From the NCBI RefSeq assembly GCF_001746415.1, contig NZ_MEHJ01000001.1, forward strand, positions 3,059,001-3,123,000: a stretch of DNA of 64,000 nucleotides, written 5' to 3'. Positions within the stretch are counted from its first letter, which is position 1; every line of letters starts with the position of its first letter. Positions 1 through 64,000 of the stretch are shown here, in pieces. The translations under genes were made by a program, and so were the position numbers. Source of the stretch: Streptomyces agglomeratus. GTDB taxonomy: Bacteria > Actinomycetota > Actinomycetes > Streptomycetales > Streptomycetaceae. A model generated the notes under the pieces. It saw nothing but the letters and a program-made list of their open reading frames with translations. It made no database searches and had not been told where the DNA came from.

Positions 1-858
1 CTGCGACCGCTGCCGATCCGTTGAATACTGTGCCATGTCAGATTGCAGATGCGAAGAGCTTTCGTTCAGTCGCCTCGAATTCGAGACATCTGGCCCCTCA
101 TTGGTCGCGGGTCGAGCATGTGCAGTCGCATCGCGCCCCACCGCGTGGCCAGGGATCCGGCTCGCGCCCGTGTAGGGCCGCCCCGTCGCGTACACCGTGC
201 CGAGCCCCTCCGGCAGCTCCGACAGCTCCGGTCCCGTCCCGCCGGGTACAGCGCCGCCACCACCCCGCATATGCGCCAGCAACGCGTCCTGGGCCGACGC
301 CGAGAAGTGGGCGCGGCCCTCTTTGATGTCCCGTACGGCTCCGACCAGTTGCTCCGCAGTGAACTCGCCGTGCACCAAGTAGCCCCCCGCGCCCAACCGC
401 AACGCCTCCCGCACGATCTCGCTCTCGCGGCTGTACGTCAGCATCATCACCGGCGCCACCTGCACCAGGTACGGCAACGCGGAGATGCCGTCCACGCCCG
501 GCATCCGCACATCCAGCAGCACGACATCCGGCCTGTACTGCTGAGCCGCGGCAAGGGCCTGGCGGCCGTCTGCCGCCTCCGCGACGACCTCGACGTCGTC
601 GCGACCGCCGAGCAGGACGGCAAGGCCCGCCCGTACGACCGGATTGTCGTCGGCGACGACGATCCGCAGGAGGGACGGCGGGCCGAAAGGGTCGGGGGAC
701 GGATCAGGGAATGCCGCCGCCGGCGGGGGAACGCGGACCCCGGCGGGGGTGTGTTCCGAGCGGGGTTCGATCGTGTGCGACGACGTGTGCTGGGAGACGT
801 GGGACGGCGACGACACGGACTGACGGGGCCCGGAGCTGTACGAGCTTTCGTCCGGCAT
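1..858 (-). CDS. LuxR/NarL-type response regulator, 3' end beyond the left edge
   Basis: Partner response regulator of the histidine kinase just upstream; it probably controls the tad-type locus it ends. A low-complexity Ser/Pro-rich leader of about 62 residues is followed by a receiver domain (about 63-185): acidic pair D70/D71, phospho-acceptor D116 in the VLLDVRMPG motif, and a switch Thr in MLTYS. A further 90 residues of linker run to the edge without a stop or a visible output domain. The usual helix-turn-helix would lie just left of position 1, since the linker ends in a Ser/Gln/Arg-rich stretch like those that precede a LuxR domain. ATG at 858 is preceded by a strong GAGGAGG. The gap to the kinase gene is 97 bases. 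Receiver assignment is firm; the output domain is inferred. Confidence 0.85.
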   Translation of the reverse strand, partial: MPDESSYSSGPRQSVSSPSHVSQHTSSHTIEPRSEHTPAGVRVPPPAAAFPDPSPDPFGPPSLLRIVVADDNPVVRAGLAVLLGGRDDVEVVAEAADGRQALAAAQQYRPDVVLLDVRMPGVDGISALPYLVQVAPVMMLTYSRESEIVREALRLGAGGYLVHGEFTAEQLVGAVRDIKEGRAHFSASAQDALLAHMRGGGGAVPGGTGPELSELPEGLGTVYATGRPYTGASRIPGHAVGRDATAHARPATNEGPDVSNSRRLNESSSHLQSDMAQYSTDRQRSQ

Positions 859-955
859 GGTGCGGCCTCCTCTCGGGAGGGTAACTGGGGACGAGTAACG
901 GATGGTCGTGGGCGGTCAGTGGGTTGATGGCTCGGATCGCCAGGGGCTCGTTCGG

Positions 956-2749
956 TCAGTTCGAGTGCCGCCTCGGCGGGGGCAGTGGTGGGGGCAGTGG
1001 TGGCAGCGCCGGCAAGGGGGAGAGCGATCGCGGGCCGGTCGCGCCCGCCGGCACCAGCGCCGCCGTCGGCAGTTCCAGGCGTACTTCGGTTCCTCCCGCG
1101 CTGCGACCCCGCCCGATGCGGATACGGGCGCCGATTCCCGCCGCCCGCTCGACCATCCCCACCAGCCCGAAGTGACCGGCCTTGCGGAGGTTGTCGAGGC
1201 TGATGCCGGCGGGCAGACCGCGACCGTCGTCGAGCACACTGATGCGCAGCACTCCGCCGAAGACGCCGAACTCCACTGCCACGCGCGAGGCGTGGGCGTG
1301 ACGGTGGCTGTTCTCCATGGCCTCCGTAGCGATGGTCAGGAGGTGGCGCGCGATCGCATGAGGAACGGTGGGGACAGAACCAGACTCCGGCACAGGCGCC
1401 GACACAGGTGTAGCCCCAGGCGCCGACACAGGTGCAGCCCCAGGCGCTGCGGGCACAGGTGCGCGCACAGGTGCAGCCCCACCAGGTGCGGGCACAGGCG
1501 CAGGCGCCGGCAGAGGTGCAGCCGCGGGATCGGTGCCCGTGCCGGTCGTCGGCGCCTGCGGTGCCTCGCCCACCACGCGAAACTCTGTCCGCATCCCCGT
1601 CCGCTTCCCGAAATCCGCCAGACGCGCCGCCAGCTCGTCCCCGACGACCACTCCCCCGGTGTCGTAATCCGCCTGCCGGCGCAGGTCCGAGAGGATCTCC
1701 CGGGACTCCGCAGCCGCCCGCCGCGCCGAGCGGGCGACCATGCCCGCCTGGTGCTTGACGGTCAGCGGGTCCATACGGTCGGCCGACTGCGCCAGCCCCT
1801 CCGCCGCCATCGCGACGCCGTGCAGGGTCTTGGCCACCGAGTCGTGCATCTCGCGCGCGAGGCGCGCCCGCTCGCCCTCCACGGCGTCCGTGACCGCGAG
1901 CCGGGCGTTGGCCTCGGAGAGGGCCTGCGTGGCAGCCCCGAAGCGGAACATCAGATTCCGTAGCGTTACGCCGATGATCCCGGCCGCCACGCAGAACCCG
2001 CTTATCAGCAGCGTGCTGGCCGGGCTCGCCATCCGTTCCGCCCACGCCGTGTAGGCCGCCACCAGCAGCAGGATCTGGATCGCGGTGAAGATGCCCGCAC
2101 CCCGCCACCCGTACAGCAGGCCGGCGAGAAGCGGCGTACAGACGGTGGCGTAGCCGAGGGCCGAGTCGGGTGAGGCCGTCAGCAGCAGGACCGACCCGAA
2201 GACCACGTCCACGCCCATCAGCGTGCGGTACTTGATGAGCAGGGGGCCGAACACCTCCCAGTCGCGCAGCATCGCGTACGAGCCCACGAAGCTGAACACG
2301 ACGGCCCCGCCCACCAGCCACCCGCCGAACTGGCCACCGGCCCTGGCTAGCGCGAAGGGCGCGCCCAGCGCGATCATGGCAAGGCGGAAGCCGAACACCT
2401 GGCGGCACAGCGCCTGGAGGGCGTTGATCTGGATCGGGATGCTGGGGGCCGGTACGTCGTCGGCGAGGGCGGACGCGGGAGCCGCCTCGGGCCCGGTCAC
2501 ACCGCCCTGAAGCGCCGCACCCGGGCCGCTTCCCGCCGCCGCGAACCGGAGCCCGCGCGAGACACCCGTACCGCCGCCCGCCGCCGAAAACCGGGGCCCG
2601 CGCGAGATACCCGTACCGCCACCCGCCGCCGAAAACCGGGGCCCGCGCGAGACCTCTCCCGCACCCTCGTCCCGCTGCCCGCGAGAGGCCCCGCCCGTGA
2701 GCCCGCCCCGGAGCCCGCGCCCGAGCCGGAACGTCGGAAGCGACACCAT
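956..2749 (-). CDS. membrane sensor histidine kinase (HisKA_3 family)
   Basis: 597-residue NarX/DesK-type sensor kinase. Residues 33-78 are three copies of a 15-residue Ser/Arg/Gly repeat, followed by about 5-6 hydrophobic segments (120-265), a DHp helix with phospho-acceptor H302 in REMHDSVAKTLHG, a long Pro/Ala-rich linker (about 400-455) and a HATPase domain with N-box (ENSHRHAHA) and G-boxes (DDGRGLP, HFGLVGM). The Pro/Ala linker between DHp and ATPase domains is unusual. ATG at 2749 lies 5 bases after the tadC-like stop, so it is probably co-transcribed with the tad genes; the response regulator follows 97 bases downstream. It likely senses an envelope signal, which the sequence does not identify. 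Confidence 0.9.
   Translation of the reverse strand: MVSLPTFRLGRGLRGGLTGGASRGQRDEGAGEVSRGPRFSAAGGGTGISRGPRFSAAGGGTGVSRGLRFAAAGSGPGAALQGGVTGPEAAPASALADDVPAPSIPIQINALQALCRQVFGFRLAMIALGAPFALARAGGQFGGWLVGGAVVFSFVGSYAMLRDWEVFGPLLIKYRTLMGVDVVFGSVLLLTASPDSALGYATVCTPLLAGLLYGWRGAGIFTAIQILLLVAAYTAWAERMASPASTLLISGFCVAAGIIGVTLRNLMFRFGAATQALSEANARLAVTDAVEGERARLAREMHDSVAKTLHGVAMAAEGLAQSADRMDPLTVKHQAGMVARSARRAAAESREILSDLRRQADYDTGGVVVGDELAARLADFGKRTGMRTEFRVVGEAPQAPTTGTGTDPAAAPLPAPAPVPAPGGAAPVRAPVPAAPGAAPVSAPGATPVSAPVPESGSVPTVPHAIARHLLTIATEAMENSHRHAHASRVAVEFGVFGGVLRISVLDDGRGLPAGISLDNLRKAGHFGLVGMVERAAGIGARIRIGRGRSAGGTEVRLELPTAALVPAGATGPRSLSPLPALPPLPPPLPPPRRHSN
2516..2650 (-). repeat. in-frame 45-bp tandem repeat, three copies, in the kinase gene
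   Basis: Three consecutive 45-base units encode SRGPRFSAAGGGTG-type repeats (residues 34-78 of the histidine kinase) in its cytoplasmic N-terminus. The first two units are nearly identical and the third is diverged. The unit length is a multiple of three, so copy-number change would lengthen or shorten the leader without breaking the frame. Confidence 0.85.
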
Positions 2750-2754
2750 GGCCG

Positions 2755-3642
2755 TCAGCCGCCGAAGACCGAGCCGAAGTCGGTCTCCGACCCCAGGAAC
2801 ATGTTGGTCACGATCAGCAGCAGCGTCGCCGGCACCATGAAGGCGAGCGTGACCACCGTCGTCTTGGGAATCGCCTTCGCGGCGCGGCGCCGGGAGTTCT
2901 GGGCATCGGTGCGGCGCATGTCGTTGGCGATCTGGATCAGGGTGTCGGCGATCGGCGCGCCGAGTTCCTCGCCCTGCTGGAGCGCTGTCACGAACTGGGA
3001 GACCTGTTCGGACTCGTTGCGCCTGCGCAGCTCCTCGAAAGCCTGGCGCCGGCTCACACCCATGTCCATCTGGCGCAGGGTGATGCGCAGTTCGTCGGCC
3101 CACGGGCCTTCGTACTTCTCCGCGACGCGGTCCAGCGCCTGCCGGAATCCGAGCCCCGCGCTCACGACCACGGCGAGTACGTCGAGAAAGTCCGGCAGGG
3201 TCCGCTCGATGACGTCCTTGCGCTCGCGGATGGCCTGCCAGATGGTGACATCCGCTGCGAACAGCCCGTACGCGATGCAGAAGACACCGAAGAGCGGCAG
3301 GTCCTTCAGCAGCAGCACGAGGGCCGAGAACCCGCCGAACAGGCCGTACACGGCACGCCGGGCCGCGTACCGGTCGATGGTGAGGCCGCCGGGGTTGCCG
3401 GCCATGTCGATCTTGCGCCGCTTCTTGTCGACCCGCCTCGGGCCCATCAGGCGCAGCACGGCCGGGGCGAAGCGCATACCGAGGCGGTCCACCGCCGACT
3501 CGGTCCCCGAGACGCGCGAGGCGCCGATCTCCAGCGCGACGGCCAGGTCGCCGGGAATCTTGGCTTCGGCGCGGTACATCCTGATGCCCTGGAACGCGCC
3601 CGCGACGCTCAGTCCGACCACCAGCGCGAGAAGCAGTGCCAT
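2755..3642 (-). CDS. TadC-like type II/IV secretion F-family membrane protein
   Basis: 295-residue inner-membrane platform protein of the GspF/TadC family. An N-terminal membrane helix (1-20) is followed by a basic segment, two more helices (about 98-130), the T2SSF domain (about 145-265; FLDVLAVVVSAGLGFRQAL, Glu/Gln-rich core, QQGEELGAP) and a C-terminal helix. TadB and TadC together form the platform that couples the CpaF ATPase to the pilus or secretion machine. It lies 160 bases after the TadB-like gene; that gap holds a tandem repeat. The histidine kinase starts 5 bases after its stop. Family assignment is strong; what is assembled or secreted is unknown. Confidence 0.9.
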   Translation of the reverse strand: MALLLALVVGLSVAGAFQGIRMYRAEAKIPGDLAVALEIGASRVSGTESAVDRLGMRFAPAVLRLMGPRRVDKKRRKIDMAGNPGGLTIDRYAARRAVYGLFGGFSALVLLLKDLPLFGVFCIAYGLFAADVTIWQAIRERKDVIERTLPDFLDVLAVVVSAGLGFRQALDRVAEKYEGPWADELRITLRQMDMGVSRRQAFEELRRRNESEQVSQFVTALQQGEELGAPIADTLIQIANDMRRTDAQNSRRRAAKAIPKTTVVTLAFMVPATLLLIVTNMFLGSETDFGSVFGG

Positions 3643-3711
3643 GCCGGATACCTCCTGTTTCAGCTCGTACGGGCGATTCTGATGTCAGCGGCGGGTGAGG
3701 GTCCGAGCCCG

Positions 3712-3802
3712 GGTTGGTCGCCTCACGTGGCCGGGCCGAGCCCTGGTTCGTCGCCCCACGTGGCCGGGCCGAGGCCGGGTTCGTCGCCTCACGTGGCCGG
3801 GC
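3712..3802. repeat. 33-bp tandem repeat between tadB- and tadC-like genes
   Basis: Nearly three units of exactly 33 bases (starts at 3712, 3745 and 3778), each with a GGTT-GTCGCC-CACGTGGCCGGG core; CACGTGG recurs at 3724, 3757 and 3790. It fills most of the only sizeable gap inside the tad operon and stops at the tadB stop codon (3803-3805). CACGTG is itself a palindrome, so these could be protein sites, an mRNA structure, or a simple expansion. Confidence 0.8.
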
Positions 3803-4738
3803 TCAGACATCGATCTTTCCCAGGCGGCGCATCACGACAAAACCCAGCGCGTAGAGCCCTATGGCGACGATCACGATGATCTGCCCGACGGGATTGCTGG
3901 TCATCCGGGCCATGGAACCCGGCGTGACCGAGTTGAGCATGATCATCGCGCCCAGGCCGAGCAGCGGAATCGTGTACGCCGTGGCATTGACCTCGGAGAG
4001 CATGGTGCGGACCTCGCGTCGCGTCTCCTTCCGTTCCTCCAGCGTCTCGGTGAGGTTCCGGAGCGATCCGACGACCGTGCCGCCGGCCCGGTTGGAGAGC
4101 ACCAGCGTCGTGACCAGGACGACCAGCTCGCGCGACGGCAGCCGTTCCGCCAGCTCCCCCAGCGCGTCGTCGATCGACCGGCCGACCGCCAACTGGTTCG
4201 CCACTCCCGCCAGTTCCTCGCCCGCCGGGGCCTCCAGCTCCTCGGCCGCCATGCTCAGCGCGGTACGCAGGGCCAGTCCGGCGGCGGTGGCGTTGGCGAG
4301 TATCCGGGACAGATCGGGCAGCTGGTTGATGAATGCCTCGATCCGCTTCTGCCGCTGCCAGTTGAGGAACGCGCTGGCACCCCAGAGGGCGACCAGGCCG
4401 GCCACCGGGCCGAAGAAAGGCGCCAGTACGGACGAGGCGATCAGCCAGAGGGCGGCCACCCCGACGACCACGTAGACGAAGAACTCGCCCGCCGTCAGGT
4501 CGAGTCCGGTCGCCGAGAGCCGCAGGTGGATTCTCTTGCCGAGCGCCGTCCTGCGCAGTCGCCGGTCGACACCCGTGAAGCGCCGCTGGCGGCCGACGCC
4601 GTTCGGGCCCGTGATGGCGAGGCGGTCGACGAGGGCGGCCCGCGCGGCCTTGCCCGAGACGTACGTATGCAGTCCGGCTACGCCGAAGGCGCCGCAGAGC
4701 AGTGTGCTGCCGATCGCCAGCATTGCGGGATTGTTCAT
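3803..4738 (-). CDS. TadB-like type II/IV secretion F-family membrane protein
   Basis: 311-residue partner of the TadC-like protein. It has an N-terminal helix (5-25), two adjacent helices around 85-125, a T2SSF cytoplasmic domain (about 140-270: INQLPDLSRILANATAAGL; SNRAGGTVVGSL; ETLEERKETRREV) and two C-terminal helices, ending in MRRLGKIDV. ATG at 4738 is 7 bases after the cpaF stop, which favours it over upstream starts that would run back into cpaF. The order cpaF-tadB-tadC is the standard tad arrangement. Confidence 0.9.
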   Translation of the reverse strand: MNNPAMLAIGSTLLCGAFGVAGLHTYVSGKAARAALVDRLAITGPNGVGRQRRFTGVDRRLRRTALGKRIHLRLSATGLDLTAGEFFVYVVVGVAALWLIASSVLAPFFGPVAGLVALWGASAFLNWQRQKRIEAFINQLPDLSRILANATAAGLALRTALSMAAEELEAPAGEELAGVANQLAVGRSIDDALGELAERLPSRELVVLVTTLVLSNRAGGTVVGSLRNLTETLEERKETRREVRTMLSEVNATAYTIPLLGLGAMIMLNSVTPGSMARMTSNPVGQIIVIVAIGLYALGFVVMRRLGKIDV

Positions 4739-4745
4739 GGCGTAC

Positions 4746-6278
4746 CTACTGGACCTCTCGTACGTTGAGCGCACTGTGCGGGTTGGGGCCGGGTGGGGTC
4801 GGCGGGCTCTGCGAACCGGGAGAACCGGGCGAACCAGGCGAACCGGACCGGCCGAGCGAATCGAGCGCGCTCTGCGCGTACGGCGGACTCTGCGCGTACG
4901 TCTGACTCTGCGTGTACGGCTGACTCTGCGCGTACGACGGCCTCTGCGGGTACGACGGACCGAGCGGGTCGTCGAGGTCCACCACGCCGAACGCGGGCGG
5001 AATCGGCTCGTTCGCGAGGTGCAGCCGGTCCGCGATGCGGCGCGGCAGCCCGAGGTGTTCGAACCGGCCGTGGACGACACGGTCCGCGCTCATCGGCTGG
5101 GCGACGAAGCGCGAGACGGTGGCGATCTGGAACCGCTCCCGGCCGTGGGACACCAGAATCGCGATCTCGCTGATCTTGCGGGAACCGTCCGCCATGCGCG
5201 CCAGCTGCACGATGACGTCGACGGCGCTGTTGATCTGGTCCCTGAGCGCCTCGAACGGGATCTCGACCTCCGACATCGAGCCGAGCGTCTGAAGCCGCAT
5301 CAGCGCGTCCTCGGCGCTGTTCGAGTGGACGGTGGCGAGCGAACCGTCGTGGCCGGTCGACATCGCCTGGAGCATGTCGAGCGTCTCGCCGCCGCGCACC
5401 TCACCGACGATGATGCGGTCGGGGCGCATGCGCAGGGAGTTGCGTACGAGATCGCGGATCGTGATCTGGCCCTTGCCCTCGACGTTGGGCGGCCGGGTCT
5501 CCAGGCGGATGACGTGCGCCTGCTGGAGCTGGAGTTCGGCCGCGTCCTCGACGGTGATGATGCGTTCGTGGTCGGGGATCAGGCCGGACAGCGCATTGAG
5601 CAGGGTGGTCTTCCCGGAACCGGTGCCCCCGGACACGATGACGTTGAAGCGGGCCCGCACGAGGGCGGACAGCAGCATCAGCATCTGCTCGTCGAGCGTG
5701 CCGAGGTTGATGAGCTCCTGGAGGCGATACGCCCGTGGGAAGCGGCGGATCGTGAGCGTCGGGCCGGTGAGGGACAGCGGCGGGATGATGACGTTGACGC
5801 GCTCGCCGGACGGCAGGCGGGCGTCGACCATCGGGTTCGACTCGTCGACGCGGCGGTTGACGGTCGAGACGATGCGCTCGATGGTCTGCATCAGCTGCTC
5901 GTTCGACGCGAAGCGCATGGGGAGCTGCTCGACCCGGCCGGCCCGTTCGACGAAGATCGAGTCGGGGCCGTTCACCATGATCTCGGTGATGGACGCGTCT
6001 TCGAGGAGCGGTTCGAGTACGCCGAGTCCGAGCGCCTCGTCCACGACGCGGCGGATGAGCTGGGAGCGCTCGGCGGTGGAGAGGACGGGCCCCTCGCGGC
6101 TGATGATGTGGGCGAGTACGCGCTCCAGCCGGGCCCGCCGCTCGGCCGCCGCGAGCGAGGACATCTCCGCGAGGTCGATCTCCTCCAGCAGCTTGGTCCG
6201 GTAGGTGGCGACCAGATGGCCGTCTTCCCGCCCTCCCGCGTGCTCGTCGGGGGCGGTGATGCGTGCCCGCAGACTCAT
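4746..6278 (-). CDS. cpaF: CpaF/TadA family secretion ATPase
   Basis: 510-residue hexameric ATPase that powers tad pilus assembly or secretion from the cytoplasm. It has the N-terminal domain (1-110), Walker A GGTGSGKTT (217-225), Asp box (ITVEDAAELQL), Walker B (RIIVGEVRG, about 286-294) and His box (MSTGHDGSLATVHSNS), a complete set. An added C-terminal tail (about 430-510) is low complexity: four-residue Tyr-Ala/Thr-Gln-Ser repeats, then Gly-Ser-Pro repeats, unlike typical CpaF. ATG at 6278 has GAGGAG 8 bases upstream. It follows the TadE-like gene after 73 bases. Confidence 0.95.
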   Translation of the reverse strand: MSLRARITAPDEHAGGREDGHLVATYRTKLLEEIDLAEMSSLAAAERRARLERVLAHIISREGPVLSTAERSQLIRRVVDEALGLGVLEPLLEDASITEIMVNGPDSIFVERAGRVEQLPMRFASNEQLMQTIERIVSTVNRRVDESNPMVDARLPSGERVNVIIPPLSLTGPTLTIRRFPRAYRLQELINLGTLDEQMLMLLSALVRARFNVIVSGGTGSGKTTLLNALSGLIPDHERIITVEDAAELQLQQAHVIRLETRPPNVEGKGQITIRDLVRNSLRMRPDRIIVGEVRGGETLDMLQAMSTGHDGSLATVHSNSAEDALMRLQTLGSMSEVEIPFEALRDQINSAVDVIVQLARMADGSRKISEIAILVSHGRERFQIATVSRFVAQPMSADRVVHGRFEHLGLPRRIADRLHLANEPIPPAFGVVDLDDPLGPSYPQRPSYAQSQPYTQSQTYAQSPPYAQSALDSLGRSGSPGSPGSPGSQSPPTPPGPNPHSALNVREVQ

Positions 6279-6351
6279 GTGCGTGACTCCTCGCTGGTGC
6301 GGATCGCTCGTGCGCTTCCTTCGTAGGGACCTTTCGTACGGAGCGGGGCGG

Positions 6352-6741
6352 TTACGGTTCCTCCTTGTCGGCGGGCATCGTGACGGAACGCTCGATCTCG
6401 CCGAAATCGTCCATGCCGGGGACGACCGAAGGGATGGACACCACCGCCTGGGCGGTGACGGTGGGGCCGTCGTCCACGAAGATGTCCGTACGTTCGGCCA
6501 GCCAGTCGCTCATCGCCGCCTTGCCGGTCGCGGTGCCCTGCCCCCGCAACTCCTCCTGCGCCTCCGTACGCGCCGCCGCCCGTGCCGCGGTACCGGCCTG
6601 GGAGGCGGCGTAACCGACGATGCCGAGCTGGATGCAGGCCATCGCGACCAGCAGCAGGACGGGCAGGAAGCCGGCGAACTCCAGGATGGCCGCGCCCCGG
6701 TCGCGTTCCCGCCCGCCGATCCGGCGCAGTAGACGTCTCAC
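6352..6741 (-). CDS. TadE-like pseudopilin/minor pilin protein
   Basis: 129-residue TadE-family protein: a short basic N-terminus (RRLLRRIGGRERDRG), the TadE signature RGAAILEFAGFLPVLLLV with its hydrophobic helix (about 15-45), then an extracytoplasmic domain rich in small residues (QAGTAARAAARTEAQ) and a beta-type tail. The GTG start at 6741 overlaps the stop of the upstream ATPase-TadE fusion by four bases (GTGA), so translation is probably coupled. It is the second TadE-like domain in this locus. No aromatic-rich Flp major pilin is visible nearby. Confidence 0.85.
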   Translation of the reverse strand: MRRLLRRIGGRERDRGAAILEFAGFLPVLLLVAMACIQLGIVGYAASQAGTAARAAARTEAQEELRGQGTATGKAAMSDWLAERTDIFVDDGPTVTAQAVVSIPSVVPGMDDFGEIERSVTMPADKEEP

Positions 6742-8369
6742 GGCCCGTCCCCTTCCATCGCGGCGCCCGCACTGCCCGACACGTCCCACGGAAAGCTGCC
6801 GACTCCGGGGAAGAGCACCGGGGTGTTGAGGCCGACCTCGGCCTTCCACAGGTTGCCTTCCTCGCGGCAGGAGGGAGCATCGGCGTCCGCCAGCCACGAC
6901 GACGGCAGACGCTCCTGCGCGGCGGCCACGCATGCCGCCACCGGGTCGTCACCCCTCGTGGCCGCCGCCGTGGCCGCCCGAGCGCCCTCGTCCGCCGCGT
7001 TGCCCGCCAGCGAGAACGTGTAGCCGAACAGGACCGCCTGCCACATCGCGACCATCACGAAGATGATCAGAGGCGCCATTCCCGCGAGCTCGACCGTGAC
7101 CGCGCCCCGGTCGCGGTCTTTGCCTCTCCCTCGGAAACCGACCGCCCCCCGGTCGCTCCGCACGAGCTTCCCGCCGCCCTTGCCTCCCGCGCCCGCCGCC
7201 GGTTTCACCAGGCCCAGTTCGCCTGCCAGCGCCCACAGGGCCTGCTTGACCGTGCCCCGGCTGTCCAGGTCCTGCATGCGGCCGGCGTCCGTGGCCGCCT
7301 GGAGTTCCTTGAAGTTGGCGGGGATCGCGGCCCGCGCCACCTTCGTGCCCGTGATCCGTTCCACCAGCGGCGGCTGGATCTCCGTGTTCCGGTTGTGGCG
7401 GTTGACGACGGTGGTCGTCTCCTCCGCCTTGCGGATCTGGAGGCGGTCCCACATCCGCACCATGCGCTTGGCGGCCCGTACCGCCACCACGTCCGGCGTG
7501 ACGACGAGAAGCGCCTGGTCGGCCATCTCGACGGCCGCCGCGTTGGCACTGTTCATCTGCGTGCCGCAGTCGACGACCACGACCTCGTATCGGTTGCGCA
7601 GCGCGCTCACCACCTGCCGCGCCACCCGGTCGGTGACCTCCTCGCCCCGCTCGCCCTCGGCCGGTGCGAGGACCAGGCTGATGCCGGTGGGGTGAGAGAA
7701 AACGGCGTCCTGGAGTACGCGCGGCGAGATGTCCGCGATGCCGGCCAGGTCGACGATCGAGCGGCGGAACTGGACGTCCAGGTACGACGCCACGTCCCCC
7801 GACTGGAGGTCCAGGTCGACGAGTGCGACCGTACGCCCCGACGCCTTCGCGGCGAGTGCGAGCTGCACGGCCACGACCGTGGCCCCGGTGCCGCCCTTCG
7901 CGCCGGTCACCGTCACCACCGTGCCGCCGGGCCCCGAGAAGACATCGGGCCCGGTGCCGAGGTGGCGGCGTACGCCCGTGGACCAGGAGGCGGCGCCCTG
8001 CACGCGGGCCGCCAGTTCCTCGTAACCGAGCGGCAGCCCGACCAGGCCGCGTGCGCCGGAATCCATGGCGGCCGTGAAGAGCGCCGGGCCGGTGTCGGCG
8101 GTGACGAGGACGACGCCGACCGCCGGGAAGCGGAGTGCGACCTCGCGGATGAGTTCCAGCGCGGGCACGGGACCGATGCGCTCATGCACGAGGACGACCT
8201 CGGGCAGCTCGTCGAGCGATTCGCCCGCCAGCCGCGCGAGGGTGTCGAGGAGCGACGTCGAATCGGTGACGGGCCCGGCCGGTTCCGCGTCGGGGAGCTG
8301 GCTGAGGAGGGTGGTGATGGCGCGGGCGGCGTCAGGGTCGCCGACCGCCGGGAGGATACGAGTCGTCAT
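6738..8369 (-). CDS. TadZ/CpaE-like ATPase fused to a C-terminal TadE-like domain
   Basis: 543-residue protein in one open frame. Residues 1-125 are a receiver-like N-terminus (VLVHERIGP, GVVLVTADTG). Residues about 155-385 are a MinD/ParA-type ATPase with deviant Walker A GAKGGTGAT, switch DLDLQSGD and CGTQMNSAN, like CpaE/TadZ, which places the pilus machine. After a Gly/Lys-rich linker (390-419) a TadE signature DRGAVTVELAGMAP (420-433), a membrane helix and a periplasmic tail with two Cys follow. ATG at 8369 has AGGA 7 bases upstream; it lies 10 bases after cpaB. An internal GTG near the linker (LVRSD) could also give a separate TadE, but no stop codon divides the parts. Confidence 0.85.
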   Translation of the reverse strand: MTTRILPAVGDPDAARAITTLLSQLPDAEPAGPVTDSTSLLDTLARLAGESLDELPEVVLVHERIGPVPALELIREVALRFPAVGVVLVTADTGPALFTAAMDSGARGLVGLPLGYEELAARVQGAASWSTGVRRHLGTGPDVFSGPGGTVVTVTGAKGGTGATVVAVQLALAAKASGRTVALVDLDLQSGDVASYLDVQFRRSIVDLAGIADISPRVLQDAVFSHPTGISLVLAPAEGERGEEVTDRVARQVVSALRNRYEVVVVDCGTQMNSANAAAVEMADQALLVVTPDVVAVRAAKRMVRMWDRLQIRKAEETTTVVNRHNRNTEIQPPLVERITGTKVARAAIPANFKELQAATDAGRMQDLDSRGTVKQALWALAGELGLVKPAAGAGGKGGGKLVRSDRGAVGFRGRGKDRDRGAVTVELAGMAPLIIFVMVAMWQAVLFGYTFSLAGNAADEGARAATAAATRGDDPVAACVAAAQERLPSSWLADADAPSCREEGNLWKAEVGLNTPVLFPGVGSFPWDVSGSAGAAMEGDGP

Positions 8370-8379
8370 ACGCCGGTCC

Positions 8380-9087
8380 TCACTTGTCCCCGTCGAGGGT
8401 GTACTCGCGGTCGCGCGGCGAGATGGTCGTGTCGCTGCCGTCGGCCACGAGGGCCAGGCGCACATGCTCGGCGAAGGACTCCGCGTACGCCACGCGCTGG
8501 GCATCGAGTGTGTTCAGGGCGAACGTGATCGGTACGGCGTCGGTGGCCCGGCGGCTGCGGTCGTTCTTGCCCGGCTCCAGGGCGGTGATCTTGCCTACGT
8601 CGAGCACGCGGGCACCGGAGACGATGACCTGCGACTTGTTCGGCTGCCCCTCGTCCTCTCCCTCGAAGGTCGCGTAGATATTCACCCGCGAACCGGGGTT
8701 GATCTTGCCCGCGACACCGGTGGCCGCGTCGATCATGATCGCGATCTCCTGCTCCCCGGAGCCCAGCTCGGGTTTCTTCACGATCATGTCGCTCTGAAGG
8801 AGGGAACCTCTCTGGAGCTGGGTCACCGCGATCTTTCCGCGTACCTCCGAGATGTCGGTCACGGCATTGGCCGAAAGCCACCGCTTCGGCATCGAGATCT
8901 TCTCGAACTGCCCCGCGTCGAGCTGCTTGTACGGCGCTACGTCGTCCTTCAGCCGGTACGCCGAGACTTCGGGGCCCACCTTGGAGTTCACATCGCTGAT
9001 CACCGAGAGCACGCCGGCGAACGCCCCGAAGGCGCAGAGAACCGACAGGAGCAGCAGAATGACGCCGCGGCGCTGACGTGAGTTCAT
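8380..9087 (-). CDS. cpaB: CpaB/RcpC-like SAF-domain protein
   Basis: 235-residue CpaB-family protein: an N-terminal signal-anchor (RRGVILLLLSVLCAFGAF, 6-28), a SAF domain (about 45-110; VAPYKQLDAGQFEKISMP, RGSLLQSDMI) and an RcpC-like beta domain (EIAIMIDAATGVAGKINPGS, VLDVGKI), ending in LDGDK. CpaB proteins sit at the envelope in tad systems and are thought to help channel assembly. First recognised tad gene of the leftward run and 10 bases from the ATPase-TadE gene. The 195 bases upstream hold short GGCTTCGCTGGGCTG and GTGGTGCG direct repeats. Confidence 0.9.
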   Translation of the reverse strand: MNSRQRRGVILLLLSVLCAFGAFAGVLSVISDVNSKVGPEVSAYRLKDDVAPYKQLDAGQFEKISMPKRWLSANAVTDISEVRGKIAVTQLQRGSLLQSDMIVKKPELGSGEQEIAIMIDAATGVAGKINPGSRVNIYATFEGEDEGQPNKSQVIVSGARVLDVGKITALEPGKNDRSRRATDAVPITFALNTLDAQRVAYAESFAEHVRLALVADGSDTTISPRDREYTLDGDK

Positions 9088-9282
9088 GGAGTGGGGCTAC
9101 CTCGATCAGGAACGTCGGGTCACGGACATGCTTGGGGTTGTGGCTTCGCTGGGCTGGGCCGGCTTCGCTGGGCTGGGCTGGAGCTGTGGACGCGGAGCGG
9201 TGGTGCGGTGGTGCGGTGGTGCGGGTGACAGTGGTGCGTGGAACAGGTGCGCTGCCTGAGGAATATCGTGCCCCGCGCGGCG

Positions 9283-10173
9283 CTAGGACGACCCCCGGTT
9301 CAGGACACCGACCGCACGAGACGCGTTCTCGTGCGGCGTGAGGGGCGACGAGCAGAACCCGCAGCGGTCACCGATGAGTTCGGTGCCGCACCAGTGGCAT
9401 TTTTCTCGCCGTACGGACGCCACAAGCTGGTAGAGCACGGAAATGTCCGGCAGGTAGGCGGCGAACTCGATCATCTTCGCTGTGCCCCACCAGCGCGGGG
9501 AGTCGCCGGGCAGGGCGGATTCCTGAACGCCGGAAACCTGCCAGGCGGGGGCGAGCGTGCCGGTGACCCATTCGGACGCCAGAGTTCCTTTTCCGACCAG
9601 GAGTTGGGTGGCGAACTCGGGTCCGGGGAGGACCGGGCCGCCGCTGTGGCCGAGATCGCCACCGCTGTTGATTTTGATCAACTGCGGTGCGGGATTGACC
9701 AGTACACCGAAGTGCGTACCCGGCATCCACGACTTCGCGTGCGACTTGAGACTGACCGGCACCCGGTCGAGCTTGGTGACGGAGTTCAGGAGCGCACCGG
9801 CGTAGATGTAGTGGGAGAGGAGCCTCGCCGCCGATGCGACCACGCCCGGGCTGAAGTCGCAGATCGACAACTGCCGGAGCTGACGGACGAGTACGGCGAT
9901 GCCCAGCGGCGGCAGATCGAGTTTCAGGAGCGCGAGCCGGTCGGTCTCCAGCATCGAGCGGATGATGTGGAGACGGCGCTCGTGGGCGGTGGGGATCGAC
10001 GCGGGGTAGACGGCGACGACGTATCCGTACCGTTCGAGCATCACGTTCATGTCGATGAGCGCGGCTTCCAGCGGCTGGGCGTCCGGGGCCTGGAGCAGGG
10101 CGGCGGTCGGCGTCTGCGGATCGGTGGGCGGCAACACCAAATCGGCACTGGTGACTGCGATCGCGGTCGGCAC
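9283..10173 (-). CDS. unknown tad-linked protein with C-terminal zinc-ribbon motif
   Basis: 296 residues, no signal peptide or membrane helix, and not a family I can name. The body is a mixed alpha/beta protein (ERYGYVVAVYPAS, RQLRQLSICDFSPGVV, PGTHFGVLVNP). The tail has two Cys pairs, CHWCG and CGFC, about 10 residues apart: a zinc ribbon. GTG at 10173 is chosen because GGGGAA lies 6 bases before it; an upstream GTG at 10191 has no ribosome site. It reads in the same direction as the tad genes, 195 bases before cpaB, so it may belong to the system. The ribbon suggests a protein- or RNA-binding role, which is inference only. Confidence 0.75.
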   Translation of the reverse strand: MPTAIAVTSADLVLPPTDPQTPTAALLQAPDAQPLEAALIDMNVMLERYGYVVAVYPASIPTAHERRLHIIRSMLETDRLALLKLDLPPLGIAVLVRQLRQLSICDFSPGVVASAARLLSHYIYAGALLNSVTKLDRVPVSLKSHAKSWMPGTHFGVLVNPAPQLIKINSGGDLGHSGGPVLPGPEFATQLLVGKGTLASEWVTGTLAPAWQVSGVQESALPGDSPRWWGTAKMIEFAAYLPDISVLYQLVASVRREKCHWCGTELIGDRCGFCSSPLTPHENASRAVGVLNRGSS

Positions 10174-10713
10174 GTTGGTTTCCCCGTTCACTCCGTACGC
10201 CGCTGATCCCGGCGTCCGCAGATCGATGCTGCTCCGTCGTGCTGCACCAGCACTTTATCCACGACCTACGTGGTGCAGAACACTTTTCATTTTTCTTGTG
10301 CGGCTGCGCAGATGAGGGAGTTGAGGCCCCGGGTTGGGGGTAGGTGGGTGGGGCTCGCTCGGTACCCACACCCAGCCCTGTGGACAGCCGGCCGCCCGGG
10401 CGACAAACGAGCTGCGAGCTGCGAGCTGCGAGCCGCACTGTGCGCGGGTGGGGCGCGCGAGTTGTATATGCAACTGGACGTCGCCGGCCGTTCCGCTTGA
10501 CGGTGCCGCCGTACGGCGTGTCCGCCGTGTGCGTCAGACGGGGCATTCCGCCTGCCGACGGAGCCCACTCGCCACGGGCGCCGGGCGCCGGGCACCGGGC
10601 AAGCACCTCCGGCGTCGTCGGCTCGGTCAGCCGCTCAAGGCCCCATGTCGGCATTGATGATTTCGGTACACCTGCGGCACGCGACACAAGCCGCCACAGG
10701 GTGACATGTTCCC
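10174..10713. other. 540-bp intergenic region without a convincing gene
   Basis: No reading frame here has a credible start plus homology-like content. It holds an A/T-rich patch (10277-10300), unusual for this genome and a likely promoter zone for the leftward tad-linked gene. It also holds 8-bp inverted arms CTGCACCA/TGGTGCAG (10242-10249 and 10271-10278) and a GAGCTGC-type 7-bp tandem repeat (about 10410-10435). Confidence 0.5.
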
Positions 10714-11148
10714 TCAGGCCGAGGCCGCGGCGACGCAGAACTCGTTGCCCTCCGGGTCGGCCATCACCACGTGGTGCCCCTCGAACTCCTCCAGGACGGT
10801 CCCACCCGCTTTCACCAGTCGCTCGGCCTCTGCCCTGATCCGTTCCCACCGCGCATCGGCGGTGCCGTGACCCGGCACCCGGACGTCGATGTGCAGCCGG
10901 TTCTTCGCCGTCTTGGGTTCGGGAACCTTGAGAATGGACAGCCGGGGCCCCACCCCCTCGGGATCGCAGAGCCAAGCACCGTCGTCCGCGGAGTCGTCCT
11001 CCGGGAGGTCGAACTGCGCGAGCCACTCCTCCCGAGTCTTGAAGGGAGCGGGCGGCGGCTCGTCGATGTATCCCAGCGCCGCCTTCCAGAACGCGGCCAG
11101 GAGCTGCGCGTCCGTGCAATCAAGGGTCAGATCGATTCTGGCTGCCAT
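10714..11148 (-). CDS. VOC/glyoxalase-like domain protein
   Basis: 144-residue single-domain protein of the vicinal oxygen chelate superfamily, in the glyoxalase-like group common in Streptomyces. Typical features are the opening beta strand IDLTLDCTDAQLLAAFWKAALGY, the central NRLHIDVRVPG strand with its metal-type His, and the C-terminal strand EGHHVVMADPEGNEFCV. No substrate can be assigned. ATG at 11148 gives the standard domain start; upstream in-frame starts would only add low-complexity sequence. It appears monocistronic. Confidence 0.85.
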   Translation of the reverse strand: MAARIDLTLDCTDAQLLAAFWKAALGYIDEPPPAPFKTREEWLAQFDLPEDDSADDGAWLCDPEGVGPRLSILKVPEPKTAKNRLHIDVRVPGHGTADARWERIRAEAERLVKAGGTVLEEFEGHHVVMADPEGNEFCVAAASA

Positions 11149-11179
11149 GACAGGACCGTACTGCGCACCACTGACAACC

Positions 11180-11374
11180 TCAGGCCGCCGACTCCACCCG
11201 CAAGCGGCGAACATCGCGTACGAGCGCACAGACCTCACCCAGCACGAACAGCGCCCCTGCTCCCACCCACAGAGCCGATGCCCCCGCCGCGTACTCACGA
11301 ACGGCCAGGGCGAGCAGCACCATGCCGAGGAGGACGCCGAACGCCGAGAGCAGGGTGCTGACGCGGGTGATCAC
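11180..11374 (-). CDS. small two-helix membrane protein (hypothetical)
   Basis: 64 residues from a GTG at 11374: two hydrophobic helices (STLLSAFGVLLGMVLLALAV and ALWVGAGALFVLGEVCALV) joined by a short loop, and a basic tail (RDVRRLRVES). The frame stays open further upstream to 11635, but that part crosses the chitinase promoter and has non-coding composition, so I use the short start. Ribosome site is weak. It follows the VOC gene in the opposite order on the same strand, 31 bases apart. The family is unknown and the call is tentative. Confidence 0.45.
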   Translation of the reverse strand: MITRVSTLLSAFGVLLGMVLLALAVREYAAGASALWVGAGALFVLGEVCALVRDVRRLRVESAA

Positions 11375-11508
11375 GTGGACATCATCAACGAAAACCCGCC
11401 TCGCGGACAGTGCCCCGAGAAGGCGGCCGTCCACCGGACACGTGGGACCGACCGACCCGGCACTCGGCGCGCCCTCCCCGGGCACAACCCGCCTTTGCGC
11501 CAGAGGAC

Positions 11509-11540
11509 TTGACAACTCAATTGGTCTGAACCATTTTATC
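11509..11540 (+). promoter_or_regulatory. chitinase promoter with DasR-type (dre) operator
   Basis: A -35 TTGACA (11509-11514) is followed by an imperfect palindrome ATTGGTCTGAACCATT (11520-11535) that overlaps the -10 area (TTTTAT). The palindrome closely matches the known Streptomyces dre motif, centred on TGGTCTAGACCA, to which the GntR regulator DasR binds to repress chitin and GlcNAc genes. It lies about 100 bases before the chitinase GTG. DasR control is inferred from this match. Confidence 0.75.
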
Positions 11541-11635
11541 GACCAACAACGAACGACGCACAACCAACGACCAACAACAAACGGTGGCCACCGTCCCAGC
11601 GACTCCTCCTCACACTCCCCCACCGGAGGCAGCAA

Positions 11636-13333
11636 GTGGACCGCCTACCCCTCCCCCGATTCGCGCTTTCCACCGCCGCACTGACCGCCGCCGCCCTCAT
11701 CACCGCCACCCTCGCCGCACCCGCCGCGCAGGCGGCCGACCTGAACGTGGCCAAGAACGCCGGCTTCGAGTCCGGGCTCAGCAACTGGACCTGCTCCGCC
11801 GGCAGCGGCGCCACCGTCTCTTCCCCCGTGCACGGTGGCGCCGCCGCCCTCAAGGCCACCCCCGGCGGCCAGGACAACGCCCGGTGTTCGCAGACCGTCA
11901 CCGTCAAGCCCGGCGCGACGTACACCCTCAGCGCCTGGGTCCAGGGCGGGTACGCCTACCTCGGCGCCAGCGGTACCGGGACCACCGACGTCTCCACCTG
12001 GACGCCCGACTCGTCCGGCTGGAAGCAGCTCACCACCAGCTTCAAGGCCGGCCCCTCCACCACCTCCGTGACCGTCTACACACACGGCTGGTACGGCCAG
12101 AGCGCCTACTACGTCGACGACGTCTCCGTCTTCGGCCCCGACGGCGGCGGGGGCACCGACCCCGAGCCGGGCATCCCGGCCGCCCCCGCCGAGCTCACGG
12201 TCGGCGCCACGACCTCCTCCTCCGTCGCCCTCTCCTGGTCCAGCGTCAGCGGCGCCACCGGCTACAACGTCTACCGCGGCGGTACGAAGGTCCAGTCCGT
12301 CACGGGGACCTCCGCGACCGTCTCCGGGCTGGCCGCGGACACGGCGTACGACTTCCAGGTCACCGCGACGAACTCCGCCGGCGAGTCCCCCAAGTCGGCC
12401 GCCGTCAGCGGCCGGACCGCTCCCGGCGGCGGCACAGGCCCCGGGCCCGCCGTGCCCAAGCACGCGCTGACCGGTTACTGGCAGAACTTCAGCAACGGCG
12501 CCACCGTCCAGAAGCTCCGTGACGTACAGGCGCAGTACGACATCATCGCCGTCTCCTTCGCCGACTCGACCGCCACGCCCGGTCAGATCGTCTTCAACCT
12601 CGACCCGGCCGTGGGGTACGCGAGCGTCGCCGACTTCAAGGCCGACATCGCGGCGAAGAAGGCCGCCGGGAAGTCGGTGATCATCTCGGTGGGCGGCGAG
12701 AAGGGCAACGTCACGATCAACAGTGACGCGTCCGCGACCGCCTTCGCCAACAGCGCGCACGCGCTCATGCAGGAGTACGGGTTCAACGGCGTCGACATCG
12801 ACCTCGAACACGGGATCAACTCGACGTACCTGAGCAAGGCGCTGCGCCAGCTCTCCGCCAAGGCGGGCTCCGGGCTCGTCCTCACCATGGCGCCGCAGAC
12901 CATCGACATGCAGAACACCGGGACCGAGTACTTCAAGACGGCGCTCGCCGTGAAGGACATCCTGACCGTCGTCAACATGCAGTTCTACAACAGCGGCTCG
13001 ATGCTCGGCTGCGACGGCAAGGTCTACTCGCAGGGGTCCGTCGACTTCCTCACGGCTCTCGCCTGCATCCAGCTGGAAGGCGGGCTCGCGCCGAGCCAGG
13101 TCGGCCTCGGCGTGCCAGCGTCCACGCGGGGCGCGGGCAGCGGGTACGTCTCGCCGTCGATCGTGAACGCCGCCCTGGACTGCCTGACCCGCGGCACCAA
13201 CTGCGGCTCCTTCAAGCCCGCCAAGACCTACCCCGGTCTGCGCGGCGCGATGACCTGGTCGACGAACTGGGACGCGACGGCCGGCAACGCCTGGTCCAAC
13301 GCGGTGGGACCGCACGTGCACAACCTGCCGTAA
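11636..13333 (+). CDS. secreted GH18 chitinase with CBM and Fn3 domains
   Basis: 565-residue extracellular chitinase. Signal peptide 1-34 (AQAA cleavage) leads to an N-terminal CBM-like beta-sandwich (about 35-168, NAGFESGLSNWTCS and YVDDVSVFG), a Gly/Pro linker, one fibronectin type III domain (182-262), a second linker, and a GH18 catalytic domain (275-565) with the SVGG strand and the catalytic motif GVDIDLEH, acid/base E391. It hydrolyses beta-1,4-GlcNAc chains. GTG at 11636 is preceded by GGAGG at 7-8 bases. The dre-like site upstream implies chitin/GlcNAc induction. A strong terminator hairpin follows. Confidence 0.95.
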   Translation: MDRLPLPRFALSTAALTAAALITATLAAPAAQAADLNVAKNAGFESGLSNWTCSAGSGATVSSPVHGGAAALKATPGGQDNARCSQTVTVKPGATYTLSAWVQGGYAYLGASGTGTTDVSTWTPDSSGWKQLTTSFKAGPSTTSVTVYTHGWYGQSAYYVDDVSVFGPDGGGGTDPEPGIPAAPAELTVGATTSSSVALSWSSVSGATGYNVYRGGTKVQSVTGTSATVSGLAADTAYDFQVTATNSAGESPKSAAVSGRTAPGGGTGPGPAVPKHALTGYWQNFSNGATVQKLRDVQAQYDIIAVSFADSTATPGQIVFNLDPAVGYASVADFKADIAAKKAAGKSVIISVGGEKGNVTINSDASATAFANSAHALMQEYGFNGVDIDLEHGINSTYLSKALRQLSAKAGSGLVLTMAPQTIDMQNTGTEYFKTALAVKDILTVVNMQFYNSGSMLGCDGKVYSQGSVDFLTALACIQLEGGLAPSQVGLGVPASTRGAGSGYVSPSIVNAALDCLTRGTNCGSFKPAKTYPGLRGAMTWSTNWDATAGNAWSNAVGPHVHNLP

Positions 13334-13350
13334 CACGGCCCCCACCACGG

Positions 13351-13378
13351 CAGCGCCGCCGCTCCCCCGGCGGCGCTG
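13351..13378. terminator. hairpin terminator after chitinase
   Basis: Perfect 11-bp arms CAGCGCCGCCG/CGGCGGCGCTG with a 6-base loop, 17 bases after the chitinase stop and 31 bases from the end of the converging transporter gene. It can serve both strands. Confidence 0.8.
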
Positions 13379-13409
13379 TCGCGTCCCGTCCGTACCTTCG
13401 ACGGTCCGG

Positions 13410-14723
13410 CTACCAGGGGATCTCGCGCACCTGCTGTACGCACAGCACGATGAACAGCAGCCCCGCCGCCACCAGCATCGTGTTGCTCAGCAGGCCGTTT
13501 CGCCATTCGGCGGGCGTACGGGAGGAGTTGAGCAGCCACACCAGCGTCAGCGCCAGGAACGGCATGAAGAACGCGCCGAGCACGCCGTACACCACCACCA
13601 GGCCGAACGGCTGGTCCAGCCACAGCAGTGCCATCGGCGGGAACGTCAGCCACAGCAGGTACGCCCGGAACGGCAGCGAGCGTTCCTTCACCCCGGCCGC
13701 GACCTCCTCCACCGTGCCCTCGTCGACCGGGGCGCCCTTGCGGTCGCGCTGGAGGCGTTCGACGAAGTCGGCGAACATCAGGCTCACGCCGTGCCACACA
13801 CCGATGAGGGACGAGAAGGACGTGGCGAAGAATCCGACGAGGAAGAGCTTCGCGGTGACGGTGCCGTAGCGGTCCTCCAGGATCTTGCCGAGGTCGATCA
13901 GGCCGCGGTCGCCCTTGGTGAGGGCGAGCTGGGAGGAGTGCAGCAGCTCGGCGCCGACGATCAGCATCGCGACGACGAAGATGCCGGTGGTGATGTACGC
14001 GACGCGGTTGTCGAGGCGCATCACCTTCATCCAGCCCGTGTTGGTCCAGCCCTTGGCGTTCACCCAGTAGCCGTACGCCGCCATGGTGATCGTGCCGCCG
14101 ACGCCGCCGATCAGGCCGAGGGTGTAGAGCAGCGAGCCGTCCGGGAGTACGGGGAGCAGGCCGGCGAAGGACGCGCCGACGTCGGGGCCGACGCGGAGCG
14201 CGACGTACACGACGACCACGAACATGACGCCGATCAGGACCGTCATGACCTTCTCGAAGACTGCGTACTGGTTGAACCAGACGAAGACCAGCCCGATCAG
14301 GCCCATGATGATGGCCCAGGTTTTGAGGCCCGGCCCGTCCGGGAAGAGCGCGACGACCGGGAGGGCGGAGGACGACATGGCGGTCGCCCCGTACACGAAG
14401 CCCCAGATCACGACGTAGATGGCGAAGTAGACGGTGGTCCACTGCCCGAGACTGCGCCAGCCCTCGAAGAGGGTGCGGCCGGTGGCGAGGTGCCAGCGGC
14501 CGGCGGCTTCGGCCAGCGAGATCTTGACGACGCAGCCGATGACGGCCGCCCACATCAGCGTGTAACCGAACTTGCTGCCCGCGATCAGCGTCGCGACGAG
14601 GTCGCCGGCTCCGACGCCGGTCGCGGCGACGACGATGCCGGGGCCGATGTACTTCCAACTGGACTTGCGCGGCGGGGAGAGTGCCTTCCCCGTGCCGCTG
14701 CCGCTCTCTGTCGTCTCTGCCAT
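13410..14723 (-). CDS. Nramp-family divalent metal transporter-like protein
   Basis: 437-residue membrane protein with about 11 helices, resembling the Nramp (Mn2+/Fe2+:H+ symporter) superfamily: GPGIVVAATGVGAGDLVATLIAGSK in helix 1, helix 6 region GGVGGTITMAAYGYW and loop WHGVSLMFADF. The helix 1 canonical metal motif DPGN is replaced by GVGAGD, so it belongs to the divergent Nramp-related branch and its substrate may not be Mn or Fe. ATG at 14723 (MAETTESGS) is preceded by GGGAGGA; upstream in-frame codons look non-coding. It is monocistronic and converges on the chitinase gene. Confidence 0.8.
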   Translation of the reverse strand: MAETTESGSGTGKALSPPRKSSWKYIGPGIVVAATGVGAGDLVATLIAGSKFGYTLMWAAVIGCVVKISLAEAAGRWHLATGRTLFEGWRSLGQWTTVYFAIYVVIWGFVYGATAMSSSALPVVALFPDGPGLKTWAIIMGLIGLVFVWFNQYAVFEKVMTVLIGVMFVVVVYVALRVGPDVGASFAGLLPVLPDGSLLYTLGLIGGVGGTITMAAYGYWVNAKGWTNTGWMKVMRLDNRVAYITTGIFVVAMLIVGAELLHSSQLALTKGDRGLIDLGKILEDRYGTVTAKLFLVGFFATSFSSLIGVWHGVSLMFADFVERLQRDRKGAPVDEGTVEEVAAGVKERSLPFRAYLLWLTFPPMALLWLDQPFGLVVVYGVLGAFFMPFLALTLVWLLNSSRTPAEWRNGLLSNTMLVAAGLLFIVLCVQQVREIPW

Positions 14724-14924
14724 CTCCGGCGTCCTCCCGCTCGTCCCCGATGAGTGATCCACGTCACCAAAGCGGGGCGGGGGGTGATCGCGCAAGAGGA
14801 CCACTGTGCGGACCGTGTGGCCGAACCCCGCTCTTGACCAGTTCATGCCATGCGCTCACCATGTGCCCAGCACTCCCGCACGACATGCGTCGCACACCCC
14901 CACACTCCCCACCCAGGAGACAGC

Positions 14925-16283
14925 ATGCGACTTCGCATACGCGGAAGAGGGTCCGCCAAGTCCGCCACCCTCGCGGGCCTCGCGGCCCTCGTGGCACTCG
15001 CCGTGGCGGCGCCACTCACCGCGACCGCCAGCCCGGCCGGGCCGGACACCGACCGGGCCCCCGCCGCCGCGACGGAAGAAGTGATCAGGCAGTACGAGAT
15101 CCACGGTCCCGCCTCCGCCGCCGCCCGTACCGCCGTGGCGGCCACCGGCGTGTCGGTGGACGAGGCCGACGACCACTCGGTCGTCGTCAGCGCCAACGCC
15201 GCGCAGCTCAAGCGGCTCAAGGCGCTCGGATACGCGCCCAAGGCGCTGCCGGGGCCACCGGCCCGCTCCAACGGGCTGGCCGTCGAGCCGCTGGACTTCC
15301 CGCCGGCCGACTCGCGCTACCACAACTACGCCGAGATGAACGCGGAGATCAACCAGCGCCTCCAGCAGTACCCGAACCTCATGAGCAAGCGCGTGATCGG
15401 CAAGTCGTACCAGGGCCGCGACCTCATCGCCATCAAGATCAGCGACAACGTGGCGACCGACGAGAACGAGCCCGAGGTCCTCTTCACCCACCACCAGCAC
15501 GCCCGTGAGCACCTGACCGTCGAGATGGCGCTCTACCTGCTGCGCGAGCTGGGCGCCGGTTACGGCTCGGACTCCCGGATCACCAACGTCGTGAACAACC
15601 GCGAGATCTGGATCGTGCCGGACCTCAACCCGGACGGCGGCGAGTACGACATCGCCTCCGGCTCGTACCGCAGCTGGCGCAAGAACCGGCAGCCCAACTC
15701 CGGTTCGTCGTACGTCGGTACGGACATGAACCGCAACTGGGACTACAAGTGGGGCTGCTGCGGCGGTTCCTCCGGGTCGTTCAGCTCCGAGACGTACCGG
15801 GGCCGGGCCCCCGAGTCCGCGCCCGAGGTGAAGGTCGTCGCCGACTTCGTCCGCTCGCGGATCGTCGGCGGCAAGCAGCAGATCAAGGCCGGCATCGACT
15901 TCCACACGTACAGCGAGCTGGTGCTCTGGCCGTTCGGCTACACGAACGCGGACACGGCGCCCGGCATGACGCAGGACGACCGCAACGCCTTCGCCGCCGT
16001 CGGCCAGAAGATGGCCGCGAGCAACGGCTACACCCCGGAGCAGTCGAGCGACCTCTACATCACGGACGGGTCGATCGACGACTGGCTGTGGGGCAACCAG
16101 AAGATCTTCGGGTACACCTTCGAGATGTACCCGAGCGGCTTCGGCGGCGGCGGTTTCTACCCGCCCGACGAGGTGATCGAGCGCGAGACGAGCCGCAACC
16201 GGGACGCGGTGCTGCAACTGCTGGAGAACGCCGACTGCATGTACCGGTCGATCGGCAAGGAGCAGCAGTACTGCGCCGCCTAG
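14925..16283 (+). CDS. secreted zinc carboxypeptidase (M14 family)
   Basis: 452-residue secreted metallocarboxypeptidase. Signal peptide about 1-36, a propeptide-like region (about 50-120), then the M14 domain. Zinc ligands are H192 and E195 in the HAREH motif and H327 in GIDFHTYSE; the catalytic Glu is E400 in FGYTFEMYP. Substrate-carboxylate binding RNW (MNRNWDYKW) is present. It trims C-terminal residues from extracellular peptides. ATG at 14925 has AGGAGA 5 bases upstream. Several Cys in the catalytic domain, including a CC pair, suggest disulphides. Monocistronic, followed by a terminator. Confidence 0.95.
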
Positions 16284-16308
16284 GCGCGGACGGTACGACG
16301 TGACGGGA

Positions 16309-16334
16309 GGGCGCCCGGCCGGAGCCGGGCGCCC
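16309..16334. terminator. hairpin terminator after carboxypeptidase
   Basis: GGGCGCCCGGC/GCCGGGCGCCC, 11-bp perfect arms and a 4-base loop, 25 bases after the carboxypeptidase stop and just before the end of the converging hypothetical gene. Confidence 0.8.
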
Positions 16335-16342
16335 TTCGGCGT

Positions 16343-16801
16343 CTAGTGGCCTCGTCCCGCGAGGTAGTGGGCCAGTACGGGCCCGAGTTGCGCGAGCCAC
16401 TCCTGGAGCTTCGCCCGGTTGCGGGCGACGACCACGCCTTCGTAGAACCGGCCGTCGGGCAGCGCGACGGCCACCATGAGGACTTCGCCGCCGGGCCCCG
16501 GCTTGTAGTGGACGGTGGCCAGGTCGCGCCAGGGGAAGTCGAGGGTGGCGCCGTTGCTTTCGAGCGACACGCCCTCGGCGTCGACCACGACGGCGTTACG
16601 CCGGTCCGCGGCCAGGAAGTCGGGGCCTGCGGGGGGCACCGGCCCTGCGTAGGGCGTGGGCGCGGGGCCCGGCCCGGAGTGCGGCGCCGGTGCGGGGCCC
16701 GGCCCGGAGTAGGGCATCGGTGCGGGTGCGGGCGCGAAAGCAGGGGGCGGCGGGCCGAAGCCCTGCTGCGGCTGAGGGTGGTACTGCGGCTGCGGGTCCA
16801 C
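16343..16801 (-). CDS. hypothetical protein with Pro-rich N-terminus
   Basis: 152 residues from a GTG at 16801 with GAGGAG 10 bases upstream. Residues 1-60 are a Pro/Gln/Gly-rich tail with repeated Pro-Gly-Pro-Ala units, probably disordered. Residues 62-150 form a compact domain (NAVVVDAEGVSLES, LDFPWRDLATVHYKPG, MVAVALPDGRFYEGVV) that resembles a PH/GRAM-type beta fold, ending in an amphipathic helix (LQEWLAQLGPVLAHYL). No signal or membrane segment. Function unknown; the PH-like reading is inference. Confidence 0.75.
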   Translation of the reverse strand: MDPQPQYHPQPQQGFGPPPPAFAPAPAPMPYSGPGPAPAPHSGPGPAPTPYAGPVPPAGPDFLAADRRNAVVVDAEGVSLESNGATLDFPWRDLATVHYKPGPGGEVLMVAVALPDGRFYEGVVVARNRAKLQEWLAQLGPVLAHYLAGRGH

Positions 16802-16855
16802 TGGCGTCGGTCTCCTCGGCTTTCGTTCTCCGGGGCCCAGTATCGCCGACCGGCG

Positions 16856-16895
16856 AGAGGGCGCCCCGGGACGGACGGGTCCCGGGACGCCCTCT
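16856..16895. terminator. hairpin terminator after gntP-like gene
   Basis: AGAGGGCG and CCCGGGAC pair with GTCCCGGG and CGCCCTCT across one C-A mismatch and a 6-base loop. It lies 20 bases beyond the stop of the leftward permease gene. Confidence 0.75.
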
Positions 16896-16915
16896 GCTCG
16901 TACCGTACGGCGTGG

Positions 16916-18397
16916 TCAGCCGATCACCAGGCTCAGGAGCGCCGCGACCGCGAATCCGGCCACCGACAGGACCGATTCCAGTACCGTCCAGGACTTCAGC
17001 GTGTCCCGCTCGGAGATGCCGAAGTACTTGGACACGATCCAGAATCCGCCGTCGTTGACGTGCGAGGCGAAGATCGAACCGGCCGAGATGGCCATGATGA
17101 CCAGCGCCAGGAACGCCTGCGAGTGGCCGCCGTTCTCGACGAGCGGCAGGACGATTCCGGCCGTGGTGACGATGGCGACCGTGGCCGAGCCCTGGGCGAC
17201 GCGCAGGACGAGCGAGATCAGGTACGCGAGGACGATGACCGGCAGGCCCACGTCGTTGAAGGTGTCGGAGAGGGCCTGGGCGACACCGCTCGCCTTGAGT
17301 ACGGCGCCGAAGACGCCGCCCGCGCCGACGACCAGCAGGATGTTGCCGACGGGCTTGAGCGACGAGGTCGACACCTGCTCCAGGGACTTGCGCGACCAGC
17401 CGCGCCTGATGCCGAGCAGGTAGTACGCCATCAGCAGCGCGATCGTCAGGGCGACGAAGGGGTTGCCGAAGAACTCGACGACCGAGCGGAGAGTGGAGGG
17501 GTCCAGTGCGATCGAGGAGAACGTCGCCGCCAGGATGAGGACCAGCGGCGTACCGATGATGGTCAGGACCGTGGCGAGCGAGACGGGCTGCTCCTGCGGG
17601 GTGCGGCCCGCGGCGGTCTGCTCGGCGACGACGGCGGCCCTGGCGTCCTCGGCGGCCTCGACCATGTCGTGCGGGACCTCGACGAAGACGCGCTTGCCGA
17701 TCCAGGCGGCGTACGCCCAGGCCGCGAGTACGGCGGGGATGCCGCAGACGACGCCCATGAGGATGACCCAGCCGAGCGACACGTGGAAGAGGCCGGCGGC
17801 GGCGACCGGGCCCGGGTGCGGGGGCAGGAACGCGTGGGTCATGGAGAGGCCGGCGAGCAGCGGCATGGCGTACAGCAGGATCGACTTGCCGGAGCGCTTG
17901 GCGGCGGCGTACACGATGGGCGCGAGGACGAAGATGCCGACGTCGAAGAAGACCGGTATGCCGAAGATGAGGCCGGTGAGGCCCATGGCGAGCGGGGCGC
18001 GCTTCTCGCCGAAGAGGCCGAGGAGGCGGGAGGACAACACCTCGGCTCCGCCGCTGACTTCGAGTATCGCGCCGAGCATCGTGCCGAGGCCGATGATGAT
18101 CGCGACGTGTCCGAGGATGCCGCCCATGCCGGATTCGATGACGGAGACGACGGCCGACTTCTGGACCGTGCCGAAGAGTTCGGTGACGGACAGGCCCGCG
18201 CCGAGGCCGACGACGATCGAGACGGCGAGGAGGGCGACGAAGGGCTGGATCCTGACCTTGATGATCAGGAGGAGGAGCAGGGCGATGCCGAGGGCCGCGA
18301 CGGTCAGCAGACCGGCCGTGCCGTCGATGAGGGTGAGGAGACCCCCGGTGTGGGGTGGGGTCTCCGCGGGAGCGGGGGCGGCTGCGAGCAGGGACAT
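16916..18397 (-). CDS. GntP-family permease (gluconate / D-serine type)
   Basis: 493-residue membrane protein with about 12-13 helices of the GntP family: the GIPVFFDVGIFVLAPI signature, HAFLPPHPGPVAAA, and a C-terminal HVNDGGFWIVSKYFG. Family members import gluconate and related sugar acids, and DsdX, also in this family, imports D-serine. Its place beside RidA, an IclR regulator, a KDG-type kinase and a D-amino-acid lyase fits either substrate, with D-serine favoured by the divergent genes. ATG at 18397 (MSLLAAAP) is chosen over one at 18442 because GAGG lies about 8 bases before it. It is 123 bases after ridA on the same strand. Confidence 0.9.
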   Translation of the reverse strand: MSLLAAAPAPAETPPHTGGLLTLIDGTAGLLTVAALGIALLLLLIIKVRIQPFVALLAVSIVVGLGAGLSVTELFGTVQKSAVVSVIESGMGGILGHVAIIIGLGTMLGAILEVSGGAEVLSSRLLGLFGEKRAPLAMGLTGLIFGIPVFFDVGIFVLAPIVYAAAKRSGKSILLYAMPLLAGLSMTHAFLPPHPGPVAAAGLFHVSLGWVILMGVVCGIPAVLAAWAYAAWIGKRVFVEVPHDMVEAAEDARAAVVAEQTAAGRTPQEQPVSLATVLTIIGTPLVLILAATFSSIALDPSTLRSVVEFFGNPFVALTIALLMAYYLLGIRRGWSRKSLEQVSTSSLKPVGNILLVVGAGGVFGAVLKASGVAQALSDTFNDVGLPVIVLAYLISLVLRVAQGSATVAIVTTAGIVLPLVENGGHSQAFLALVIMAISAGSIFASHVNDGGFWIVSKYFGISERDTLKSWTVLESVLSVAGFAVAALLSLVIG

Positions 18398-18520
18398 GAG
18401 GAGGACCTCGTAATTCCATGGGGCTTTCGGGGCAGGGGGCATCGCGGCACGGCGCCCGGGCGGTGGGCGCCGTGCCGTGACGGCGTACGGCGTGGGGGGT
18501 GGTGAGGGGGGTGACGGGCG

Positions 18521-18937
18521 TCAGCTCAGGACGGCGAGCGCGTCGATCTCGATGAGGAGTCCGGCCGGGAGGCCGACGTAGACGGTCGTACGGGCGGCCG
18601 GGGCCTCCTTGAGGCCCTGCTCCTCGAAGTACGCGTTGTAGATCTCGTTCATCTCGGCGAAGTGGCCGGTGTCGGTGAGGTAGACGCGCATCATCATGAC
18701 GTCGTCCCAGCTCGCGCCGCCCTGCTCCAGGATCGCCTTGACGTTGGCGAAGGTCTGGAGGGTCTGCTCGCGCAGGGTGGGACCGGCGGGGGTGGGCGCC
18801 TGGCCGGCGACGGCCGGCAGGAAGCCCACCTGTCCGGCCACCTGGAGGATGTTGCCCTTGCGCACGCCGTGGGAGAACTTGGCGGGCGGGGCGGTGTGGG
18901 TGGGCGGAGTGATGGCGGTCTTCTTGTCGTTGCTCAT
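18521..18937 (-). CDS. RidA family reactive enamine/imine deaminase
   Basis: 138-residue RidA/YjgF protein. It has the characteristic strands GNILQVAGQVGFLP and TLQTFANVKAILEQGGASWDDV, the MRVYLTD motif with its substrate-carboxylate Arg, and the C-terminal RTTVYVGLPAGLLIEIDALAV. RidA hydrolyses 2-aminoacrylate and related enamines released by PLP-dependent serine/threonine lyases, so its presence near such a lyase is functionally apt. Its ATG overlaps the iclR stop (ATGA), giving translational coupling. Confidence 0.9.
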   Translation of the reverse strand: MSNDKKTAITPPTHTAPPAKFSHGVRKGNILQVAGQVGFLPAVAGQAPTPAGPTLREQTLQTFANVKAILEQGGASWDDVMMMRVYLTDTGHFAEMNEIYNAYFEEQGLKEAPAARTTVYVGLPAGLLIEIDALAVLS

Positions 18938-19707
18938 GCGCTCGCTGCTTCCTTGGGGGGTGTGTTGCCCGAGTACTCCCTGCTGATGGCGTCGGCGGTG
19001 CGGCGCAGCAGCGGCAGGAGGGTGAGGAGTTCCTCGGCGGTGACGACGACGTTCGGCGCGGACACCGACATGGCGGCGACGACCCGGCCGTCCGCACCGC
19101 GGATGGGAGCCCCGATGCAGTTGATGGACTCCTCGTGGCCGCCGAGGTCGGTGGCCCAGCCCTGTTCGCGTACGAGCGCCAGTTCCTTGAGGAACGCGGC
19201 GGCGTTCGGCGTCGAACGGGACGTGTACGTGGGGTAGTCGAGCTTCTCCGCGATGGCGCGGCGCTCGGCTTCGGGGAGGTCGGCGAGCAGCAGTTTCGCC
19301 ACGGCGGCGACGGTGATCGCGACGGGCTTGCCGATGCGCGAGTACATGCGGACGGGGTAGCGGCTCTCGACCTTGTCGATGTAGAGGACCTCGACCTCGG
19401 TCTCCTCGTACACGGCGAGGTGGACGGTGTGCCCGCACTCGTTGTTGAGCGCGGCGAGGTGGGGGTGTGCGATCTCGCGTACGTCGAGGTTCTCGACGGC
19501 CTCCTGGGCGAGCGCGAAGAGGCGGGCCCCGAGGCGGTAGCGCTGGTCCTGCTGCCGGTAGACGAGGCCGTGCTCGTGGAGGGTGCGCAGGAGGCGCAGG
19601 GCGGTGGACTTGTGAACGCCGAGGCGTTCGGCGACCTGGCCGAGGTCGGCGGGTCCCTCGGCGAGGAGCGGCAGGATGCTCAGTGCGCGGTCGACGGTCT
19701 GGCTCAT
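18934..19707 (-). CDS. IclR-family transcriptional regulator
   Basis: 257-residue IclR-type regulator: winged helix-turn-helix (1-65; LGQVAERLGVHKSTALRLLRTLHEHGLV) and an effector-binding domain (80-250) with the conserved Cys in NCIGAPIRGADGRV and the strand VAAMSVSAPN. The opening MSQTVDRALSILPLLAE is typical. It overlaps both the kinase gene upstream and ridA downstream by four bases, so the three are co-translated. It very likely binds the inverted repeat in the divergent promoter region at 20944-20960 and responds to a substrate or intermediate of the pathway. Confidence 0.95.
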   Translation of the reverse strand: MSQTVDRALSILPLLAEGPADLGQVAERLGVHKSTALRLLRTLHEHGLVYRQQDQRYRLGARLFALAQEAVENLDVREIAHPHLAALNNECGHTVHLAVYEETEVEVLYIDKVESRYPVRMYSRIGKPVAITVAAVAKLLLADLPEAERRAIAEKLDYPTYTSRSTPNAAAFLKELALVREQGWATDLGGHEESINCIGAPIRGADGRVVAAMSVSAPNVVVTAEELLTLLPLLRRTADAISREYSGNTPPKEAASA

Positions 19708-20849
19708 GGGGTACGTACCTCCTGGTCGGCGGCGCCCTGTGCTGTCGCTGGTTCTGCCGGCTCGGTCGCTTCGGTCGCTCCGGTGGCTCCGGCCGCTCCG
19801 GCCGCTTCGGTCGCGTCGGTCTCTTCGGTCCAGCCGGGGCCGAGACGAAGTCTCCCCCAGGCTTCGGCGCCGAGGGCGGCGAGGCGGTCGGCGCGGGCGC
19901 GGGACGGCGGCGTGCCGAGGTCGCCCGGGACGGTGAGGGCGGCGGCCGCCATGAGGTGGCCGTGCCGGAGCCGGTCGCGTACGGGCAGACCGCGCAGGGT
20001 CGCGGAGAGGAACCCGGCGGCGAAGGCGTCTCCGGCCCCGACGGGGGCGACGACATCGACGCGGAGAGCGGGGACGGTGGTGACCGTGTCGGGCGCGCTG
20101 TCGCCGCCTGCCGCGGTACGGGTGAAGACCGTCGCGCCCGCCGAGCCCCGCTTGACGACCAGGACCTCCGGCTCCGGCAGCGTCCGGCGGATCGCGGCGG
20201 CGCCCCGGACGCCCCAGGCCGTCTCCGCCTCGTCCTCGCCGACGAAGACGAGGTCCGCGCCGCGCGCGAGGCCGAGCAGGGCCCGGGGGCCGTCGGCGTC
20301 GCGCCACAGGTGCGCGCGGTGGTTGACGTCGAAGGAGACGAGGGGGCGGCCGGGGCGGCGGGCGGTCAGCGTACGCATCAGGGCCAGGCAGTCGGCGGAC
20401 AGTGCGGCCGTGATCCCGGACAGGTGCAGTACGCGGCCCGCCGCCAGCTCGTCGAGCGGCATGTTCCGCGGTGACATCGCGGAGGCGGCCGATCCGGTGC
20501 GGTAGTAGACGACTTCGAAGCCGTCGGCGTCGCGGTCGTTCGCCGTGCGGAAGTAGACGCCGGTGGGGCGGTCGGGGTCGCGTTGGACGGCGGAGGTGTC
20601 CACGCCGTACGCGGCCACGGCCTCGACGAGGTGGTCCCCGAAGCCGTCGGCACCCACCCGGCCCACCCACCGCGCGCGGTGCCCGGCAGCGGCGAGGGCG
20701 CAGGCGACGTTGGACTCGGCGCCGCCGATGCCGCGGCCGAAGGAGGGTACGTCGGCGAGGCGGCCGGGACGGGAGGGAAGGAACGTCACCATGGACTCGC
20801 CGAGGCAGACCACCTCCACTGCTGCTGCTTCGTCCGCGTGCGCGGTCAC
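19704..20849 (-). CDS. PfkB-family sugar kinase (2-keto-3-deoxygluconate kinase type)
   Basis: 381-residue PfkB/ribokinase-family kinase. N-terminal LGESMVTFLPSRPG and GGAESNVACALAAAG fit KDG kinases; FDVNHRAHLW and GEDEAE are also typical of that group, and the catalytic Asp lies in the PVGAGDAFAAGFLS signature. A C-terminal tail of about 50 residues rich in Thr/Glu/Ala repeats (TEAAGAAGATGATEATEPAE) is extra. GTG at 20849 has GAGGAG 8 bases upstream. First gene of the leftward operon. Its link with D-amino-acid genes is not obvious; it may serve sugar acids imported by the GntP permease. Confidence 0.85.
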   Translation of the reverse strand: MTAHADEAAAVEVVCLGESMVTFLPSRPGRLADVPSFGRGIGGAESNVACALAAAGHRARWVGRVGADGFGDHLVEAVAAYGVDTSAVQRDPDRPTGVYFRTANDRDADGFEVVYYRTGSAASAMSPRNMPLDELAAGRVLHLSGITAALSADCLALMRTLTARRPGRPLVSFDVNHRAHLWRDADGPRALLGLARGADLVFVGEDEAETAWGVRGAAAIRRTLPEPEVLVVKRGSAGATVFTRTAAGGDSAPDTVTTVPALRVDVVAPVGAGDAFAAGFLSATLRGLPVRDRLRHGHLMAAAALTVPGDLGTPPSRARADRLAALGAEAWGRLRLGPGWTEETDATEAAGAAGATGATEATEPAEPATAQGAADQEVRTP

Positions 20850-20943
20850 GATCGGGCTCCTCACCGCTGACTCACCACTGACACACCATTGACCCTGCGT
20901 CGGCTCGGATGTTAGACAGCGTCCAGCGATATGCGCAATGGTC

Positions 20944-20960
20944 GTTGCACATGCTGCAAC
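20944..20960. promoter_or_regulatory. putative IclR operator between divergent operons
   Basis: Perfect inverted repeat GTTGCA-CATGC-TGCAAC, with a further related GCGCAA-type half-site just upstream (20934-20939). It sits 21 bases before the ATG of the PLP lyase and about 95 bases from the kinase start, in a position to control both directions. IclR-family operators are commonly short palindromes of this form. Assignment to the adjacent regulator is inference. Confidence 0.65.
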
Positions 20961-20981
20961 ACGACGTATCAGGAGGCTCCC

Positions 20982-22262
20982 ATGGCCGTAGGCAACCCGG
21001 TCGGCCGACTCGCCGACGAGCGTGTGGACCACCGCTTCAAGGCGCTCCCGCCGGACGCCGAGGGGCTGACGGTCGGGGAACTCGCCGCCGAGCGCCGCAA
21101 CCTCTTCACGGACGGCTTCACCACCCCCGTGCTCGCGCTCTCCGCCGAGTCGGTGGAGCACAACCTCGCCCTCCTGGAGACGTACGCCGAGCGGCACGGC
21201 CTCGCGTTCGCGCCGCACGGCAAGACCTCGATGGCGCCGCAGCTCTTCGAGCGCCAACTGGAGCACGGGGCGTGGGGCATCACCGCCGCCGTCCCGCACC
21301 AGGCGCGCGTGTACCGGGCGTACGGCATCCGGCGGATCTTCCTCGCCAACGAGGTCGTCGACGCGCCGGCGCTGCGCTGGCTGGCCGCCGAACTGGACGC
21401 CGACCCCGACTTCCGGTGCATCTGTTACGTCGACTCCGTACGCGGTGTGCAGCTGATGGACGAGGCGCTGCGGGCCGCCTCGGCCTCGCGCCCGCTGGAC
21501 GTGGTCGTCGAACTCGGCGCCGGTGAGGGGGCCCGTACCGGCGCCCGGACGCCGGCCGACTGCGCGGCGGTCGCCGACGCGGTGGCGGCCACCGCGACCC
21601 TGCGTCTGGTGGGTGTGGCCGGGTACGAGGGCGAGGTCCCGCAGGCGGACGGCGACAAGGTCCGCGCGTGGCTGCGCGAACTGGTCGCGCTGGCGACGGA
21701 CTTCGACAAGGCGGGCCGGTTCGACGGCGGTTCGGACGTGGTGGTCAGCGCGGGTGGCAGCGCGTGGTTCGACACGGTGGCCGAGGTGTTCGCGGAGATC
21801 CCCGAGCTCTCGCTCCCGGTGCTCAAGCTGCTCAGGTCGGGGGCGTACGTCTCGCACGACGACAACCACTACAGCCGGCTCACCCCCTTCAACCGGGTTC
21901 CCGAGGAGGGCGCGCTCCGGCCCGCGTTCCGCCTCTGGGCGCAGGTCGTCTCCCGGCCCACCCCGGAGCAGGCGTTCGTCAACGCCGGCAAGCGCGACGC
22001 GGCGTACGACCTGCACCTGCCGGAGGCGCTGGCGGTACGGGACGCCCGTACGGGCGAGGTGCGCCCGGCGACCGGGATCACGGTCACCGGGCTGTCCGAC
22101 CAGCACGGCTGGCTGCGTACGGACCCGGAGGCGGAGCTGGAGGTGGGCGACTGGGTGGGTCTGGGGCTGTCCCACCCCTGCACGTCCTTCGACAAGTGGC
22201 AGCTGATCCCGCTGGTCGAGGCGGACGGCACGGTCACGGACTACATCCGCACGTTCTTCTAG
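20982..22262 (+). CDS. D-serine/D-threonine-type PLP lyase (DSD1/D-threonine aldolase family)
   Basis: 426-residue fold-type III PLP enzyme. The alanine-racemase-like barrel starts with TTPVLALSAESVEHN, and the PLP lysine is K81 in APHGKTSMAP. C-terminal beta domain has the zinc pair H398-x-C400 in GLSHPCTSFDKW, the same H-x-C arrangement as D-serine dehydratase (DSD1). It is therefore expected to deaminate a D-hydroxy-amino acid, via an enamine that RidA would clear, or to act as a related D-amino-acid deaminase. ATG at 20982 has a perfect AGGAGG 5 bases upstream. It is 61 bases before the D-aminoacylase gene in a likely operon. Confidence 0.85.
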   Translation: MAVGNPVGRLADERVDHRFKALPPDAEGLTVGELAAERRNLFTDGFTTPVLALSAESVEHNLALLETYAERHGLAFAPHGKTSMAPQLFERQLEHGAWGITAAVPHQARVYRAYGIRRIFLANEVVDAPALRWLAAELDADPDFRCICYVDSVRGVQLMDEALRAASASRPLDVVVELGAGEGARTGARTPADCAAVADAVAATATLRLVGVAGYEGEVPQADGDKVRAWLRELVALATDFDKAGRFDGGSDVVVSAGGSAWFDTVAEVFAEIPELSLPVLKLLRSGAYVSHDDNHYSRLTPFNRVPEEGALRPAFRLWAQVVSRPTPEQAFVNAGKRDAAYDLHLPEALAVRDARTGEVRPATGITVTGLSDQHGWLRTDPEAELEVGDWVGLGLSHPCTSFDKWQLIPLVEADGTVTDYIRTFF

Positions 22263-22323
22263 CCCCGGAAGGGGCGGGGCCCGACACCGACCCAGCAGCC
22301 ACGCAGAGAGGCAAGCGACAGCC

Positions 22324-23934
22324 ATGGACCTCGTCATCCGTGACGTACGCGTCATAGACGGCACCGGCGGTGCCTCCTACCGCGCCGACGTCGGCCTGCA
22401 CAGTGGGCGCATCGCCGAGATCCGCCGGGAGGGCGACGGCGGCCCGCGCCCCACCGGCCGCCGGACGCTGCACGCGCACGGCCTCGCCCTCTCCCCCGGC
22501 TTCATCGACATGCACGCCCACAGCGACCTCGCGCTCCTGCGCGACCCCGACCACAGCGCCAAGGCCGCCCAGGGCGTGACCCTGGAAGTCCTGGGCCAGG
22601 ACGGGCTGTCGTACGCGCCGGTCGACGACCGCACCCTCACCGAGGTCCGCAGGGCGATCACCGGGTGGAACGGCGGCGCGCCGGGGGACACGACCGTCGA
22701 CTTCGACTGGCGGACCGTCGGTGAGTACCTCGACCGCCTCGACCGCCAGGGCATCGCCGTCAACGCCGCGTACCTCGTCCCGCAGGGCACCGTCCGCATG
22801 TACGCGGCCGGCTGGGACGACCGCCCGGCGACCCCCGCCGAACTCACCCGCATGAAGCAGCTCGTCGCCGAGGGCATGGAGCAGGGCGCCGTCGGCATGT
22901 CGTCGGGCCTGACCTATACCCCCGGCATGTACGCCGACGACGCCGAACTCACCGAGCTCTGCCGCGTGGTGGCGGGCTACGGCGGTTACTACTGCCCGCA
23001 CCACCGCTCGTACGGTGCCGGAGCCCTCGCGGCGTACGAGGAGATGGTGACCCTCACCCGCAACGCCGGCTGCGCGCTCCACCTCGCCCACGCCACCATG
23101 AACTTCGGCGTCAACCGGGGCAAGGCGCCCGATCTCCTCGCCCTCCTCGACAAGGCGCTCGACGACGGCGCGGACATCTCCCTCGACACGTACCCCTACA
23201 CACCCGGCTGCACGACGCTCGTCGCGATGCTGCCGAGCTGGGCGGGCGAGGGCGGCCCGGAGGCGACCCTCGCCCGCCTGAGGGACGACGAGAGTGCCGA
23301 GAGGATCCGGCACCACATGGAGGTCGTCGGTGCGGACGGCTGCCACGGCGTTCCCATCGAGTGGGACACGATCGAGATCTCGGGCGTCGGCGACCCCGGT
23401 CTGGCGGACTGCGTGGGCAGGACGATCGCCGAGTCCGCCGCACAGCGCGGCGAGGCCCCCTGGGCCACGGCGCGCCGCCTGCTGATCGACGACGGCCTGG
23501 GGTCGACGATCCTTCAGCACGTCGGACACGAGGAGAACGTCCGCGCGATCATGCGCCACCGCGTCCACACCGGTGGCAGCGACGGCATCCTCCAGGGCGA
23601 CAAGCCGCATCCGCGCGCGTACGGCACCTTCCCCCACTACCTGGGTCACTACGCCCGCGACCTGGGAGTCCTCTCGCTGGAGGAGTGCGTCGCGCACCTC
23701 ACCTCGCGTCCGGCGGCGCGGCTGCGGCTGCCCGACCGGGGGCTCGTACGGGAGGGTTACCGCGCGGACCTCGTCCTCTTCGACCCCGGCACGGTCGCGG
23801 CGGGCTCCACGTTCGAGGCCCCGCGCACCCTGCCGGTGGGCATCCCGCACGTCCTGATCGACGGCCGGTTCGTGATCGAGGACGGCAGGCGGACGGACGT
23901 CCTCGCGGGCCGGTCGGTCCGCCGTACGGCCTGA
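22324..23934 (+). CDS. N-acyl-D-amino-acid deacylase (amidohydrolase family)
   Basis: 536-residue amidohydrolase of the D-aminoacylase group. The metal motif is GFIDMHAHSDLALL (about 60-73), followed by the conserved QGVTLEVLGQDG, MSSGLTYTPGMYA, a carboxylate/His-rich strand ALHLAHATMNF, and a catalytic-Asp-type strand HTGGSDGILQGDKPHPRAYGTFPHYLG. C-terminal strands (IREGYRADLVLFDPGTV-type) complete the small domain. It frees D-amino acids from N-acyl forms, for example those from peptide or cell-wall turnover, which the upstream lyase could then degrade. ATG at 22324 is preceded by a purine-rich AGAGAGGCAAG. Confidence 0.9.
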   Translation: MDLVIRDVRVIDGTGGASYRADVGLHSGRIAEIRREGDGGPRPTGRRTLHAHGLALSPGFIDMHAHSDLALLRDPDHSAKAAQGVTLEVLGQDGLSYAPVDDRTLTEVRRAITGWNGGAPGDTTVDFDWRTVGEYLDRLDRQGIAVNAAYLVPQGTVRMYAAGWDDRPATPAELTRMKQLVAEGMEQGAVGMSSGLTYTPGMYADDAELTELCRVVAGYGGYYCPHHRSYGAGALAAYEEMVTLTRNAGCALHLAHATMNFGVNRGKAPDLLALLDKALDDGADISLDTYPYTPGCTTLVAMLPSWAGEGGPEATLARLRDDESAERIRHHMEVVGADGCHGVPIEWDTIEISGVGDPGLADCVGRTIAESAAQRGEAPWATARRLLIDDGLGSTILQHVGHEENVRAIMRHRVHTGGSDGILQGDKPHPRAYGTFPHYLGHYARDLGVLSLEECVAHLTSRPAARLRLPDRGLVREGYRADLVLFDPGTVAAGSTFEAPRTLPVGIPHVLIDGRFVIEDGRRTDVLAGRSVRRTA

Positions 23935-24021
23935 CCCGCACGTCGGCCGGCGCGTCGCGGCCGGAGCCGTGACCCGCACGCACGCGGTGAGCGGCCCCGC
24001 CGGGAGAGAAGGCGGGACCGG

Positions 24022-25602
24022 CTACCCCGACGTGGAGGCGGTCTTCTGCGTCCTGGCCGGCGGCAGGTCCGCCGGGGCGGAGGGGCGACGCGCGGAGGGG
24101 ATCACCGACCGTTCCGTACTCCCGGCCGCCACGGCTGCGCGGCGCTGACGGTCCTCGCCGCGCAGCAGCACCGCGCCCAGCACGCACACGGCGCCCGCCA
24201 TGGCGAAGCCGTACCCCGGGGTGCTGCCGTTGGGGTGGGTCTCGTAGACCAGCGCGGCGGACAGCACCGCGAGGACGCGGCCGAGCCTGCCGTTCCACGC
24301 GGTGGCGGAGATCGCCGCCATGCCCCACAGGAGGTACCACGGCTGCACCATCGGCGAGAGGACGACCAGCGCCAGCAGAGCCGCACCGAGGCCGTGGACC
24401 GGGTGCAGCGGCGCGTGCGGACGTGCGTGCGGGGGCCGGCCGCCCCGCCAGGGCCGCACGGTGCGGAAGGTCGCCAGGGCCGCGTAACCGATCACGGCGA
24501 GCGCCAGGACCAGGCCGGCCAACTGGAACGCCCGTTTGACGGGCTGCGGGTCCCAGCCGAACAGCAGCCGCGTCAGTTCGCCGACCCCCAGGCCGATGTC
24601 GCTGGAGAGGGAGAGGGCCGTGTGGATCGACCCGGCCACGCTCTGCGTCCGCAGCCACCCGAAGCCCGTACCGCTGAGCAGCGTGGTGACCACCGCGACC
24701 GCCCCGGCCACCAGAGCGGGAACGGCGAACGCCTTGACGACGCGCCACGCGAGCGGCCCGGAGGTCCGGCGTACGACGATCGCGCCGATGAAGAGGAGAG
24801 CGACGGCGGCCGGTGACTTGACCATCATCGCCAGCGCGACGACCGCGCTGCCGAGGACCCAGCGGCCGCGCAGCGCGCACACCACGCCCGCCAGCATGAT
24901 GCCGATCATCAGGCCGTCGTTGTGCATGCCGCCGACGACGTGGACCAGCAGCAGCGGGTTGAGGGCTCCCAGCCACAGCGCGCCGGTCTCGCTCGCGCCG
25001 CACGCGCGGGCGATGCGCAGGGTCGACCAGACGATGAGGGCGAGTGCCGCGAGGGCGACGATCCGCATGCCGAGCACGGCCGGGACGATCCGGCCGTCCG
25101 TGGCGAGCACGACCCACTTGGCCAGGACGAGGAAGACGGGACCGTACGGGGCCGGGGTGTCGGTCCAGTGCGCGCCGCTGCTGGCGGCGGCGTCGGCGCC
25201 CAGCTCGTCCGGGCCGAGGACCGAGGGGCCGGACGTGTAGACGTCGTGGCCTTCGACGACCATCGCCCCTTGGGCTATGTAGCTGTAGACGTCGGCGCTG
25301 TGGAGCGGCGGGGCCAGTACGAGCGGCGCCGCCCACCAGACGAGCGTCACCAGCGTTCCGCGCACCCCGCCCGCCGCACCCCGGGCGACCAGTCGCCCGT
25401 ACCGCCACCAGGACACGACCAGGAGCGTCAGGCCGAGGTACGCCAGGACGGCGGCGGCGACCGTCGTCACGGAACCGTGGGGGACCCATATCCCCCACGG
25501 GTCGCGCGCCGGCAGCCGGCCGGCGGCCGTGCCGCCCACGGCTGCCGCGAGCGATCCGACGGCTCCCAGCCGGCGGTACCCGACAGCACTCAGCGTCCCC
25601 AT
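24022..25602 (-). CDS. MptB-like polyprenol-phosphomannose alpha-1,6-mannosyltransferase
   Basis: 526-residue polytopic GT-C glycosyltransferase (about 12-13 helices) resembling MptA/MptB, which extend alpha-1,6-mannan on lipoglycans using polyprenyl-phosphomannose on the outer face of the membrane. Features: the DVYSYIAQGAMVVEGHDVY loop with the acidic residue of GT-C enzymes, WTDTPAPYGPVFLVLAKWV, the loop NPLLLVHVVGGMHNDGLMIG and a C-terminal LSPMVQPWYLLWG. A cytoplasmic Arg/Pro/Ala tail of about 45 residues follows the last helix. ATG at 25602. Monocistronic. Substrate is inferred from the family. Confidence 0.8.
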   Translation of the reverse strand: MGTLSAVGYRRLGAVGSLAAAVGGTAAGRLPARDPWGIWVPHGSVTTVAAAVLAYLGLTLLVVSWWRYGRLVARGAAGGVRGTLVTLVWWAAPLVLAPPLHSADVYSYIAQGAMVVEGHDVYTSGPSVLGPDELGADAAASSGAHWTDTPAPYGPVFLVLAKWVVLATDGRIVPAVLGMRIVALAALALIVWSTLRIARACGASETGALWLGALNPLLLVHVVGGMHNDGLMIGIMLAGVVCALRGRWVLGSAVVALAMMVKSPAAVALLFIGAIVVRRTSGPLAWRVVKAFAVPALVAGAVAVVTTLLSGTGFGWLRTQSVAGSIHTALSLSSDIGLGVGELTRLLFGWDPQPVKRAFQLAGLVLALAVIGYAALATFRTVRPWRGGRPPHARPHAPLHPVHGLGAALLALVVLSPMVQPWYLLWGMAAISATAWNGRLGRVLAVLSAALVYETHPNGSTPGYGFAMAGAVCVLGAVLLRGEDRQRRAAVAAGSTERSVIPSARRPSAPADLPPARTQKTASTSG

Positions 25603-25664
25603 GACCGTTCAACTTATCCGAGCCGTCCGGCCGGCCGGGCGCCGCACCGGACCGCCACGGGCGC

Positions 25665-26501
25665 CTACGGCTTGGGGAGGGCGCAGCCGGGGCGGGACAG
25701 GTCGAGCTTGCTGCCGGCGCCGATGCAGGCGACGAAGCCGTACGTCTGCTGGCCGTAGTTGATGCCCCTGCGCACGGTCACGTTGCCGCTCTCGTCGACC
25801 TCGCACGGGTTGTTGTCCGTGCAGCGCGCGCCGTCTTCGTTACCCGTGTTGTTCACGGCGACGACCTTTCCGGTGGCCGTGTCGATGACGGGCGAGCCCG
25901 AGGTACCGCCGATGGTCTTGCACGCGGAGGTGTAGCGGACTGAGTCCTTCCAGGTCCACGCACCCTCCTTCAGCCGGTACGCGAAGCCGTCGACGGCGCA
26001 GCTGTAGATCCGCTTCCAGTAGCCGGAGACGACCTTGATGGCCGTGCCCTGCACGGGGCGCGTCGCGCTCAGCTCCAGGGCGTCGATGCCGTAGCCGCTC
26101 TTGATCTGGGCGTAGGTACTGGTGAGCTGGTAGAGCGAGGCGTCGGTGTCGGTCATCGTCGCGTACGCGATCTTGCTCGCCCGGAGGGTCGCCACCTTGG
26201 TGCCGGCCGAGTTGAGCAGGCCGAAGGTACGGGAGGACGGCTTGTCGACCAGGACCTGGCCCGGAGCCGGGAAGCCGCTCTCCAGGCAGTGGCCGTTGGA
26301 CAGGACGAGCGCCGGGTCCGCGGGCTGCGAGCCGGGCGTACGGACGACGGAGCCGGAACAGTTGCTGAGCGCCACCGTTCCGGCGAAGTCGACGGCCCTG
26401 ACGGCCGGCCGGGCCTGCTGAACCGTCTGCGCGGCGGCCGGCGCCGCTCCCGCGCCGAGGAGCAGCAGGGCTAAGAGCGTGCCGACGAGAGGCTTCTTCA
26501 T
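25665..26501 (-). CDS. secreted trypsin-like serine protease with a TTA codon
   Basis: 278-residue exported S1-type protease. Signal peptide 1-24 (MKKPLVGTLL start, AAAQ cleavage), then catalytic H71 (LSNGHC), D120 (MTDTDASLYQL) and S201 (GGTSGSPVID); six or more Cys probably form disulphides, and residues around 220-235 hold a Cys/Asn-rich loop. Codon 10 is TTA (26472-26474 on the plus strand reads TAA), in the signal peptide, so translation should need the bldA tRNA and be tied to late development. ATG at 26501 has GAGGGG upstream. Promoter-like elements lie at 26568-26595. Confidence 0.9.
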   Translation of the reverse strand: MKKPLVGTLLALLLLGAGAAPAAAQTVQQARPAVRAVDFAGTVALSNCSGSVVRTPGSQPADPALVLSNGHCLESGFPAPGQVLVDKPSSRTFGLLNSAGTKVATLRASKIAYATMTDTDASLYQLTSTYAQIKSGYGIDALELSATRPVQGTAIKVVSGYWKRIYSCAVDGFAYRLKEGAWTWKDSVRYTSACKTIGGTSGSPVIDTATGKVVAVNNTGNEDGARCTDNNPCEVDESGNVTVRRGINYGQQTYGFVACIGAGSKLDLSRPGCALPKP

Positions 26502-26567
26502 GTGGGGGGTCCCCTCTTGAACGACCTGGATGTCCGGGGCGCACACGCCCCGGACTTGTCATGTGCA

Positions 26568-26595
26568 TTCTTAGTGGATTCCACATGCTGGACAA
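26568..26595 (-). promoter_or_regulatory. predicted protease promoter with GTGGA-T-TCCAC palindrome
   Basis: On the minus strand, TTGTCC (26590-26595) and TAAGAA (26568-26573) are spaced 16 bases apart, a reasonable -35/-10 pair. The spacer contains a perfect 5-bp-arm palindrome (26574-26584). A second perfect hairpin, GTCCGGGGCG/CGCCCCGGAC at 26532-26555, would lie early in the mRNA leader. No regulator is suggested by neighbours. Confidence 0.5.
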
Positions 26596-26745
26596 GACCG
26601 CGATCAGGGCGGGTTCGGGACAATCGCCGGACCGGTTTCCGGACCCGTCAGGGCCGCCTCAAGACCCCACCGGGGCGGCATCCGGACCGCACCGGAACAG
26701 CATCCGAACCGCTTCGGGCCGCTTCAGGGCCGCATCCGGGCCGCT

Positions 26746-27948
26746 TCACGACTGCTTCAGCACCGCCCGTGACGCCGTACGCCCGTGCAGCGCGACCATT
26801 GCGGTCACCGCCGCCGCCAGCAGCGCAACGGCGAGCAGCGCCGGTACGAGGACGACCACCGCGCCCGCCACGAGGCAGAGCGCACCACCGGTGATCAGGG
26901 TGACCGGCCTCGGCCCGCCGATGCGCACCACGATGGCCGCCGCCCCCAGCAGGAACACGCCGACGCCGCCGGTCAGGGCCCAGGCCGCGATGCCGTGCAG
27001 GGGCTCGGAGAGGGCGTAGTGCCCGGCGTCGGCGACCTGGTGCAGGGCCTTCTTCATCCCGAGCGCGGCGAGCACCACTCCGGCCACGAGCGGCAGGTGC
27101 AGGAAGGTGTAGACGTCGCGGCCCAGGCGCGTGCGGTCGTCGCCCTCCAGCGGCGCCAGCCGGTGTTCCGCGGCCTCGCTGAACTGCCGGAAGTACAGCC
27201 GCCACAGCCCGGTGACGACCAGCAGGCCGGCGACCGCGGCGGCCAGGACCGCGGCGGTGACGGGGTAACCGGACACCCCCACGCCGATCGCGACGATCGA
27301 CTCCCCCAGGGCGATGATCACGATGAGCCCGTGGCGCTCGGCGGAGTGTCCCGGTGAGGCGATGCGCCAGCCCGAGGCCCCGGTGACGAAGATGCCGACG
27401 TAATCGATGACGACCGCACCCAGCCACACCAGCACCTGCGCGACGCCGGTGAGGGCGCTGCCGATCAGCAGCAGTACGAGCGGCGGACCCACCGACAGCA
27501 GGGCCGTCCGGCGCAGCGTGGCGTGCAGGGCCCGGTCGTCCGGATGGGCGATCCGGTACGAGACCAGGTGCAGGAGCCGGACCGCGCCGTAGCAGAGTAC
27601 GAACACCAAAGGGGCGTCCAGGCCGCCGGGCCGGTCGGAGAAGACCTCCGGAACGGTGAGCAGGACGACCATCATCACGGCCATCACGGCGACGAGCACG
27701 GCGAACAGCGCCCCCGAGTCGGCGCGCACCACATTGCCCAGCCAGGCGAAACAGCACCAGCACCACCACAGGAGCGCGAGCACCACCAGCCCGCCGAGTA
27801 TGCGCAGCGGGGTCGTGTCGTCGGCCATCAGTGCGGTGACCTGCGTGATCGCGTACACGAACACCAGGTCGAAGAACAGTTCGGCAGGCGTCACCCTGTG
27901 CCCGTCCTGCGCGGCGATCATCCGGGAACGTTCACTGCCTGTGGCCAC
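26746..27948 (-). CDS. LtrA (low temperature requirement A) family membrane protein
   Basis: 400-residue membrane protein with about 11-12 helices and the LtrA signature near the start (VTPAELFFDLVFVYAITQVT), followed by the ERHGLIVIIALGESIVAIG motif and a late GRDVYTFLHLPLVAGVV. The biochemical role of LtrA proteins is not established; the first was found as a cold-growth gene in Listeria. GTG at 27948. Divergent from the aminotransferase gene. The 160 bases beyond its 3' end carry degenerate GCATCCGGACCG-type repeats. Confidence 0.9.
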   Translation of the reverse strand: MATGSERSRMIAAQDGHRVTPAELFFDLVFVYAITQVTALMADDTTPLRILGGLVVLALLWWCWCCFAWLGNVVRADSGALFAVLVAVMAVMMVVLLTVPEVFSDRPGGLDAPLVFVLCYGAVRLLHLVSYRIAHPDDRALHATLRRTALLSVGPPLVLLLIGSALTGVAQVLVWLGAVVIDYVGIFVTGASGWRIASPGHSAERHGLIVIIALGESIVAIGVGVSGYPVTAAVLAAAVAGLLVVTGLWRLYFRQFSEAAEHRLAPLEGDDRTRLGRDVYTFLHLPLVAGVVLAALGMKKALHQVADAGHYALSEPLHGIAAWALTGGVGVFLLGAAAIVVRIGGPRPVTLITGGALCLVAGAVVVLVPALLAVALLAAAVTAMVALHGRTASRAVLKQS

Positions 27949-28204
27949 GCGCTCTCCTCAAGAGTCCGGATCAACTACGTTGGCCACGGCTGCCGTTCGG
28001 GCGAAAAACCGACCGTGGACCGGGCGCAATCCTTATCCGCCGACCGGCCGCCGGTCCAGCGTTTCCGCCCCGGACGCACAGCCGGCTCGCGGCACCCCAC
28101 CCGGCGCCCGGCCACCCCCCTGGCACCCTTTCGCGACCCCGGCGGCCACCCGCGTGGCCAAAAACACGAAGCGGGTCCCGTTATGCACCCGTAAGGTGGC
28201 CAGC

Positions 28205-29416
28205 ATGCAGGTGATCCAGTCGACGAAGCTCGCAAACGTCTGTTACGAAATCCGCGGCCCCGTGCTCGAGGAGGCGATGCGGCTCGAAGCGGCGGGTCAC
28301 CGCATCCTCAAGCTCAACACCGGCAACCCGGCGGCGTTCGGTTTCGAGTGCCCGCCCGAGATCCTGGAGGACATCCTCCGCAATCTCGCGGGCGCGCACG
28401 GTTACGGCGACGCGAAGGGCCTGCTGGCGGCGCGCCGCGCGGTCATGCAGCACTACCAGACCAAGGGCATCGAGCTCGACGTCGAGGACATCTACCTCGG
28501 CAACGGCGTCTCCGAGCTGATCCAGATGTCGATGCAGGCGCTGCTGGACGACGGCGACGAGGTGCTCGTCCCCGCGCCGGACTACCCGCTGTGGACCGCG
28601 TCCGTCTCCCTCGCCGGCGGCACGGCGGTGCACTACCGCTGCGACGAGCAGGCCGACTGGATGCCGGACCTCGCCGACATCGAGCGCAAGATCACGGACC
28701 GCACCAAGGCCATCGTCGTCATCAACCCGAACAATCCGACGGGTGCGGTGTACGACGACGAGATGCTGCGCGGGCTCACCGAGATCGCCCGCCGTCACAA
28801 TCTGATCGTCTGCTCCGACGAGATCTACGACCGGATCCTGTACGACGGCGCCACGCACACCCCGACCGCCGCCATCGCGCCCGACCTGCTCACGCTCACC
28901 TTCAACGGCCTGTCGAAGAACTACCGTGTCGCCGGCTACCGCAGCGGCTGGCTCGCGGTCTGTGGTCCGAAGGCGCACGCCTCGTCGTACATCGAGGGGC
29001 TCACGATCCTCGCCAACATGCGGCTGTGCGCCAACATGCCGTCGCAGCACGCGGTGGCCACGGCGCTCGGCGGCCGGCAGTCGATCGAGGACCTGGTGCT
29101 GCCGGGTGGCCGGATCCTGGAGCAGCGGAACGCGGCGTACGAGCTGCTCACGCAGATCCCGGGCATCACCTGCGTGAAGCCCAAGGGCGCGCTGTACCTC
29201 TTCCCGCGCCTCGACCCCAAGGTCTACAAGATCAAGGACGACCGGGAGATGGTCCTCGACCTGCTGCGGGCCGAGAAGATCATGGTCGTGCAGGGTACTG
29301 GCTTCAACTGGCCCGAGCCCGATCACTTCCGCATCGTGACGCTCCCGGCGGTGGAGGAGCTGACGGACGCCGTGACACGTATCGGCACTTTCCTGGACGG
29401 ATACGGACAGACATAG
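28205..29416 (+). CDS. alaA: AlaA-type PLP aminotransferase
   Basis: 403-residue fold-type I aminotransferase close to AlaA/YfbQ (glutamate-pyruvate aminotransferase). It shows KLNTGNPAAFGF near the N-terminus, the Asp/Tyr pair NPNNPTG ... CSDEIYDRILYD, the PLP lysine K238 in FNGLSKNYRVAGYRSGW and the C-terminal carboxylate-binding Arg in FRIVTLP. It links alanine and 2-oxoglutarate/glutamate pools. ATG at 28205 is preceded by AAGGTGG at 5 bases; longer frames upstream are non-coding in composition. Exact substrate range is inferred. Confidence 0.9.
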   Translation: MQVIQSTKLANVCYEIRGPVLEEAMRLEAAGHRILKLNTGNPAAFGFECPPEILEDILRNLAGAHGYGDAKGLLAARRAVMQHYQTKGIELDVEDIYLGNGVSELIQMSMQALLDDGDEVLVPAPDYPLWTASVSLAGGTAVHYRCDEQADWMPDLADIERKITDRTKAIVVINPNNPTGAVYDDEMLRGLTEIARRHNLIVCSDEIYDRILYDGATHTPTAAIAPDLLTLTFNGLSKNYRVAGYRSGWLAVCGPKAHASSYIEGLTILANMRLCANMPSQHAVATALGGRQSIEDLVLPGGRILEQRNAAYELLTQIPGITCVKPKGALYLFPRLDPKVYKIKDDREMVLDLLRAEKIMVVQGTGFNWPEPDHFRIVTLPAVEELTDAVTRIGTFLDGYGQT

Positions 29417-29492
29417 GCGGGCTTGGGCGGGTGGGCAAGCACCCTCCGGGCGTGCGCCCACCCACCGCACCTCGGCGCGACTCGACTCAACT

Positions 29493-29507
29493 TTAGACAG
29501 AATCTAA
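29493..29507. promoter_or_regulatory. inverted repeat TTAGA-N5-TCTAA upstream of small gene
   Basis: A perfect 5-5-5 inverted repeat in an unusually A/T-rich patch, followed 2 bases later by TAGGCT (29510-29515), a good Streptomyces -10 element. It lies about 40 bases before the ATG of the 129-residue protein. It looks like an operator, and its arm composition is reminiscent of Fur/PerR-type sites, but no regulator can be assigned. Confidence 0.55.
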
Positions 29508-29545
29508 TGTAGGCTGGTCTCCTGACCCTGGCAGGAGGCCATCCC

Positions 29546-29935
29546 ATGTACGAGCCGATCCGCAACAAGTCGGTCCATCGCATGGCCGCCGACCGGGCCG
29601 ACTTCCCGCACCGTTCGCGCGAGGAGGAGCTGGACATCCAGCTCGCCGGACACCTGGCGGCGCTCCTAGCGGTCACCGACGAACTGGGTCTCGGCGCGGC
29701 GGCCGACCGTATCGCCACCCAGGTCGCCCGGCTGCGCGGCGCCCCGCCGGCCAGGCACGCCGGCCTCACGCACGCGGCTCCGATCGCGCTGCACCGCCGG
29801 GCCCACGAGCTCGCGGGCCGCGCGCTGGTCGTCGCCGCCTCGCGCGCCGACACCGCCGCCGCGATCCTGGCCGCCGAGCGCATGGACGCCCACGCGGCCG
29901 CGCTCGAAGAGCTCCGCCTCGTCGGAGCCCACTGA
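29546..29935 (+). CDS. small conserved hypothetical protein (helical)
   Basis: 129 residues, all-helical by composition: an Arg/His-rich N-terminus (NKSVHRMAADRADFPHRSREEELD) followed by Ala/Leu-rich helices (LAALLAVTDELGLGAAADRIATQVARL; RADTAAAILAAERMDAHAAALEELRL). No catalytic motif, signal or membrane segment. ATG at 29546 is preceded by GGCAGGAGG, a strong ribosome site about 9 bases off. It sits alone between the aminotransferase gene and PEP carboxykinase, behind a palindromic putative operator and before a bidirectional terminator. Function unknown. Confidence 0.8.
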   Translation: MYEPIRNKSVHRMAADRADFPHRSREEELDIQLAGHLAALLAVTDELGLGAAADRIATQVARLRGAPPARHAGLTHAAPIALHRRAHELAGRALVVAASRADTAAAILAAERMDAHAAALEELRLVGAH

Positions 29936-30050
29936 CGGCCCCGGCCCGCGTGCCTTCGCGGCGCACGGGCCGGGTGCCATTGATTTCGCGTCCACGCAGC
30001 CACGCAACCGCGCAGCCACATGGATCGCACGGGCCGCACGGCCACGAAGA

Positions 30051-30087
30051 ACAGCCCCCGAAGCCGTGAGGGGGCTTCGGGGGCTGT
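30051..30087. terminator. bidirectional terminator between converging genes
   Basis: Perfect 15-bp arms ACAGCCCCCGAAGCC/GGCTTCGGGGGCTGT around a 7-base loop, placed between the end of the small helical protein (29935) and the end of pckG (30167, opposite strand). Confidence 0.9.
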
Positions 30088-30166
30088 GCCGCGGCGGGCC
30101 GCATGACCCCACAGGTCAGGGCGGATGTCAGGAAGGCCCGGCCGCGGAGCTCGGTGGGGACGTGGG

Positions 30167-31990
30167 TCAGCCCAGGCGCTCGACCAGCGCGCGGTACTCC
30201 TCCCACAGCTCCTTCGGAGCGTGGTCGCCGAAGGTGTTGAGGTGGTCCGGGATCAGGGCCGCCTCCTCGCGCCAGACCTCCTTGTCGACCGTCAGCAGGA
30301 AGTCCAGCTCCTCCTCGGAGAGGTCCAGGCCGTCGGTGTCCAGGGAGCCCTTCGCCGGCAGGATGCCGATGGGGGTCTCGACGCCCTGCGCCTTGCCCTC
30401 CAGGCGCTCGACGATCCACTTGAGCACGCGGCTGTTCTCACCGAAGCCCGGCCACACGAACTTGCCCGCGTCGTTCTTGCGGAACCAGTTGACGTAGTAG
30501 ATCTTCGGCAGCTTGGACTGGTCCTTGTCGGCGCCGACCTTGACCCAGTGACCCATGTAGTCGCCCATGTTGTAGCCGCAGAACGGCAGCATGGCGAACG
30601 GGTCGCGGCGCAGCTCGCCGACCTTGCCCTCGGCGGCGGCGGTCTTCTCGGAGGCGACGTTCGCACCGAGGAAGACACCGTGCTGCCAGTTGAAGGACTC
30701 GGTCACCAGCGGCACGGCGGTCGCGCGGCGGCCACCGAAGAGGATCGCCGAGATCGGCACACCCTTGGGGTCCTCCCACTCGGGCGCGATGATCGGGCAC
30801 TGGCCGGCCGGAACGGTGAAGCGTGCGTTGGGGTGGGCGGCGGGGGTGCCGGACTCGGGGGTCCAGTCGTTGCCCTTCCAGTCCGTTAGGTGCGCGGGCG
30901 CCTCCTCGGTCATGCCCTCCCACCACACGTCGCCGTCGTCGGTGAGCGCGACGTTCGTGAAGACGGAGTTGCCCCACATGGTCTTCATGGCGTTGGCGTT
31001 GGTGTGCTCACCGGTGCCGGGCGCGACGCCGAAGAAACCGGCCTCGGGGTTGATCGCGTACAGCTGGCCGTCCTCGCCGAACCGCATCCAGGCGATGTCG
31101 TCACCGATGGTCTCGACGGTCCAGCCGGAGATCGTGGGCTCCAGCATGGCGAGGTTCGTCTTGCCGCAGGCGGACGGGAAGGCGGCGGCGACGTACTTCG
31201 GCTCACCCTTCGGCGGAGTGAGCTTGAGGATCAGCATGTGCTCGGCCAGCCAGCCCTCGTCGCGCGCCATGACGGACGCGATGCGCAGGGCGTAGCACTT
31301 CTTGCCGAGCAGGGCGTTGCCGCCGTAGCCCGAGCCGTAGGACCAGATCTCGCGGTCCTCGGGGAAGTGGGAGATGTACTTCGTGGAGTTGCACGGCCAC
31401 GGCACGTCGGCCTGACCCTCGGCGAGCGGTGCGCCGAGGGTGTGGACGGCCTTGACGAAGAAGCCGTCGGTGCCGAGCTCGTCGAGGACGTCCTGGCCCA
31501 TCCGGGTCATCGTGCGCATCGAGACGGCGACGTACGCCGAGTCGGTGATCTCGACGCCGATGGCGGAGAGCGGCGAGCCGACCGGGCCCATGCAGAACGG
31601 CACCACGTACATCGTGCGGCCGCGCATCGAGCCGCGGAAGACGCCCTTCTCGCCGGCGAAGATCTCCCGCATCTCGGCGGGGGCCTTCCAGTGGTTGGTC
31701 GGGCCCGCGTCCTCCTCCTTCTCGGAGCAGATGAACGTGCGGTCCTCGACGCGGGCGACGTCGCTCGGGTCGGAGGCGGCGTAGTAGGAGTTCGGGCGCT
31801 TGACCGGGTCCAGCTTCTTGAACGTGCCCTTGGCCACGAGTTCCTCGGCGAGCCGCTCGTACTCGGCCTCCGAGCCGTCGCACCAGACGACCTGGTCCGG
31901 CTCGGTGAGGGCTGCGATCTCGTCGACCCAGGAGATCAGCTCCTGGTGGTTCGTCGGAAGGGTGGTGGGAGCCGCGTTCTCGCGCGCCAC
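30167..31990 (-). CDS. pckG: phosphoenolpyruvate carboxykinase (GTP)
   Basis: 607 residues, the normal size for GTP-dependent PEP carboxykinase, which converts oxaloacetate plus GTP to PEP for gluconeogenesis. The P-loop [14 protein letters not shown] contains the active-site Cys275; GTP and metal sites are represented by [11 protein letters not shown] (K230/K231), the [26 protein letters not shown] region and the [20 protein letters not shown] region. GTG at 31990 has AGGAG 5 bases upstream. Monocistronic, with a terminator 80 bases downstream. A short GCCCC-G-TGGGGGC hairpin lies in the leader region. Confidence 0.97.
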
Positions 31991-32182
31991 GGTTGCTCCT
32001 AAGTGAGGGTGTTTTTAGGTGTATGCCCCGTGGGGGCTGCGACCCGGATGCTTCACGACGTTGTTTCGTTGGCGCTCATCCGGTGCCGACCGCACTCATC
32101 TGATGATCCTTGCCGTGCGCCCATATGTCCAGAGGGCCTCTCACGTGAGCATCACCACTCATTTCACCCCTACCTGCTCGTA

Positions 32183-32205
32183 ACCTACGGTGGCGTAGGT
32201 AAGAT
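32183..32205 (+). promoter_or_regulatory. palindromic operator overlapping the hemolysin III promoter
   Basis: Perfect palindrome ACCTACG-GTGG-CGTAGGT (32183-32200) immediately followed by a -10 element TAAGAT (32200-32205), which ends 7 bases before the ATG at 32213, so the mRNA is probably leaderless. A protein on the palindrome would block polymerase. The next gene but one on the same strand encodes a TetR regulator, an obvious but unproven candidate. Confidence 0.65.
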
Positions 32206-32212
32206 TGATCGC

Positions 32213-32923
32213 ATGACGTCCGCCGAGTCCGATCAGCTCACGCAACCCGACGGCCCCGGACGGGGGCCCGTCGAGATCGACCTCCCGAGCCCGGTCAAAC
32301 CGAAGCTCCGCGGCTGGCTCCACGCCGGGATGTTCCCCGCCGTGGTCATCGCGGGCCTCGTACTCATCGCCCTCGCGGACTCCACCCGCGCCCGGGTGGC
32401 CTGCGGGATCTACATCGTGACCGCGTGCATGCTCTTCGGCGTCAGCGCGGTCTACCACCGGGGCACCTGGGGTCCGCGCGGCGAAGCCGTGCTGCGCAGG
32501 CTCGACCACGCCAACATCTTCCTCATCATCGCGGGCACCTATACCCCTCTCACCGTGCTGCTGCTCCCCGCCTCCACCGGCCGCACGCTGCTGTGGGCCG
32601 TCTGGGCGGCGGCACTCGCGGGCATCGCCTTCCGGGTCTTCTGGGTCGGCGCCCCGCGCTGGCTCTACACCCCCTGCTACATAGCGATGGGCTGGGCCGC
32701 GGTCTTCTTCCTCCCGGACTTCATGCGGGCGGGCGGCATCGCCGTACTGGTCCTGGTGATCGTCGGCGGGCTGCTCTACAGCGCCGGCGGCGTGATCTAC
32801 GGCCTCAAGCGCCCCAACCCGTCACCGCGGTGGTTCGGGTTCCACGAGGTCTTCCACTCGCTGACCCTGGCCGCCTTCGTCGCGCACTATGTGGGCATCT
32901 CGATGGTGGCCTATTCGGGCTGA
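32213..32923 (+). CDS. hemolysin III / PAQR-type membrane protein
   Basis: 236-residue seven-helix protein of the HlyIII/YqfA branch of the PAQR superfamily. The three metal-ligand motifs are present: S-x3-H in GVSAVYHRG, D in RLDHANIFLIIAGTYTPL, and H-x3-H in FGFHEVFHSLTLAAFVAHYVG. Such proteins are thought to be zinc-dependent hydrolases affecting membrane lipids. ATG at 32213 follows a -10 element directly (leaderless). The palindrome in the promoter implies repression by a dimeric regulator. Confidence 0.92.
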   Translation: MTSAESDQLTQPDGPGRGPVEIDLPSPVKPKLRGWLHAGMFPAVVIAGLVLIALADSTRARVACGIYIVTACMLFGVSAVYHRGTWGPRGEAVLRRLDHANIFLIIAGTYTPLTVLLLPASTGRTLLWAVWAAALAGIAFRVFWVGAPRWLYTPCYIAMGWAAVFFLPDFMRAGGIAVLVLVIVGGLLYSAGGVIYGLKRPNPSPRWFGFHEVFHSLTLAAFVAHYVGISMVAYSG

Positions 32924-32972
32924 CGGCCTCCACCCACCCGTCCCCCGCGGACCGATGCCCGACAATGGCGGG

Positions 32973-33602
32973 ATGGCCTCCGACACCCCCCACCCGCTCG
33001 CCGACACCGCACCGCCCCGCCGCCCGGGCCTGCGCGAGCGCAAGAAGCTCAAGACGCGCGTCGCGATCCGCACCGCGACGTACCGGCTGATCGCCGAGCA
33101 GGGGTACGAGGCCACCACGGTCGAGCAGATCGCCGAGGCCGCCGAGGTCTCGCAGTCGACCGTCTTCCGTTACTTCCCGGCCAAGGAAGACATCGTCATC
33201 ACCGACGAGTACGACCCGCTGATGGAATCCGCGCTGCGCGCCCGCCCGGCCGACGAGCCGCTCGTCGAGTCGCTGCGCTTCGTCGTGACCCAGGCGCTGC
33301 GCCACTCCCTCGCCCAGGAGCCCGAGGAGATGCTCCTGCGCTCGAGGCTTCTGACGGAGGTTCCGGCCGTACGCGCCCGCATGATGGAGAGCATGTCGGT
33401 GACCGGCCGCATGCTGTGCGAAGTGGTCGCCGAGCGGACCGGACGGCACGCGGACGAGCTGGAAGTGCGGGTCGTCTCGATGGGCTTCGTGGCGGCGCTG
33501 ATGGAGACGACCGTGTACTGGGCCGAGCACGGCAGGCAGGACGACCTGACCACCCTCGTCGACCGCACGCTGGACACCCTCGACAACGGCTTCCGCCTGT
33601 GA
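32973..33602 (+). CDS. TetR-family transcriptional regulator
   Basis: 209 residues: a TetR helix-turn-helix at about 20-75 (RVAIRTATYRLIAEQGYEATTVEQIAEAAEVSQ then STVFRYFPAKEDIV) and a ligand-binding helical domain. ATG at 32973 follows GACAAT by a few bases, a leaderless arrangement; in-frame ATGs at 32955 and earlier are possible but less likely. It is 49 bases after the hemolysin III gene on the same strand and may regulate the palindrome at 32183-32200. Ligand unknown. Confidence 0.9.
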   Translation: MASDTPHPLADTAPPRRPGLRERKKLKTRVAIRTATYRLIAEQGYEATTVEQIAEAAEVSQSTVFRYFPAKEDIVITDEYDPLMESALRARPADEPLVESLRFVVTQALRHSLAQEPEEMLLRSRLLTEVPAVRARMMESMSVTGRMLCEVVAERTGRHADELEVRVVSMGFVAALMETTVYWAEHGRQDDLTTLVDRTLDTLDNGFRL

Positions 33603-33666
33603 AGGCTTGAAGGGGTGAGGCCGTAGGGCCGTGACGCCGTGGGCCGTGCGGCTGTGCTGCGCCGTG

Positions 33667-33707
33667 CTGTGCGGCTGTGCGGCTGTGCGGCTGTGCGGCT
33701 GTGCGGC
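33667..33707. repeat. 8-bp tandem repeat GCGGCTGT
   Basis: Four perfect copies of GCGGCTGT (33671-33702), with a partial copy on each side, in the gap between the TetR gene and the converging oxidase gene. It is a simple expansion with no coding role that I can see. Confidence 0.85.
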
Positions 33708-33721
33708 AAGGCTGTGGAACG

Positions 33722-33759
33722 CCCGGTGGCCCGGACCGCCTCAGGTCCGGGCCACCGGG
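33722..33759. terminator. strong bidirectional terminator
   Basis: Perfect 16-bp arms CCCGGTGGCCCGGACC/GGTCCGGGCCACCGGG with a 6-base loop, 22 bases beyond the end of the leftward oxidase gene and 120 bases after the rightward TetR gene. Confidence 0.9.
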
Positions 33760-33780
33760 TCCGTCGGGACCGGAAGGTGC

Positions 33781-36234
33781 TCACCGCCTGCGGAAGTCAC
33801 CCTTCCCGCAGGCCCTGCCGTCCTTGTTCCGGTCCAGGCCGTGCCGGTCGTGCCGTACGTCCAGGACGCCGTACCCCTTGGACTTCAGCCACTCGCACCG
33901 GTCGGCCGCCGGCACCTTCCTGGGGAACTTCCACGGCACGCAGGTGCTGACCTCGCCGTACGCGTGGTCGCAGCCGTCGTACCCCTCGGGCATCTTCACG
34001 CCCCGCTTCGCGGCCTCCGGCTTCCCGTGGTCCCCGTGCCCCGGTCCCCTCGGGGCCGCCGCCAGCTCGTCGGCGAAACTCTGCACACGCTCCGCCGCCA
34101 CCTGCCCCCGCGGGCCGATCCGCACCCACTTCGACACCGACGGCAGTCCCTTCGCGTCGACGACCGACAGCATGTACCAGCCGGGTGGCGCCAGGTTGGG
34201 GTTGCTGGTGAGGCTGAGGTCGATGGTGTTGCCGTTGACGGTCATCGGCAGGTCGACCAGGCGCTGGTTCGGGTCGGAAGAGTGGGTGACCGCGGCCGGA
34301 CGAATCAGCGACGCCTTCACCACCGGCCGGTCGACCGTGATGCGCTGCGCCGATCCGTACGCCCAGTTCTGCGAGGCCACCGAGGTGATCTTCGGGCGGG
34401 CGCCCTTGAAGAAGTACGGCGGCTTGTAGACCGACACCCGCTGCTCGAACGACCCGTCGCCCGGGTTGTCCCCGACGCTCAGCACCCGGCCGTCCGGCAG
34501 CAGCGTGGACGAGGAGTGGTACGTACGCGGCACCGGGTCGGCGGCCAGGCCCGGCTGGAACGTGTTGGTCGCCGGGTCGTACATCGACGCCTCGAAGACC
34601 GGGTCCTCGCGGTAGGTGTGCAGCGCGCCGCCCGTCTCCAGGACCTTGCCGTCCGGCAGGATCACCGCCGAGAGGTAGACCTTGCCCTCGGCGCCCTTCT
34701 GGAAGGTGCCGTCCTTGTACCTGCCCTGCGGCAGGTCGGGCCCGGCGACGTACTCGGGCGAGGCGGCCTTGAGGTCGATCAGGTCCACCAGCCGGTGCGC
34801 GTCGGGAGAGACGGTGTGGTTTCCGCCGCCGGCCGTGAGCACCTTCTGGTCCTGGGCGGGCGGCAGCAGCAGCGACGCGGACTGGTCGCGCTCGTCCTTC
34901 TTCCGCAGCCCCGGTACGTCGGTGACCGTGCCCTTCTCGTAGTCGTAGACGGAGGCTCCGGTCCCGGGCAGTCCGACGCCGAAGGTGTGGCTGCCGCTGT
35001 AGAAGAGGCGCCCGTCCTGGAGCAGGATCATCGCCGGGTAGAGCCCCCAGAACGACCACGCCTGCTTGGCCTCGCCCAACGGCAGCCACTTGTTCTGGGC
35101 GAAGCTGAAGTGCTCGTTGACGACCGTTCCGGCGGCGTCCTCGCCCAGCCCGCCGAGCGAGACGACGTCACCGTTGCCCATGGCGGTCGCCGACGGATAC
35201 CAGTGGCCCGCCAGCATGTCGTTGACCTTCAGGTACTTGTTGAGCTTGGGATCGAAGACGTAACTCGACCTCAGCCCCTTGTACCCGACCGTCCCGTCCG
35301 GCGACGCGTAGTCCTTGTTCCCGCCGACCACGAGCACCCGCCCGTCCGGCAGTTGGACATGCCCCGCGCAGAAGAAGTCCTCGGGCGTCGGGATGTCCGT
35401 GTACCTGCCGGTCACCGGGTCGAAGACCGACGACTTGAAGGTGCCGGCGGCGAAGGCGTCACGGTCGTTGCCCGAGCCCGCGATGAGCAGCACCTTCCCG
35501 GTGTGCAGCAGTACGGAGTGGATGGCGCGCACCGGTGACGGAGCGGTCTGGACCGTCCACTGGCCCTTGCACTCGGGCCCCTTGCCCTCGCACGGGTCGA
35601 CGGGCGGCTCGGGCACGACGGTCGCGTCCACCATCGCGTAGTCGTCCGTGGTGAGCGAACCGACGCCGTAGAGGGCCGCGCCCCAGGTGATCTGGTCGGT
35701 GTTCGCGGGAACGACCGGGGTACGGACCTCGGTACGGGCGTACGCCGCACTCTGCGGCAGGGTGTTGAGGTCGGCCCAGAAGACCCAGCCGGCCGTCTTG
35801 TCGTGCCGGAACAGCGTCATGGCCACATCGGGCGACGTCGACCTGTACCAGAGGGAAAGGTCGTACTGATGGCCCTCGGTGACCTTCGGCGCGCACGCGT
35901 TCTCCAGCATCATCGCCTTGCGGTCGCCGTCGGTGCGGCGGGTGAGGTCGATGCGCAGGGCGCGGTCCCCGGAGTGTGCGTCGTCCGTCACCGTGTACGT
36001 GTAGTCGTTGTCGCCCCAGCCGGACTTCTCGAAGCACTCGGGGAACTCCCCCTGCGCGTCGAGCGTTTCCAGACCGGGATTGGCTATCAGGTTCGGCGCG
36101 GCGCTGGCGGGTGTGGCGTCGAGCGGCGCCAGCCCGAAGCCCGCGGCGAGCAGGGCCAACGCGGTGAGGAAAAGGCGCATCCTGCCGCGCCCGGGTCTCC
36201 CTGCGTTCCTTCGGTACGAGTGGTGCGGGGTCAT
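33781..36234 (-). CDS. secreted copper-radical oxidase (galactose oxidase/GlxA type)
   Basis: 817 residues. Signal peptide 1-46, N-terminal carbohydrate-binding-like beta sandwich (47-205), seven-bladed kelch-type propeller (about 225-600), DUF1929-type C-terminal domain (about 610-710), and a His/Gly/Pro linker to an excalibur-like Ca-binding end (CEWLKSKGYGV ... GLDRNKDGRAC). Every copper/radical residue of galactose oxidase has a counterpart: crosslink Cys289 (FFCAGH), Tyr346 (HWYPSAT), Tyr572-His573 (RTYHSSS), His651 (VTHSSDPNQR). It should oxidise a primary alcohol, probably in a surface glycan, to an aldehyde with H2O2 release. ATG at 36234 overlaps the stop of the upstream glycosyltransferase gene (ATGA). 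Confidence 0.92.
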   Translation of the reverse strand: MTPHHSYRRNAGRPGRGRMRLFLTALALLAAGFGLAPLDATPASAAPNLIANPGLETLDAQGEFPECFEKSGWGDNDYTYTVTDDAHSGDRALRIDLTRRTDGDRKAMMLENACAPKVTEGHQYDLSLWYRSTSPDVAMTLFRHDKTAGWVFWADLNTLPQSAAYARTEVRTPVVPANTDQITWGAALYGVGSLTTDDYAMVDATVVPEPPVDPCEGKGPECKGQWTVQTAPSPVRAIHSVLLHTGKVLLIAGSGNDRDAFAAGTFKSSVFDPVTGRYTDIPTPEDFFCAGHVQLPDGRVLVVGGNKDYASPDGTVGYKGLRSSYVFDPKLNKYLKVNDMLAGHWYPSATAMGNGDVVSLGGLGEDAAGTVVNEHFSFAQNKWLPLGEAKQAWSFWGLYPAMILLQDGRLFYSGSHTFGVGLPGTGASVYDYEKGTVTDVPGLRKKDERDQSASLLLPPAQDQKVLTAGGGNHTVSPDAHRLVDLIDLKAASPEYVAGPDLPQGRYKDGTFQKGAEGKVYLSAVILPDGKVLETGGALHTYREDPVFEASMYDPATNTFQPGLAADPVPRTYHSSSTLLPDGRVLSVGDNPGDGSFEQRVSVYKPPYFFKGARPKITSVASQNWAYGSAQRITVDRPVVKASLIRPAAVTHSSDPNQRLVDLPMTVNGNTIDLSLTSNPNLAPPGWYMLSVVDAKGLPSVSKWVRIGPRGQVAAERVQSFADELAAAPRGPGHGDHGKPEAAKRGVKMPEGYDGCDHAYGEVSTCVPWKFPRKVPAADRCEWLKSKGYGVLDVRHDRHGLDRNKDGRACGKGDFRRR

Positions 36235-37853
36235 CCCTCCCCCTTCTGGAGCGGCTGCTTGCGCCGGTCGGCCCGGTCGACCCGGAGGATGTCGATCCGG
36301 CCGTCCCCCTCCCCGAAGCTCGCGACCGGTTCGCTGTGCTCGAACAGGTCCCGCAGCGTGGGCAGATTGTGCTGTTCGCCGCGCAGGGCGGGCGTGGACA
36401 CGACGTAGTCGATGTCCTTCCAGCCGCGCGGCAGTGTCCTGGCGACCGCGGGGTCCTGGTCGAGTTTGTAGTGCCAGATGGCGCCGGTGCCCGGCCGGTA
36501 TCCGGCCTCGACGGCGTCCAGCCACAGCACGCCGTCGGTGACGACGCGGGTGCGTTCCCGGTCGCCGACCGGCGTCTCGCGCAGCCAGCGGGAGGCCGCG
36601 TGGTAGACGCCGTTGTCGTCGCCGCGCACGGTGTCCCGGTCCTCGCGGTACCAGTGCGGGGCCACGAACACGGCGGCGACGGCCAGCAGGGCGGTGACCG
36701 CCGCCGGGCGCAGCGCGCGGTGGCGGGACGGGACGAGGGCGACGAGCGCGCACCCCAGTCCGGTCACGGTGAGCGCGAGGAAGGGCAGCAACTGGGCGAC
36801 GTACATCTGCGGCAGGTAGCCGCCGGGGCGCAGTGCGACCAGGGCCAGCACCAGGACGGCGAGGGCGACGGGGCGCAGGCGGCGTACGGCGAGGCCGATC
36901 ACGGCGGCCGCGCAGCCGGCGGCCAGCAGATAGGGGTCGCGCGAGAACCAGTCGAGGATCAGCGTGTTGGCGTCGGTCCCGTCCTCGAAGACGGAGCCGC
37001 TGCCCTCGCGCCCGCCGAGCTGGAACTTGAGCGTGCCGAGGAGCGAGACGTGGCCGGCGCCCGGCACCAGTTCGCCCTTGAGCGTGGCGTACAGCGGGTA
37101 GAAGAGGCCGGTGAGGACCAGTCCCGAGCCGAAGCCGGCGAACGAGAACTTGCGGGTCCTCGGATGGCTGCCGTGCCACAGAGTCACCAGCACGACGGGC
37201 AGCAGGACCGCGATCGTCTCCTTGGAGAGGACGGCGAGGGCGAATGCGCTGCCCGCGGCGATGTGGTGCCACAGGTGGCGGCGGGGCGACAGGGCGAGAG
37301 CGAAGGCGGCCAGCGCCCAGACGACCGCGAAGTTGTCGAGGTATATCTGCCGGTGCAGGGTCACCGCGAGCGGTGAGAGCCCGTACAGCAGCATGGCGAA
37401 TGCGGCGGCCGGGCGGCCGAGACCGATGCGGCGGCCCACGACGAACACGAGGGCGGCGCCGGCGGCGACGACGGGCAGCATGGCGACGCGGCCCTGGACG
37501 AACGTCGGCAGTTCGGGAAAGAGCCAGGCGGGAAGCCAGGCCAGCCCCGCGAGCTGTATCCAGCCGAACGGCGGATGGTCGTACCAGTAGGTGTAGTGGG
37601 CGAGGTCCCCGTTGCGTACGGCCCACGCCTGGGCCAGGTACGTTCCCTCGTCGTCATTGGGGAACGGGAAATTGCCGATGTTCCAGGCACGTACGGAAAT
37701 GATCAGAATCAACAGCGGAGCCACCCAGACGAAATCTCTGAGAAACGTTGACCCGACCGGTGATTCCGGCGCTTTGCGAGATGTGGACGCGGCGTGACGA
37801 GGCCGTAATTCCGGACCGTTACGGGTATTGGCGCGCAGCACAGCACTGCTCAT
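36231..37853 (-). CDS. PMT/ArnT-like membrane glycosyltransferase with a TTA codon
   Basis: 540-residue GT-C (GT39/GT83) enzyme with about 12 helices. The first outer loop carries the catalytic acidic pair (NDDEGTYLAQAWAVRNG) and the HPPFGWIQLAGLAW motif of ArnT/PMT enzymes, followed by RQIYLDNFAVVWAL; a soluble C-terminal domain (about 420-540) follows. These enzymes move sugars from polyprenyl phosphate on the outer membrane face. Codon 16 is TTA (plus strand TAA at 37806-37808), implying bldA control. ATG at 37853 follows a GGGTGGGGGGA tract. It is translationally coupled to the copper-radical oxidase. Confidence 0.88.
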   Translation of the reverse strand: MSSAVLRANTRNGPELRPRHAASTSRKAPESPVGSTFLRDFVWVAPLLILIISVRAWNIGNFPFPNDDEGTYLAQAWAVRNGDLAHYTYWYDHPPFGWIQLAGLAWLPAWLFPELPTFVQGRVAMLPVVAAGAALVFVVGRRIGLGRPAAAFAMLLYGLSPLAVTLHRQIYLDNFAVVWALAAFALALSPRRHLWHHIAAGSAFALAVLSKETIAVLLPVVLVTLWHGSHPRTRKFSFAGFGSGLVLTGLFYPLYATLKGELVPGAGHVSLLGTLKFQLGGREGSGSVFEDGTDANTLILDWFSRDPYLLAAGCAAAVIGLAVRRLRPVALAVLVLALVALRPGGYLPQMYVAQLLPFLALTVTGLGCALVALVPSRHRALRPAAVTALLAVAAVFVAPHWYREDRDTVRGDDNGVYHAASRWLRETPVGDRERTRVVTDGVLWLDAVEAGYRPGTGAIWHYKLDQDPAVARTLPRGWKDIDYVVSTPALRGEQHNLPTLRDLFEHSEPVASFGEGDGRIDILRVDRADRRKQPLQKGEG

Positions 37854-38010
37854 GCAGATCCCCCCACCCTGAAGACCCCCCTGGCCTGCAACACCCCGGA
37901 TCCGACCCCCCGGACCCGGGCATGCCGCAGCAGCATGGCACACAACGGGCAGGCCACATAAGAAGAATCTGGAATTCCGCTTATGGAGGCGGTGTGTCAC
38001 CCATGCCTCG

Positions 38011-38040
38011 TTGCCGCCTTAAACAAGCACCTGCTAGCTT
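38011..38040 (+). promoter_or_regulatory. predicted promoter of the GT2 operon
   Basis: TTGCCG (38011-38016) and TAGCTT (38035-38040) with an 18-base spacer resemble a HrdB-type promoter, about 52 bases before the GT2 ATG. The 239-base divergent region also holds A/T-rich stretches rare in this genome, so promoters for both arms probably lie here. Confidence 0.55.
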
Positions 38041-38092
38041 CCCCGGCGGGGAGAGAAATAACAGAACACCGAGGAAGACCCAGGGGGAATTC

Positions 38093-39346
38093 ATGGTCTC
38101 CGCTGTCCTTTTATTGGACTCGCTCGTACTCATGGCCACCGCCGGCGTCACGCTGTGGTGGATGGTCCACGCCTGGCGCACGCCAGAGACGCTGGAAGCG
38201 ACCGCCTTCGCCGAACCGGACGGACACCACGGGGTGTCGTTCTCGCTGCTCGTCCCGGCCCGGCACGAAGAGACCGTGCTCAGGCACACGGTCGAGAACA
38301 TGCTGAAGATCGGCCATCCCGCCTTCGAGATCGTGCTGATCGTCGGCCACGACGACCCCGGCACCGCGGCCATCGCCCATCAGCTCGCCGCCGAACACCC
38401 GCACAAGGTGCAGACCGTGGTGGACCAGCACGCGGCCAAGAACAAGCCGCGCGCCCTCAACACCGCGCTGCCGTACGCGAAGGGCGACGTGGTCGGCGTG
38501 TTCGACGCGGAGGACATCGTCCACCCCGAGCTGCTCAGCCACGTCGACTTCGCCTTCCGCCGCGACGACGCGGACGTGGTGCAGGGCGGCGTACAGCTCG
38601 TCAACTACGACACGAGCTGGTACAGCCTGCGCAACTGCCTGGAGTACTTCTTCTGGTTCCGCAGCCGGCTGCACCTGCACGCCCGCAAGGGGTTCATCCC
38701 GCTCGGCGGCAACACCGTCTTCGTCCGGGCCGCGCTGCTGCGCGAGACCGGCGGCTGGGACGGCGACTGCCTCGCCGAGGACTGCGACCTGGGCGTACGG
38801 CTGTCCTCGCGCGGCGCCAAGGTCGTCGTCGCGTACCACGCCGCGCTCGTCACCCGCGAGGAGACGCCCGACACGCTGCTCGCCCTCTACAAGCAGCGCA
38901 CCCGCTGGAACCAGGGCTTCCTCCAGGTCCTGCGCAAGGGCGAGTGGCGCGGGCTCCCGGGCTGGCGCCAGCGCCTCCTGGCGCGCTACACCCTCTCGAC
39001 GCCGTTCCTCCAGGCGGCCACCGGCATCATGATCCCGCTCGGCCTGCTGCTGGCCTGGGTCGGCGGGGTGTCCCTGCCCATCGCGCTCGTCGCCTGGCTC
39101 CCGATGGTGCCGATGGCCGCGATGATGGTCTTCGAGGCCGTCGCCCTGCACGACTTCGGCCGCGAGTACGGTTTCCGGATCGGTCCGTGGCAGTACGTGA
39201 AGCTCACGGTCGGAGGCCCGGTGTACGCCGTCGTACTCGCCGCGGCCGCTCTGCGCGCCGTCTGGCGCGAGTACACCGGGCGCAGGGACTGGGAACTCAC
39301 CTCGCACATCGGCGCCCACCTGGAACCCCAGCGGGAGGCGCGGTGA
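38093..39346 (+). CDS. processive-type family 2 glycosyltransferase with a TTA codon
   Basis: 417-residue membrane GT2. An N-terminal helix (4-24) precedes a GT-A catalytic domain (48-275) with FSLLVPARHEE, DxD-type DAED (138-141), the LAED acceptor-base motif (227-230) and QxxRW as QRTRW (268-272), all as in cellulose/chitin/hyaluronan synthases. Three to four C-terminal helices follow. Such enzymes polymerise sugars and pass them across the membrane, although this one is shorter than CslA. Codon 7 is TTA (38111-38113), so bldA tRNA should be needed. ATG at 38093 has AGGGGGA 6 bases upstream. Its stop overlaps the next gene (GTGA). Confidence 0.9.
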   Translation: MVSAVLLLDSLVLMATAGVTLWWMVHAWRTPETLEATAFAEPDGHHGVSFSLLVPARHEETVLRHTVENMLKIGHPAFEIVLIVGHDDPGTAAIAHQLAAEHPHKVQTVVDQHAAKNKPRALNTALPYAKGDVVGVFDAEDIVHPELLSHVDFAFRRDDADVVQGGVQLVNYDTSWYSLRNCLEYFFWFRSRLHLHARKGFIPLGGNTVFVRAALLRETGGWDGDCLAEDCDLGVRLSSRGAKVVVAYHAALVTREETPDTLLALYKQRTRWNQGFLQVLRKGEWRGLPGWRQRLLARYTLSTPFLQAATGIMIPLGLLLAWVGGVSLPIALVAWLPMVPMAAMMVFEAVALHDFGREYGFRIGPWQYVKLTVGGPVYAVVLAAAALRAVWREYTGRRDWELTSHIGAHLEPQREAR

Positions 39347-40569
39347 CGGCGGACCCGCTCGACCTGCCCGTCGACATGCCCCTCGACGTGCCGTTCGGCA
39401 CGGCTCTCGACGTGTCCGTCGTCGTACCGACCTACAACGAGGCCGGCAACATCCACGAGCTGCTGCACCGGATCGGCGCGGCCATGGCCTCGGCCGGCCT
39501 CAGCGCCGAGGTGATCTTCGCGGACGATTCGACGGACCACACCTGCGAGGTCATCGAGGACGCGGCGGGCTCCTCTCCGCTTCCCGTCGTCCTGCACCAC
39601 AGGGCGGAGCCGACCGGCGGCCTCGGCGGCGCGGTCGTCGAGGGCATCGGCCGCTCCGCCGCCCCCTGGATCGTCGTCATCGACGCCGACCTCCAGCACC
39701 CGCCGGAGCTCGTTCCCGAGCTGCTCGCACGGGGCAGGTCGACCGGCGCGGAGCTCGTCGTCGCCAGCCGGTACGCGGCGGGCGGCAGCCGGTCCGGGCT
39801 CGCGGGCGCCTACCGGACGCTGGTGTCCGGCGTGTCCACGGCCGTCACCAAGTCGCTGTTCCCACGGGCGCTGCGCGGCCTGACCGACCCGATGAGCGGC
39901 TTCTTCGCGATCCGCCGGGAGGCGGTGGACCGGGCCGCCACCGGGGAGGACGGCCTCCAGCCGCTCGGCTACAAGATCCTGCTCGAACTGGCTGTACGCT
40001 GCCGGCCGGCCGGGATCACCGAGGTGCCGTACGCCTTCGGGGAGCGGCACGCGGGCGAGTCCAAGTCGACGGTGCGCGAGGGCCTGCGCTTCCTGCGCCA
40101 CCTCGTCACGCTGCGCACCGCGGACCCGCGGGCGCGGGTCGCCGTCTTCGGCCTGATCGGGCTGTCCGGGTTCGTACCGAACCTGGCGCTGCTGTGGCTC
40201 CTCAACGGTCCGGGCGGCATGCACTACGCCCCGGCCGAGATCATCGCCAACCAGGCGGGCCTTCTCTGGAACTTCCTCCTGGTCGACTCGCTGCTCTACC
40301 GCCTGCGGCGGAGCCACCGGCGCCGGTCGGTGCGGCTGCTCACGTTCGCGGCCGTGGGGAACGCGGACCTGGTCGCCCGGCTGCCGCTGGCGGCGCTGTT
40401 CATCGCCTGGGGCGGGCTGGACCCGGTCCCCGCGACGGCGGTCAGCATGGTGGTGGTCTTCGCGGGCCGGTTCCTGCTGGTGGACCGGTGGCTGTACCGC
40501 CGGCGCGGCGCGCGCGCCACGTCCGAACCGGTACGGGTGGAGACCCCGCTTCCCGATCCGACACCGTAA
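39343..40569 (+). CDS. DPM-like GT2 fused to a GtrA domain
   Basis: 408 residues from a GTG overlapping the previous stop by four bases. Residues 22-250 are a dolichyl-phosphate-mannose-synthase-type GT2: VSVVVPTYNEAGN, DDSTD, DADLQHPPE (DxD at 114-116) and VASRYAAGG; it should charge polyprenyl phosphate with a sugar. Residues about 270-390 are a GtrA-like four-helix membrane domain (RVAVFGLIGLSGFVPNLALL; NFLLVDSLLY), thought to flip the lipid-linked sugar. It would supply donor for the GT-C enzyme encoded on the divergent arm. Confidence 0.92.
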   Translation: MTADPLDLPVDMPLDVPFGTALDVSVVVPTYNEAGNIHELLHRIGAAMASAGLSAEVIFADDSTDHTCEVIEDAAGSSPLPVVLHHRAEPTGGLGGAVVEGIGRSAAPWIVVIDADLQHPPELVPELLARGRSTGAELVVASRYAAGGSRSGLAGAYRTLVSGVSTAVTKSLFPRALRGLTDPMSGFFAIRREAVDRAATGEDGLQPLGYKILLELAVRCRPAGITEVPYAFGERHAGESKSTVREGLRFLRHLVTLRTADPRARVAVFGLIGLSGFVPNLALLWLLNGPGGMHYAPAEIIANQAGLLWNFLLVDSLLYRLRRSHRRRSVRLLTFAAVGNADLVARLPLAALFIAWGGLDPVPATAVSMVVVFAGRFLLVDRWLYRRRGARATSEPVRVETPLPDPTP

Positions 40570-40579
40570 CGCCGGGGCG

Positions 40580-40612
40580 GGGCGGGCGGGGGTTCTTCGT
40601 CCCTGCCCGCCC
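40580..40612. terminator. terminator between converging genes
   Basis: 12-base arms GGGCGGGCGGGG/CCCTGCCCGCCC with one mismatch and a 9-base loop, 10 bases after the DPM-like gene and before the end of the leftward YyaL-like gene. Confidence 0.7.
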
Positions 40613-40657
40613 TTTCCCGAAGCGGGGCACGTCACGGGATGCCGGGGCCCGCCGAAG

Positions 40658-42679
40658 CTAGCGCGGAGCCTCGCCCAGGCGCTCCCGCAGCACCGCCGGA
40701 TCCGAGGTCGGCGCGTCGCACACGAAGTGCCGGCACACGTACGCGCCGGGCCCCCGGTCCGCCAGCAGCGGGAACTCGTCGCTGCCCGTTTCACCCGCCG
40801 CGACCACCGCCCCCGGCGCACCGCTCAGCAGCGCCACCCGGTGCAGTTCCTTCGTCAGCGGGTCGCCGCCCGCGCCCACCACCGCCACCTCGCGCGGCCC
40901 GTCCAGCGCCGCCTCGGCGACCGCGAGACCCCACCCGATGAACCTCGGCACGCGCGGCCCGAGCGTCTTCACGACACCCAGCGCCCGCTCCGCCGCGCTC
41001 CGGTGCGCCTCGGACCCCGTGTGCGCGGCGTACGACAGCAGCGCACCCGCCGCGGCCGTCCACCCCGAGGGAGTCGCGTTGTCCGTCGGGTCCTGCGGCC
41101 GCCTGATGAGCTTCTCGGAGTCGTGAGCCGTGTCGAACAGCGTCCCGTCCTCACCCACGAACTGGTCGATGACGATGTCCAGCAGGAATCCGGCGAACTC
41201 CAGCCACACCCCTTCGCCCGACACGGCCGCGAGCGCGAGGAACCCCTCCGCCACGTCGGCGTAGTCCTCCAGCACGCCCGCGTTCGCCCCGGCCCGCCCG
41301 TCCTTGGACGTACGGGTCAGCCGCGCCCCCTCGTCCATGTGCACCCGCACCAGCAGATCCGCCGCCTCGGTCGCCCGCTCGACCAGGTCCGGCCGGTCGA
41401 AGTACGCCCCGGTCTCGGCCAGCGCGGCGATCGCGAGCCCGTTCCAGGCGGCCACGATCTTGTCGTCCCGTCCGGGCCGCTCCCGCCCGCCGCGCGCCGC
41501 CAGCAGCCGGGCCCGGACATCGGCCACCCGCGCCGCGTCGGCCACGCCCTCCCCCACCGGGAGCTGAAGTACGGACGCGCCCTCCTCGAACGTTCCCTCC
41601 TCCGTCACCCCGAAGAGCCGGGCGGCGAACTCCGCGTCCTGCTCTCCCAGCACCTCACGAAGCTGCCCCGGCGTCCATACGTAGTACGCGCCCTCGACAT
41701 GCCTGCCGGTGCCGTCGTCGCTGTCGGCATCCAGCGCAGACGCGAATCCGCCTTCGTGCGTACGCAGTTCGCTCACCAGGAAGTCCGCGGTCTCCAGCGC
41801 CACCCGCCGCGCGAGTTCCGAACCGGTGGCCCGCCACAGGTGGGCGTAGACCCGGCACAGCAGCGCATTGTCGTACAGCATCTTCTCGAAGTGCGGCACG
41901 ACCCATTCGCGGTCGACGGAATAGCGCGCGAAGCCGCCTGCGAGCTGGTCGTAAATTCCCCCGCGCGCCATCGCCTCGCAGGTGTGCGAGGCCATGTGCA
42001 GGGCCCCCTCGGACCCCGTACGCGCGTAATGCCGCAGCAGGAACTCCACCACCATGGACGGCGGGAACTTCGGCGCGCCGCCGAAGCCGGCGCGGGTCGA
42101 GTCGTAGTCCCGCGTCAGCGCGAGCAGCGCCTGCGCCAGCTCCTCCTCCGCCGGCAGTTCGGGCGCCCCGTACGCGAGCGAGCGCTCACTCAGATCCCGG
42201 ACGATCTTCCCGGCGACCTCGGTGACTTCGTCCCGCCGGCCCACCCAGGCGTTGCTGACGCCCTCCAGAACCTGCCGGAAGGAGGGCATGCCGTGCCGGG
42301 GCTCGGGCGGGAAGTACGTACCGAAGTAGAAGGGCTCGGCGTCGGCGGTCAGGAAGACGGTCATCGGCCAGCCGCCCTGCCCGGTCGCGGCCTGCACCGC
42401 TTCCATGTAGACGGCGTCGACATCGGGCCGCTCCTCGCGGTCCACCTTGACGTTGACGAAGTGCTCGTTGAGGTACGCGGCGGTCGGCTCGTCCTCGAAG
42501 GACTCGTGCGCCATGACATGGCACCAGTGACAACTCGAATAGCCAACACTGAGCAGAATCGGAACCTCCCGCCGTCGCGCCTCCTCAAAGGCCCCGGGTG
42601 ACCACGGCCACCAGTCGACTGGGTTGTCGGCGTGCTGGAGCAGGTACGGAGACGTCTCATGAGCCAGGCGGTTCGGCAT
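40658..42679 (-). CDS. YyaL/DUF255 thioredoxin-domain protein
   Basis: 673-residue member of the YyaL (SPATA20-like) family. N-terminal thioredoxin-fold domain (1-165) with [19 protein letters not shown], the redox-type CHWC in [17 protein letters not shown], and [11 protein letters not shown]-terminal six-hairpin glycosidase-like barrel (about 200-620) with [27 protein letters not shown]. The molecular role is not established, though sequence relatives are linked to N-acylglucosamine epimerase-type folds. ATG at 42679 begins the conserved [11 protein letters not shown]. Monocistronic; it converges on the glycan locus. Confidence 0.92.
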
Positions 42680-42896
42680 ACTCCCATCCTGCCTCACCGC
42701 GTGCGACAAGCCCGCGAGCCCGGCTCGGGCGGCATGTGCGGGCGAGGCCACCGGGTCCGCCCGGGCCCCGGTCGTTCACCCCGGGGGATTCGCGCTACGG
42801 AAGTCCTCCGAGGTCCCGAAGGTGCTCACTCTCGCGCTGACGCGCGTCAAGCAGGACACTTGTCCCGCACATCGTTGCTGTCGGAGGGGGACGCAC

Positions 42897-45800
42897 ATGC
42901 GGGACAGCCACCGGGCGGAAGCCGAGCGGCTGTTGGTACGGGCCGTCGAGGAACAGGTACGGCGGTCGGGCGGCCGGGTCGACGGTCAGGCGCTGCTGGC
43001 ACGCGGGAGGGACGCGCTGGAGGAGATCGCGGCGCGGGCCGGGGAGGAGTACGCCGCCTACGTCCGGGCGCTGGACGAGGCGCGGGCCGGGCAGCAGTCC
43101 CTGGCGGAACGATTCAGCGGGCCGGCTCTCGCAACTCCCGCCCTGGTCGCGGCCGTTGCCGCAGTCGCCGCCTTCGGTGCGGACCTGGCCCTCGGTACGG
43201 GCGCGGGCACGGCGCTCACCGCCGGCGCCGTCGTCGCCGTCGCCGGGGCCGCCGCCACCGTCGCCAGGATCACCGCCTCGCACTGGCCCGCCGCACACCG
43301 CAGGGCCGGCGCGCCGGACCGGTCCGGCGGTTCCGAGCAGCTCAGGCTGGAGTGGCTGACGGCGCTGGACGTACGGGGGATACGGCCGTTCCTGGACCAG
43401 CAGCATGTCCTGCTGGCCGCCACCCGCGGGCGTACAGGTACGGCGAAGAAGGCCGCCGTCGTCGGACAGCTGCGCGGGGCCGACCGCAGCCAGGCGGCGC
43501 GCAGGCGGTCCGTACTGGAGCAGTCCTTCGCGCATCTGCCGGAGCCCGAGGGGCCGTTCGCGGGGCGGCGGACGGCGATGGGGCAGATCGCGCAGTGGGT
43601 GCACGCGGCGCGGGCCAGCACGGAGACGCGGCCGACGGTGGTGGTGCTGCACGGGGCGCCGGGTTCGGGGCGGACGACGCTGGCGGTGCGGGCGGCGCAT
43701 CACCTGCGGGACCAGTTCCGGGGCGCGTGCGTGGTGGATCTGCGCGGTGACGCGGCGGGCGAGACGCCGCTGTCGACACGGGAGGCGCTGCTGCATCTGC
43801 TCAACCGGCTCGGCGCTCCGCGCGAGCAGCTGCTCTTCCGGAACGGGGTCTCCCCTGCCCGAGCGGAATCGGGAGCCGGAGCCGGAGCCGGAGCTGGGGC
43901 CGGAGCCGGAGCTGGAGCCGGGGCCGGAGCGGGGGGAAGCTCCTCGCGGGAGCAGCAGTTGCGCCGGCTGACCGAGCTGTACCACCAGCATCTGACGGGG
44001 CTGCCGGTGACGGTGGTGCTGGACGACGCCTCGGACGCGGCGCAGGTGCGCACGCTGGTGCCGGAGCGCTCGGACAGCCTGGTGCTGGTGACGGCCCGCG
44101 AGCCGCTCGATCTGCCCGCCGACTTCCCCGCGTGGGTGCACCAGCTGCCGGTGGAGGCGCTGGACACCGCGGGCGCGGAGGAGCTGCTGCGGGGGGTGGC
44201 CGAGGAGAAGGAGGGGCCGTACGACGCGGAGGCGGCGGACCGGATCGCCGAGCTGTGCGGCGGGCTGCCACTGGCGTTGCGCGTCGCGGGGTCCTCCCTC
44301 GGCGCGCGGACCCCGCGTGCGCTGGCGGCGGATCTCGCGGCGTACGGTCCGGTCGATCCGGTGGAGCGGGCGCTGTGGCTGCGCTACACCGACCAGCCGG
44401 ACGCGGCCCGCCGCCTGTTGCGCCGCCTCGCGCTCGCGGGGCGGGCGAGCCTCGGCGCGGCGGCGGCAGCGGCGCTGCTGGCCACCGACGAGCACGAGGC
44501 TCAGCGTCTGCTGGCCGCGCTGGCGCAGGCGGGCCTGATCGACCACGTCCGGGGCAGCCGCTACCGCCTGCACGATCTCGTACGGGCCTTCGCGCACGGG
44601 CGGCTGCTCGACGAGGAGGAGCCGGCGGAGCGGGCGGCGGCGCAGGAGCGGCTGATCCGCAACTACGGCGAGCTGGCCGACGCGGTGATCCGCCTGGTCG
44701 ACGGCAAGACGTCGACGCGGGCGGACCACTTCGGCGCCCACGGGTTCACCTCGCTCGACGCCGCCCTGCGCTGGCTGGACGACGAGTCGAGCTTCATCAC
44801 GGCGGCGCTGCGCCAGGCGGAGGGCGTCGACCAGCAGGCCGTGCTGAATCTGCTGGGCGCACTGTGCGACTACTGCCTGCTGCGCGGCGACCTGTACCGC
44901 CTGGGTGAGATCAGCGAGCTGACGCAGGCCGTGGGCCAGGGCCTGCTGGTGCGGTCGGTGCAGTGGCGTACGGGCATCGCGGCCCGCCAGCTCGGCGAGC
45001 TGGACAAGGCCCGTACGACGCTGTCGTCGGTCGTCGATCTGTACTTCGAGGCGCAGCACGAGGCCGGCGCCGCCCGCGCCCTGTGTTCGCTGGGCATCAC
45101 GCTCCACCACCAGGGCAACCTGACGGAGGCGGCGGCGAAGCTGGGCGAGGCGCTCGCCCTCCAGGCGTCGGACGAGCTGGCCGCCGACCGCGCGTGGACG
45201 CTGCACGCGCTGGCGGCGGTGGAACGTGACCGGGCGAACCTCGCCGACGCCGTCACCCACCTCGACACCGCCCTCGTCCTCCACCGCGAGAGCGAGAGCC
45301 TGCACGGGCTGGCGTGGGCGCACTTCCAGCTCGGCCAGGTGTACCTGCGGCTGGGCGACGTCCCGCGGGCGGAGGAGCAGCTGCGCGAGGCGCAGGATCT
45401 GTACGGGCGTACGCGCGACGGGCGCGGCGAGGCGTGGGCGCTGACGCAGCTGGCCCGGGCGCGGCTGGTGGACGGCGACGCGTCCGAGGCCGTCGACCGG
45501 CTGCGCCAGGCGCTGGCGCGCCACCGGGAGGCGGAGGACGCGCGGGGCGAGGCGTGGACGCTGTACTACCTCGGGCAGGCGCTGGAGGAGCGCGGCGACA
45601 CGGACCAGGCGGTGCGCGAGCTGGAGCGGGCGCGCGGGATGTTCTCGCGGATGCGGGACGTGTACGGGCTGGCCTGCGCCCGCCACCACTCGGGCCGCGT
45701 CACGCGTGACCAGCGGGCGGCACAGACCGGCAATCTACGCAATTCCGGCTTCGCACGTCAGCTTCTGGTGGACGCGCGCGCCGACTTCCACCGCATCGGG

Positions 45801-46214
45801 GTCGCGCACGGCGAGGCGTGGACGTGCCTGGAGCTGGCCATCGTGGACGCGGGCAACAACCGGCCGGCGCAGGCGCTGGAGCTGTGCGACCAGGCGGTGC
45901 GCCTCTTCATGTCGTACGACGACCGGCGCGGCGCGGACTGGGCGCGCTTCCTGCGCTGCACGCTGCTGCCGTTCGGTTCGCCGGGGGGCTCGGAGGTGGG
46001 CACCGCGGTGGCCCAGGAGGAGCTGTCCCAGCTGATCGCGGCGGCCCACCCGACCCGCGACGGCAAGCTGGAGGACTGCGCGGAGGCGTACGGCCTGGTC
46101 CTGGAACGGGGCGTGGACCTGTCGGAGGGCTGGCAGGCATGGCGGCTCGGCATGGTGCCGAACCGGCATGCGCGGGAGGTCATGGGGGTGCCGGTGGGGG
46201 CGGCGCGGGGGTAA
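42897..46214 (+). CDS. STAND-type NTPase with TPR repeats and altered P-loop
   Basis: 1105 residues. N-terminal basic helical region, a hydrophobic hairpin (about 76-130, probably two membrane helices), an NB-ARC-like NTPase (about 225-560) and about ten TPR/TPR-like helical pairs (640-1010, e.g. AWAHFQLGQVYLRLGDVPRAEEQL). The P-loop reads GAPGSGRTT (253-261), with Arg259 in place of the usual Lys; the Walker B-like VTVVLDDAS is intact. Residues 326-345 are a Gly-Ala tract encoded by a 6-base repeat. ATG at 42897 has GGAGGGGG 6 bases upstream. Relatives act as ligand-triggered signalling switches; role unknown here. Confidence 0.85.
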   Translation: MRDSHRAEAERLLVRAVEEQVRRSGGRVDGQALLARGRDALEEIAARAGEEYAAYVRALDEARAGQQSLAERFSGPALATPALVAAVAAVAAFGADLALGTGAGTALTAGAVVAVAGAAATVARITASHWPAAHRRAGAPDRSGGSEQLRLEWLTALDVRGIRPFLDQQHVLLAATRGRTGTAKKAAVVGQLRGADRSQAARRRSVLEQSFAHLPEPEGPFAGRRTAMGQIAQWVHAARASTETRPTVVVLHGAPGSGRTTLAVRAAHHLRDQFRGACVVDLRGDAAGETPLSTREALLHLLNRLGAPREQLLFRNGVSPARAESGAGAGAGAGAGAGAGAGAGAGGSSSREQQLRRLTELYHQHLTGLPVTVVLDDASDAAQVRTLVPERSDSLVLVTAREPLDLPADFPAWVHQLPVEALDTAGAEELLRGVAEEKEGPYDAEAADRIAELCGGLPLALRVAGSSLGARTPRALAADLAAYGPVDPVERALWLRYTDQPDAARRLLRRLALAGRASLGAAAAAALLATDEHEAQRLLAALAQAGLIDHVRGSRYRLHDLVRAFAHGRLLDEEEPAERAAAQERLIRNYGELADAVIRLVDGKTSTRADHFGAHGFTSLDAALRWLDDESSFITAALRQAEGVDQQAVLNLLGALCDYCLLRGDLYRLGEISELTQAVGQGLLVRSVQWRTGIAARQLGELDKARTTLSSVVDLYFEAQHEAGAARALCSLGITLHHQGNLTEAAAKLGEALALQASDELAADRAWTLHALAAVERDRANLADAVTHLDTALVLHRESESLHGLAWAHFQLGQVYLRLGDVPRAEEQLREAQDLYGRTRDGRGEAWALTQLARARLVDGDASEAVDRLRQALARHREAEDARGEAWTLYYLGQALEERGDTDQAVRELERARGMFSRMRDVYGLACARHHSGRVTRDQRAAQTGNLRNSGFARQLLVDARADFHRIGVAHGEAWTCLELAIVDAGNNRPAQALELCDQAVRLFMSYDDRRGADWARFLRCTLLPFGSPGGSEVGTAVAQEELSQLIAAAHPTRDGKLEDCAEAYGLVLERGVDLSEGWQAWRLGMVPNRHAREVMGVPVGAARG
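43871..43930 (+). repeat. hexanucleotide (GGAGCC) tract inside the STAND gene
   Basis: About ten units of GGAGCC/GGAGCT/GGGGCC encode an alternating Gly-Ala stretch between the P-loop and the Walker B-like strand. Slippage would change length in steps of two residues without shifting the frame. Confidence 0.85.
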
Positions 46215-46244
46215 GCCCGCACCGGGGCGCGCCGGTGCCGGGGA

Positions 46245-46284
46245 GGGACGGGCAGGGGAACAAGCCCCCCGCAGGGCCCGTCCC
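46245..46284. terminator. terminator between converging genes
   Basis: GGGACGGGC/GCCCGTCCC perfect 9-bp arms around a 22-base loop, between the STAND gene and the leftward membrane-protein gene. Confidence 0.6.
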
Positions 46285-46300
46285 CCGCCCCTCTCCGGCC

Positions 46301-46609
46301 CTACACGTCCTTGGGGCGGTCCCCCGCCGGGTCCTCCGGGGCCGGCGCCGAAGCGGAACCGGCGGCGGAAGCGGAGCCGGAAGCCGGGGCGGCCACCTTC
46401 TCCCGCTCCGCGGCCGGGTCCGGCGCCTCTTCGAAGTTGACCTTGCCCATGTGCCGGTTCATCGACTTCATCAGCATCCACACGCCGACAGCCAGCGCCG
46501 CGAACACCAGGAACCCGAGAACACCCGGGGTCACCTTGTTCTTGTCGAACTTGTCCGCGGCGAGCGGCACGAACTGCGTCATTGCCAGGGTTACGTTCAC
46601 ATCAGGCAT
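46301..46609 (-). CDS. small membrane protein downstream of mca
   Basis: 102 residues with one central helix (VLGFLVFAALAVGVWMLMK, about 35-55), a basic-acidic segment (MNRHMGKVNFEEAPD) and a Pro/Ser/Ala-rich disordered tail ending in GDRPKDV. ATG at 46609 overlaps the mca 3' end by 8 bases; a second in-frame ATG at 46582 is possible. No ribosome site is seen, so translation probably depends on mca. A membrane protein often follows mca in Streptomyces; function unknown. Confidence 0.75.
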   Translation of the reverse strand: MPDVNVTLAMTQFVPLAADKFDKNKVTPGVLGFLVFAALAVGVWMLMKSMNRHMGKVNFEEAPDPAAEREKVAAPASGSASAAGSASAPAPEDPAGDRPKDV

Positions 46610-47483
46610 TGTCGCGGATGCCCGCAAACAGGTCGCTCTCGGGGAGGGACGTATCGACGAGCGACTTGGCCAGCTCGTACTCCTCCGTCGGCCAGACCTC
46701 CCGCTGGACGTCCATCGGGACGCGGAACCAGCCGCCGTCCGGGTCGATCTGCGTCGCGTGCGCGATGAGCGCCTTGTCGCGGATCTCGAAGAAGTCCGCG
46801 CACGGAACGTACGTGGTCAGCGTCCGCTCCGCCCGCTGGAACTCCTTCCAGCGCTCCAGCCACTCCCCGTACGGCGACTCCATGCCGCGCGCCAGGAGCG
46901 CCTCGTGGAGCGCGACGGTGCGCGGCCGGTTGAAGCCCTGGTTGTAGTAGAGCTTCTGCGGCTGGTAGGCGGGGCCGAACTCCGCCTCGGGGAACTTCTC
47001 GGTGTCCGCAGCGCCCTCGAAGGCCACCATCGTGATCTTGTGGGTCATGATGTGGTCGGGATGCGGGTAGCCGCCGTTCTCGTCGTACGTCGTGATGACC
47101 TGCGGGCGGAACGCACGGATGGACTTCACCAGCCGGCCGGCCGCGACGTCGATGTCCTCCAGGGCGAAGCAGCCCTGCGGCAGCGGCGGTAGCGGGTCGC
47201 CCTCGGGGAGGCCGGAGTCGACGAAGCCGAGCCACTCCTGGCGGATGCCGAGGATCTCGCGGGCCTCGTCCATCTCCCTCTTGCGGACCTCGTGGATGTG
47301 CTCCTCGATGTACCTGTCGCCCTGGAGCTTGGGATTGAGGATGGAACCGCGCTCGCCCCCCGTGCAGGTCACGACCAGCACGTCCACCCCCTCGGACACA
47401 TACTTGGCCATGGTCGCCGCACCCTTGCTCGACTCGTCGTCGGGGTGGGCGTGAACGGCCATCAGTCGCAGCTGCTCAGTCAA
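46602..47483 (-). CDS. mca: mycothiol S-conjugate amidase Mca
   Basis: 293-residue zinc amidase of the MshB/LmbE family, which cleaves mycothiol adducts of toxins or antibiotics to give a mercapturic acid and GlcN-inositol. Zinc and catalytic motifs are AHPDDESSKG near the N-terminus and HPDH in YDENGGYPHPDHIMTHK. Start is TTG at 47483 (product MTEQLRLMAVHAHPDDE), chosen because GAGGAT lies about 7 bases upstream and the length then equals that of typical Mca; an earlier TTG at 47510 lacks a site. Divergent from the DUF4307 gene. Confidence 0.95.
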   Translation of the reverse strand: MTEQLRLMAVHAHPDDESSKGAATMAKYVSEGVDVLVVTCTGGERGSILNPKLQGDRYIEEHIHEVRKREMDEAREILGIRQEWLGFVDSGLPEGDPLPPLPQGCFALEDIDVAAGRLVKSIRAFRPQVITTYDENGGYPHPDHIMTHKITMVAFEGAADTEKFPEAEFGPAYQPQKLYYNQGFNRPRTVALHEALLARGMESPYGEWLERWKEFQRAERTLTTYVPCADFFEIRDKALIAHATQIDPDGGWFRVPMDVQREVWPTEEYELAKSLVDTSLPESDLFAGIRDNA

Positions 47484-47580
47484 GACTCGATCCTCAGTGA
47501 TTCGGCGCAATAAGCGGCTTCTATAGTGACCGAATCAGGGGGCGGAAAATTCCGGAGTTCCCGACCCAGGAGGAACGATC

Positions 47581-48000
47581 ATGAGCGCGGTGCGTCAGGA
47601 CCTGCCCGAGGGCCGTTACGGCCGCTCGGCGGACGAGCGCGCGGACCGCAAGCTCAAGATCGTGGGCTCCGTGCTGGGCGCCGCCCTGCTGGCGATGACG
47701 GCCTGGTTCGGTTACGACTACGTCACCGGCCAGAAGATCAGCGCCGAGTTGATCAAGTTCACCACGGTCTCGGACTCCGAGGTGAAGGTCCACCTCGAAG
47801 TACGCAAGAAGGCGGACGCGACCGGTACCTGCACCCTGCGCTCACTCGCCGAGGACGGCGCCGAGGTGGGCCGCAGGGACGTCCGTATCGACCGGACGGG
47901 CACCGCGCGCATCGACGAGATCTATACGGTCCGTACGACGGCCAGGGCCACCAGCACTGAGCTGACAGGCTGCACCGCTGACGGCGGTTCCACCGGCTGA
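47581..48000 (+). CDS. DUF4307 membrane-anchored protein
   Basis: 139-residue actinobacterial DUF4307 protein: cytoplasmic basic N-terminus (RYGRSADERADRKLK), one membrane helix (about 28-50) and an extracytoplasmic beta domain (KISAELIKFTTVSDSEVKVHLEVRK) with two Cys (CTLR and TGCTAD) likely in a disulphide. ATG at 47581 has AGGAGG about 8 bases upstream. It is divergent from mca and 146 bases before greA, an arrangement I remember from other Streptomyces. Function unknown. Confidence 0.9.
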   Translation: MSAVRQDLPEGRYGRSADERADRKLKIVGSVLGAALLAMTAWFGYDYVTGQKISAELIKFTTVSDSEVKVHLEVRKKADATGTCTLRSLAEDGAEVGRRDVRIDRTGTARIDEIYTVRTTARATSTELTGCTADGGSTG

Positions 48001-48146
48001 CCTGCGGAGATCCGTCTCTTGCCGTTTTCCTCCTCCCCCTTTTCCGCCTGAATTGTTAGGCTCGTGGTTTCGCCCGCCCCTGGAGGCACATCCTTCTGGG
48101 TAGGGCGATGCTTGCTTTGTATTCCAAGTACCGACGAGGAGCACCT

Positions 48147-48644
48147 GTGACCCAGACCAGCGAAAGCGTCACCTGGCTGACCCAGGAGGCGTACGACCAG
48201 CTCAAGGCCGAGCTGGAGTACCTGTCGGGTCCCGCACGCACGGAGATCGCCGGCAAGATCGCGGCTGCCCGCGAAGAGGGGGACCTGCGCGAGAACGGCG
48301 GGTACCACGCGGCCAAGGAGGAGCAGGGCAAGCAGGAGCTCCGTGTGCGCCAGCTGACCCAGCTCCTGGAGAACGCGAAGGTCGGCGAGGCCCCCACCAC
48401 CAGCGGCGTCGTGGCCCCCGGCACGGTCGTCAAGATCGCCTTCGACGGCGACGAGGACGACACGATGACGTTCCTGCTCGCCTCCCGCGAGTACGCGAGC
48501 TCCGAGATCGAGACCTACTCGCCGCAGTCCCCGCTGGGCACCGGCGTGATGGGCAAGAAGGTCGGCGAGGAAGCGCAGTACGAGCTGCCGAACGGCAAGA
48601 AGGCTTCGGTGACGATCCTCGAAGCCACGCCGTACCGCGCCTGA
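48147..48644 (+). CDS. greA: transcription elongation factor GreA
   Basis: 165-residue GreA: N-terminal coiled coil with the tip (YDQLKAELEYL ... REEGDLRENGGYHAAKEEQ) and acidic residues that reach into the RNA polymerase secondary channel, then the FKBP-like C-terminal domain (SPLGTGVMGKKVGEEAQYELPNG). It stimulates transcript cleavage to rescue backtracked polymerase. GTG at 48147 has GAGGAG 6 bases upstream. TTAGGCT at about 48055 is a possible -10 element. A perfect terminator follows the stop. Confidence 0.95.
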   Translation: MTQTSESVTWLTQEAYDQLKAELEYLSGPARTEIAGKIAAAREEGDLRENGGYHAAKEEQGKQELRVRQLTQLLENAKVGEAPTTSGVVAPGTVVKIAFDGDEDDTMTFLLASREYASSEIETYSPQSPLGTGVMGKKVGEEAQYELPNGKKASVTILEATPYRA

Positions 48645-48657
48645 GCAGGACAGTAAC

Positions 48658-48693
48658 GAAGCCCCCGGCCGGGACGTCCCGGCCGGGGGCTTC
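48658..48693. terminator. terminator after greA
   Basis: Perfect 36-base palindrome, arms GAAGCCCCCGGCCGGGAC/GTCCCGGCCGGGGGCTTC with no loop, 13 bases after the greA stop and just before the end of the converging ABC permease gene. Confidence 0.9.
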
Positions 48694-48707
48694 GTGCGTG
48701 CGTACGG

Positions 48708-49564
48708 TCAGACCGACGCCGAGCGGTACTTGCGCACGGCGAGGGTGCGGAAGACCACCAGGATCAGCACCGACCACAGCACCGAGGCGAGGACCGGGTT
48801 CTGCATGGGCCAGGCGTCGGAGGTCTGGAAGCCGGGCGGCAGATTGCCGAACAGCTCGCGGCACGCCTGCACGGTGGCGCTGAACGGGTTCCACTCGGCG
48901 ATGTGCTGGAGGAAGGGCGGCATCTGGTTCGCGTCGACGAAGGCGTTCGAGATGAACGTGAGCGGGAAGAGCCAGATCAGCCCGCCGGACGTCGCCGCCT
49001 CCGGTGTGCGGACGGAGAGGCCGATCAGGGCGCCGATCCAGGAGAAGGCGTAGCCGAGCAGGAGAAGCAGCAGGAAGCCGAGCAGGACCTTGGCCATGTT
49101 CTCGTGCACGCGCCAGCCGACGACGACGGCGACGATCGCCAGCACCACCAGCGTGAGCGCGGTCTGCACGAGGTCGGCGAGGGTACGGCCGGTGAGGACG
49201 GCCCCGCGGGCCATGGGCAGCGACCGGAAGCGGTCGATGAGGCCCTTGTGCATGTCGTCCGCGATGCCCGCGCCCGCACCGGCGGTCGCGAAGGTGACGG
49301 TCTGGGCGAAGATGCCCGCCATCAGGAACTCGCGGTAGGCCGAGGCGGAGGTGGACCCGCCGACCTGGATGGAGCCGCCGAACACGTAGGTGAACAGCAC
49401 CACGAACATGATGGGCTGGATCAGCCCGAAGACGACCATCTCGGGGATCCGGGCCATCCGGATCAGATTCCGCTTGGCGATGACGAGCGAGTCGGTGGCC
49501 GACTGGACGAGGCCGCCGCGCGGCTGTGGAGCCCTGGGGCCGGGTGCGGTGTCCGTTACAGCGC

Positions 49565-49568
<4 letters not shown>
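48708..49568 (-). CDS. ABC-2 type permease, DrrB family
   Basis: 286-residue ABC-2 permease with six helices and the typical DrrB opening (AKRNLIRMARIPEMVVFGLIQPIMFVVLF), a FRSLPMARGAVLTGRTLAD cytoplasmic loop and the C-terminal FLQHIAEWNPFSATVQACREL motif. With the overlapping ATPase it forms a drug/lipid exporter of the daunorubicin-resistance type. ATG overlaps the ATPase stop (ATGA), so stoichiometry is coupled. Cargo unknown. Confidence 0.93.
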
Positions 49569-50536
<968 letters not shown>

Positions 50537-50632
50537 TGCGGGCCCCCCGGGTTAGGGCGAATTCCTACGCGAATCTTAGGTTTGCCGGACTTGTCCTGCC
50601 CGGCGAAGCTGAAGCACGAGGTGTTCACCGTA

Positions 50633-50648
50633 ACGCGATACATCGCGT
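50633..50648. promoter_or_regulatory. palindrome upstream of the DrrAB-type exporter
   Basis: Perfect ACGCGAT-AC-ATCGCGT, about 100 bases before the exporter ATPase start and 31 bases beyond the ilvA stop. It could be an operator for the exporter or part of the ilvA 3' end structure. Confidence 0.45.
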
Positions 50649-50678
50649 CCTGGGGAGGGGTTCGACGAACCCGCGGAC

Positions 50679-51908
50679 CTACGACATGACGGTGTACCCC
50701 GCGTCGCGCAGCACCGACCTGACCTCGGCGCAGTGCTCGGGGCCCTTCGTCTCCAGATGCAGCTCCACCTCGACCTCGGTGAGCCCGAGCCGTGGGTCGG
50801 TCCGTACGTGGCCCACGTCGAGCACGTTGGCGTCGACCACCGACAGCACCCCCAGCATGGCGGCCAGGGCGCCCGGACGGTCCGTCAGGCGCAGGCGCAG
50901 CGACAGGTACCGGCCGGCCGCCGCCATGCCGTGGCGCAGGATGCGCTGCATCAGCAGCGGGTCGACGTTGCCGCCCGACAGGACGGCGACCACCGGCCCC
51001 TCGAACGACTCCGGCTTGCTCAGCAGCGCCGCGACCGGGCTCGCCCCGGCCGGCTCGACGACCATCTTGGCCCGCTCCAGGCAGAGCAGCAGGGCGCTCG
51101 ACAGCTCGTCCTCGCTGACCGTCACGATCCCGTCGAGCAGCTGGTTGATCACCGCGAAGGGCACGTCGCCGGGGCGCCCGACCTTGATGCCGTCCGCCAT
51201 CGTCTGCGCCGTGTCGACCGACACCGGCCGCCCGGCCGCCAGCGACGGCGGATAGCACGCCGCGTTCGCCGCCTGTACGCCGATGATCCGCACGTCGGGG
51301 CGCAGCGCCTTCACCGCGATCGCGATCCCGGCGGCCAGCCCGCCGCCGCCCACCCCCACGACGATCGTCCGTACCTCCGGGCACTGCTCCAGGATCTCCA
51401 GGCCGATCGTGCCCTGGCCGGCGACGATGTCGGGGTGGTCGAAGGGGTGGATGAACGCGGCGCCCGTCCGGTCCGCGTAGTCCTGCGCGGCGGCCAGCGT
51501 CTCGTCGACCACCTGGCCGTGCAGGCGCACCTCGGCGCCGTACTCCCGCGTCGCCGCGACCTTCGGCAGGGGCGCTGCGAGCGGCATGAAGACCGTGGAG
51601 CGTACGCCGAGGAGGGTGGAGGCGAGCGCGACGCCCTGCGCGTGGTTGCCGGCGCTGGCGGCGACGACGCCTGCCGGGCGCTGCTCCGGGGAGAGCCCGG
51701 CGATCCGTACGTAAGCGCCGCGCAGCTTGAACGATCCGGTGCGCTGGAGGTTCTCGCACTTGAGGTGGACCGGCGACCCGACCAGCTTCGACAGATGCCG
51801 GCTGCCTTCCATCGCCGTGCTCCTCGCGACACCGGAGAGCATCTTCTGCGCCCCGAGGATGTCGTCGAGGATGAGGTTGCGGAAGGGGTCGGACGTACGG
51901 AAGCTCAT
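50679..51908 (-). CDS. ilvA: threonine ammonia-lyase (threonine dehydratase)
   Basis: 409-residue fold-type II PLP enzyme. PLP lysine K61 in TGSFKLRGAY, phosphate loop VGGGGLAAG, and a single ACT-like domain at the C-terminus (about 335-409, LSLRLRLTDRPGALAAML). One short ACT domain is usual for the TdcB/actinobacterial form, while long biosynthetic IlvA has two. It makes 2-oxobutyrate from threonine for isoleucine synthesis or catabolism. ATG at 51908. It diverges from the MarR gene. Confidence 0.93.
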   Translation of the reverse strand: MSFRTSDPFRNLILDDILGAQKMLSGVARSTAMEGSRHLSKLVGSPVHLKCENLQRTGSFKLRGAYVRIAGLSPEQRPAGVVAASAGNHAQGVALASTLLGVRSTVFMPLAAPLPKVAATREYGAEVRLHGQVVDETLAAAQDYADRTGAAFIHPFDHPDIVAGQGTIGLEILEQCPEVRTIVVGVGGGGLAAGIAIAVKALRPDVRIIGVQAANAACYPPSLAAGRPVSVDTAQTMADGIKVGRPGDVPFAVINQLLDGIVTVSEDELSSALLLCLERAKMVVEPAGASPVAALLSKPESFEGPVVAVLSGGNVDPLLMQRILRHGMAAAGRYLSLRLRLTDRPGALAAMLGVLSVVDANVLDVGHVRTDPRLGLTEVEVELHLETKGPEHCAEVRSVLRDAGYTVMS

Positions 51909-52057
51909 GCCCGCAAGTCTGGCAGCTCGGCGGCGGGACGGTCGCGGGGGTCCGAGGGGCCTTCCCACCGTTTCTCGCAGCGCCGGTACGCACCCGCTGC
52001 CACCCGCGTACTCTGTCCCCCACCAAACCGACCACCGCACGAAGAGAGCCCCCAGCC

Positions 52058-52606
52058 ATGCCCACTTCCCAGGACATGACGACTGATCCGGACACCGGCC
52101 TCCTCGATGCCCTCCAGCACCAGGTGGCCGTCTTCGCCCGCCGCGCCGAGCAGACCAGGCTCGGCGGCGTGGGCCAGGTCCGCAACTCCATGGACCGCGC
52201 GGCCTATCTGCTGCTCAACCGGCTCGACCAGGAAGGCCCGATGGGCGTCAAGGCGCTGGCCGCGGGCATGGGCATCGACTCGTCGACCGTGACCAGGCAG
52301 GTCGCGCCGCTCGTCGACACGGGCCTCGTCAAGCGCACGTCGCACCCGGAGGACGGCCGCGCGGTCGTGCTCCAGCTGTCGCCGCGCGGACAGGCGCGGC
52401 TCGACGAGGTGCGCTCGTCGCGGCGCGAACTGATGGCGCAGGTGACCGAGGGCTGGACGCAGGAGGAGCGGGATTCGTTCTGCACGCTTCTCACGCGCTT
52501 CAATTCCGCGCTGTCGGCCCGCCAGAGCGCGGCCGGGACCGAGGCCGGCACGGAGCAGGGCGCCGAGGGCGCCGGGGCCGGCTCACAGGTGCCTCCGACC
52601 TCTTGA
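52058..52606 (+). CDS. MarR-family transcriptional regulator
   Basis: 182-residue MarR protein: dimerisation helices at both ends and a winged helix in the middle (GVKALAAGMGIDSSTVTRQVAPLVDTGLVKRTSHPEDGRAVV), with the conserved Asp-Gly-Arg wing. The C-terminal 25 residues are an Ala/Gly/Glu-rich tail. ATG at 52058 has a weak GAGAG about 10 bases upstream; ATG at 52076 is an alternative. It is divergent from ilvA and 30 bases before a sigma-like gene. Target unknown. Confidence 0.9.
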   Translation: MPTSQDMTTDPDTGLLDALQHQVAVFARRAEQTRLGGVGQVRNSMDRAAYLLLNRLDQEGPMGVKALAAGMGIDSSTVTRQVAPLVDTGLVKRTSHPEDGRAVVLQLSPRGQARLDEVRSSRRELMAQVTEGWTQEERDSFCTLLTRFNSALSARQSAAGTEAGTEQGAEGAGAGSQVPPTS

Positions 52607-52638
52607 CCGGAGGCACGTTCCTGGCCTGATATGAGGGC

Positions 52639-53123
52639 GTGCGAGAGCGGCAGGCGGACCGGCACCGCCGCAGGGCCCGGGAGTTCGAGGCGTTCGTCGC
52701 GGGTGCGGCGGGACGGCTGCTGCATGCCGCGACGCTGCTGACGGCCGAGCCGCCGGACGACAACCCGCGGGCGCGGCGGCTGGTGACGGCCGCGCTCGCC
52801 CGTACGTACGCGGACTGGGAGCGGCTGCGCGGCGAGGACCCGTACGACCGCACGCGGCAGGAGCTGGCCGCCCGTTTCGCGCGTGGCGCTACCGGCAGCA
52901 CGGCCGGCTCTGCGTCCCGGACCGGGGCAGGCCCGCCGCGCGGGGCGGGGTGCTGGACCGTCTGACGCCGCAGGAACGGCTGATCCTCGTCCTGCGTCTG
53001 TACGAGGGCGTCGCCGAGGAACAGGCGGCGGCGCAGATCGGGCTGCCGGCCGAGCGCGTCAGGGCGATCTGTACGCGCGCGGTGGCCACGATGCGCAGCA
53101 AGCCGGACGCGGCGGCGCCGTGA
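52639..53123 (+). pseudogene. sigma-factor-like (region 4) gene with a one-base frameshift
   Basis: Frame 1 from GTG at 52639 gives a helical N-terminus (ARTYADWERLRGEDPYDRTRQELAARFAR) and then turns into low-complexity sequence that stops at 52965. From TGG at 52884, one frame over, the protein logically continues: WRYRQHGR, then a sigma region-4-like helix-turn-helix (LTPQERLILVLRLYEGVAEEQ, QIGLPAERVRAICTRAV), ending at 53123. A single missing base between 52883 and 52884 explains this (CG-TGG, expected CGN TGG). It is either a pseudogene or a sequencing error. Joined length is about 161 residues. The stop overlaps the next gene. Confidence 0.75.
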
Positions 53124-53371
53124 GCCTCCCCGACCGCAAGCAGGACGAGGTGCGGCGGATGCTGGAGGGCGCGCACCCGCCGGTCCCCGCGGACCTGGGC
53201 CCGCACGCCGCCGAGCGCGGCGCGCGGCTGCTGCGCCGCCGGATGCTGGCGCGGCGGCTGATGTGGGTGCTGCTCGCGTCGGCGGTGGTGGCCTTCGTGG
53301 TGTGGGCGGCGGTGGAGCAGCCGTGGGTGGCGCCACCGTCGGAGATCGCACCCCCGCTGGAGGGCTGGTAG
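53120..53371 (+). CDS. small single-helix membrane protein downstream of sigma-like gene
   Basis: 83 residues from a GTG that overlaps the preceding stop (GTGA). A charged N-terminus (PDRKQDEVRRMLEGAHPPVP) with an anti-sigma-like look is followed by an Arg-rich segment and one membrane helix (LMWVLLASAVVAFVVWAAV), then a short Pro-rich outer tail. Coupling to a sigma-like gene suggests a membrane partner, but it is too short to contain a classical zinc anti-sigma domain. Function inferred only from position. Confidence 0.75.
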   Translation: MSLPDRKQDEVRRMLEGAHPPVPADLGPHAAERGARLLRRRMLARRLMWVLLASAVVAFVVWAAVEQPWVAPPSEIAPPLEGW

Positions 53372-53437
53372 CAGCCGGGCGGGTGGGAGTGGGGGCCGCC
53401 CCGCCCCGCCCCACCGCGCCCGGCGCCCCGCGCCCGC

Positions 53438-54583
53438 TCAGCCCAGCATCTGCTTCAGGTCGGCCAGCAGGTCGTCGCCCGACTCGATGCCGACCGACAG
53501 CCGCACCAGGTCGCCCGGGACCTCCAGCGCCGAGCCCACCACCGAGGCGTGCGTCATCCGGCCCGGGTGCTCGATCAGCGACTCGACGCCGCCCAGCGAC
53601 TCACCCAGCGTGAAGAGCTTCGCGCGGTTGCAGACCTCGACCGCCGCCTCCTCGCCGCCCTCGACGCGGAACGACACCATCCCGCCGAACGCCTTCATCT
53701 GCTTGGCGGCGGTCTCGTGACCGGGGTGCTCCGGCAGCCCCGGGTAGAGGACCTGGGTGACGCGGGGGTGGCGCGTCAGCATGTCCGCGACACGCGTGGC
53801 GTTCTCGCTGTGCCGGTCCATCCGGACCGCGAGCGTCTTGATGCCGCGCAGCACGAGCCACGCGTCGAACGGCCCGGCGACCGCGCCCATCGCGTTCTGG
53901 TGGTACGCCAGCTCCTCGCCGAGCGCCGTGTCATTGACGATCAGCGCGCCGCCGACGACGTCGGAGTGGCCGCCCATGTACTTCGTCGTCGAGTGCACGA
54001 CGACGTCCGCGCCGAGCGCGAGCGGCTGCTGGAGGTAGGGGCTCGCGAAGGTGTTGTCGACGACCAGCCGTACGCCGGCCGCGCGCGCGACGCCCGCGAG
54101 TGCCTGGATGTCGCTGATGCCGAGGAGCGGGTTCGAGGGGGTCTCGACCCAGATCACCTTGGTCTTCGGGGTCAGGGCGGCCCGTACCGCCGCCGGGTCG
54201 GAGCTGTCCGCGACCGAGAAGGTCACACCCCACCGCGAGACGACCTTGGCGAAGAGCCGGAAGGTGCCGCCGTAGGCGTCGTTCGGGATGACCACGTGGT
54301 CGCCCGGGCTCAGCAGGGTACGCAGCAGGCAGTCCTCCGCCGCCAGGCCCGACGCGAAGGCCAGGCCGACGCTGCCGCCCTCCAGCGCCGCGAGGTTCTC
54401 CTCCAGGGCGGTGCGGGTGGGGTTGGCGCTGCGGCTGTACTCGTAGCCGCCGCGCAGTCCGCCCACGCCGTCCTGCTTGTACGTGGACACCTGGTAGATC
54501 GGCGGTACGACCGCGCCCGTCAGGGGGTCGGCGGTGTTTCCGGCGTGGATCGCGAGGGTCTCGAAGCTGTGGTCGTCACTCAT
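53438..54583 (-). CDS. metB: cystathionine gamma-synthase / gamma-lyase
   Basis: 381-residue Cys/Met-metabolism PLP enzyme. PLP lysine K201 in VVHSTTKYMGGHSD; other family motifs are YEYSRSANPTRTALE, FASGLAAEDCLL, VETPSNPLLGISDI and the C-terminal SLGGVESLIEHPGRMTHAS with LVRLSVGIES. The lysine-binding and active-site Tyr residues are typical of actinobacterial MetB, which may act both as gamma-synthase (methionine branch) and gamma-lyase. ATG at 54583; starts further upstream are non-coding. Divergent from the next gene. Confidence 0.92.
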   Translation of the reverse strand: MSDDHSFETLAIHAGNTADPLTGAVVPPIYQVSTYKQDGVGGLRGGYEYSRSANPTRTALEENLAALEGGSVGLAFASGLAAEDCLLRTLLSPGDHVVIPNDAYGGTFRLFAKVVSRWGVTFSVADSSDPAAVRAALTPKTKVIWVETPSNPLLGISDIQALAGVARAAGVRLVVDNTFASPYLQQPLALGADVVVHSTTKYMGGHSDVVGGALIVNDTALGEELAYHQNAMGAVAGPFDAWLVLRGIKTLAVRMDRHSENATRVADMLTRHPRVTQVLYPGLPEHPGHETAAKQMKAFGGMVSFRVEGGEEAAVEVCNRAKLFTLGESLGGVESLIEHPGRMTHASVVGSALEVPGDLVRLSVGIESGDDLLADLKQMLG

Positions 54584-54652
54584 GAGGCACGAGCGTAGTT
54601 CGTCCGCACCTCCGCCCACCGCCGTCCCCGCGCGGTCCGGGACAATGGAGCC

Positions 54653-55756
54653 ATGGAGATTCTCTGGTTCCTGATCGCTCTGTGCATGCTGGCGGCGGTC
54701 ATCGGCCCTGTCGTCCTGCGCAGGCGCGGCGGCATTCGCCTGGTCGCGCCCGGTTCCCCCGAGGCCGCCGACCCGGCCGACTACGGTTTCGTACGCCAGG
54801 AACTGCTCGACGTGCGCATGCCGGGCCCGGACCAGGACCTGGAAGATGTCCTGGAAGTGGTGCAGCGCTCGCAGGACTGGCGGGCCGCCGCGCAGCTCCT
54901 CGCGGGGACGCCCAAGGAGGGCGAGGTGCGCTGGCAGCGCGTGCAGGCTTTCGCCGGGGCCGCGTCGCTGGAGCTGGCGCAGCACCCGGGCGAGGGCGGG
55001 CGCTGGCTGCGGGCGTGGCGGGCCGAGTCGCCGAAGGACGCGGGCGGCGCGCAGGTGCACGCCGAGTTCCTGGTGCAGCAGGCGTGGCGCACGTCGACGC
55101 CGGGCACCGACGACTTCCGGATCATCCTGGAGGAGGCCCGCACGGTGTGCGGAGAGGCGGCGCTGCTCTCGCCGGGCGACCCCGTTCCGTACATCGTCGA
55201 ACTGGCCGTCGCGCGCGGGCTGGCCTACCCCGAGCCGGAGTTCGACCGGCTCTGGGCGAAGATCCTGGACCGGGCGCCGGCCCACATGGGCGCGCACCTC
55301 GCCGCGCTGAGCTACCGCAGCGAGAAGTGGCACGGTTCCCGGAACGCCGCCGACACCTTCGCGACCGCCGCCGCCGCCCGCGCCCCGCAGGGCTCGCTGC
55401 TCGCGGCGCTGCCCCTGTTCGCCGTGTACGAGCACCTGCCCGAGGTCAACCTCGTGAACGGCTTCTACCAGAGCGCGGTGGTGACGAAGGCCATGGAGGG
55501 CGCGCTCTACGCGGTGCACGCCGCCCGCCCCGACGACCCGATGCTGGCGCACGTGCGTCACCTGCTGATCCTCTTCCTGGTACGCGCCGAACGCTGGTCG
55601 GAGGCGATGAACCAGCTGCGGCACGTGGACGGCCACGTCGGCGCGCTGCCCTGGACGCACAGCCCGGACCCGGCGGCGGACTACGCGGTGTACCGGGCGC
55701 TGGCGGTCGCGGGCTACGAGGCGAACGGCGGCAGCCCGGCGACCCTGCCGGGCTGA
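54653..55756 (+). CDS. membrane-anchored unknown protein, paralogue A
   Basis: 367 residues: one N-terminal membrane helix (3-25) with no cleavage site, then a large helical cytoplasmic domain. It is clearly related to the protein at 58263-59333. Shared landmarks in order: DYGFVRQELLD/AYGLVPRDQLD, RWLRAWRAESPKDA/RWLRIWRAERPRDA, FDRLWAKILDRAPAHMGAH/FRGLWSEVTARAPHHYDAH, and GALPWTHSPDPAADYA/GAAPWTDADDPVPAFD. The pattern suggests TPR-like helical repeats. ATG at 54653. Function unknown. Confidence 0.85.
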   Translation: MEILWFLIALCMLAAVIGPVVLRRRGGIRLVAPGSPEAADPADYGFVRQELLDVRMPGPDQDLEDVLEVVQRSQDWRAAAQLLAGTPKEGEVRWQRVQAFAGAASLELAQHPGEGGRWLRAWRAESPKDAGGAQVHAEFLVQQAWRTSTPGTDDFRIILEEARTVCGEAALLSPGDPVPYIVELAVARGLAYPEPEFDRLWAKILDRAPAHMGAHLAALSYRSEKWHGSRNAADTFATAAAARAPQGSLLAALPLFAVYEHLPEVNLVNGFYQSAVVTKAMEGALYAVHAARPDDPMLAHVRHLLILFLVRAERWSEAMNQLRHVDGHVGALPWTHSPDPAADYAVYRALAVAGYEANGGSPATLPG

Positions 55757-55825
55757 CCCGCCGGCGCGGAATTCCGGGCGGCGCCGGAACGTTGTCCCGG
55801 TGCCGCCCCCCGCGAAGGAGACCGA

Positions 55826-56497
55826 GTGATGATGTTCGGCCGTACCCCCCAGCTCCCCACCCCGGAGCAGGCCCTGAAGGGCCGCCCGACCCCCGAGTTC
55901 GAGGTCCCCTCCCGGCACACGGTCCTCGGCAACCCGCTCGTGGGCCCGTACCCCGACGGCCTGGAGATCGCCGACTTCGGCATGGGCTGTTTCTGGGGCG
56001 CGGAGCGGAAGTTCTGGCAGACGGAGGGCGTCTGGACGACGCTCGTCGGCTACCAGGGCGGCTACACCGAGAACCCGGCGTACGAGGAGGCGTGCTCGGG
56101 CCTGACGGGCCACACGGAAGCGGTCCGGGTGGTCTTCGACCCGTCGGCCGTCTCGTACGAGCAACTGCTGAAGGTCTTCTGGGAGAACCACAACCCCACC
56201 CAGGGCTTCCGCCAGGGCAACGACGTGGGCACGCAGTACCGCTCGGCGATCTACACCCACTCCCCCGCCCAGGCGGCAGCGGCGGAGGCGTCCCGCGAGG
56301 CGTACCAGAAGGTCCTCACGTACTCCGGGCACGGCACGATCACCACGGAGATCCTCCCGGCGGACACCCGCCCCTTCTGGCCGGCGGAGCCGTACCACCA
56401 GCAGTACCTCGACAAGAACCCGGCGGGTTACTGCGGCATCGGCGGTACGGGCGTGAGCTGCCCGATCGGCGTCGCTCCGGTGTCGTCCGAGGACTGA
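55826..56497 (+). CDS. msrA: peptide methionine sulfoxide reductase MsrA
   Basis: 223-residue MsrA, which repairs methionine-S-sulfoxide in proteins. Catalytic Cys55 in [11 protein letters not shown], then the family motifs [40 protein letters not shown] and [10 protein letters not shown]. Resolving Cys residues are near the C-terminus in [17 protein letters not shown] at 55826 is followed by ATG at 55829, and either can be used; GAAGGAGA lies 5-8 bases upstream. It sits between the two paralogous membrane proteins. Confidence 0.97.
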
Positions 56498-56505
56498 GCC
56501 GGACG

Positions 56506-57072
56506 GTGTCCCGTACGACGGCCTACCGTGTGCTCGGCCCCACCTGGGGTGTGGCCGTCGACCTCACGGCCGACTCGGAGGTGGTCGCCGCGCCGCCCCA
56601 CGCCGGCGACCGGGTCGGTGCCCGCACCTGGCTGGACGTCGCGCCCGTCCTGGACCACCCGCCCGCCGACCGCACGGGGCTGCGTCTGACGCCCGCCGAG
56701 GGCGGCCGGCTGCGGCAGGGCGCGGGCCTGGCGGCCGGGGCGGTCGAAGCGGTCCTGCCGCCGGGCCGGCACGTCGTGCTGACGGTCCACCGGGTGCTGT
56801 TCCCCGAGGCGGACTTCCGGGCCGAGGGGCTGATCGGGGCGATGCTGACGTGGTGCGAGGAAGAGTTCGGCATCGACCTGCCGGGCGGCGCCGTCGTGTT
56901 CGACCGCGACGCGGACCGGTTCGTCCACGCCTGGGAGGAACCCGGCCCCGTGCGGGACCTCGCACGCGTGCGCGTGGTGCGGCCCGCCCGGGACCTGCTC
57001 GGCCACCCGTTGCCGGTCCGGGCCCGTCGCGGGCGGGCACAGGGCGACGCGACTGGTAGACAGCAACCATGA
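56506..57072 (+). CDS. hypothetical protein (acidic mixed-fold)
   Basis: 188 residues from a GTG at 56506, 8 bases after the msrA stop, so probably co-transcribed with msrA. No recognised family. Visible pieces: VLGPTWGVAVDLTADSEVV, an RTWLDVAPVLDHPPADRTGL strand-helix, GRHVVLTVHRVLFPEADFRAEGL and FGIDLPGGAVVFDRDADRFVHAW. No signal peptide, membrane helix or metal cluster. Its stop overlaps the ATG of the next gene (ATGA), so the two hypotheticals are translationally coupled. Confidence 0.75.
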   Translation: MSRTTAYRVLGPTWGVAVDLTADSEVVAAPPHAGDRVGARTWLDVAPVLDHPPADRTGLRLTPAEGGRLRQGAGLAAGAVEAVLPPGRHVVLTVHRVLFPEADFRAEGLIGAMLTWCEEEFGIDLPGGAVVFDRDADRFVHAWEEPGPVRDLARVRVVRPARDLLGHPLPVRARRGRAQGDATGRQQP

Positions 57073-57488
57073 CTTACTACGCAGACCTCACGCCGTACAC
57101 GTACGACACGGACAGAATGGCGCCTCGGGAACCCGACGCGCCCCGCGACTTCCGGGGCCTTCCGCAGGTGAACGTGGGGTGGCTCGCGCGGGTGCGGCCG
57201 TACGCCAAGGGCGACGCCCCGCCGGGCCTCGTCGAAGCGCTCAGGGACATGCAGCACACGCACCGGGTCCAGCAGACCCGCGGCTATCACTTCTGCCCGT
57301 GGTGCGCCGCGCGGATGCTCGGGCTCAGCGCCGCGCGCGACAACTGCCCGCGCGGCAGTGCCGAGATACGTGTCATCGGTGAAGGCGTCGTCTATGCCGC
57401 GCCGGAGCTGATCACCCACTACGTCGAGGCGCACGACTACGCGCCACCGGCCGCCTTCGTACGGGCGGTGCTGGCGACCGGCAGCTGA
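57069..57488 (+). CDS. hypothetical protein with CxxC motif
   Basis: 139 residues, coupled to the preceding hypothetical through ATGA. The N-terminus is acidic/Tyr-rich (YYADLTPYTYDTDRM); the centre has CPWC (GYHFCPWCAARMLG), and a further Cys about 15 residues on (DNCPRG) suggests a small metal or redox site; the rest is IRVIGEGVVYAAPELITHYVEAHDYAPP. The last stretch (LITHYVEAHDYAPP) looks like a short conserved domain found in many Streptomyces hypotheticals. Function unknown. Confidence 0.8.
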   Translation: MTYYADLTPYTYDTDRMAPREPDAPRDFRGLPQVNVGWLARVRPYAKGDAPPGLVEALRDMQHTHRVQQTRGYHFCPWCAARMLGLSAARDNCPRGSAEIRVIGEGVVYAAPELITHYVEAHDYAPPAAFVRAVLATGS

Positions 57489-57602
57489 CTCCCCGATTCC
57501 CGGGCCGAGTTCGCCTTTCTGAGCCCTGCTCGCCTTTCCGGGCCCTGTTCGCCGGCGAGTTATTCGCCGGCGGGCCCGCCCGGCGTCCGCGAAGATGCGC
57601 GT

Positions 57603-58211
57603 ATGCCCGGCATCTTCCTGGAGACCGACCGGCTCGTCCTCCGCGCGTTCCGCGGCGACGAGGCCGGTGGCGACATCGAACGGCTCGTCGCTCTCGACAG
57701 CGACCCCGAGGTCATGCGCTTCATCAACGGAGGCCGGCCCACCTCCCGCAGGTTCATCGTCGAGCGCGTCCTGCCGCAGCTGACGCACGACCATCCGTGC
57801 ATCGGGACCCGCGGCTTCTGGGCCGCCGAGGAGAAGGCGACGGGCGCCTTCTTCGGATGGTTCGAGTTCCGGCCGACGGCCGAGGACAGCGCCGATGTCG
57901 TCGAGCTCGGGTACCGGCTCAACCGGGCCGCGTGGGGACACGGCTACGCCACCGAGGGAGCCCGCGCCCTGATCTGCAAGGGGTTCACCGACCTCGGCGT
58001 GCGGAAGGTCACCGCGGACACCATGTACGTCAACTCCCGTTCCCGGCGCGTGATGGAGAAGGCCGGGCTCCTCTTCGTACGCCGCTGGTTCGGCGAGTGG
58101 CCCGACAGCATCGACGGCTGGGAGGAGGGAGACGTCGAGTACGCCCTGGAGCGGAGCCGGTGGCAGGGCGGGCCGGGCGACGGGAGCGGCCCGGCGGACC
58201 GAGTCCGGTAA
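57603..58211 (+). CDS. GNAT N-acetyltransferase (RimJ/RimL type)
   Basis: 202-residue GNAT acetyltransferase: opening LETDRLVLRAFRGDE, the central substrate strand EDSADVVELGYRLNRAAWGHGYATEGARALI with the acetyl-CoA pyrophosphate loop (R/Q-x-x-G-x-G/A equivalent in AWGHGYA), and the late VNSRSRRVMEKAGLLFVRRW. The C-terminal 20 residues are Gly/Arg-rich. ATG at 57603 lies close behind a GAAGAT element, and the message may be leaderless. Substrate unknown. Confidence 0.9.
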   Translation: MPGIFLETDRLVLRAFRGDEAGGDIERLVALDSDPEVMRFINGGRPTSRRFIVERVLPQLTHDHPCIGTRGFWAAEEKATGAFFGWFEFRPTAEDSADVVELGYRLNRAAWGHGYATEGARALICKGFTDLGVRKVTADTMYVNSRSRRVMEKAGLLFVRRWFGEWPDSIDGWEEGDVEYALERSRWQGGPGDGSGPADRVR

Positions 58212-58262
58212 TTCTCCCGCCCGTGTACGTACCGTGATCCTGACCAGGGATTATTACGTCTC

Positions 58263-59333
58263 GTGTTCACGAACCTCATCCCCTTCGTCGGCCTGGCCGT
58301 ACTGGCATGGGCAGTCGTCCATGTCACCCGCCTCGCTCTTCGCAACCAGCGGGCCAAACGATTCGACGCAGCCGCCTACGGGCTCGTCCCCCGCGATCAG
58401 CTCGACACCCGGCGTCCCGGCCCCCCGCGCGACGAGCCCGCGCTGCGGATCGCCGTCGACGCCGCCTGCCAGGGCGACTGGGAACCCGCGTCCGGTCTGC
58501 TGGCCGCGGCCTCGGACGACAAGGACTGGGAGACGCGCTGGCGGCTCGTGGAAGTCTTCGCGGACATCGCCGTCGAGGACGAGCGCTGGCTGCGGATCTG
58601 GCGGGCCGAGCGTCCCCGGGACGCGGACGCCGTGGTCGTGCACGCCCATGCCCTCCTCCTGCGCGCCTGGGCGGCGCGCGGCACGCAGTACGCGGGCCAG
58701 ACGTCGGACGAGCAGATGGCGCTCTTCGCCGAGCTGCTGCCGACCTCGATGTACGCCGCCCGGGAAGCAGCGGCGCTGGCGCCGCGCGACCCCTCGCCGT
58801 GGATCACCATGGTCGCCGCCGCCCGCGGACTGGGGCTCCCGCACGACGAGTTCCGCGGCCTGTGGAGTGAGGTCACGGCTCGGGCGCCGCACCATTACGA
58901 CGCCCACTGGCAGGCACTCCAGTACTGGTGCCAGAAGTGGTACGGCTCGCACAAGCTCATGTTCAAGTTCGCCAAGGAGGCGGCGGAGTCGGCGCCGGCC
59001 GGCGCCCTGCTCTCCGCGCTCCACCTCCACGCCGTGCACGAAGCCGTGCGCCAGGACGGCGAGCAGGCGTACCGCACCTGGGTCACCAAGCCGGTGCTCG
59101 CCCGGGTCGAGGCCGACCTGGCGCAGGCGTCCCCCGACGACCACCGGCTGCCCGAGATACGTCACCTGCTGGCCGCCGTGCTGGTGAAGACCGGGCGCTA
59201 CGCCGAGGCACTGGCCCAGTTCCGGCTGATCGGCGGCTGGTGCGGAGCCGCACCGTGGACCGACGCCGACGACCCGGTGCCGGCCTTCGACCACGCCCGC
59301 GGCCTCGCCGCGCTGGGGTCCGGCAGGCCGTAG
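58263..59333 (+). CDS. membrane-anchored unknown protein, paralogue B
   Basis: 356 residues from a GTG at 58263. One N-terminal membrane helix (4-22), then a helical domain related along its whole length to the protein at 54653-55756 (see shared motifs there). Distinct parts are a Lys/Trp-rich segment (QYWCQKWYGSHKLMFKFAK) and a Pro-rich C-terminus. Only one intervening stretch of about 2.5 kb (msrA, two hypotheticals and a GNAT) separates the two, suggesting a local duplication followed by divergence. Function unknown. Confidence 0.85.
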   Translation: MFTNLIPFVGLAVLAWAVVHVTRLALRNQRAKRFDAAAYGLVPRDQLDTRRPGPPRDEPALRIAVDAACQGDWEPASGLLAAASDDKDWETRWRLVEVFADIAVEDERWLRIWRAERPRDADAVVVHAHALLLRAWAARGTQYAGQTSDEQMALFAELLPTSMYAAREAAALAPRDPSPWITMVAAARGLGLPHDEFRGLWSEVTARAPHHYDAHWQALQYWCQKWYGSHKLMFKFAKEAAESAPAGALLSALHLHAVHEAVRQDGEQAYRTWVTKPVLARVEADLAQASPDDHRLPEIRHLLAAVLVKTGRYAEALAQFRLIGGWCGAAPWTDADDPVPAFDHARGLAALGSGRP

Positions 59334-59407
59334 TACGGCCGTGGTCCGCCCGCGGCCGGCCTGCGCCGGGTGACGGGCGGCGGGGGCGGGGTGCGGCGGG
59401 GGCGCCT

Positions 59408-59749
59408 TCACCCCGCCTGCTGCCGCGCCCTCGCCGCCGTGTCCGCCGCCGCGTAGCCGGGGGCCACCCCGTCCGCCAGGACGACGTCCCCCGTGATGTG
59501 CCGCGTCCGCAGCGGCAGGATCTCCCGGTAGGCGTCGGAGTCGTACCAGGCACGCGCCTTGTCGAGGTCCGGGAAACCTATGACGACCAGGTAGCCGGGC
59601 CACTCGCCTTCGAGGACCTCCACCTCGCTCCCGTGGACGAGGAAGTGGCCCGCGAAGGGATCGAGGGTGTCCTGGATGCGCTCCATGTACGCGAAGATGT
59701 CCTCGTGCTGGGCGGCGGCGCGCAGGTGACCGACGGCGTAGGCGCTCAT
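59408..59749 (-). CDS. DUF1330 family protein
   Basis: 113-residue single-domain DUF1330 protein (dimeric alpha/beta-barrel-like fold): SAYAVGHLRAAAQ opening, FLVHGSEVEVLEGEWPG, VVIGFPDLDKARAWYDSDAY, REILPLRTRHITGDVVL. The last 20 residues are Ala/Gly-rich. Such proteins are small and widespread with no fixed role. ATG at 59749; a 6-bp-arm inverted repeat lies 69 bases upstream. Confidence 0.9.
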   Translation of the reverse strand: MSAYAVGHLRAAAQHEDIFAYMERIQDTLDPFAGHFLVHGSEVEVLEGEWPGYLVVIGFPDLDKARAWYDSDAYREILPLRTRHITGDVVLADGVAPGYAAADTAARARQQAG

Positions 59750-59817
59750 GGTGTTTCCTCCGGGAGGATGCGGCGGGCTGATGCGTCACATCCTTCCGCC
59801 GGGCGCCACGGCCGTCG

Positions 59818-59834
59818 ATTACCACTCGGGTAAT
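59818..59834. promoter_or_regulatory. inverted repeat ATTACC-N5-GGTAAT
   Basis: Perfect 6-bp arms in an A/T-rich patch, 69 bases upstream of the DUF1330 start on the minus strand. It could be a promoter-proximal operator; no regulator is suggested. Confidence 0.4.
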
Positions 59835-59919
59835 GCGGGCCCGCGCGATCCGGGCCCACGCGCCGGACCCGCGCGATCAGGGCCGGTGCGGTACCCGTTG
59901 CCGGGTGCCCGGCCCGGCG

Positions 59920-60987
59920 TCAGATCGTCGCCGCGTCGATCACGAACCGGTAGCGCACATCGCTCGCCAGCACCCGCTCGTACGCCTCGTTGATCCGGTC
60001 CGCGGCGATCAGTTCGATCTCGGCGCCCAGGCCGTGCCGTGCGCAGAAGTCGAGCATCTCCTGGGTTTCGGCGATACCGCCGATCATCGAGCCGGCCAGC
60101 GTCTTGTTGCCGCCGATCAGCGAGAACATGTTCAGGGAGTTCGGCTCCTCGGGAGCGCCCACGTTCACGAAGGCGCCACCGACCTTCAGCAGGGCGAGGT
60201 ACGCGTCCATGTCCAGCGGCGCCGAGACCGTCGAGACGATCAGGTCGAAGGAGCCGGCCAGCTCCTCGAAGGTCTTCGGGTCACTGGTCGCGTAGAAGTG
60301 GTCGGCGCCCAGCTTCAGCCCGTCCTCCTTCTTGCTCAGCGTCTGGCTCAGTACGGTCACCTCGGCGCCCAGCGCGTGCGCGATCTTGACGCCCATGTGA
60401 CCGAGACCGCCCAGGCCGAGGATCGCGACCTTCTTGCCGGGGCCCGCCTTCCAGTGGTTGAGCGGCGAGTAGAGGGTGATGCCGGCGCACAGCAGCGGGG
60501 CGGCTACGTCCAGCGACAGGCCGTCGGGGATGCGGACGGCGTAGTTCTCGTCGACGACGAGGTGCGTGGAGTAGCCGCCGTAGGTGGGCTCGCCGTTCTT
60601 GTCGAGGGCGTTGTACGTACCGGTCATGCCCTTGGCGCAGTGCTGCTCCTGGCCCGCGAGGCAGGCTTCGCACTCCCGGCAGGAGTCGACGAAGCAGCCG
60701 ACGCCGACCCGGTCACCGACGGCGTACTTGCTGACGCCGGGGCCGGTCTCCGTGACGACGCCGGCGATCTCGTGGCCCGGAACCATCGGGTAGATGCCTT
60801 CGCCCCAGCCGTCACGGACCTGGTGGATGTCGGAGTGACAGATGCCCGCGTACTTGATCTCGATCAGCACGTCGTGCTCGCCGACCGGGCGGCGCGGCAC
60901 GGAGATCTTCTCCAGCGGGGCGTTCGCGGCGGGGGCTGCGTACGCGGCCACGGAGGAGACGGACGGGGCGGTGGAAGAAGTGGTCAT
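59920..60987 (-). CDS. zinc-dependent NAD(P) alcohol dehydrogenase
   Basis: 355-residue medium-chain dehydrogenase of the cinnamyl/YahK-like alcohol dehydrogenase branch. Catalytic zinc: Cys in GICHSD, His in GHEIAGVV; structural zinc Cys cluster [15 protein letters not shown]; Rossmann motif [17 protein letters not shown]. It likely interconverts aldehydes and alcohols with NADPH. ATG at 60987 (MTTSSTAPS). Divergent from an XRE regulator, a pairing that usually means control of the dehydrogenase by the regulator. Confidence 0.93.
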
Positions 60988-61032
60988 GGTGGAAAGCGTG
61001 CCCGACCTGCCCGGACGTACCCAGCCCCCTGT

Positions 61033-61056
61033 TGTGCGTACGTCTGCTGTGCGTAC
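61033..61056. promoter_or_regulatory. direct repeats in the divergent dehydrogenase/regulator promoter region
   Basis: TGTGCGTAC occurs twice (61033-61041 and 61048-61056), 15 bases apart, in the 119-base region between the dehydrogenase and XRE genes. This spacing suits side-by-side binding of a regulator, probably the XRE protein. Confidence 0.55.
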
Positions 61057-61106
61057 CACTGGCGGGGTCAGGATCACCGTCGTACGAAGAGCAATACTTG
61101 TGTGTC

Positions 61107-61955
61107 ATGGACCAGCGCGCCGAACTGAGTGAGTTCCTCCGCTCCCGCCGAGCGCGGCTCAAGCCCGAGGACGTGGGCCTGCCCGACTTCGGCAGGCACC
61201 GCCGCGTCCCGGGTCTGCGCCGCGAGGAGCTGGCGCAGCTCGCCGGGGTCTCGGTCGCGTACTACACGCGCCTGGAGCAGGGCAACGGAAGCAACGTGTC
61301 CATGGGCGTACTGGATGCGATCGCCCGCGCCCTGCGGCTGTCCGACGCCGAGCGCGATCACCTCACCCACCTCGCGAAGCCGACGCGCAAGCGCGGGCGT
61401 CCGTCGCGGCCGCAGCGCCTGCGGCCGGGGTTGCAGCACCTGATGGACGCCATGGGCGGGGTGCCGGCGTACGTCCTCGGGCGGCGCACCGACATCCTCG
61501 GCTGCAACCGCATGGCCCGCGCGCTGTTCGGTGACATCACGGCGCTCCCGCCCGAGGAGCGCAACATGGCCCGTCTCCTCTTCTTGGAGGGCGACTTCCG
61601 CGGCGTGTACGTCGACTGGGAGCTCAAGGCGTGCGAGGTCGTGAGTTTCCTGCGGCTGGAGGCGGGCTGCCACCCGGACGATCCGCTGCTGTCCGCGCTG
61701 GTCGGCGAGCTGTCGGTGAAGAACGAGGTGTTCCGCAGCCTGTGGGCGGCCCACCATGTGAAGGACAAGGGGCACGGCAGCAAGCGTCTGCACCACCCGC
61801 TGGTGGGTGACCTGACGCTGGCGTACGAGACGCTGACGCTTGCCGACGATCCCGAGCAGCACCTGATCACCTTCCACGCGGAACCGGGTTCGCCGTCACA
61901 GGAGGCCCTGCAACTGCTGGCGAACTGGGGTACGGATGTGGAGTACGTCGCATGA
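61107..61955 (+). CDS. XRE-family regulator with MmyB-like ligand domain
   Basis: 282 residues. N-terminal XRE helix-turn-helix (about 5-70: RVPGLRREELAQLAGVSVAYYTRLEQGNGSNVS) and a C-terminal MmyB-like ligand domain (about 100-280: GVPAYVLGRRTDILGCNRMARALFGD; SPSQEALQLL). MmyB-type regulators bind small lipophilic ligands, and pairs with short-chain or alcohol dehydrogenases are common. ATG at 61107. Its ATGA stop overlap with the next gene means coupling. Confidence 0.93.
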   Translation: MDQRAELSEFLRSRRARLKPEDVGLPDFGRHRRVPGLRREELAQLAGVSVAYYTRLEQGNGSNVSMGVLDAIARALRLSDAERDHLTHLAKPTRKRGRPSRPQRLRPGLQHLMDAMGGVPAYVLGRRTDILGCNRMARALFGDITALPPEERNMARLLFLEGDFRGVYVDWELKACEVVSFLRLEAGCHPDDPLLSALVGELSVKNEVFRSLWAAHHVKDKGHGSKRLHHPLVGDLTLAYETLTLADDPEQHLITFHAEPGSPSQEALQLLANWGTDVEYVA

Positions 61956-62416
61956 GTGACGCGGAAGTGACCCTGCGCCGGGCGGCCGGTCCCGACGACG
62001 CGGCCGCCGTGGCCGAGGTGTGGCTGCGGTCGTACGACGCCGCGCTGCCGACGGTGAGGCGTGCGCACAGCGACGACGGGGTGCGGGACTTCTTCCGGTA
62101 CGTGGTCGTGCCGGAGCAGGAGACGTGGGTGGCGGAGAGCGGCGGCGCCGTGGTCGGGATGATGGCGCTGGAGCCCGGCTCGGTCGAGCAGCTGTACCTG
62201 GCGCCGGAGCACCGGGGGCGCGGGATCGGCGACCGTTTCGTACAGCTCGCGAAGGAACGCTCGCCCGGCGGACTGGAGCTGTGGACCTTCCAGGTCAACA
62301 GCCCCGCCCACCGTTTCTACGAGCGGCACGGCTTCACCGAGGCCGAGCGGACGGACGGCTCGCGCAACGAGGAGCGCGAGCCGGACGTCCGCTACGTGTG
62401 GGCGCCGGAGAGCTGA
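61952..62416 (+). CDS. GNAT N-acetyltransferase
   Basis: 154-residue GNAT protein: AEVTLRRAAGPDDAAAVAEVWLRS opening, conserved VAESGGAVVGMMAL strand, acetyl-CoA loop LAPEHRGRGIGDRFVQLAKE, and C-terminal VNSPAHRFYERHGFTEAERTD. It overlaps the XRE regulator by four bases (ATGA). Substrate unknown; the arrangement suggests it works with whatever signal the regulator detects. Confidence 0.92.
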   Translation: MSDAEVTLRRAAGPDDAAAVAEVWLRSYDAALPTVRRAHSDDGVRDFFRYVVVPEQETWVAESGGAVVGMMALEPGSVEQLYLAPEHRGRGIGDRFVQLAKERSPGGLELWTFQVNSPAHRFYERHGFTEAERTDGSRNEEREPDVRYVWAPES

Positions 62417-62463
62417 ACGTACGCGCCGGCCCGGGGCACGCGGGTTCCGCACTCCCGTCCCCG

Positions 62464-63150
<687 letters not shown>

Positions 63151-63203
63151 GGGTGGTTCAACTCCTGTGCTGCGAAAAGGGATTCGGGACGCCGGTGGGG
63201 ACG

Positions 63204-64000
63204 TCAGGCCACGCGGCGCAGCGCGTCGGCCGGACGGAGCCGGGAGGCCCGCCAGCCGCCGAAGCCGCCAGCGACGAGCCCGCCCGCCACGGCGAGTGCG
63301 ACGGCGAGTGCGAGCGTGGTGAGGGAGACGGGCGCGGTGAGCGCGATGTCGACGGCCTTGCCGCCGGCCTGCCGGATCGGGCCGCCGGGCCCGCCGGGGC
63401 CGGTCACGGTGGCGGCGGCCCCGCCACCCCCTGCGCCCCCGCCGCCGAGCTGCGCCGTCAGCGTGGGGCCGAACGCGGTGACGAGGTACGCGCCGCCCAC
63501 ACCCACCGCGATGCCGAGCGCGCCGCCGAGCAGACCGTTGGCCAGAGCCTCGCCGACGACCTGGCGGGTGACGCGGCCGCTCTTCCAGCCGAGCGCCTTG
63601 AGCGTGCCGAACTCCTGCACGCGGCGGCTGACCGCCGAGGAGGTGAGCAGCCCGGCCACCAGGAAGGCGGCGGCCAGGACGACGACCGACAGCCACTTGC
63701 CGACACCGGCGGCCAGTCCGGAGGCCGTGGACAGGGAGCCGGAGACGGTGTCGGCGAGGTCGGCGGAGGTGGTGACGGTCGTGCCGGGGATGTTCTTCAG
63801 TACGGCGGACTTGACGCCGTCGATGCGCTGCGAGTCGGCGGCCCTGACGTAGACGGTGGTGACCTTGTTCTTCGCGCCGGCCAGCGTCTGCGCCTGCTTG
63901 AGCGGGATGTACACGTTCGCGGCGGCGGCGCCGCTGTCCGCCGTCGCGATGCCGACGACCTTGTACTTCGTGCCCGAGACGGTGACGGAGCCACCGGTCC
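63204..64000 (-). CDS. FtsX-like ABC permease, 5' end beyond the right edge
   Basis: C-terminal part (about 265 residues) of a MacB-type FtsX-domain permease. The visible extracytoplasmic portion (VTVSGTKYKVVGIATADSG; NVYIPLKQAQTLAG) is followed by three helices around the FtsX signature (SSAVSRRVQEFGTLKALGWKSGRVTRQVVGEAL) with Gly/Ala-rich outer loops, ending in SRLRPADALRRVA. Its ATPase partner follows 53 bases later. The start lies right of the window. Confidence 0.92.
   Translation of the reverse strand, partial: TGGSVTVSGTKYKVVGIATADSGAAAANVYIPLKQAQTLAGAKNKVTTVYVRAADSQRIDGVKSAVLKNIPGTTVTTSADLADTVSGSLSTASGLAAGVGKWLSVVVLAAAFLVAGLLTSSAVSRRVQEFGTLKALGWKSGRVTRQVVGEALANGLLGGALGIAVGVGGAYLVTAFGPTLTAQLGGGGAGGGGAAATVTGPGGPGGPIRQAGGKAVDIALTAPVSLTTLALAVALAVAGGLVAGGFGGWRASRLRPADALRRVA

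Follow-up and report, generated by a model that had tools for sequence, protein, structure and literature searches.

TTA codons near the starts of both head genes in a putative surface-glycan locus of Streptomyces agglomeratus

UUA is a rare codon read in Streptomyces by the developmentally controlled bldA tRNA. In the analyzed window, a stretch of 64,000 nucleotides of the S. agglomeratus genome, two divergently transcribed glycosyltransferase genes each have a TTA triplet close to the start, and the question raised by this locus is whether selection maintains such codons as controls or whether they are accidents that are tolerated. The genome contains one pattern match for a bldA-type tRNA-Leu(UAA), which ARAGORN identified as a tRNA-Leu with the anticodon TAA.

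Organization of the divergent locus

Both TTA-containing genes head two-gene operons. The minus-strand operon starts with a gene for a PMT_2-like GT-C glycosyltransferase, hereafter PMT (36231..37853, 540 aa; PF13231, E = 2.8e-08; PF02366, E = 4.9e-06), followed by a gene for a secreted GlxA-like kelch oxidase with a GO-like E set domain (33781..36234, minus strand), whose ATG overlaps the PMT stop codon by 4 nt; the gene caller favored a shorter oxidase start at 36180. The plus-strand operon starts with a gene for a GT2 glycosyltransferase with a QxxRW motif (38093..39346, 417 aa; PF13641, E = 1.3e-48), whose solved relatives are 6YV7 (E = 1.6e-10) and the cellulose synthase 4HG6/4P00 (E = 3.3e-09). 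Its motif was found in all 20 aligned GT2 rows from divergent loci. The second plus-strand gene, GT2b (39343..40569), starts with a GTG overlapping the GT2 stop codon by 4 nt and encodes a fusion of GT2 and GtrA/DPMS transmembrane domains (PF00535, E = 6.6e-24; PF04138, E = 2.9e-15), a probable polyprenyl-phosphate-sugar synthase.

The sequence confirmed the TTA positions given in the first-pass annotation: codon 16 of PMT (37806..37808, minus strand; from 37853, ATG AGC AGT GCT GTG CTG CGC GCC AAT ACC CGT AAC GGT CCG GAA TTA) and codon 7 of GT2 (38111..38113, plus strand; from 38093, ATG GTC TCC GCT GTC CTT TTA). The claim that the window has a single further in-frame TTA, in a secreted protease (codon 10, 26474), also held in a scan of the 56 genes called with a codon-usage gene caller, although the PMT triplet enters the gene call only after upstream extension of the PMT start.

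The two operons are separated by 239 bp (37854..38092). In this region, TTGCCG (38011-38016) and TAGCTT (38035-38040), spaced by 18 nt, form a possible plus-arm promoter, and TTGCCG and the ACCTGCTA block are conserved in 7/7 aligned close loci. Inspection of the 239 bp by eye revealed no convincing AdpA sites.

The best solved relative of the oxidase is 4UNM ("secreted protein", E = 8.7e-86; PF09118, E = 7e-25), which we take to be S. lividans GlxA. Cys289, Trp345, Tyr572, His573 and His651 are invariant in 72/72 aligned rows of at least 550 aa, including the window, and they align to the GlxA copper-site residues. The likewise invariant Tyr318 is a candidate for the cross-link tyrosine, an assignment that alignment alone does not make.

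TTA codons in divergent and co-directional loci

Among 21 loci with the divergent layout, 16 have a 5' TTA in one or both head genes and seven have it in both; the group formed by some Streptomyces and close relatives usually carries such a codon in one or both halves of the locus. The exact position, whose conservation the first-pass annotation had proposed to check, is not conserved: the GT2 TTA7 occurs in 8/21 loci and the PMT TTA16 in 5/21 (counting L003 with its 3-codon insertion). Orthologues lacking any TTA, which the same annotation had named as evidence against gating, are a partial objection, because the exact codons vary and no head-gene TTA occurs in L012-L015. The same is observed for L019, a partial contig with a long branch in the tree.

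The two head genes differ in how their TTA codons are distributed. GT2 codon 7 encodes Phe in 11 divergent loci, and TTA7 is conserved in three lineages, although the window matches the two distant ones at only 55-66% of degenerate codons; TTA7 is one old site that a large subclade has lost. In PMT, TTA codons occupy four non-homologous places in 4/5 lineages. Upstream of the FPNDDEGT motif they constitute 15 of 115 Leu codons, and downstream of it none of 1325 (19 loci, L004 and L019 excluded; one of the 15 lies in the over-long L009 reading). Automatic PMT starts were wrong in L006, L008, L009 and L014; with the starts of L006, L009 and L014 corrected, the proportion before the motif is 13/101 (18 loci, leaving out L004, L008 and L019). 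The PMT frame of L004 is broken past approximately codon 77 in a draft assembly, and in the L008 assembly the conserved ATG and the PMT 5' end lie in different frames; the TTA of L008 is counted. When all four genes are considered downstream of homology-placed starts, 25 of 26 TTA codons in divergent loci fall in the head genes. The only exception is codon 21 of the L116 oxidase.

The -4 overlap of GT2 and GT2b is present in 18/20 loci with a GT2b match, and the 4-nt overlap of PMT and oxidase is kept in 9/20. The latter is absent from L006-L009, L011-L016 and L116, and coupling of the second gene is therefore unsupported in these loci.

A co-directional GT2-PMT-GT2b-oxidase operon, found in Streptomyces and Actinoplanes, is commoner than the divergent layout and rarely has a 5' TTA. 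All of its genes share one orientation, in contrast to the split locus of the window; the gene set is the same as in the divergent locus in 52 of 63 co-directional loci and smaller in the rest, and 31/63 adjoin the same thioredoxin-domain gene. Among the 39 Streptomycetaceae copies (loci of other families, n = 24, were not included in this count), a coding TTA within the 5' limit of 70 codons occurs in four GT2 genes, a fifth triplet lying upstream; within the same limit, none was found in PMT (0/39), GT2b (0/35) or oxidase (0/34). TTA codons were also observed in GT2, PMT, GT2b or oxidase of some loci from other families (L017, L020, L026, L030, L033, L050 and L052), and at codon 125, beyond the limit, in the Streptomyces co-directional GT2 genes of L051 and L068.

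In a tree that also included 18 co-directional rows, the 21 divergent loci form a group separate from these rows. Because of this grouping, per-locus tests, such as the Fisher comparison of divergent and co-directional loci (P = 1.5e-6), are not independent and were not relied on.

Proposed developmental gating and alternative explanations

We somewhat favor the reading, drawn from sequence comparison, that this is a surface-glycan locus with bldA-gated expression, in which the gate would be kept via turnover of TTA sites and not by one conserved codon. The proposed pathway, for which we infer the stalling, polarity, timing and enzyme substrates, is as follows: (i) the locus consists of two divergent operons of two genes, both of which would be gated at translation, (ii) in the plus arm, the QxxRW GT2 would make and extrude a polysaccharide, and the polyprenyl-phosphate-sugar synthase/GtrA protein would provide a lipid-linked sugar, (iii) in the minus arm, the PMT-type enzyme would add the lipid-linked sugar on the outer face, and the secreted oxidase would oxidize the glycan, and (iv) the UUA near each head-gene start would stall ribosomes while the bldA tRNA is scarce. 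The second genes would fall with the head genes because their starts overlap the head-gene stops in the window; with TTA in both operon heads, a stall could therefore silence four genes. The polymer would appear only after the bldA tRNA rises in late growth or development, and may be made at certain growth stages only.

The earlier suggestion that the whole locus is developmentally gated is upheld in part. The upstream position of the starts, the tRNA gene, the location in operon heads and the recurrence in 16/21 loci speak for it, whereas the varying codons, the TTA-free L012-L015, the AT-rich gene starts and the retention of a neighboring rare codon speak against it.

The last two features underlie the main alternative, possible though rather unlikely: AT-rich starts of the first genes, serving open initiation regions or promoter overlap, would tolerate TTA among other rare codons, and any bldA dependence would be an unselected by-product. 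The AT content of third positions (AT3) is 0.38 in PMT N-termini compared with 0.05 in the rest, and 0.19 in GT2 codons 2-20 compared with approximately 0.05 elsewhere in genes; the internal PMT genes of co-directional loci, with an AT3 of 0.144, have no TTA; and 3 of 24 other genes with a start AT3 of at least 0.3 also have a 5' TTA. The rare codon CTT6, which is not a UUA codon, is kept beside TTA7 in 11/20 aligned loci, so TTA is not the only reason for the conservation of the GT2 5' end. Nevertheless, given the local use of TTG and CTA, 2.4 TTA codons are expected in PMT and 13 observed, and 0.67 are expected in GT2 codons 2-20 and eight observed, an excess of approximately 5 and 12 times, respectively, in counts that share ancestry. 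Moreover, the co-directional GT2 genes have the same AT3 (0.188) but use 15 TTG and two TTA codons. A role of TTA as an opener of the 5' mRNA is unsupported for GT2, where the folding value at codon 7 is -25.0 with either TTA or CTG. It is possible for PMT, where codon 16 folds less tightly with TTA (-32.5) than with CTG (-35.7), but CTA (-32.5) or CTT (-31.8) would serve equally. Overall, TTA exceeds the expectation from local AT-richness, but not overwhelmingly (rough P of 0.01 without the window's clade).

An improbable explanation is chance combined with shared descent, in which TTA would have arisen neutrally once in GT2 and a few times in PMT and been passed down in small clades, with the pair in the window being coincidental. 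TTA-bearing ORFs are common in Streptomyces and mostly poorly conserved, at 51-505 per genome and 177 on average, according to one survey (PMC10327506), and the clustering of the divergent loci in the tree also fits this explanation. In a 400-kb background from the same genome (330 called genes, 48 divergent pairs), TTA occurs in seven genes (2.1%), within 20 codons of the start in one and within 70 codons in four; with starts extended upstream, the respective numbers are seven, zero and three. Both start rules are crude, the first trimming AT-rich starts and the second setting some too far upstream (it placed the GT2 TTA at codon 40). None of the 48 pairs has TTA in both arms, and arithmetic extrapolation to approximately 1,100 divergent pairs gives approximately 0.01-0.2 double-TTA pairs per genome. 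Such a pair in one genome is unusual, yet possible by chance; the main evidence comes from the orthologues. The occurrence of PMT TTAs at four separate sites in 4/5 lineages (lineage-level P of approximately 0.002, or 0.012 without the window's lineage; both rough figures) and the retention of GT2 TTA7 in three lineages despite large synonymous divergence argue against chance and descent.

It is very improbable that one or both proteins start downstream of the TTA, leaving it in a leader, although the caller itself, owing to poor codon usage upstream, chose GTG 37724 for PMT. This start, and with it the downstream starts that the first-pass annotation had listed as evidence against gating, was rejected: the PMT ATG and the preceding G-rich SD-like sequence are conserved in orthologues, several of which have GTT in place of the GTG, and indels in the PMT N-terminus are whole codons. 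Third-position substitutions in PMT codons 2-36 prevail between the window and L001 (11/17) and L002 (11/18), whereas the bias is not clear for L001-L002 (4/9) and window-L004 (11/29). In close GT2 orthologues, a conserved G-rich run and AATTC precede ATG or GTG, L001 and L002 have an in-frame stop just upstream, and substitutions in codons 2-13 of seven close loci fall on third (65), first (32) and second (0) positions.

Returning to bldA gating, we tentatively propose that UUA gates reached both transcript heads when an ancestral single operon was split, or on the reverse change, with selection keeping a UUA somewhere near the start and not one particular codon; individual codon sites would then come and go without loss of the gate, which is not found on the same PMT gene in its internal position. 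If gating holds, the bldA developmental switch would be linked directly to structural genes of a surface polymer, TTA control would be conservable at the operon level while the codon moves, and searches for a conserved TTA position alone would miss such targets. The compact locus is easily tested for the question of selected controls or tolerated accidents.

Comparison with known bldA targets and the CslA-GlxA system

Among the titles and opening lines of abstracts listed from one open-licence library, none concerned the TTA codons of this glycan locus. Like the known bldA/TTA genes adpA and SCO6638-SCO6637, the locus combines a rare UUA codon with a UUA-reading tRNA gene. In SCO6638/SCO6637, the TTA-containing head gene overlaps the next gene, stop to start, as in the window, and both products are reported to be reduced in a bldA mutant (PMC2000904). 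The window locus differs from these systems by having TTA on two divergent operons. The adpA TTA is listed for 14/14 genomes (PMC4255298), whereas TTA sites of the glycan locus differ between lineages. UUA can be leakily read without bldA, as described for AdpA of S. ghanaensis (PMC3814723).

The CslA-GlxA glucan/cellulose system of Streptomyces, whose expected product is a cellulose-like glucan at hyphal tips, shares with the window locus a QxxRW GT2 and a GlxA-like oxidase. The locus is not cslA-glxA itself, since two other cslA-glxA-like pairs, both without TTA, are present elsewhere in the genome, and the partners and layout are different. One report describes S. coelicolor GlxA as independent of known developmental regulators (PMC3543389). 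Compared with the CslA-GlxA system, the window locus has (i) a shorter GT2, of 417 aa versus 592 aa in one of the other two pairs and 648 aa in the second, (ii) an oxidase without a GlxA stretch between alignment blocks, and (iii) added PMT and polyprenyl-phosphate-sugar synthase genes, arranged in two operons.

Layout and relatives of the divergent locus

The genome around the window comprises 9.13 Mb in 5 contigs, and positions 33.8-40.6 kb of the window hold two divergent two-gene operons: the minus arm encodes a PMT_2-type GT-C enzyme (PMT) followed by a secreted kelch/GO-like oxidase, and the plus arm encodes a GT2 enzyme followed by a GT2/GtrA fusion (GT2b). Both pairs overlap by 4 nt, with ATGA at 36234-36231 for PMT/oxidase and GTGA at 39343-39346 for GT2/GT2b. 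The top solved relative of the oxidase is 4UNM (E 8.7e-86), an entry titled 'secreted protein' that we take to be S. lividans GlxA; 72/72 aligned rows share the oxidase residues that match the Cys, Trp, Tyr-His, and His sites of this entry. QxxRW is present in GT2, and cellulose synthase chains are a weak match. Near the glycan locus, 42897-46214 encodes a large AAA/NB-ARC and TPR protein containing a run of Gly-Ala repeats.

The automatic caller's PMT start, GTG 37724, was rejected since this GTG is not conserved. ATG 37853 is favoured: ATG and SD are conserved, and orthologue indels are whole codons. Substitutions in PMT codons 2-36 are biased to third positions against two related loci, L001 (11/17) and L002 (11/18); the bias is not clear between L001 and L002 (4/9) or between the window and L004 (12 first, 6 second, and 11 third positions).

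A scan of named genomes gave 356 related loci; among the best 80 that were kept, PMT is divergent from GT2 in 17 and follows GT2 on the same strand in 63. Three divergent loci (L116, L117, and L118) were added from other genomes and duplicate divergent matches were counted once, giving 21 divergent loci with the window. The genome sets searched (392, 394, 199, and 35) overlap. GT2 was found at E 1e-150 or better in 147/392 same-genus genomes and at 83% identity or more in only 10/392, own genome included; its best relative among named genomes is from S. chryseus (98%). In the GT2 tree (midpoint root, 18 of the 63 co-directional rows used, L019 a long branch), the 21 divergent loci group together against the co-directional rows with support 100/99.

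Two leader elements were observed. The PMT leader contains CATGCCGCAGCAGCATG (37921-37937), whose inverted repeat CATGC...GCATG is a possible operator; the core GCAGCAGCAT is found at the equivalent position in 7/21 divergent loci (window, L001-L005, and L116). In the plus-arm leader, a promoter-like TTGCCG-N18-TAGCTT (38011-38040) lies within the conserved part, with TTGCCG kept in 7/7 close loci. No match to the second gene of the plus arm was seen in L116, where the thioredoxin-domain gene directly follows GT2, and L012 retains only a short remnant of this second gene; thus, some lineages may be able to do without it.

TTA codons in the head genes

The first-pass annotation had reported TTA near both divergent gene starts, and this was confirmed at PMT codon 16 and GT2 codon 7. 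The only other TTA gene among the 56 called in the window encodes a trypsin-like secreted protease (25665-26501, minus strand, codon 10). A tRNA-Leu(UAA) gene is present in the genome. In a 400-kb baseline from the same genome, TTA occurs in 7/330 genes (1/330 within 20 codons, 4/330 within 70), and none of 48 divergent pairs carries it in both arms; upstream-extended starts give gene counts of 7, 0, and 3, respectively.

Across the 21 divergent loci, GT2 codon 7 is TTA in eight (window, L001, L002, L003, L005, L116, L016, and L117), TTG in L004, and a Phe codon (TTC or TTT) in 11; in L019, this position is not TTA. PMT has a 5' TTA in 15/21, at four non-homologous sites: (i) codon 16 in the window, L001, L002, and L004 (codon 19 in L003, shifted by a 3-codon insertion), (ii) codon 66 in L116, (iii) codons 45-48, directly before the first transmembrane helix, in L118 and L006-L011 (the L008 reading is doubtful), and (iv) codon 53 in L016 and L117. 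The PMTs of L005, L012-L015, and L019 lack it. At least one arm carries a 5' TTA in 16/21 loci and both arms in 7/21; neither does in L012-L015 and the partial L019. Further TTA codons occur in GT2 of L016 (codon 52) and L117 (codon 71) and in the L116 oxidase (codon 21).

Among the 39 of 63 co-directional loci that belong to Streptomycetaceae (the remaining 24 come from other families), no TTA was found in the first 70 codons of the internal PMT (0/39), GT2b (0/35), or oxidase (0/34). Co-directional GT2 has TTA in 5/39, that of L022 lying upstream of the likely start, and the thioredoxin-domain gene often found upstream of it in 2/31, one upstream of its start. Two other pairs of GlxA-like and QxxRW GT genes in the same genome (L144, 6615-10492; L145, 6457-10194) contain no TTA. 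Thus, TTA tends to mark the head genes of this gene set, most commonly in the split layout.

AT-rich gene starts as an alternative

A live rival is that AT-rich gene starts account for these codons. AT3 is 0.38 at PMT N-termini versus 0.048 in the remainder of PMT, which makes TTA easier there; internal PMT starts are less AT-rich (0.144), so the contrast between layouts is not clean. Local TTG/CTA use predicts 2.4 TTA in PMT (101 Leu codons, 18 loci) and 0.67 in GT2 codons 2-20 (20 loci) versus 13 and 8 observed, counts from loci that share ancestry. Assuming a per-lineage chance of 0.149 in five lineages (window and L001-L004; L005 and L116; L006-L011 and L118; L012-L015; L016 and L117), PMT TTA in at least four has P 0.0022, and in at least three of four, the window's omitted, P 0.012; both values are rough, because L012-L015 nest among the L006-L011/L118 rows in the GT2 tree and L005 lacks the PMT TTA of its sister L116. 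Other genes with equally AT-rich starts have a 5' TTA in 3/24 (own genome 1/9, flanks 2/15), close to the assumed 0.149.

GT2 TTA7 is kept in lineages that agree with the window at just 55-66% of degenerate codons. The adjacent CTT6 is likewise kept (11/20 loci), a finding that speaks for some constraint at the nucleotide level with no connection to bldA. Folding gave no sign that TTA has a special effect on mRNA openness at GT2 codon 7; at PMT codon 16, the fold with TTA is looser than with CTG and no looser than with CTA or CTT.

Proposed bldA gating and a known precedent

The proposal that bldA gates the locus during development stands in part: it is the best single reading of the sequence, with a little better than an even chance, although the codons are not conserved throughout and AT-rich starts remain a rival. 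The GT2/GT2b overlap is kept in 18/20 loci having a GT2b match, and the PMT/oxidase overlap in only 9/20. UUA reading can be leaky, as S. ghanaensis AdpA is described as still made without bldA, at a 15-fold lower level (PMC3814723), and Streptomyces TTA positions are described as mostly poorly conserved (PMC10327506). The PMT/oxidase figure, leaky reading, and poor conservation together keep our confidence in bldA gating moderate. A tested precedent is SCO6638/SCO6637, described as a UUA-containing head gene and an overlapping second gene, with lower levels of both when bldA is mutated (PMC2000904); the window locus has the same arrangement of a UUA codon in the head gene and an overlapping second gene.
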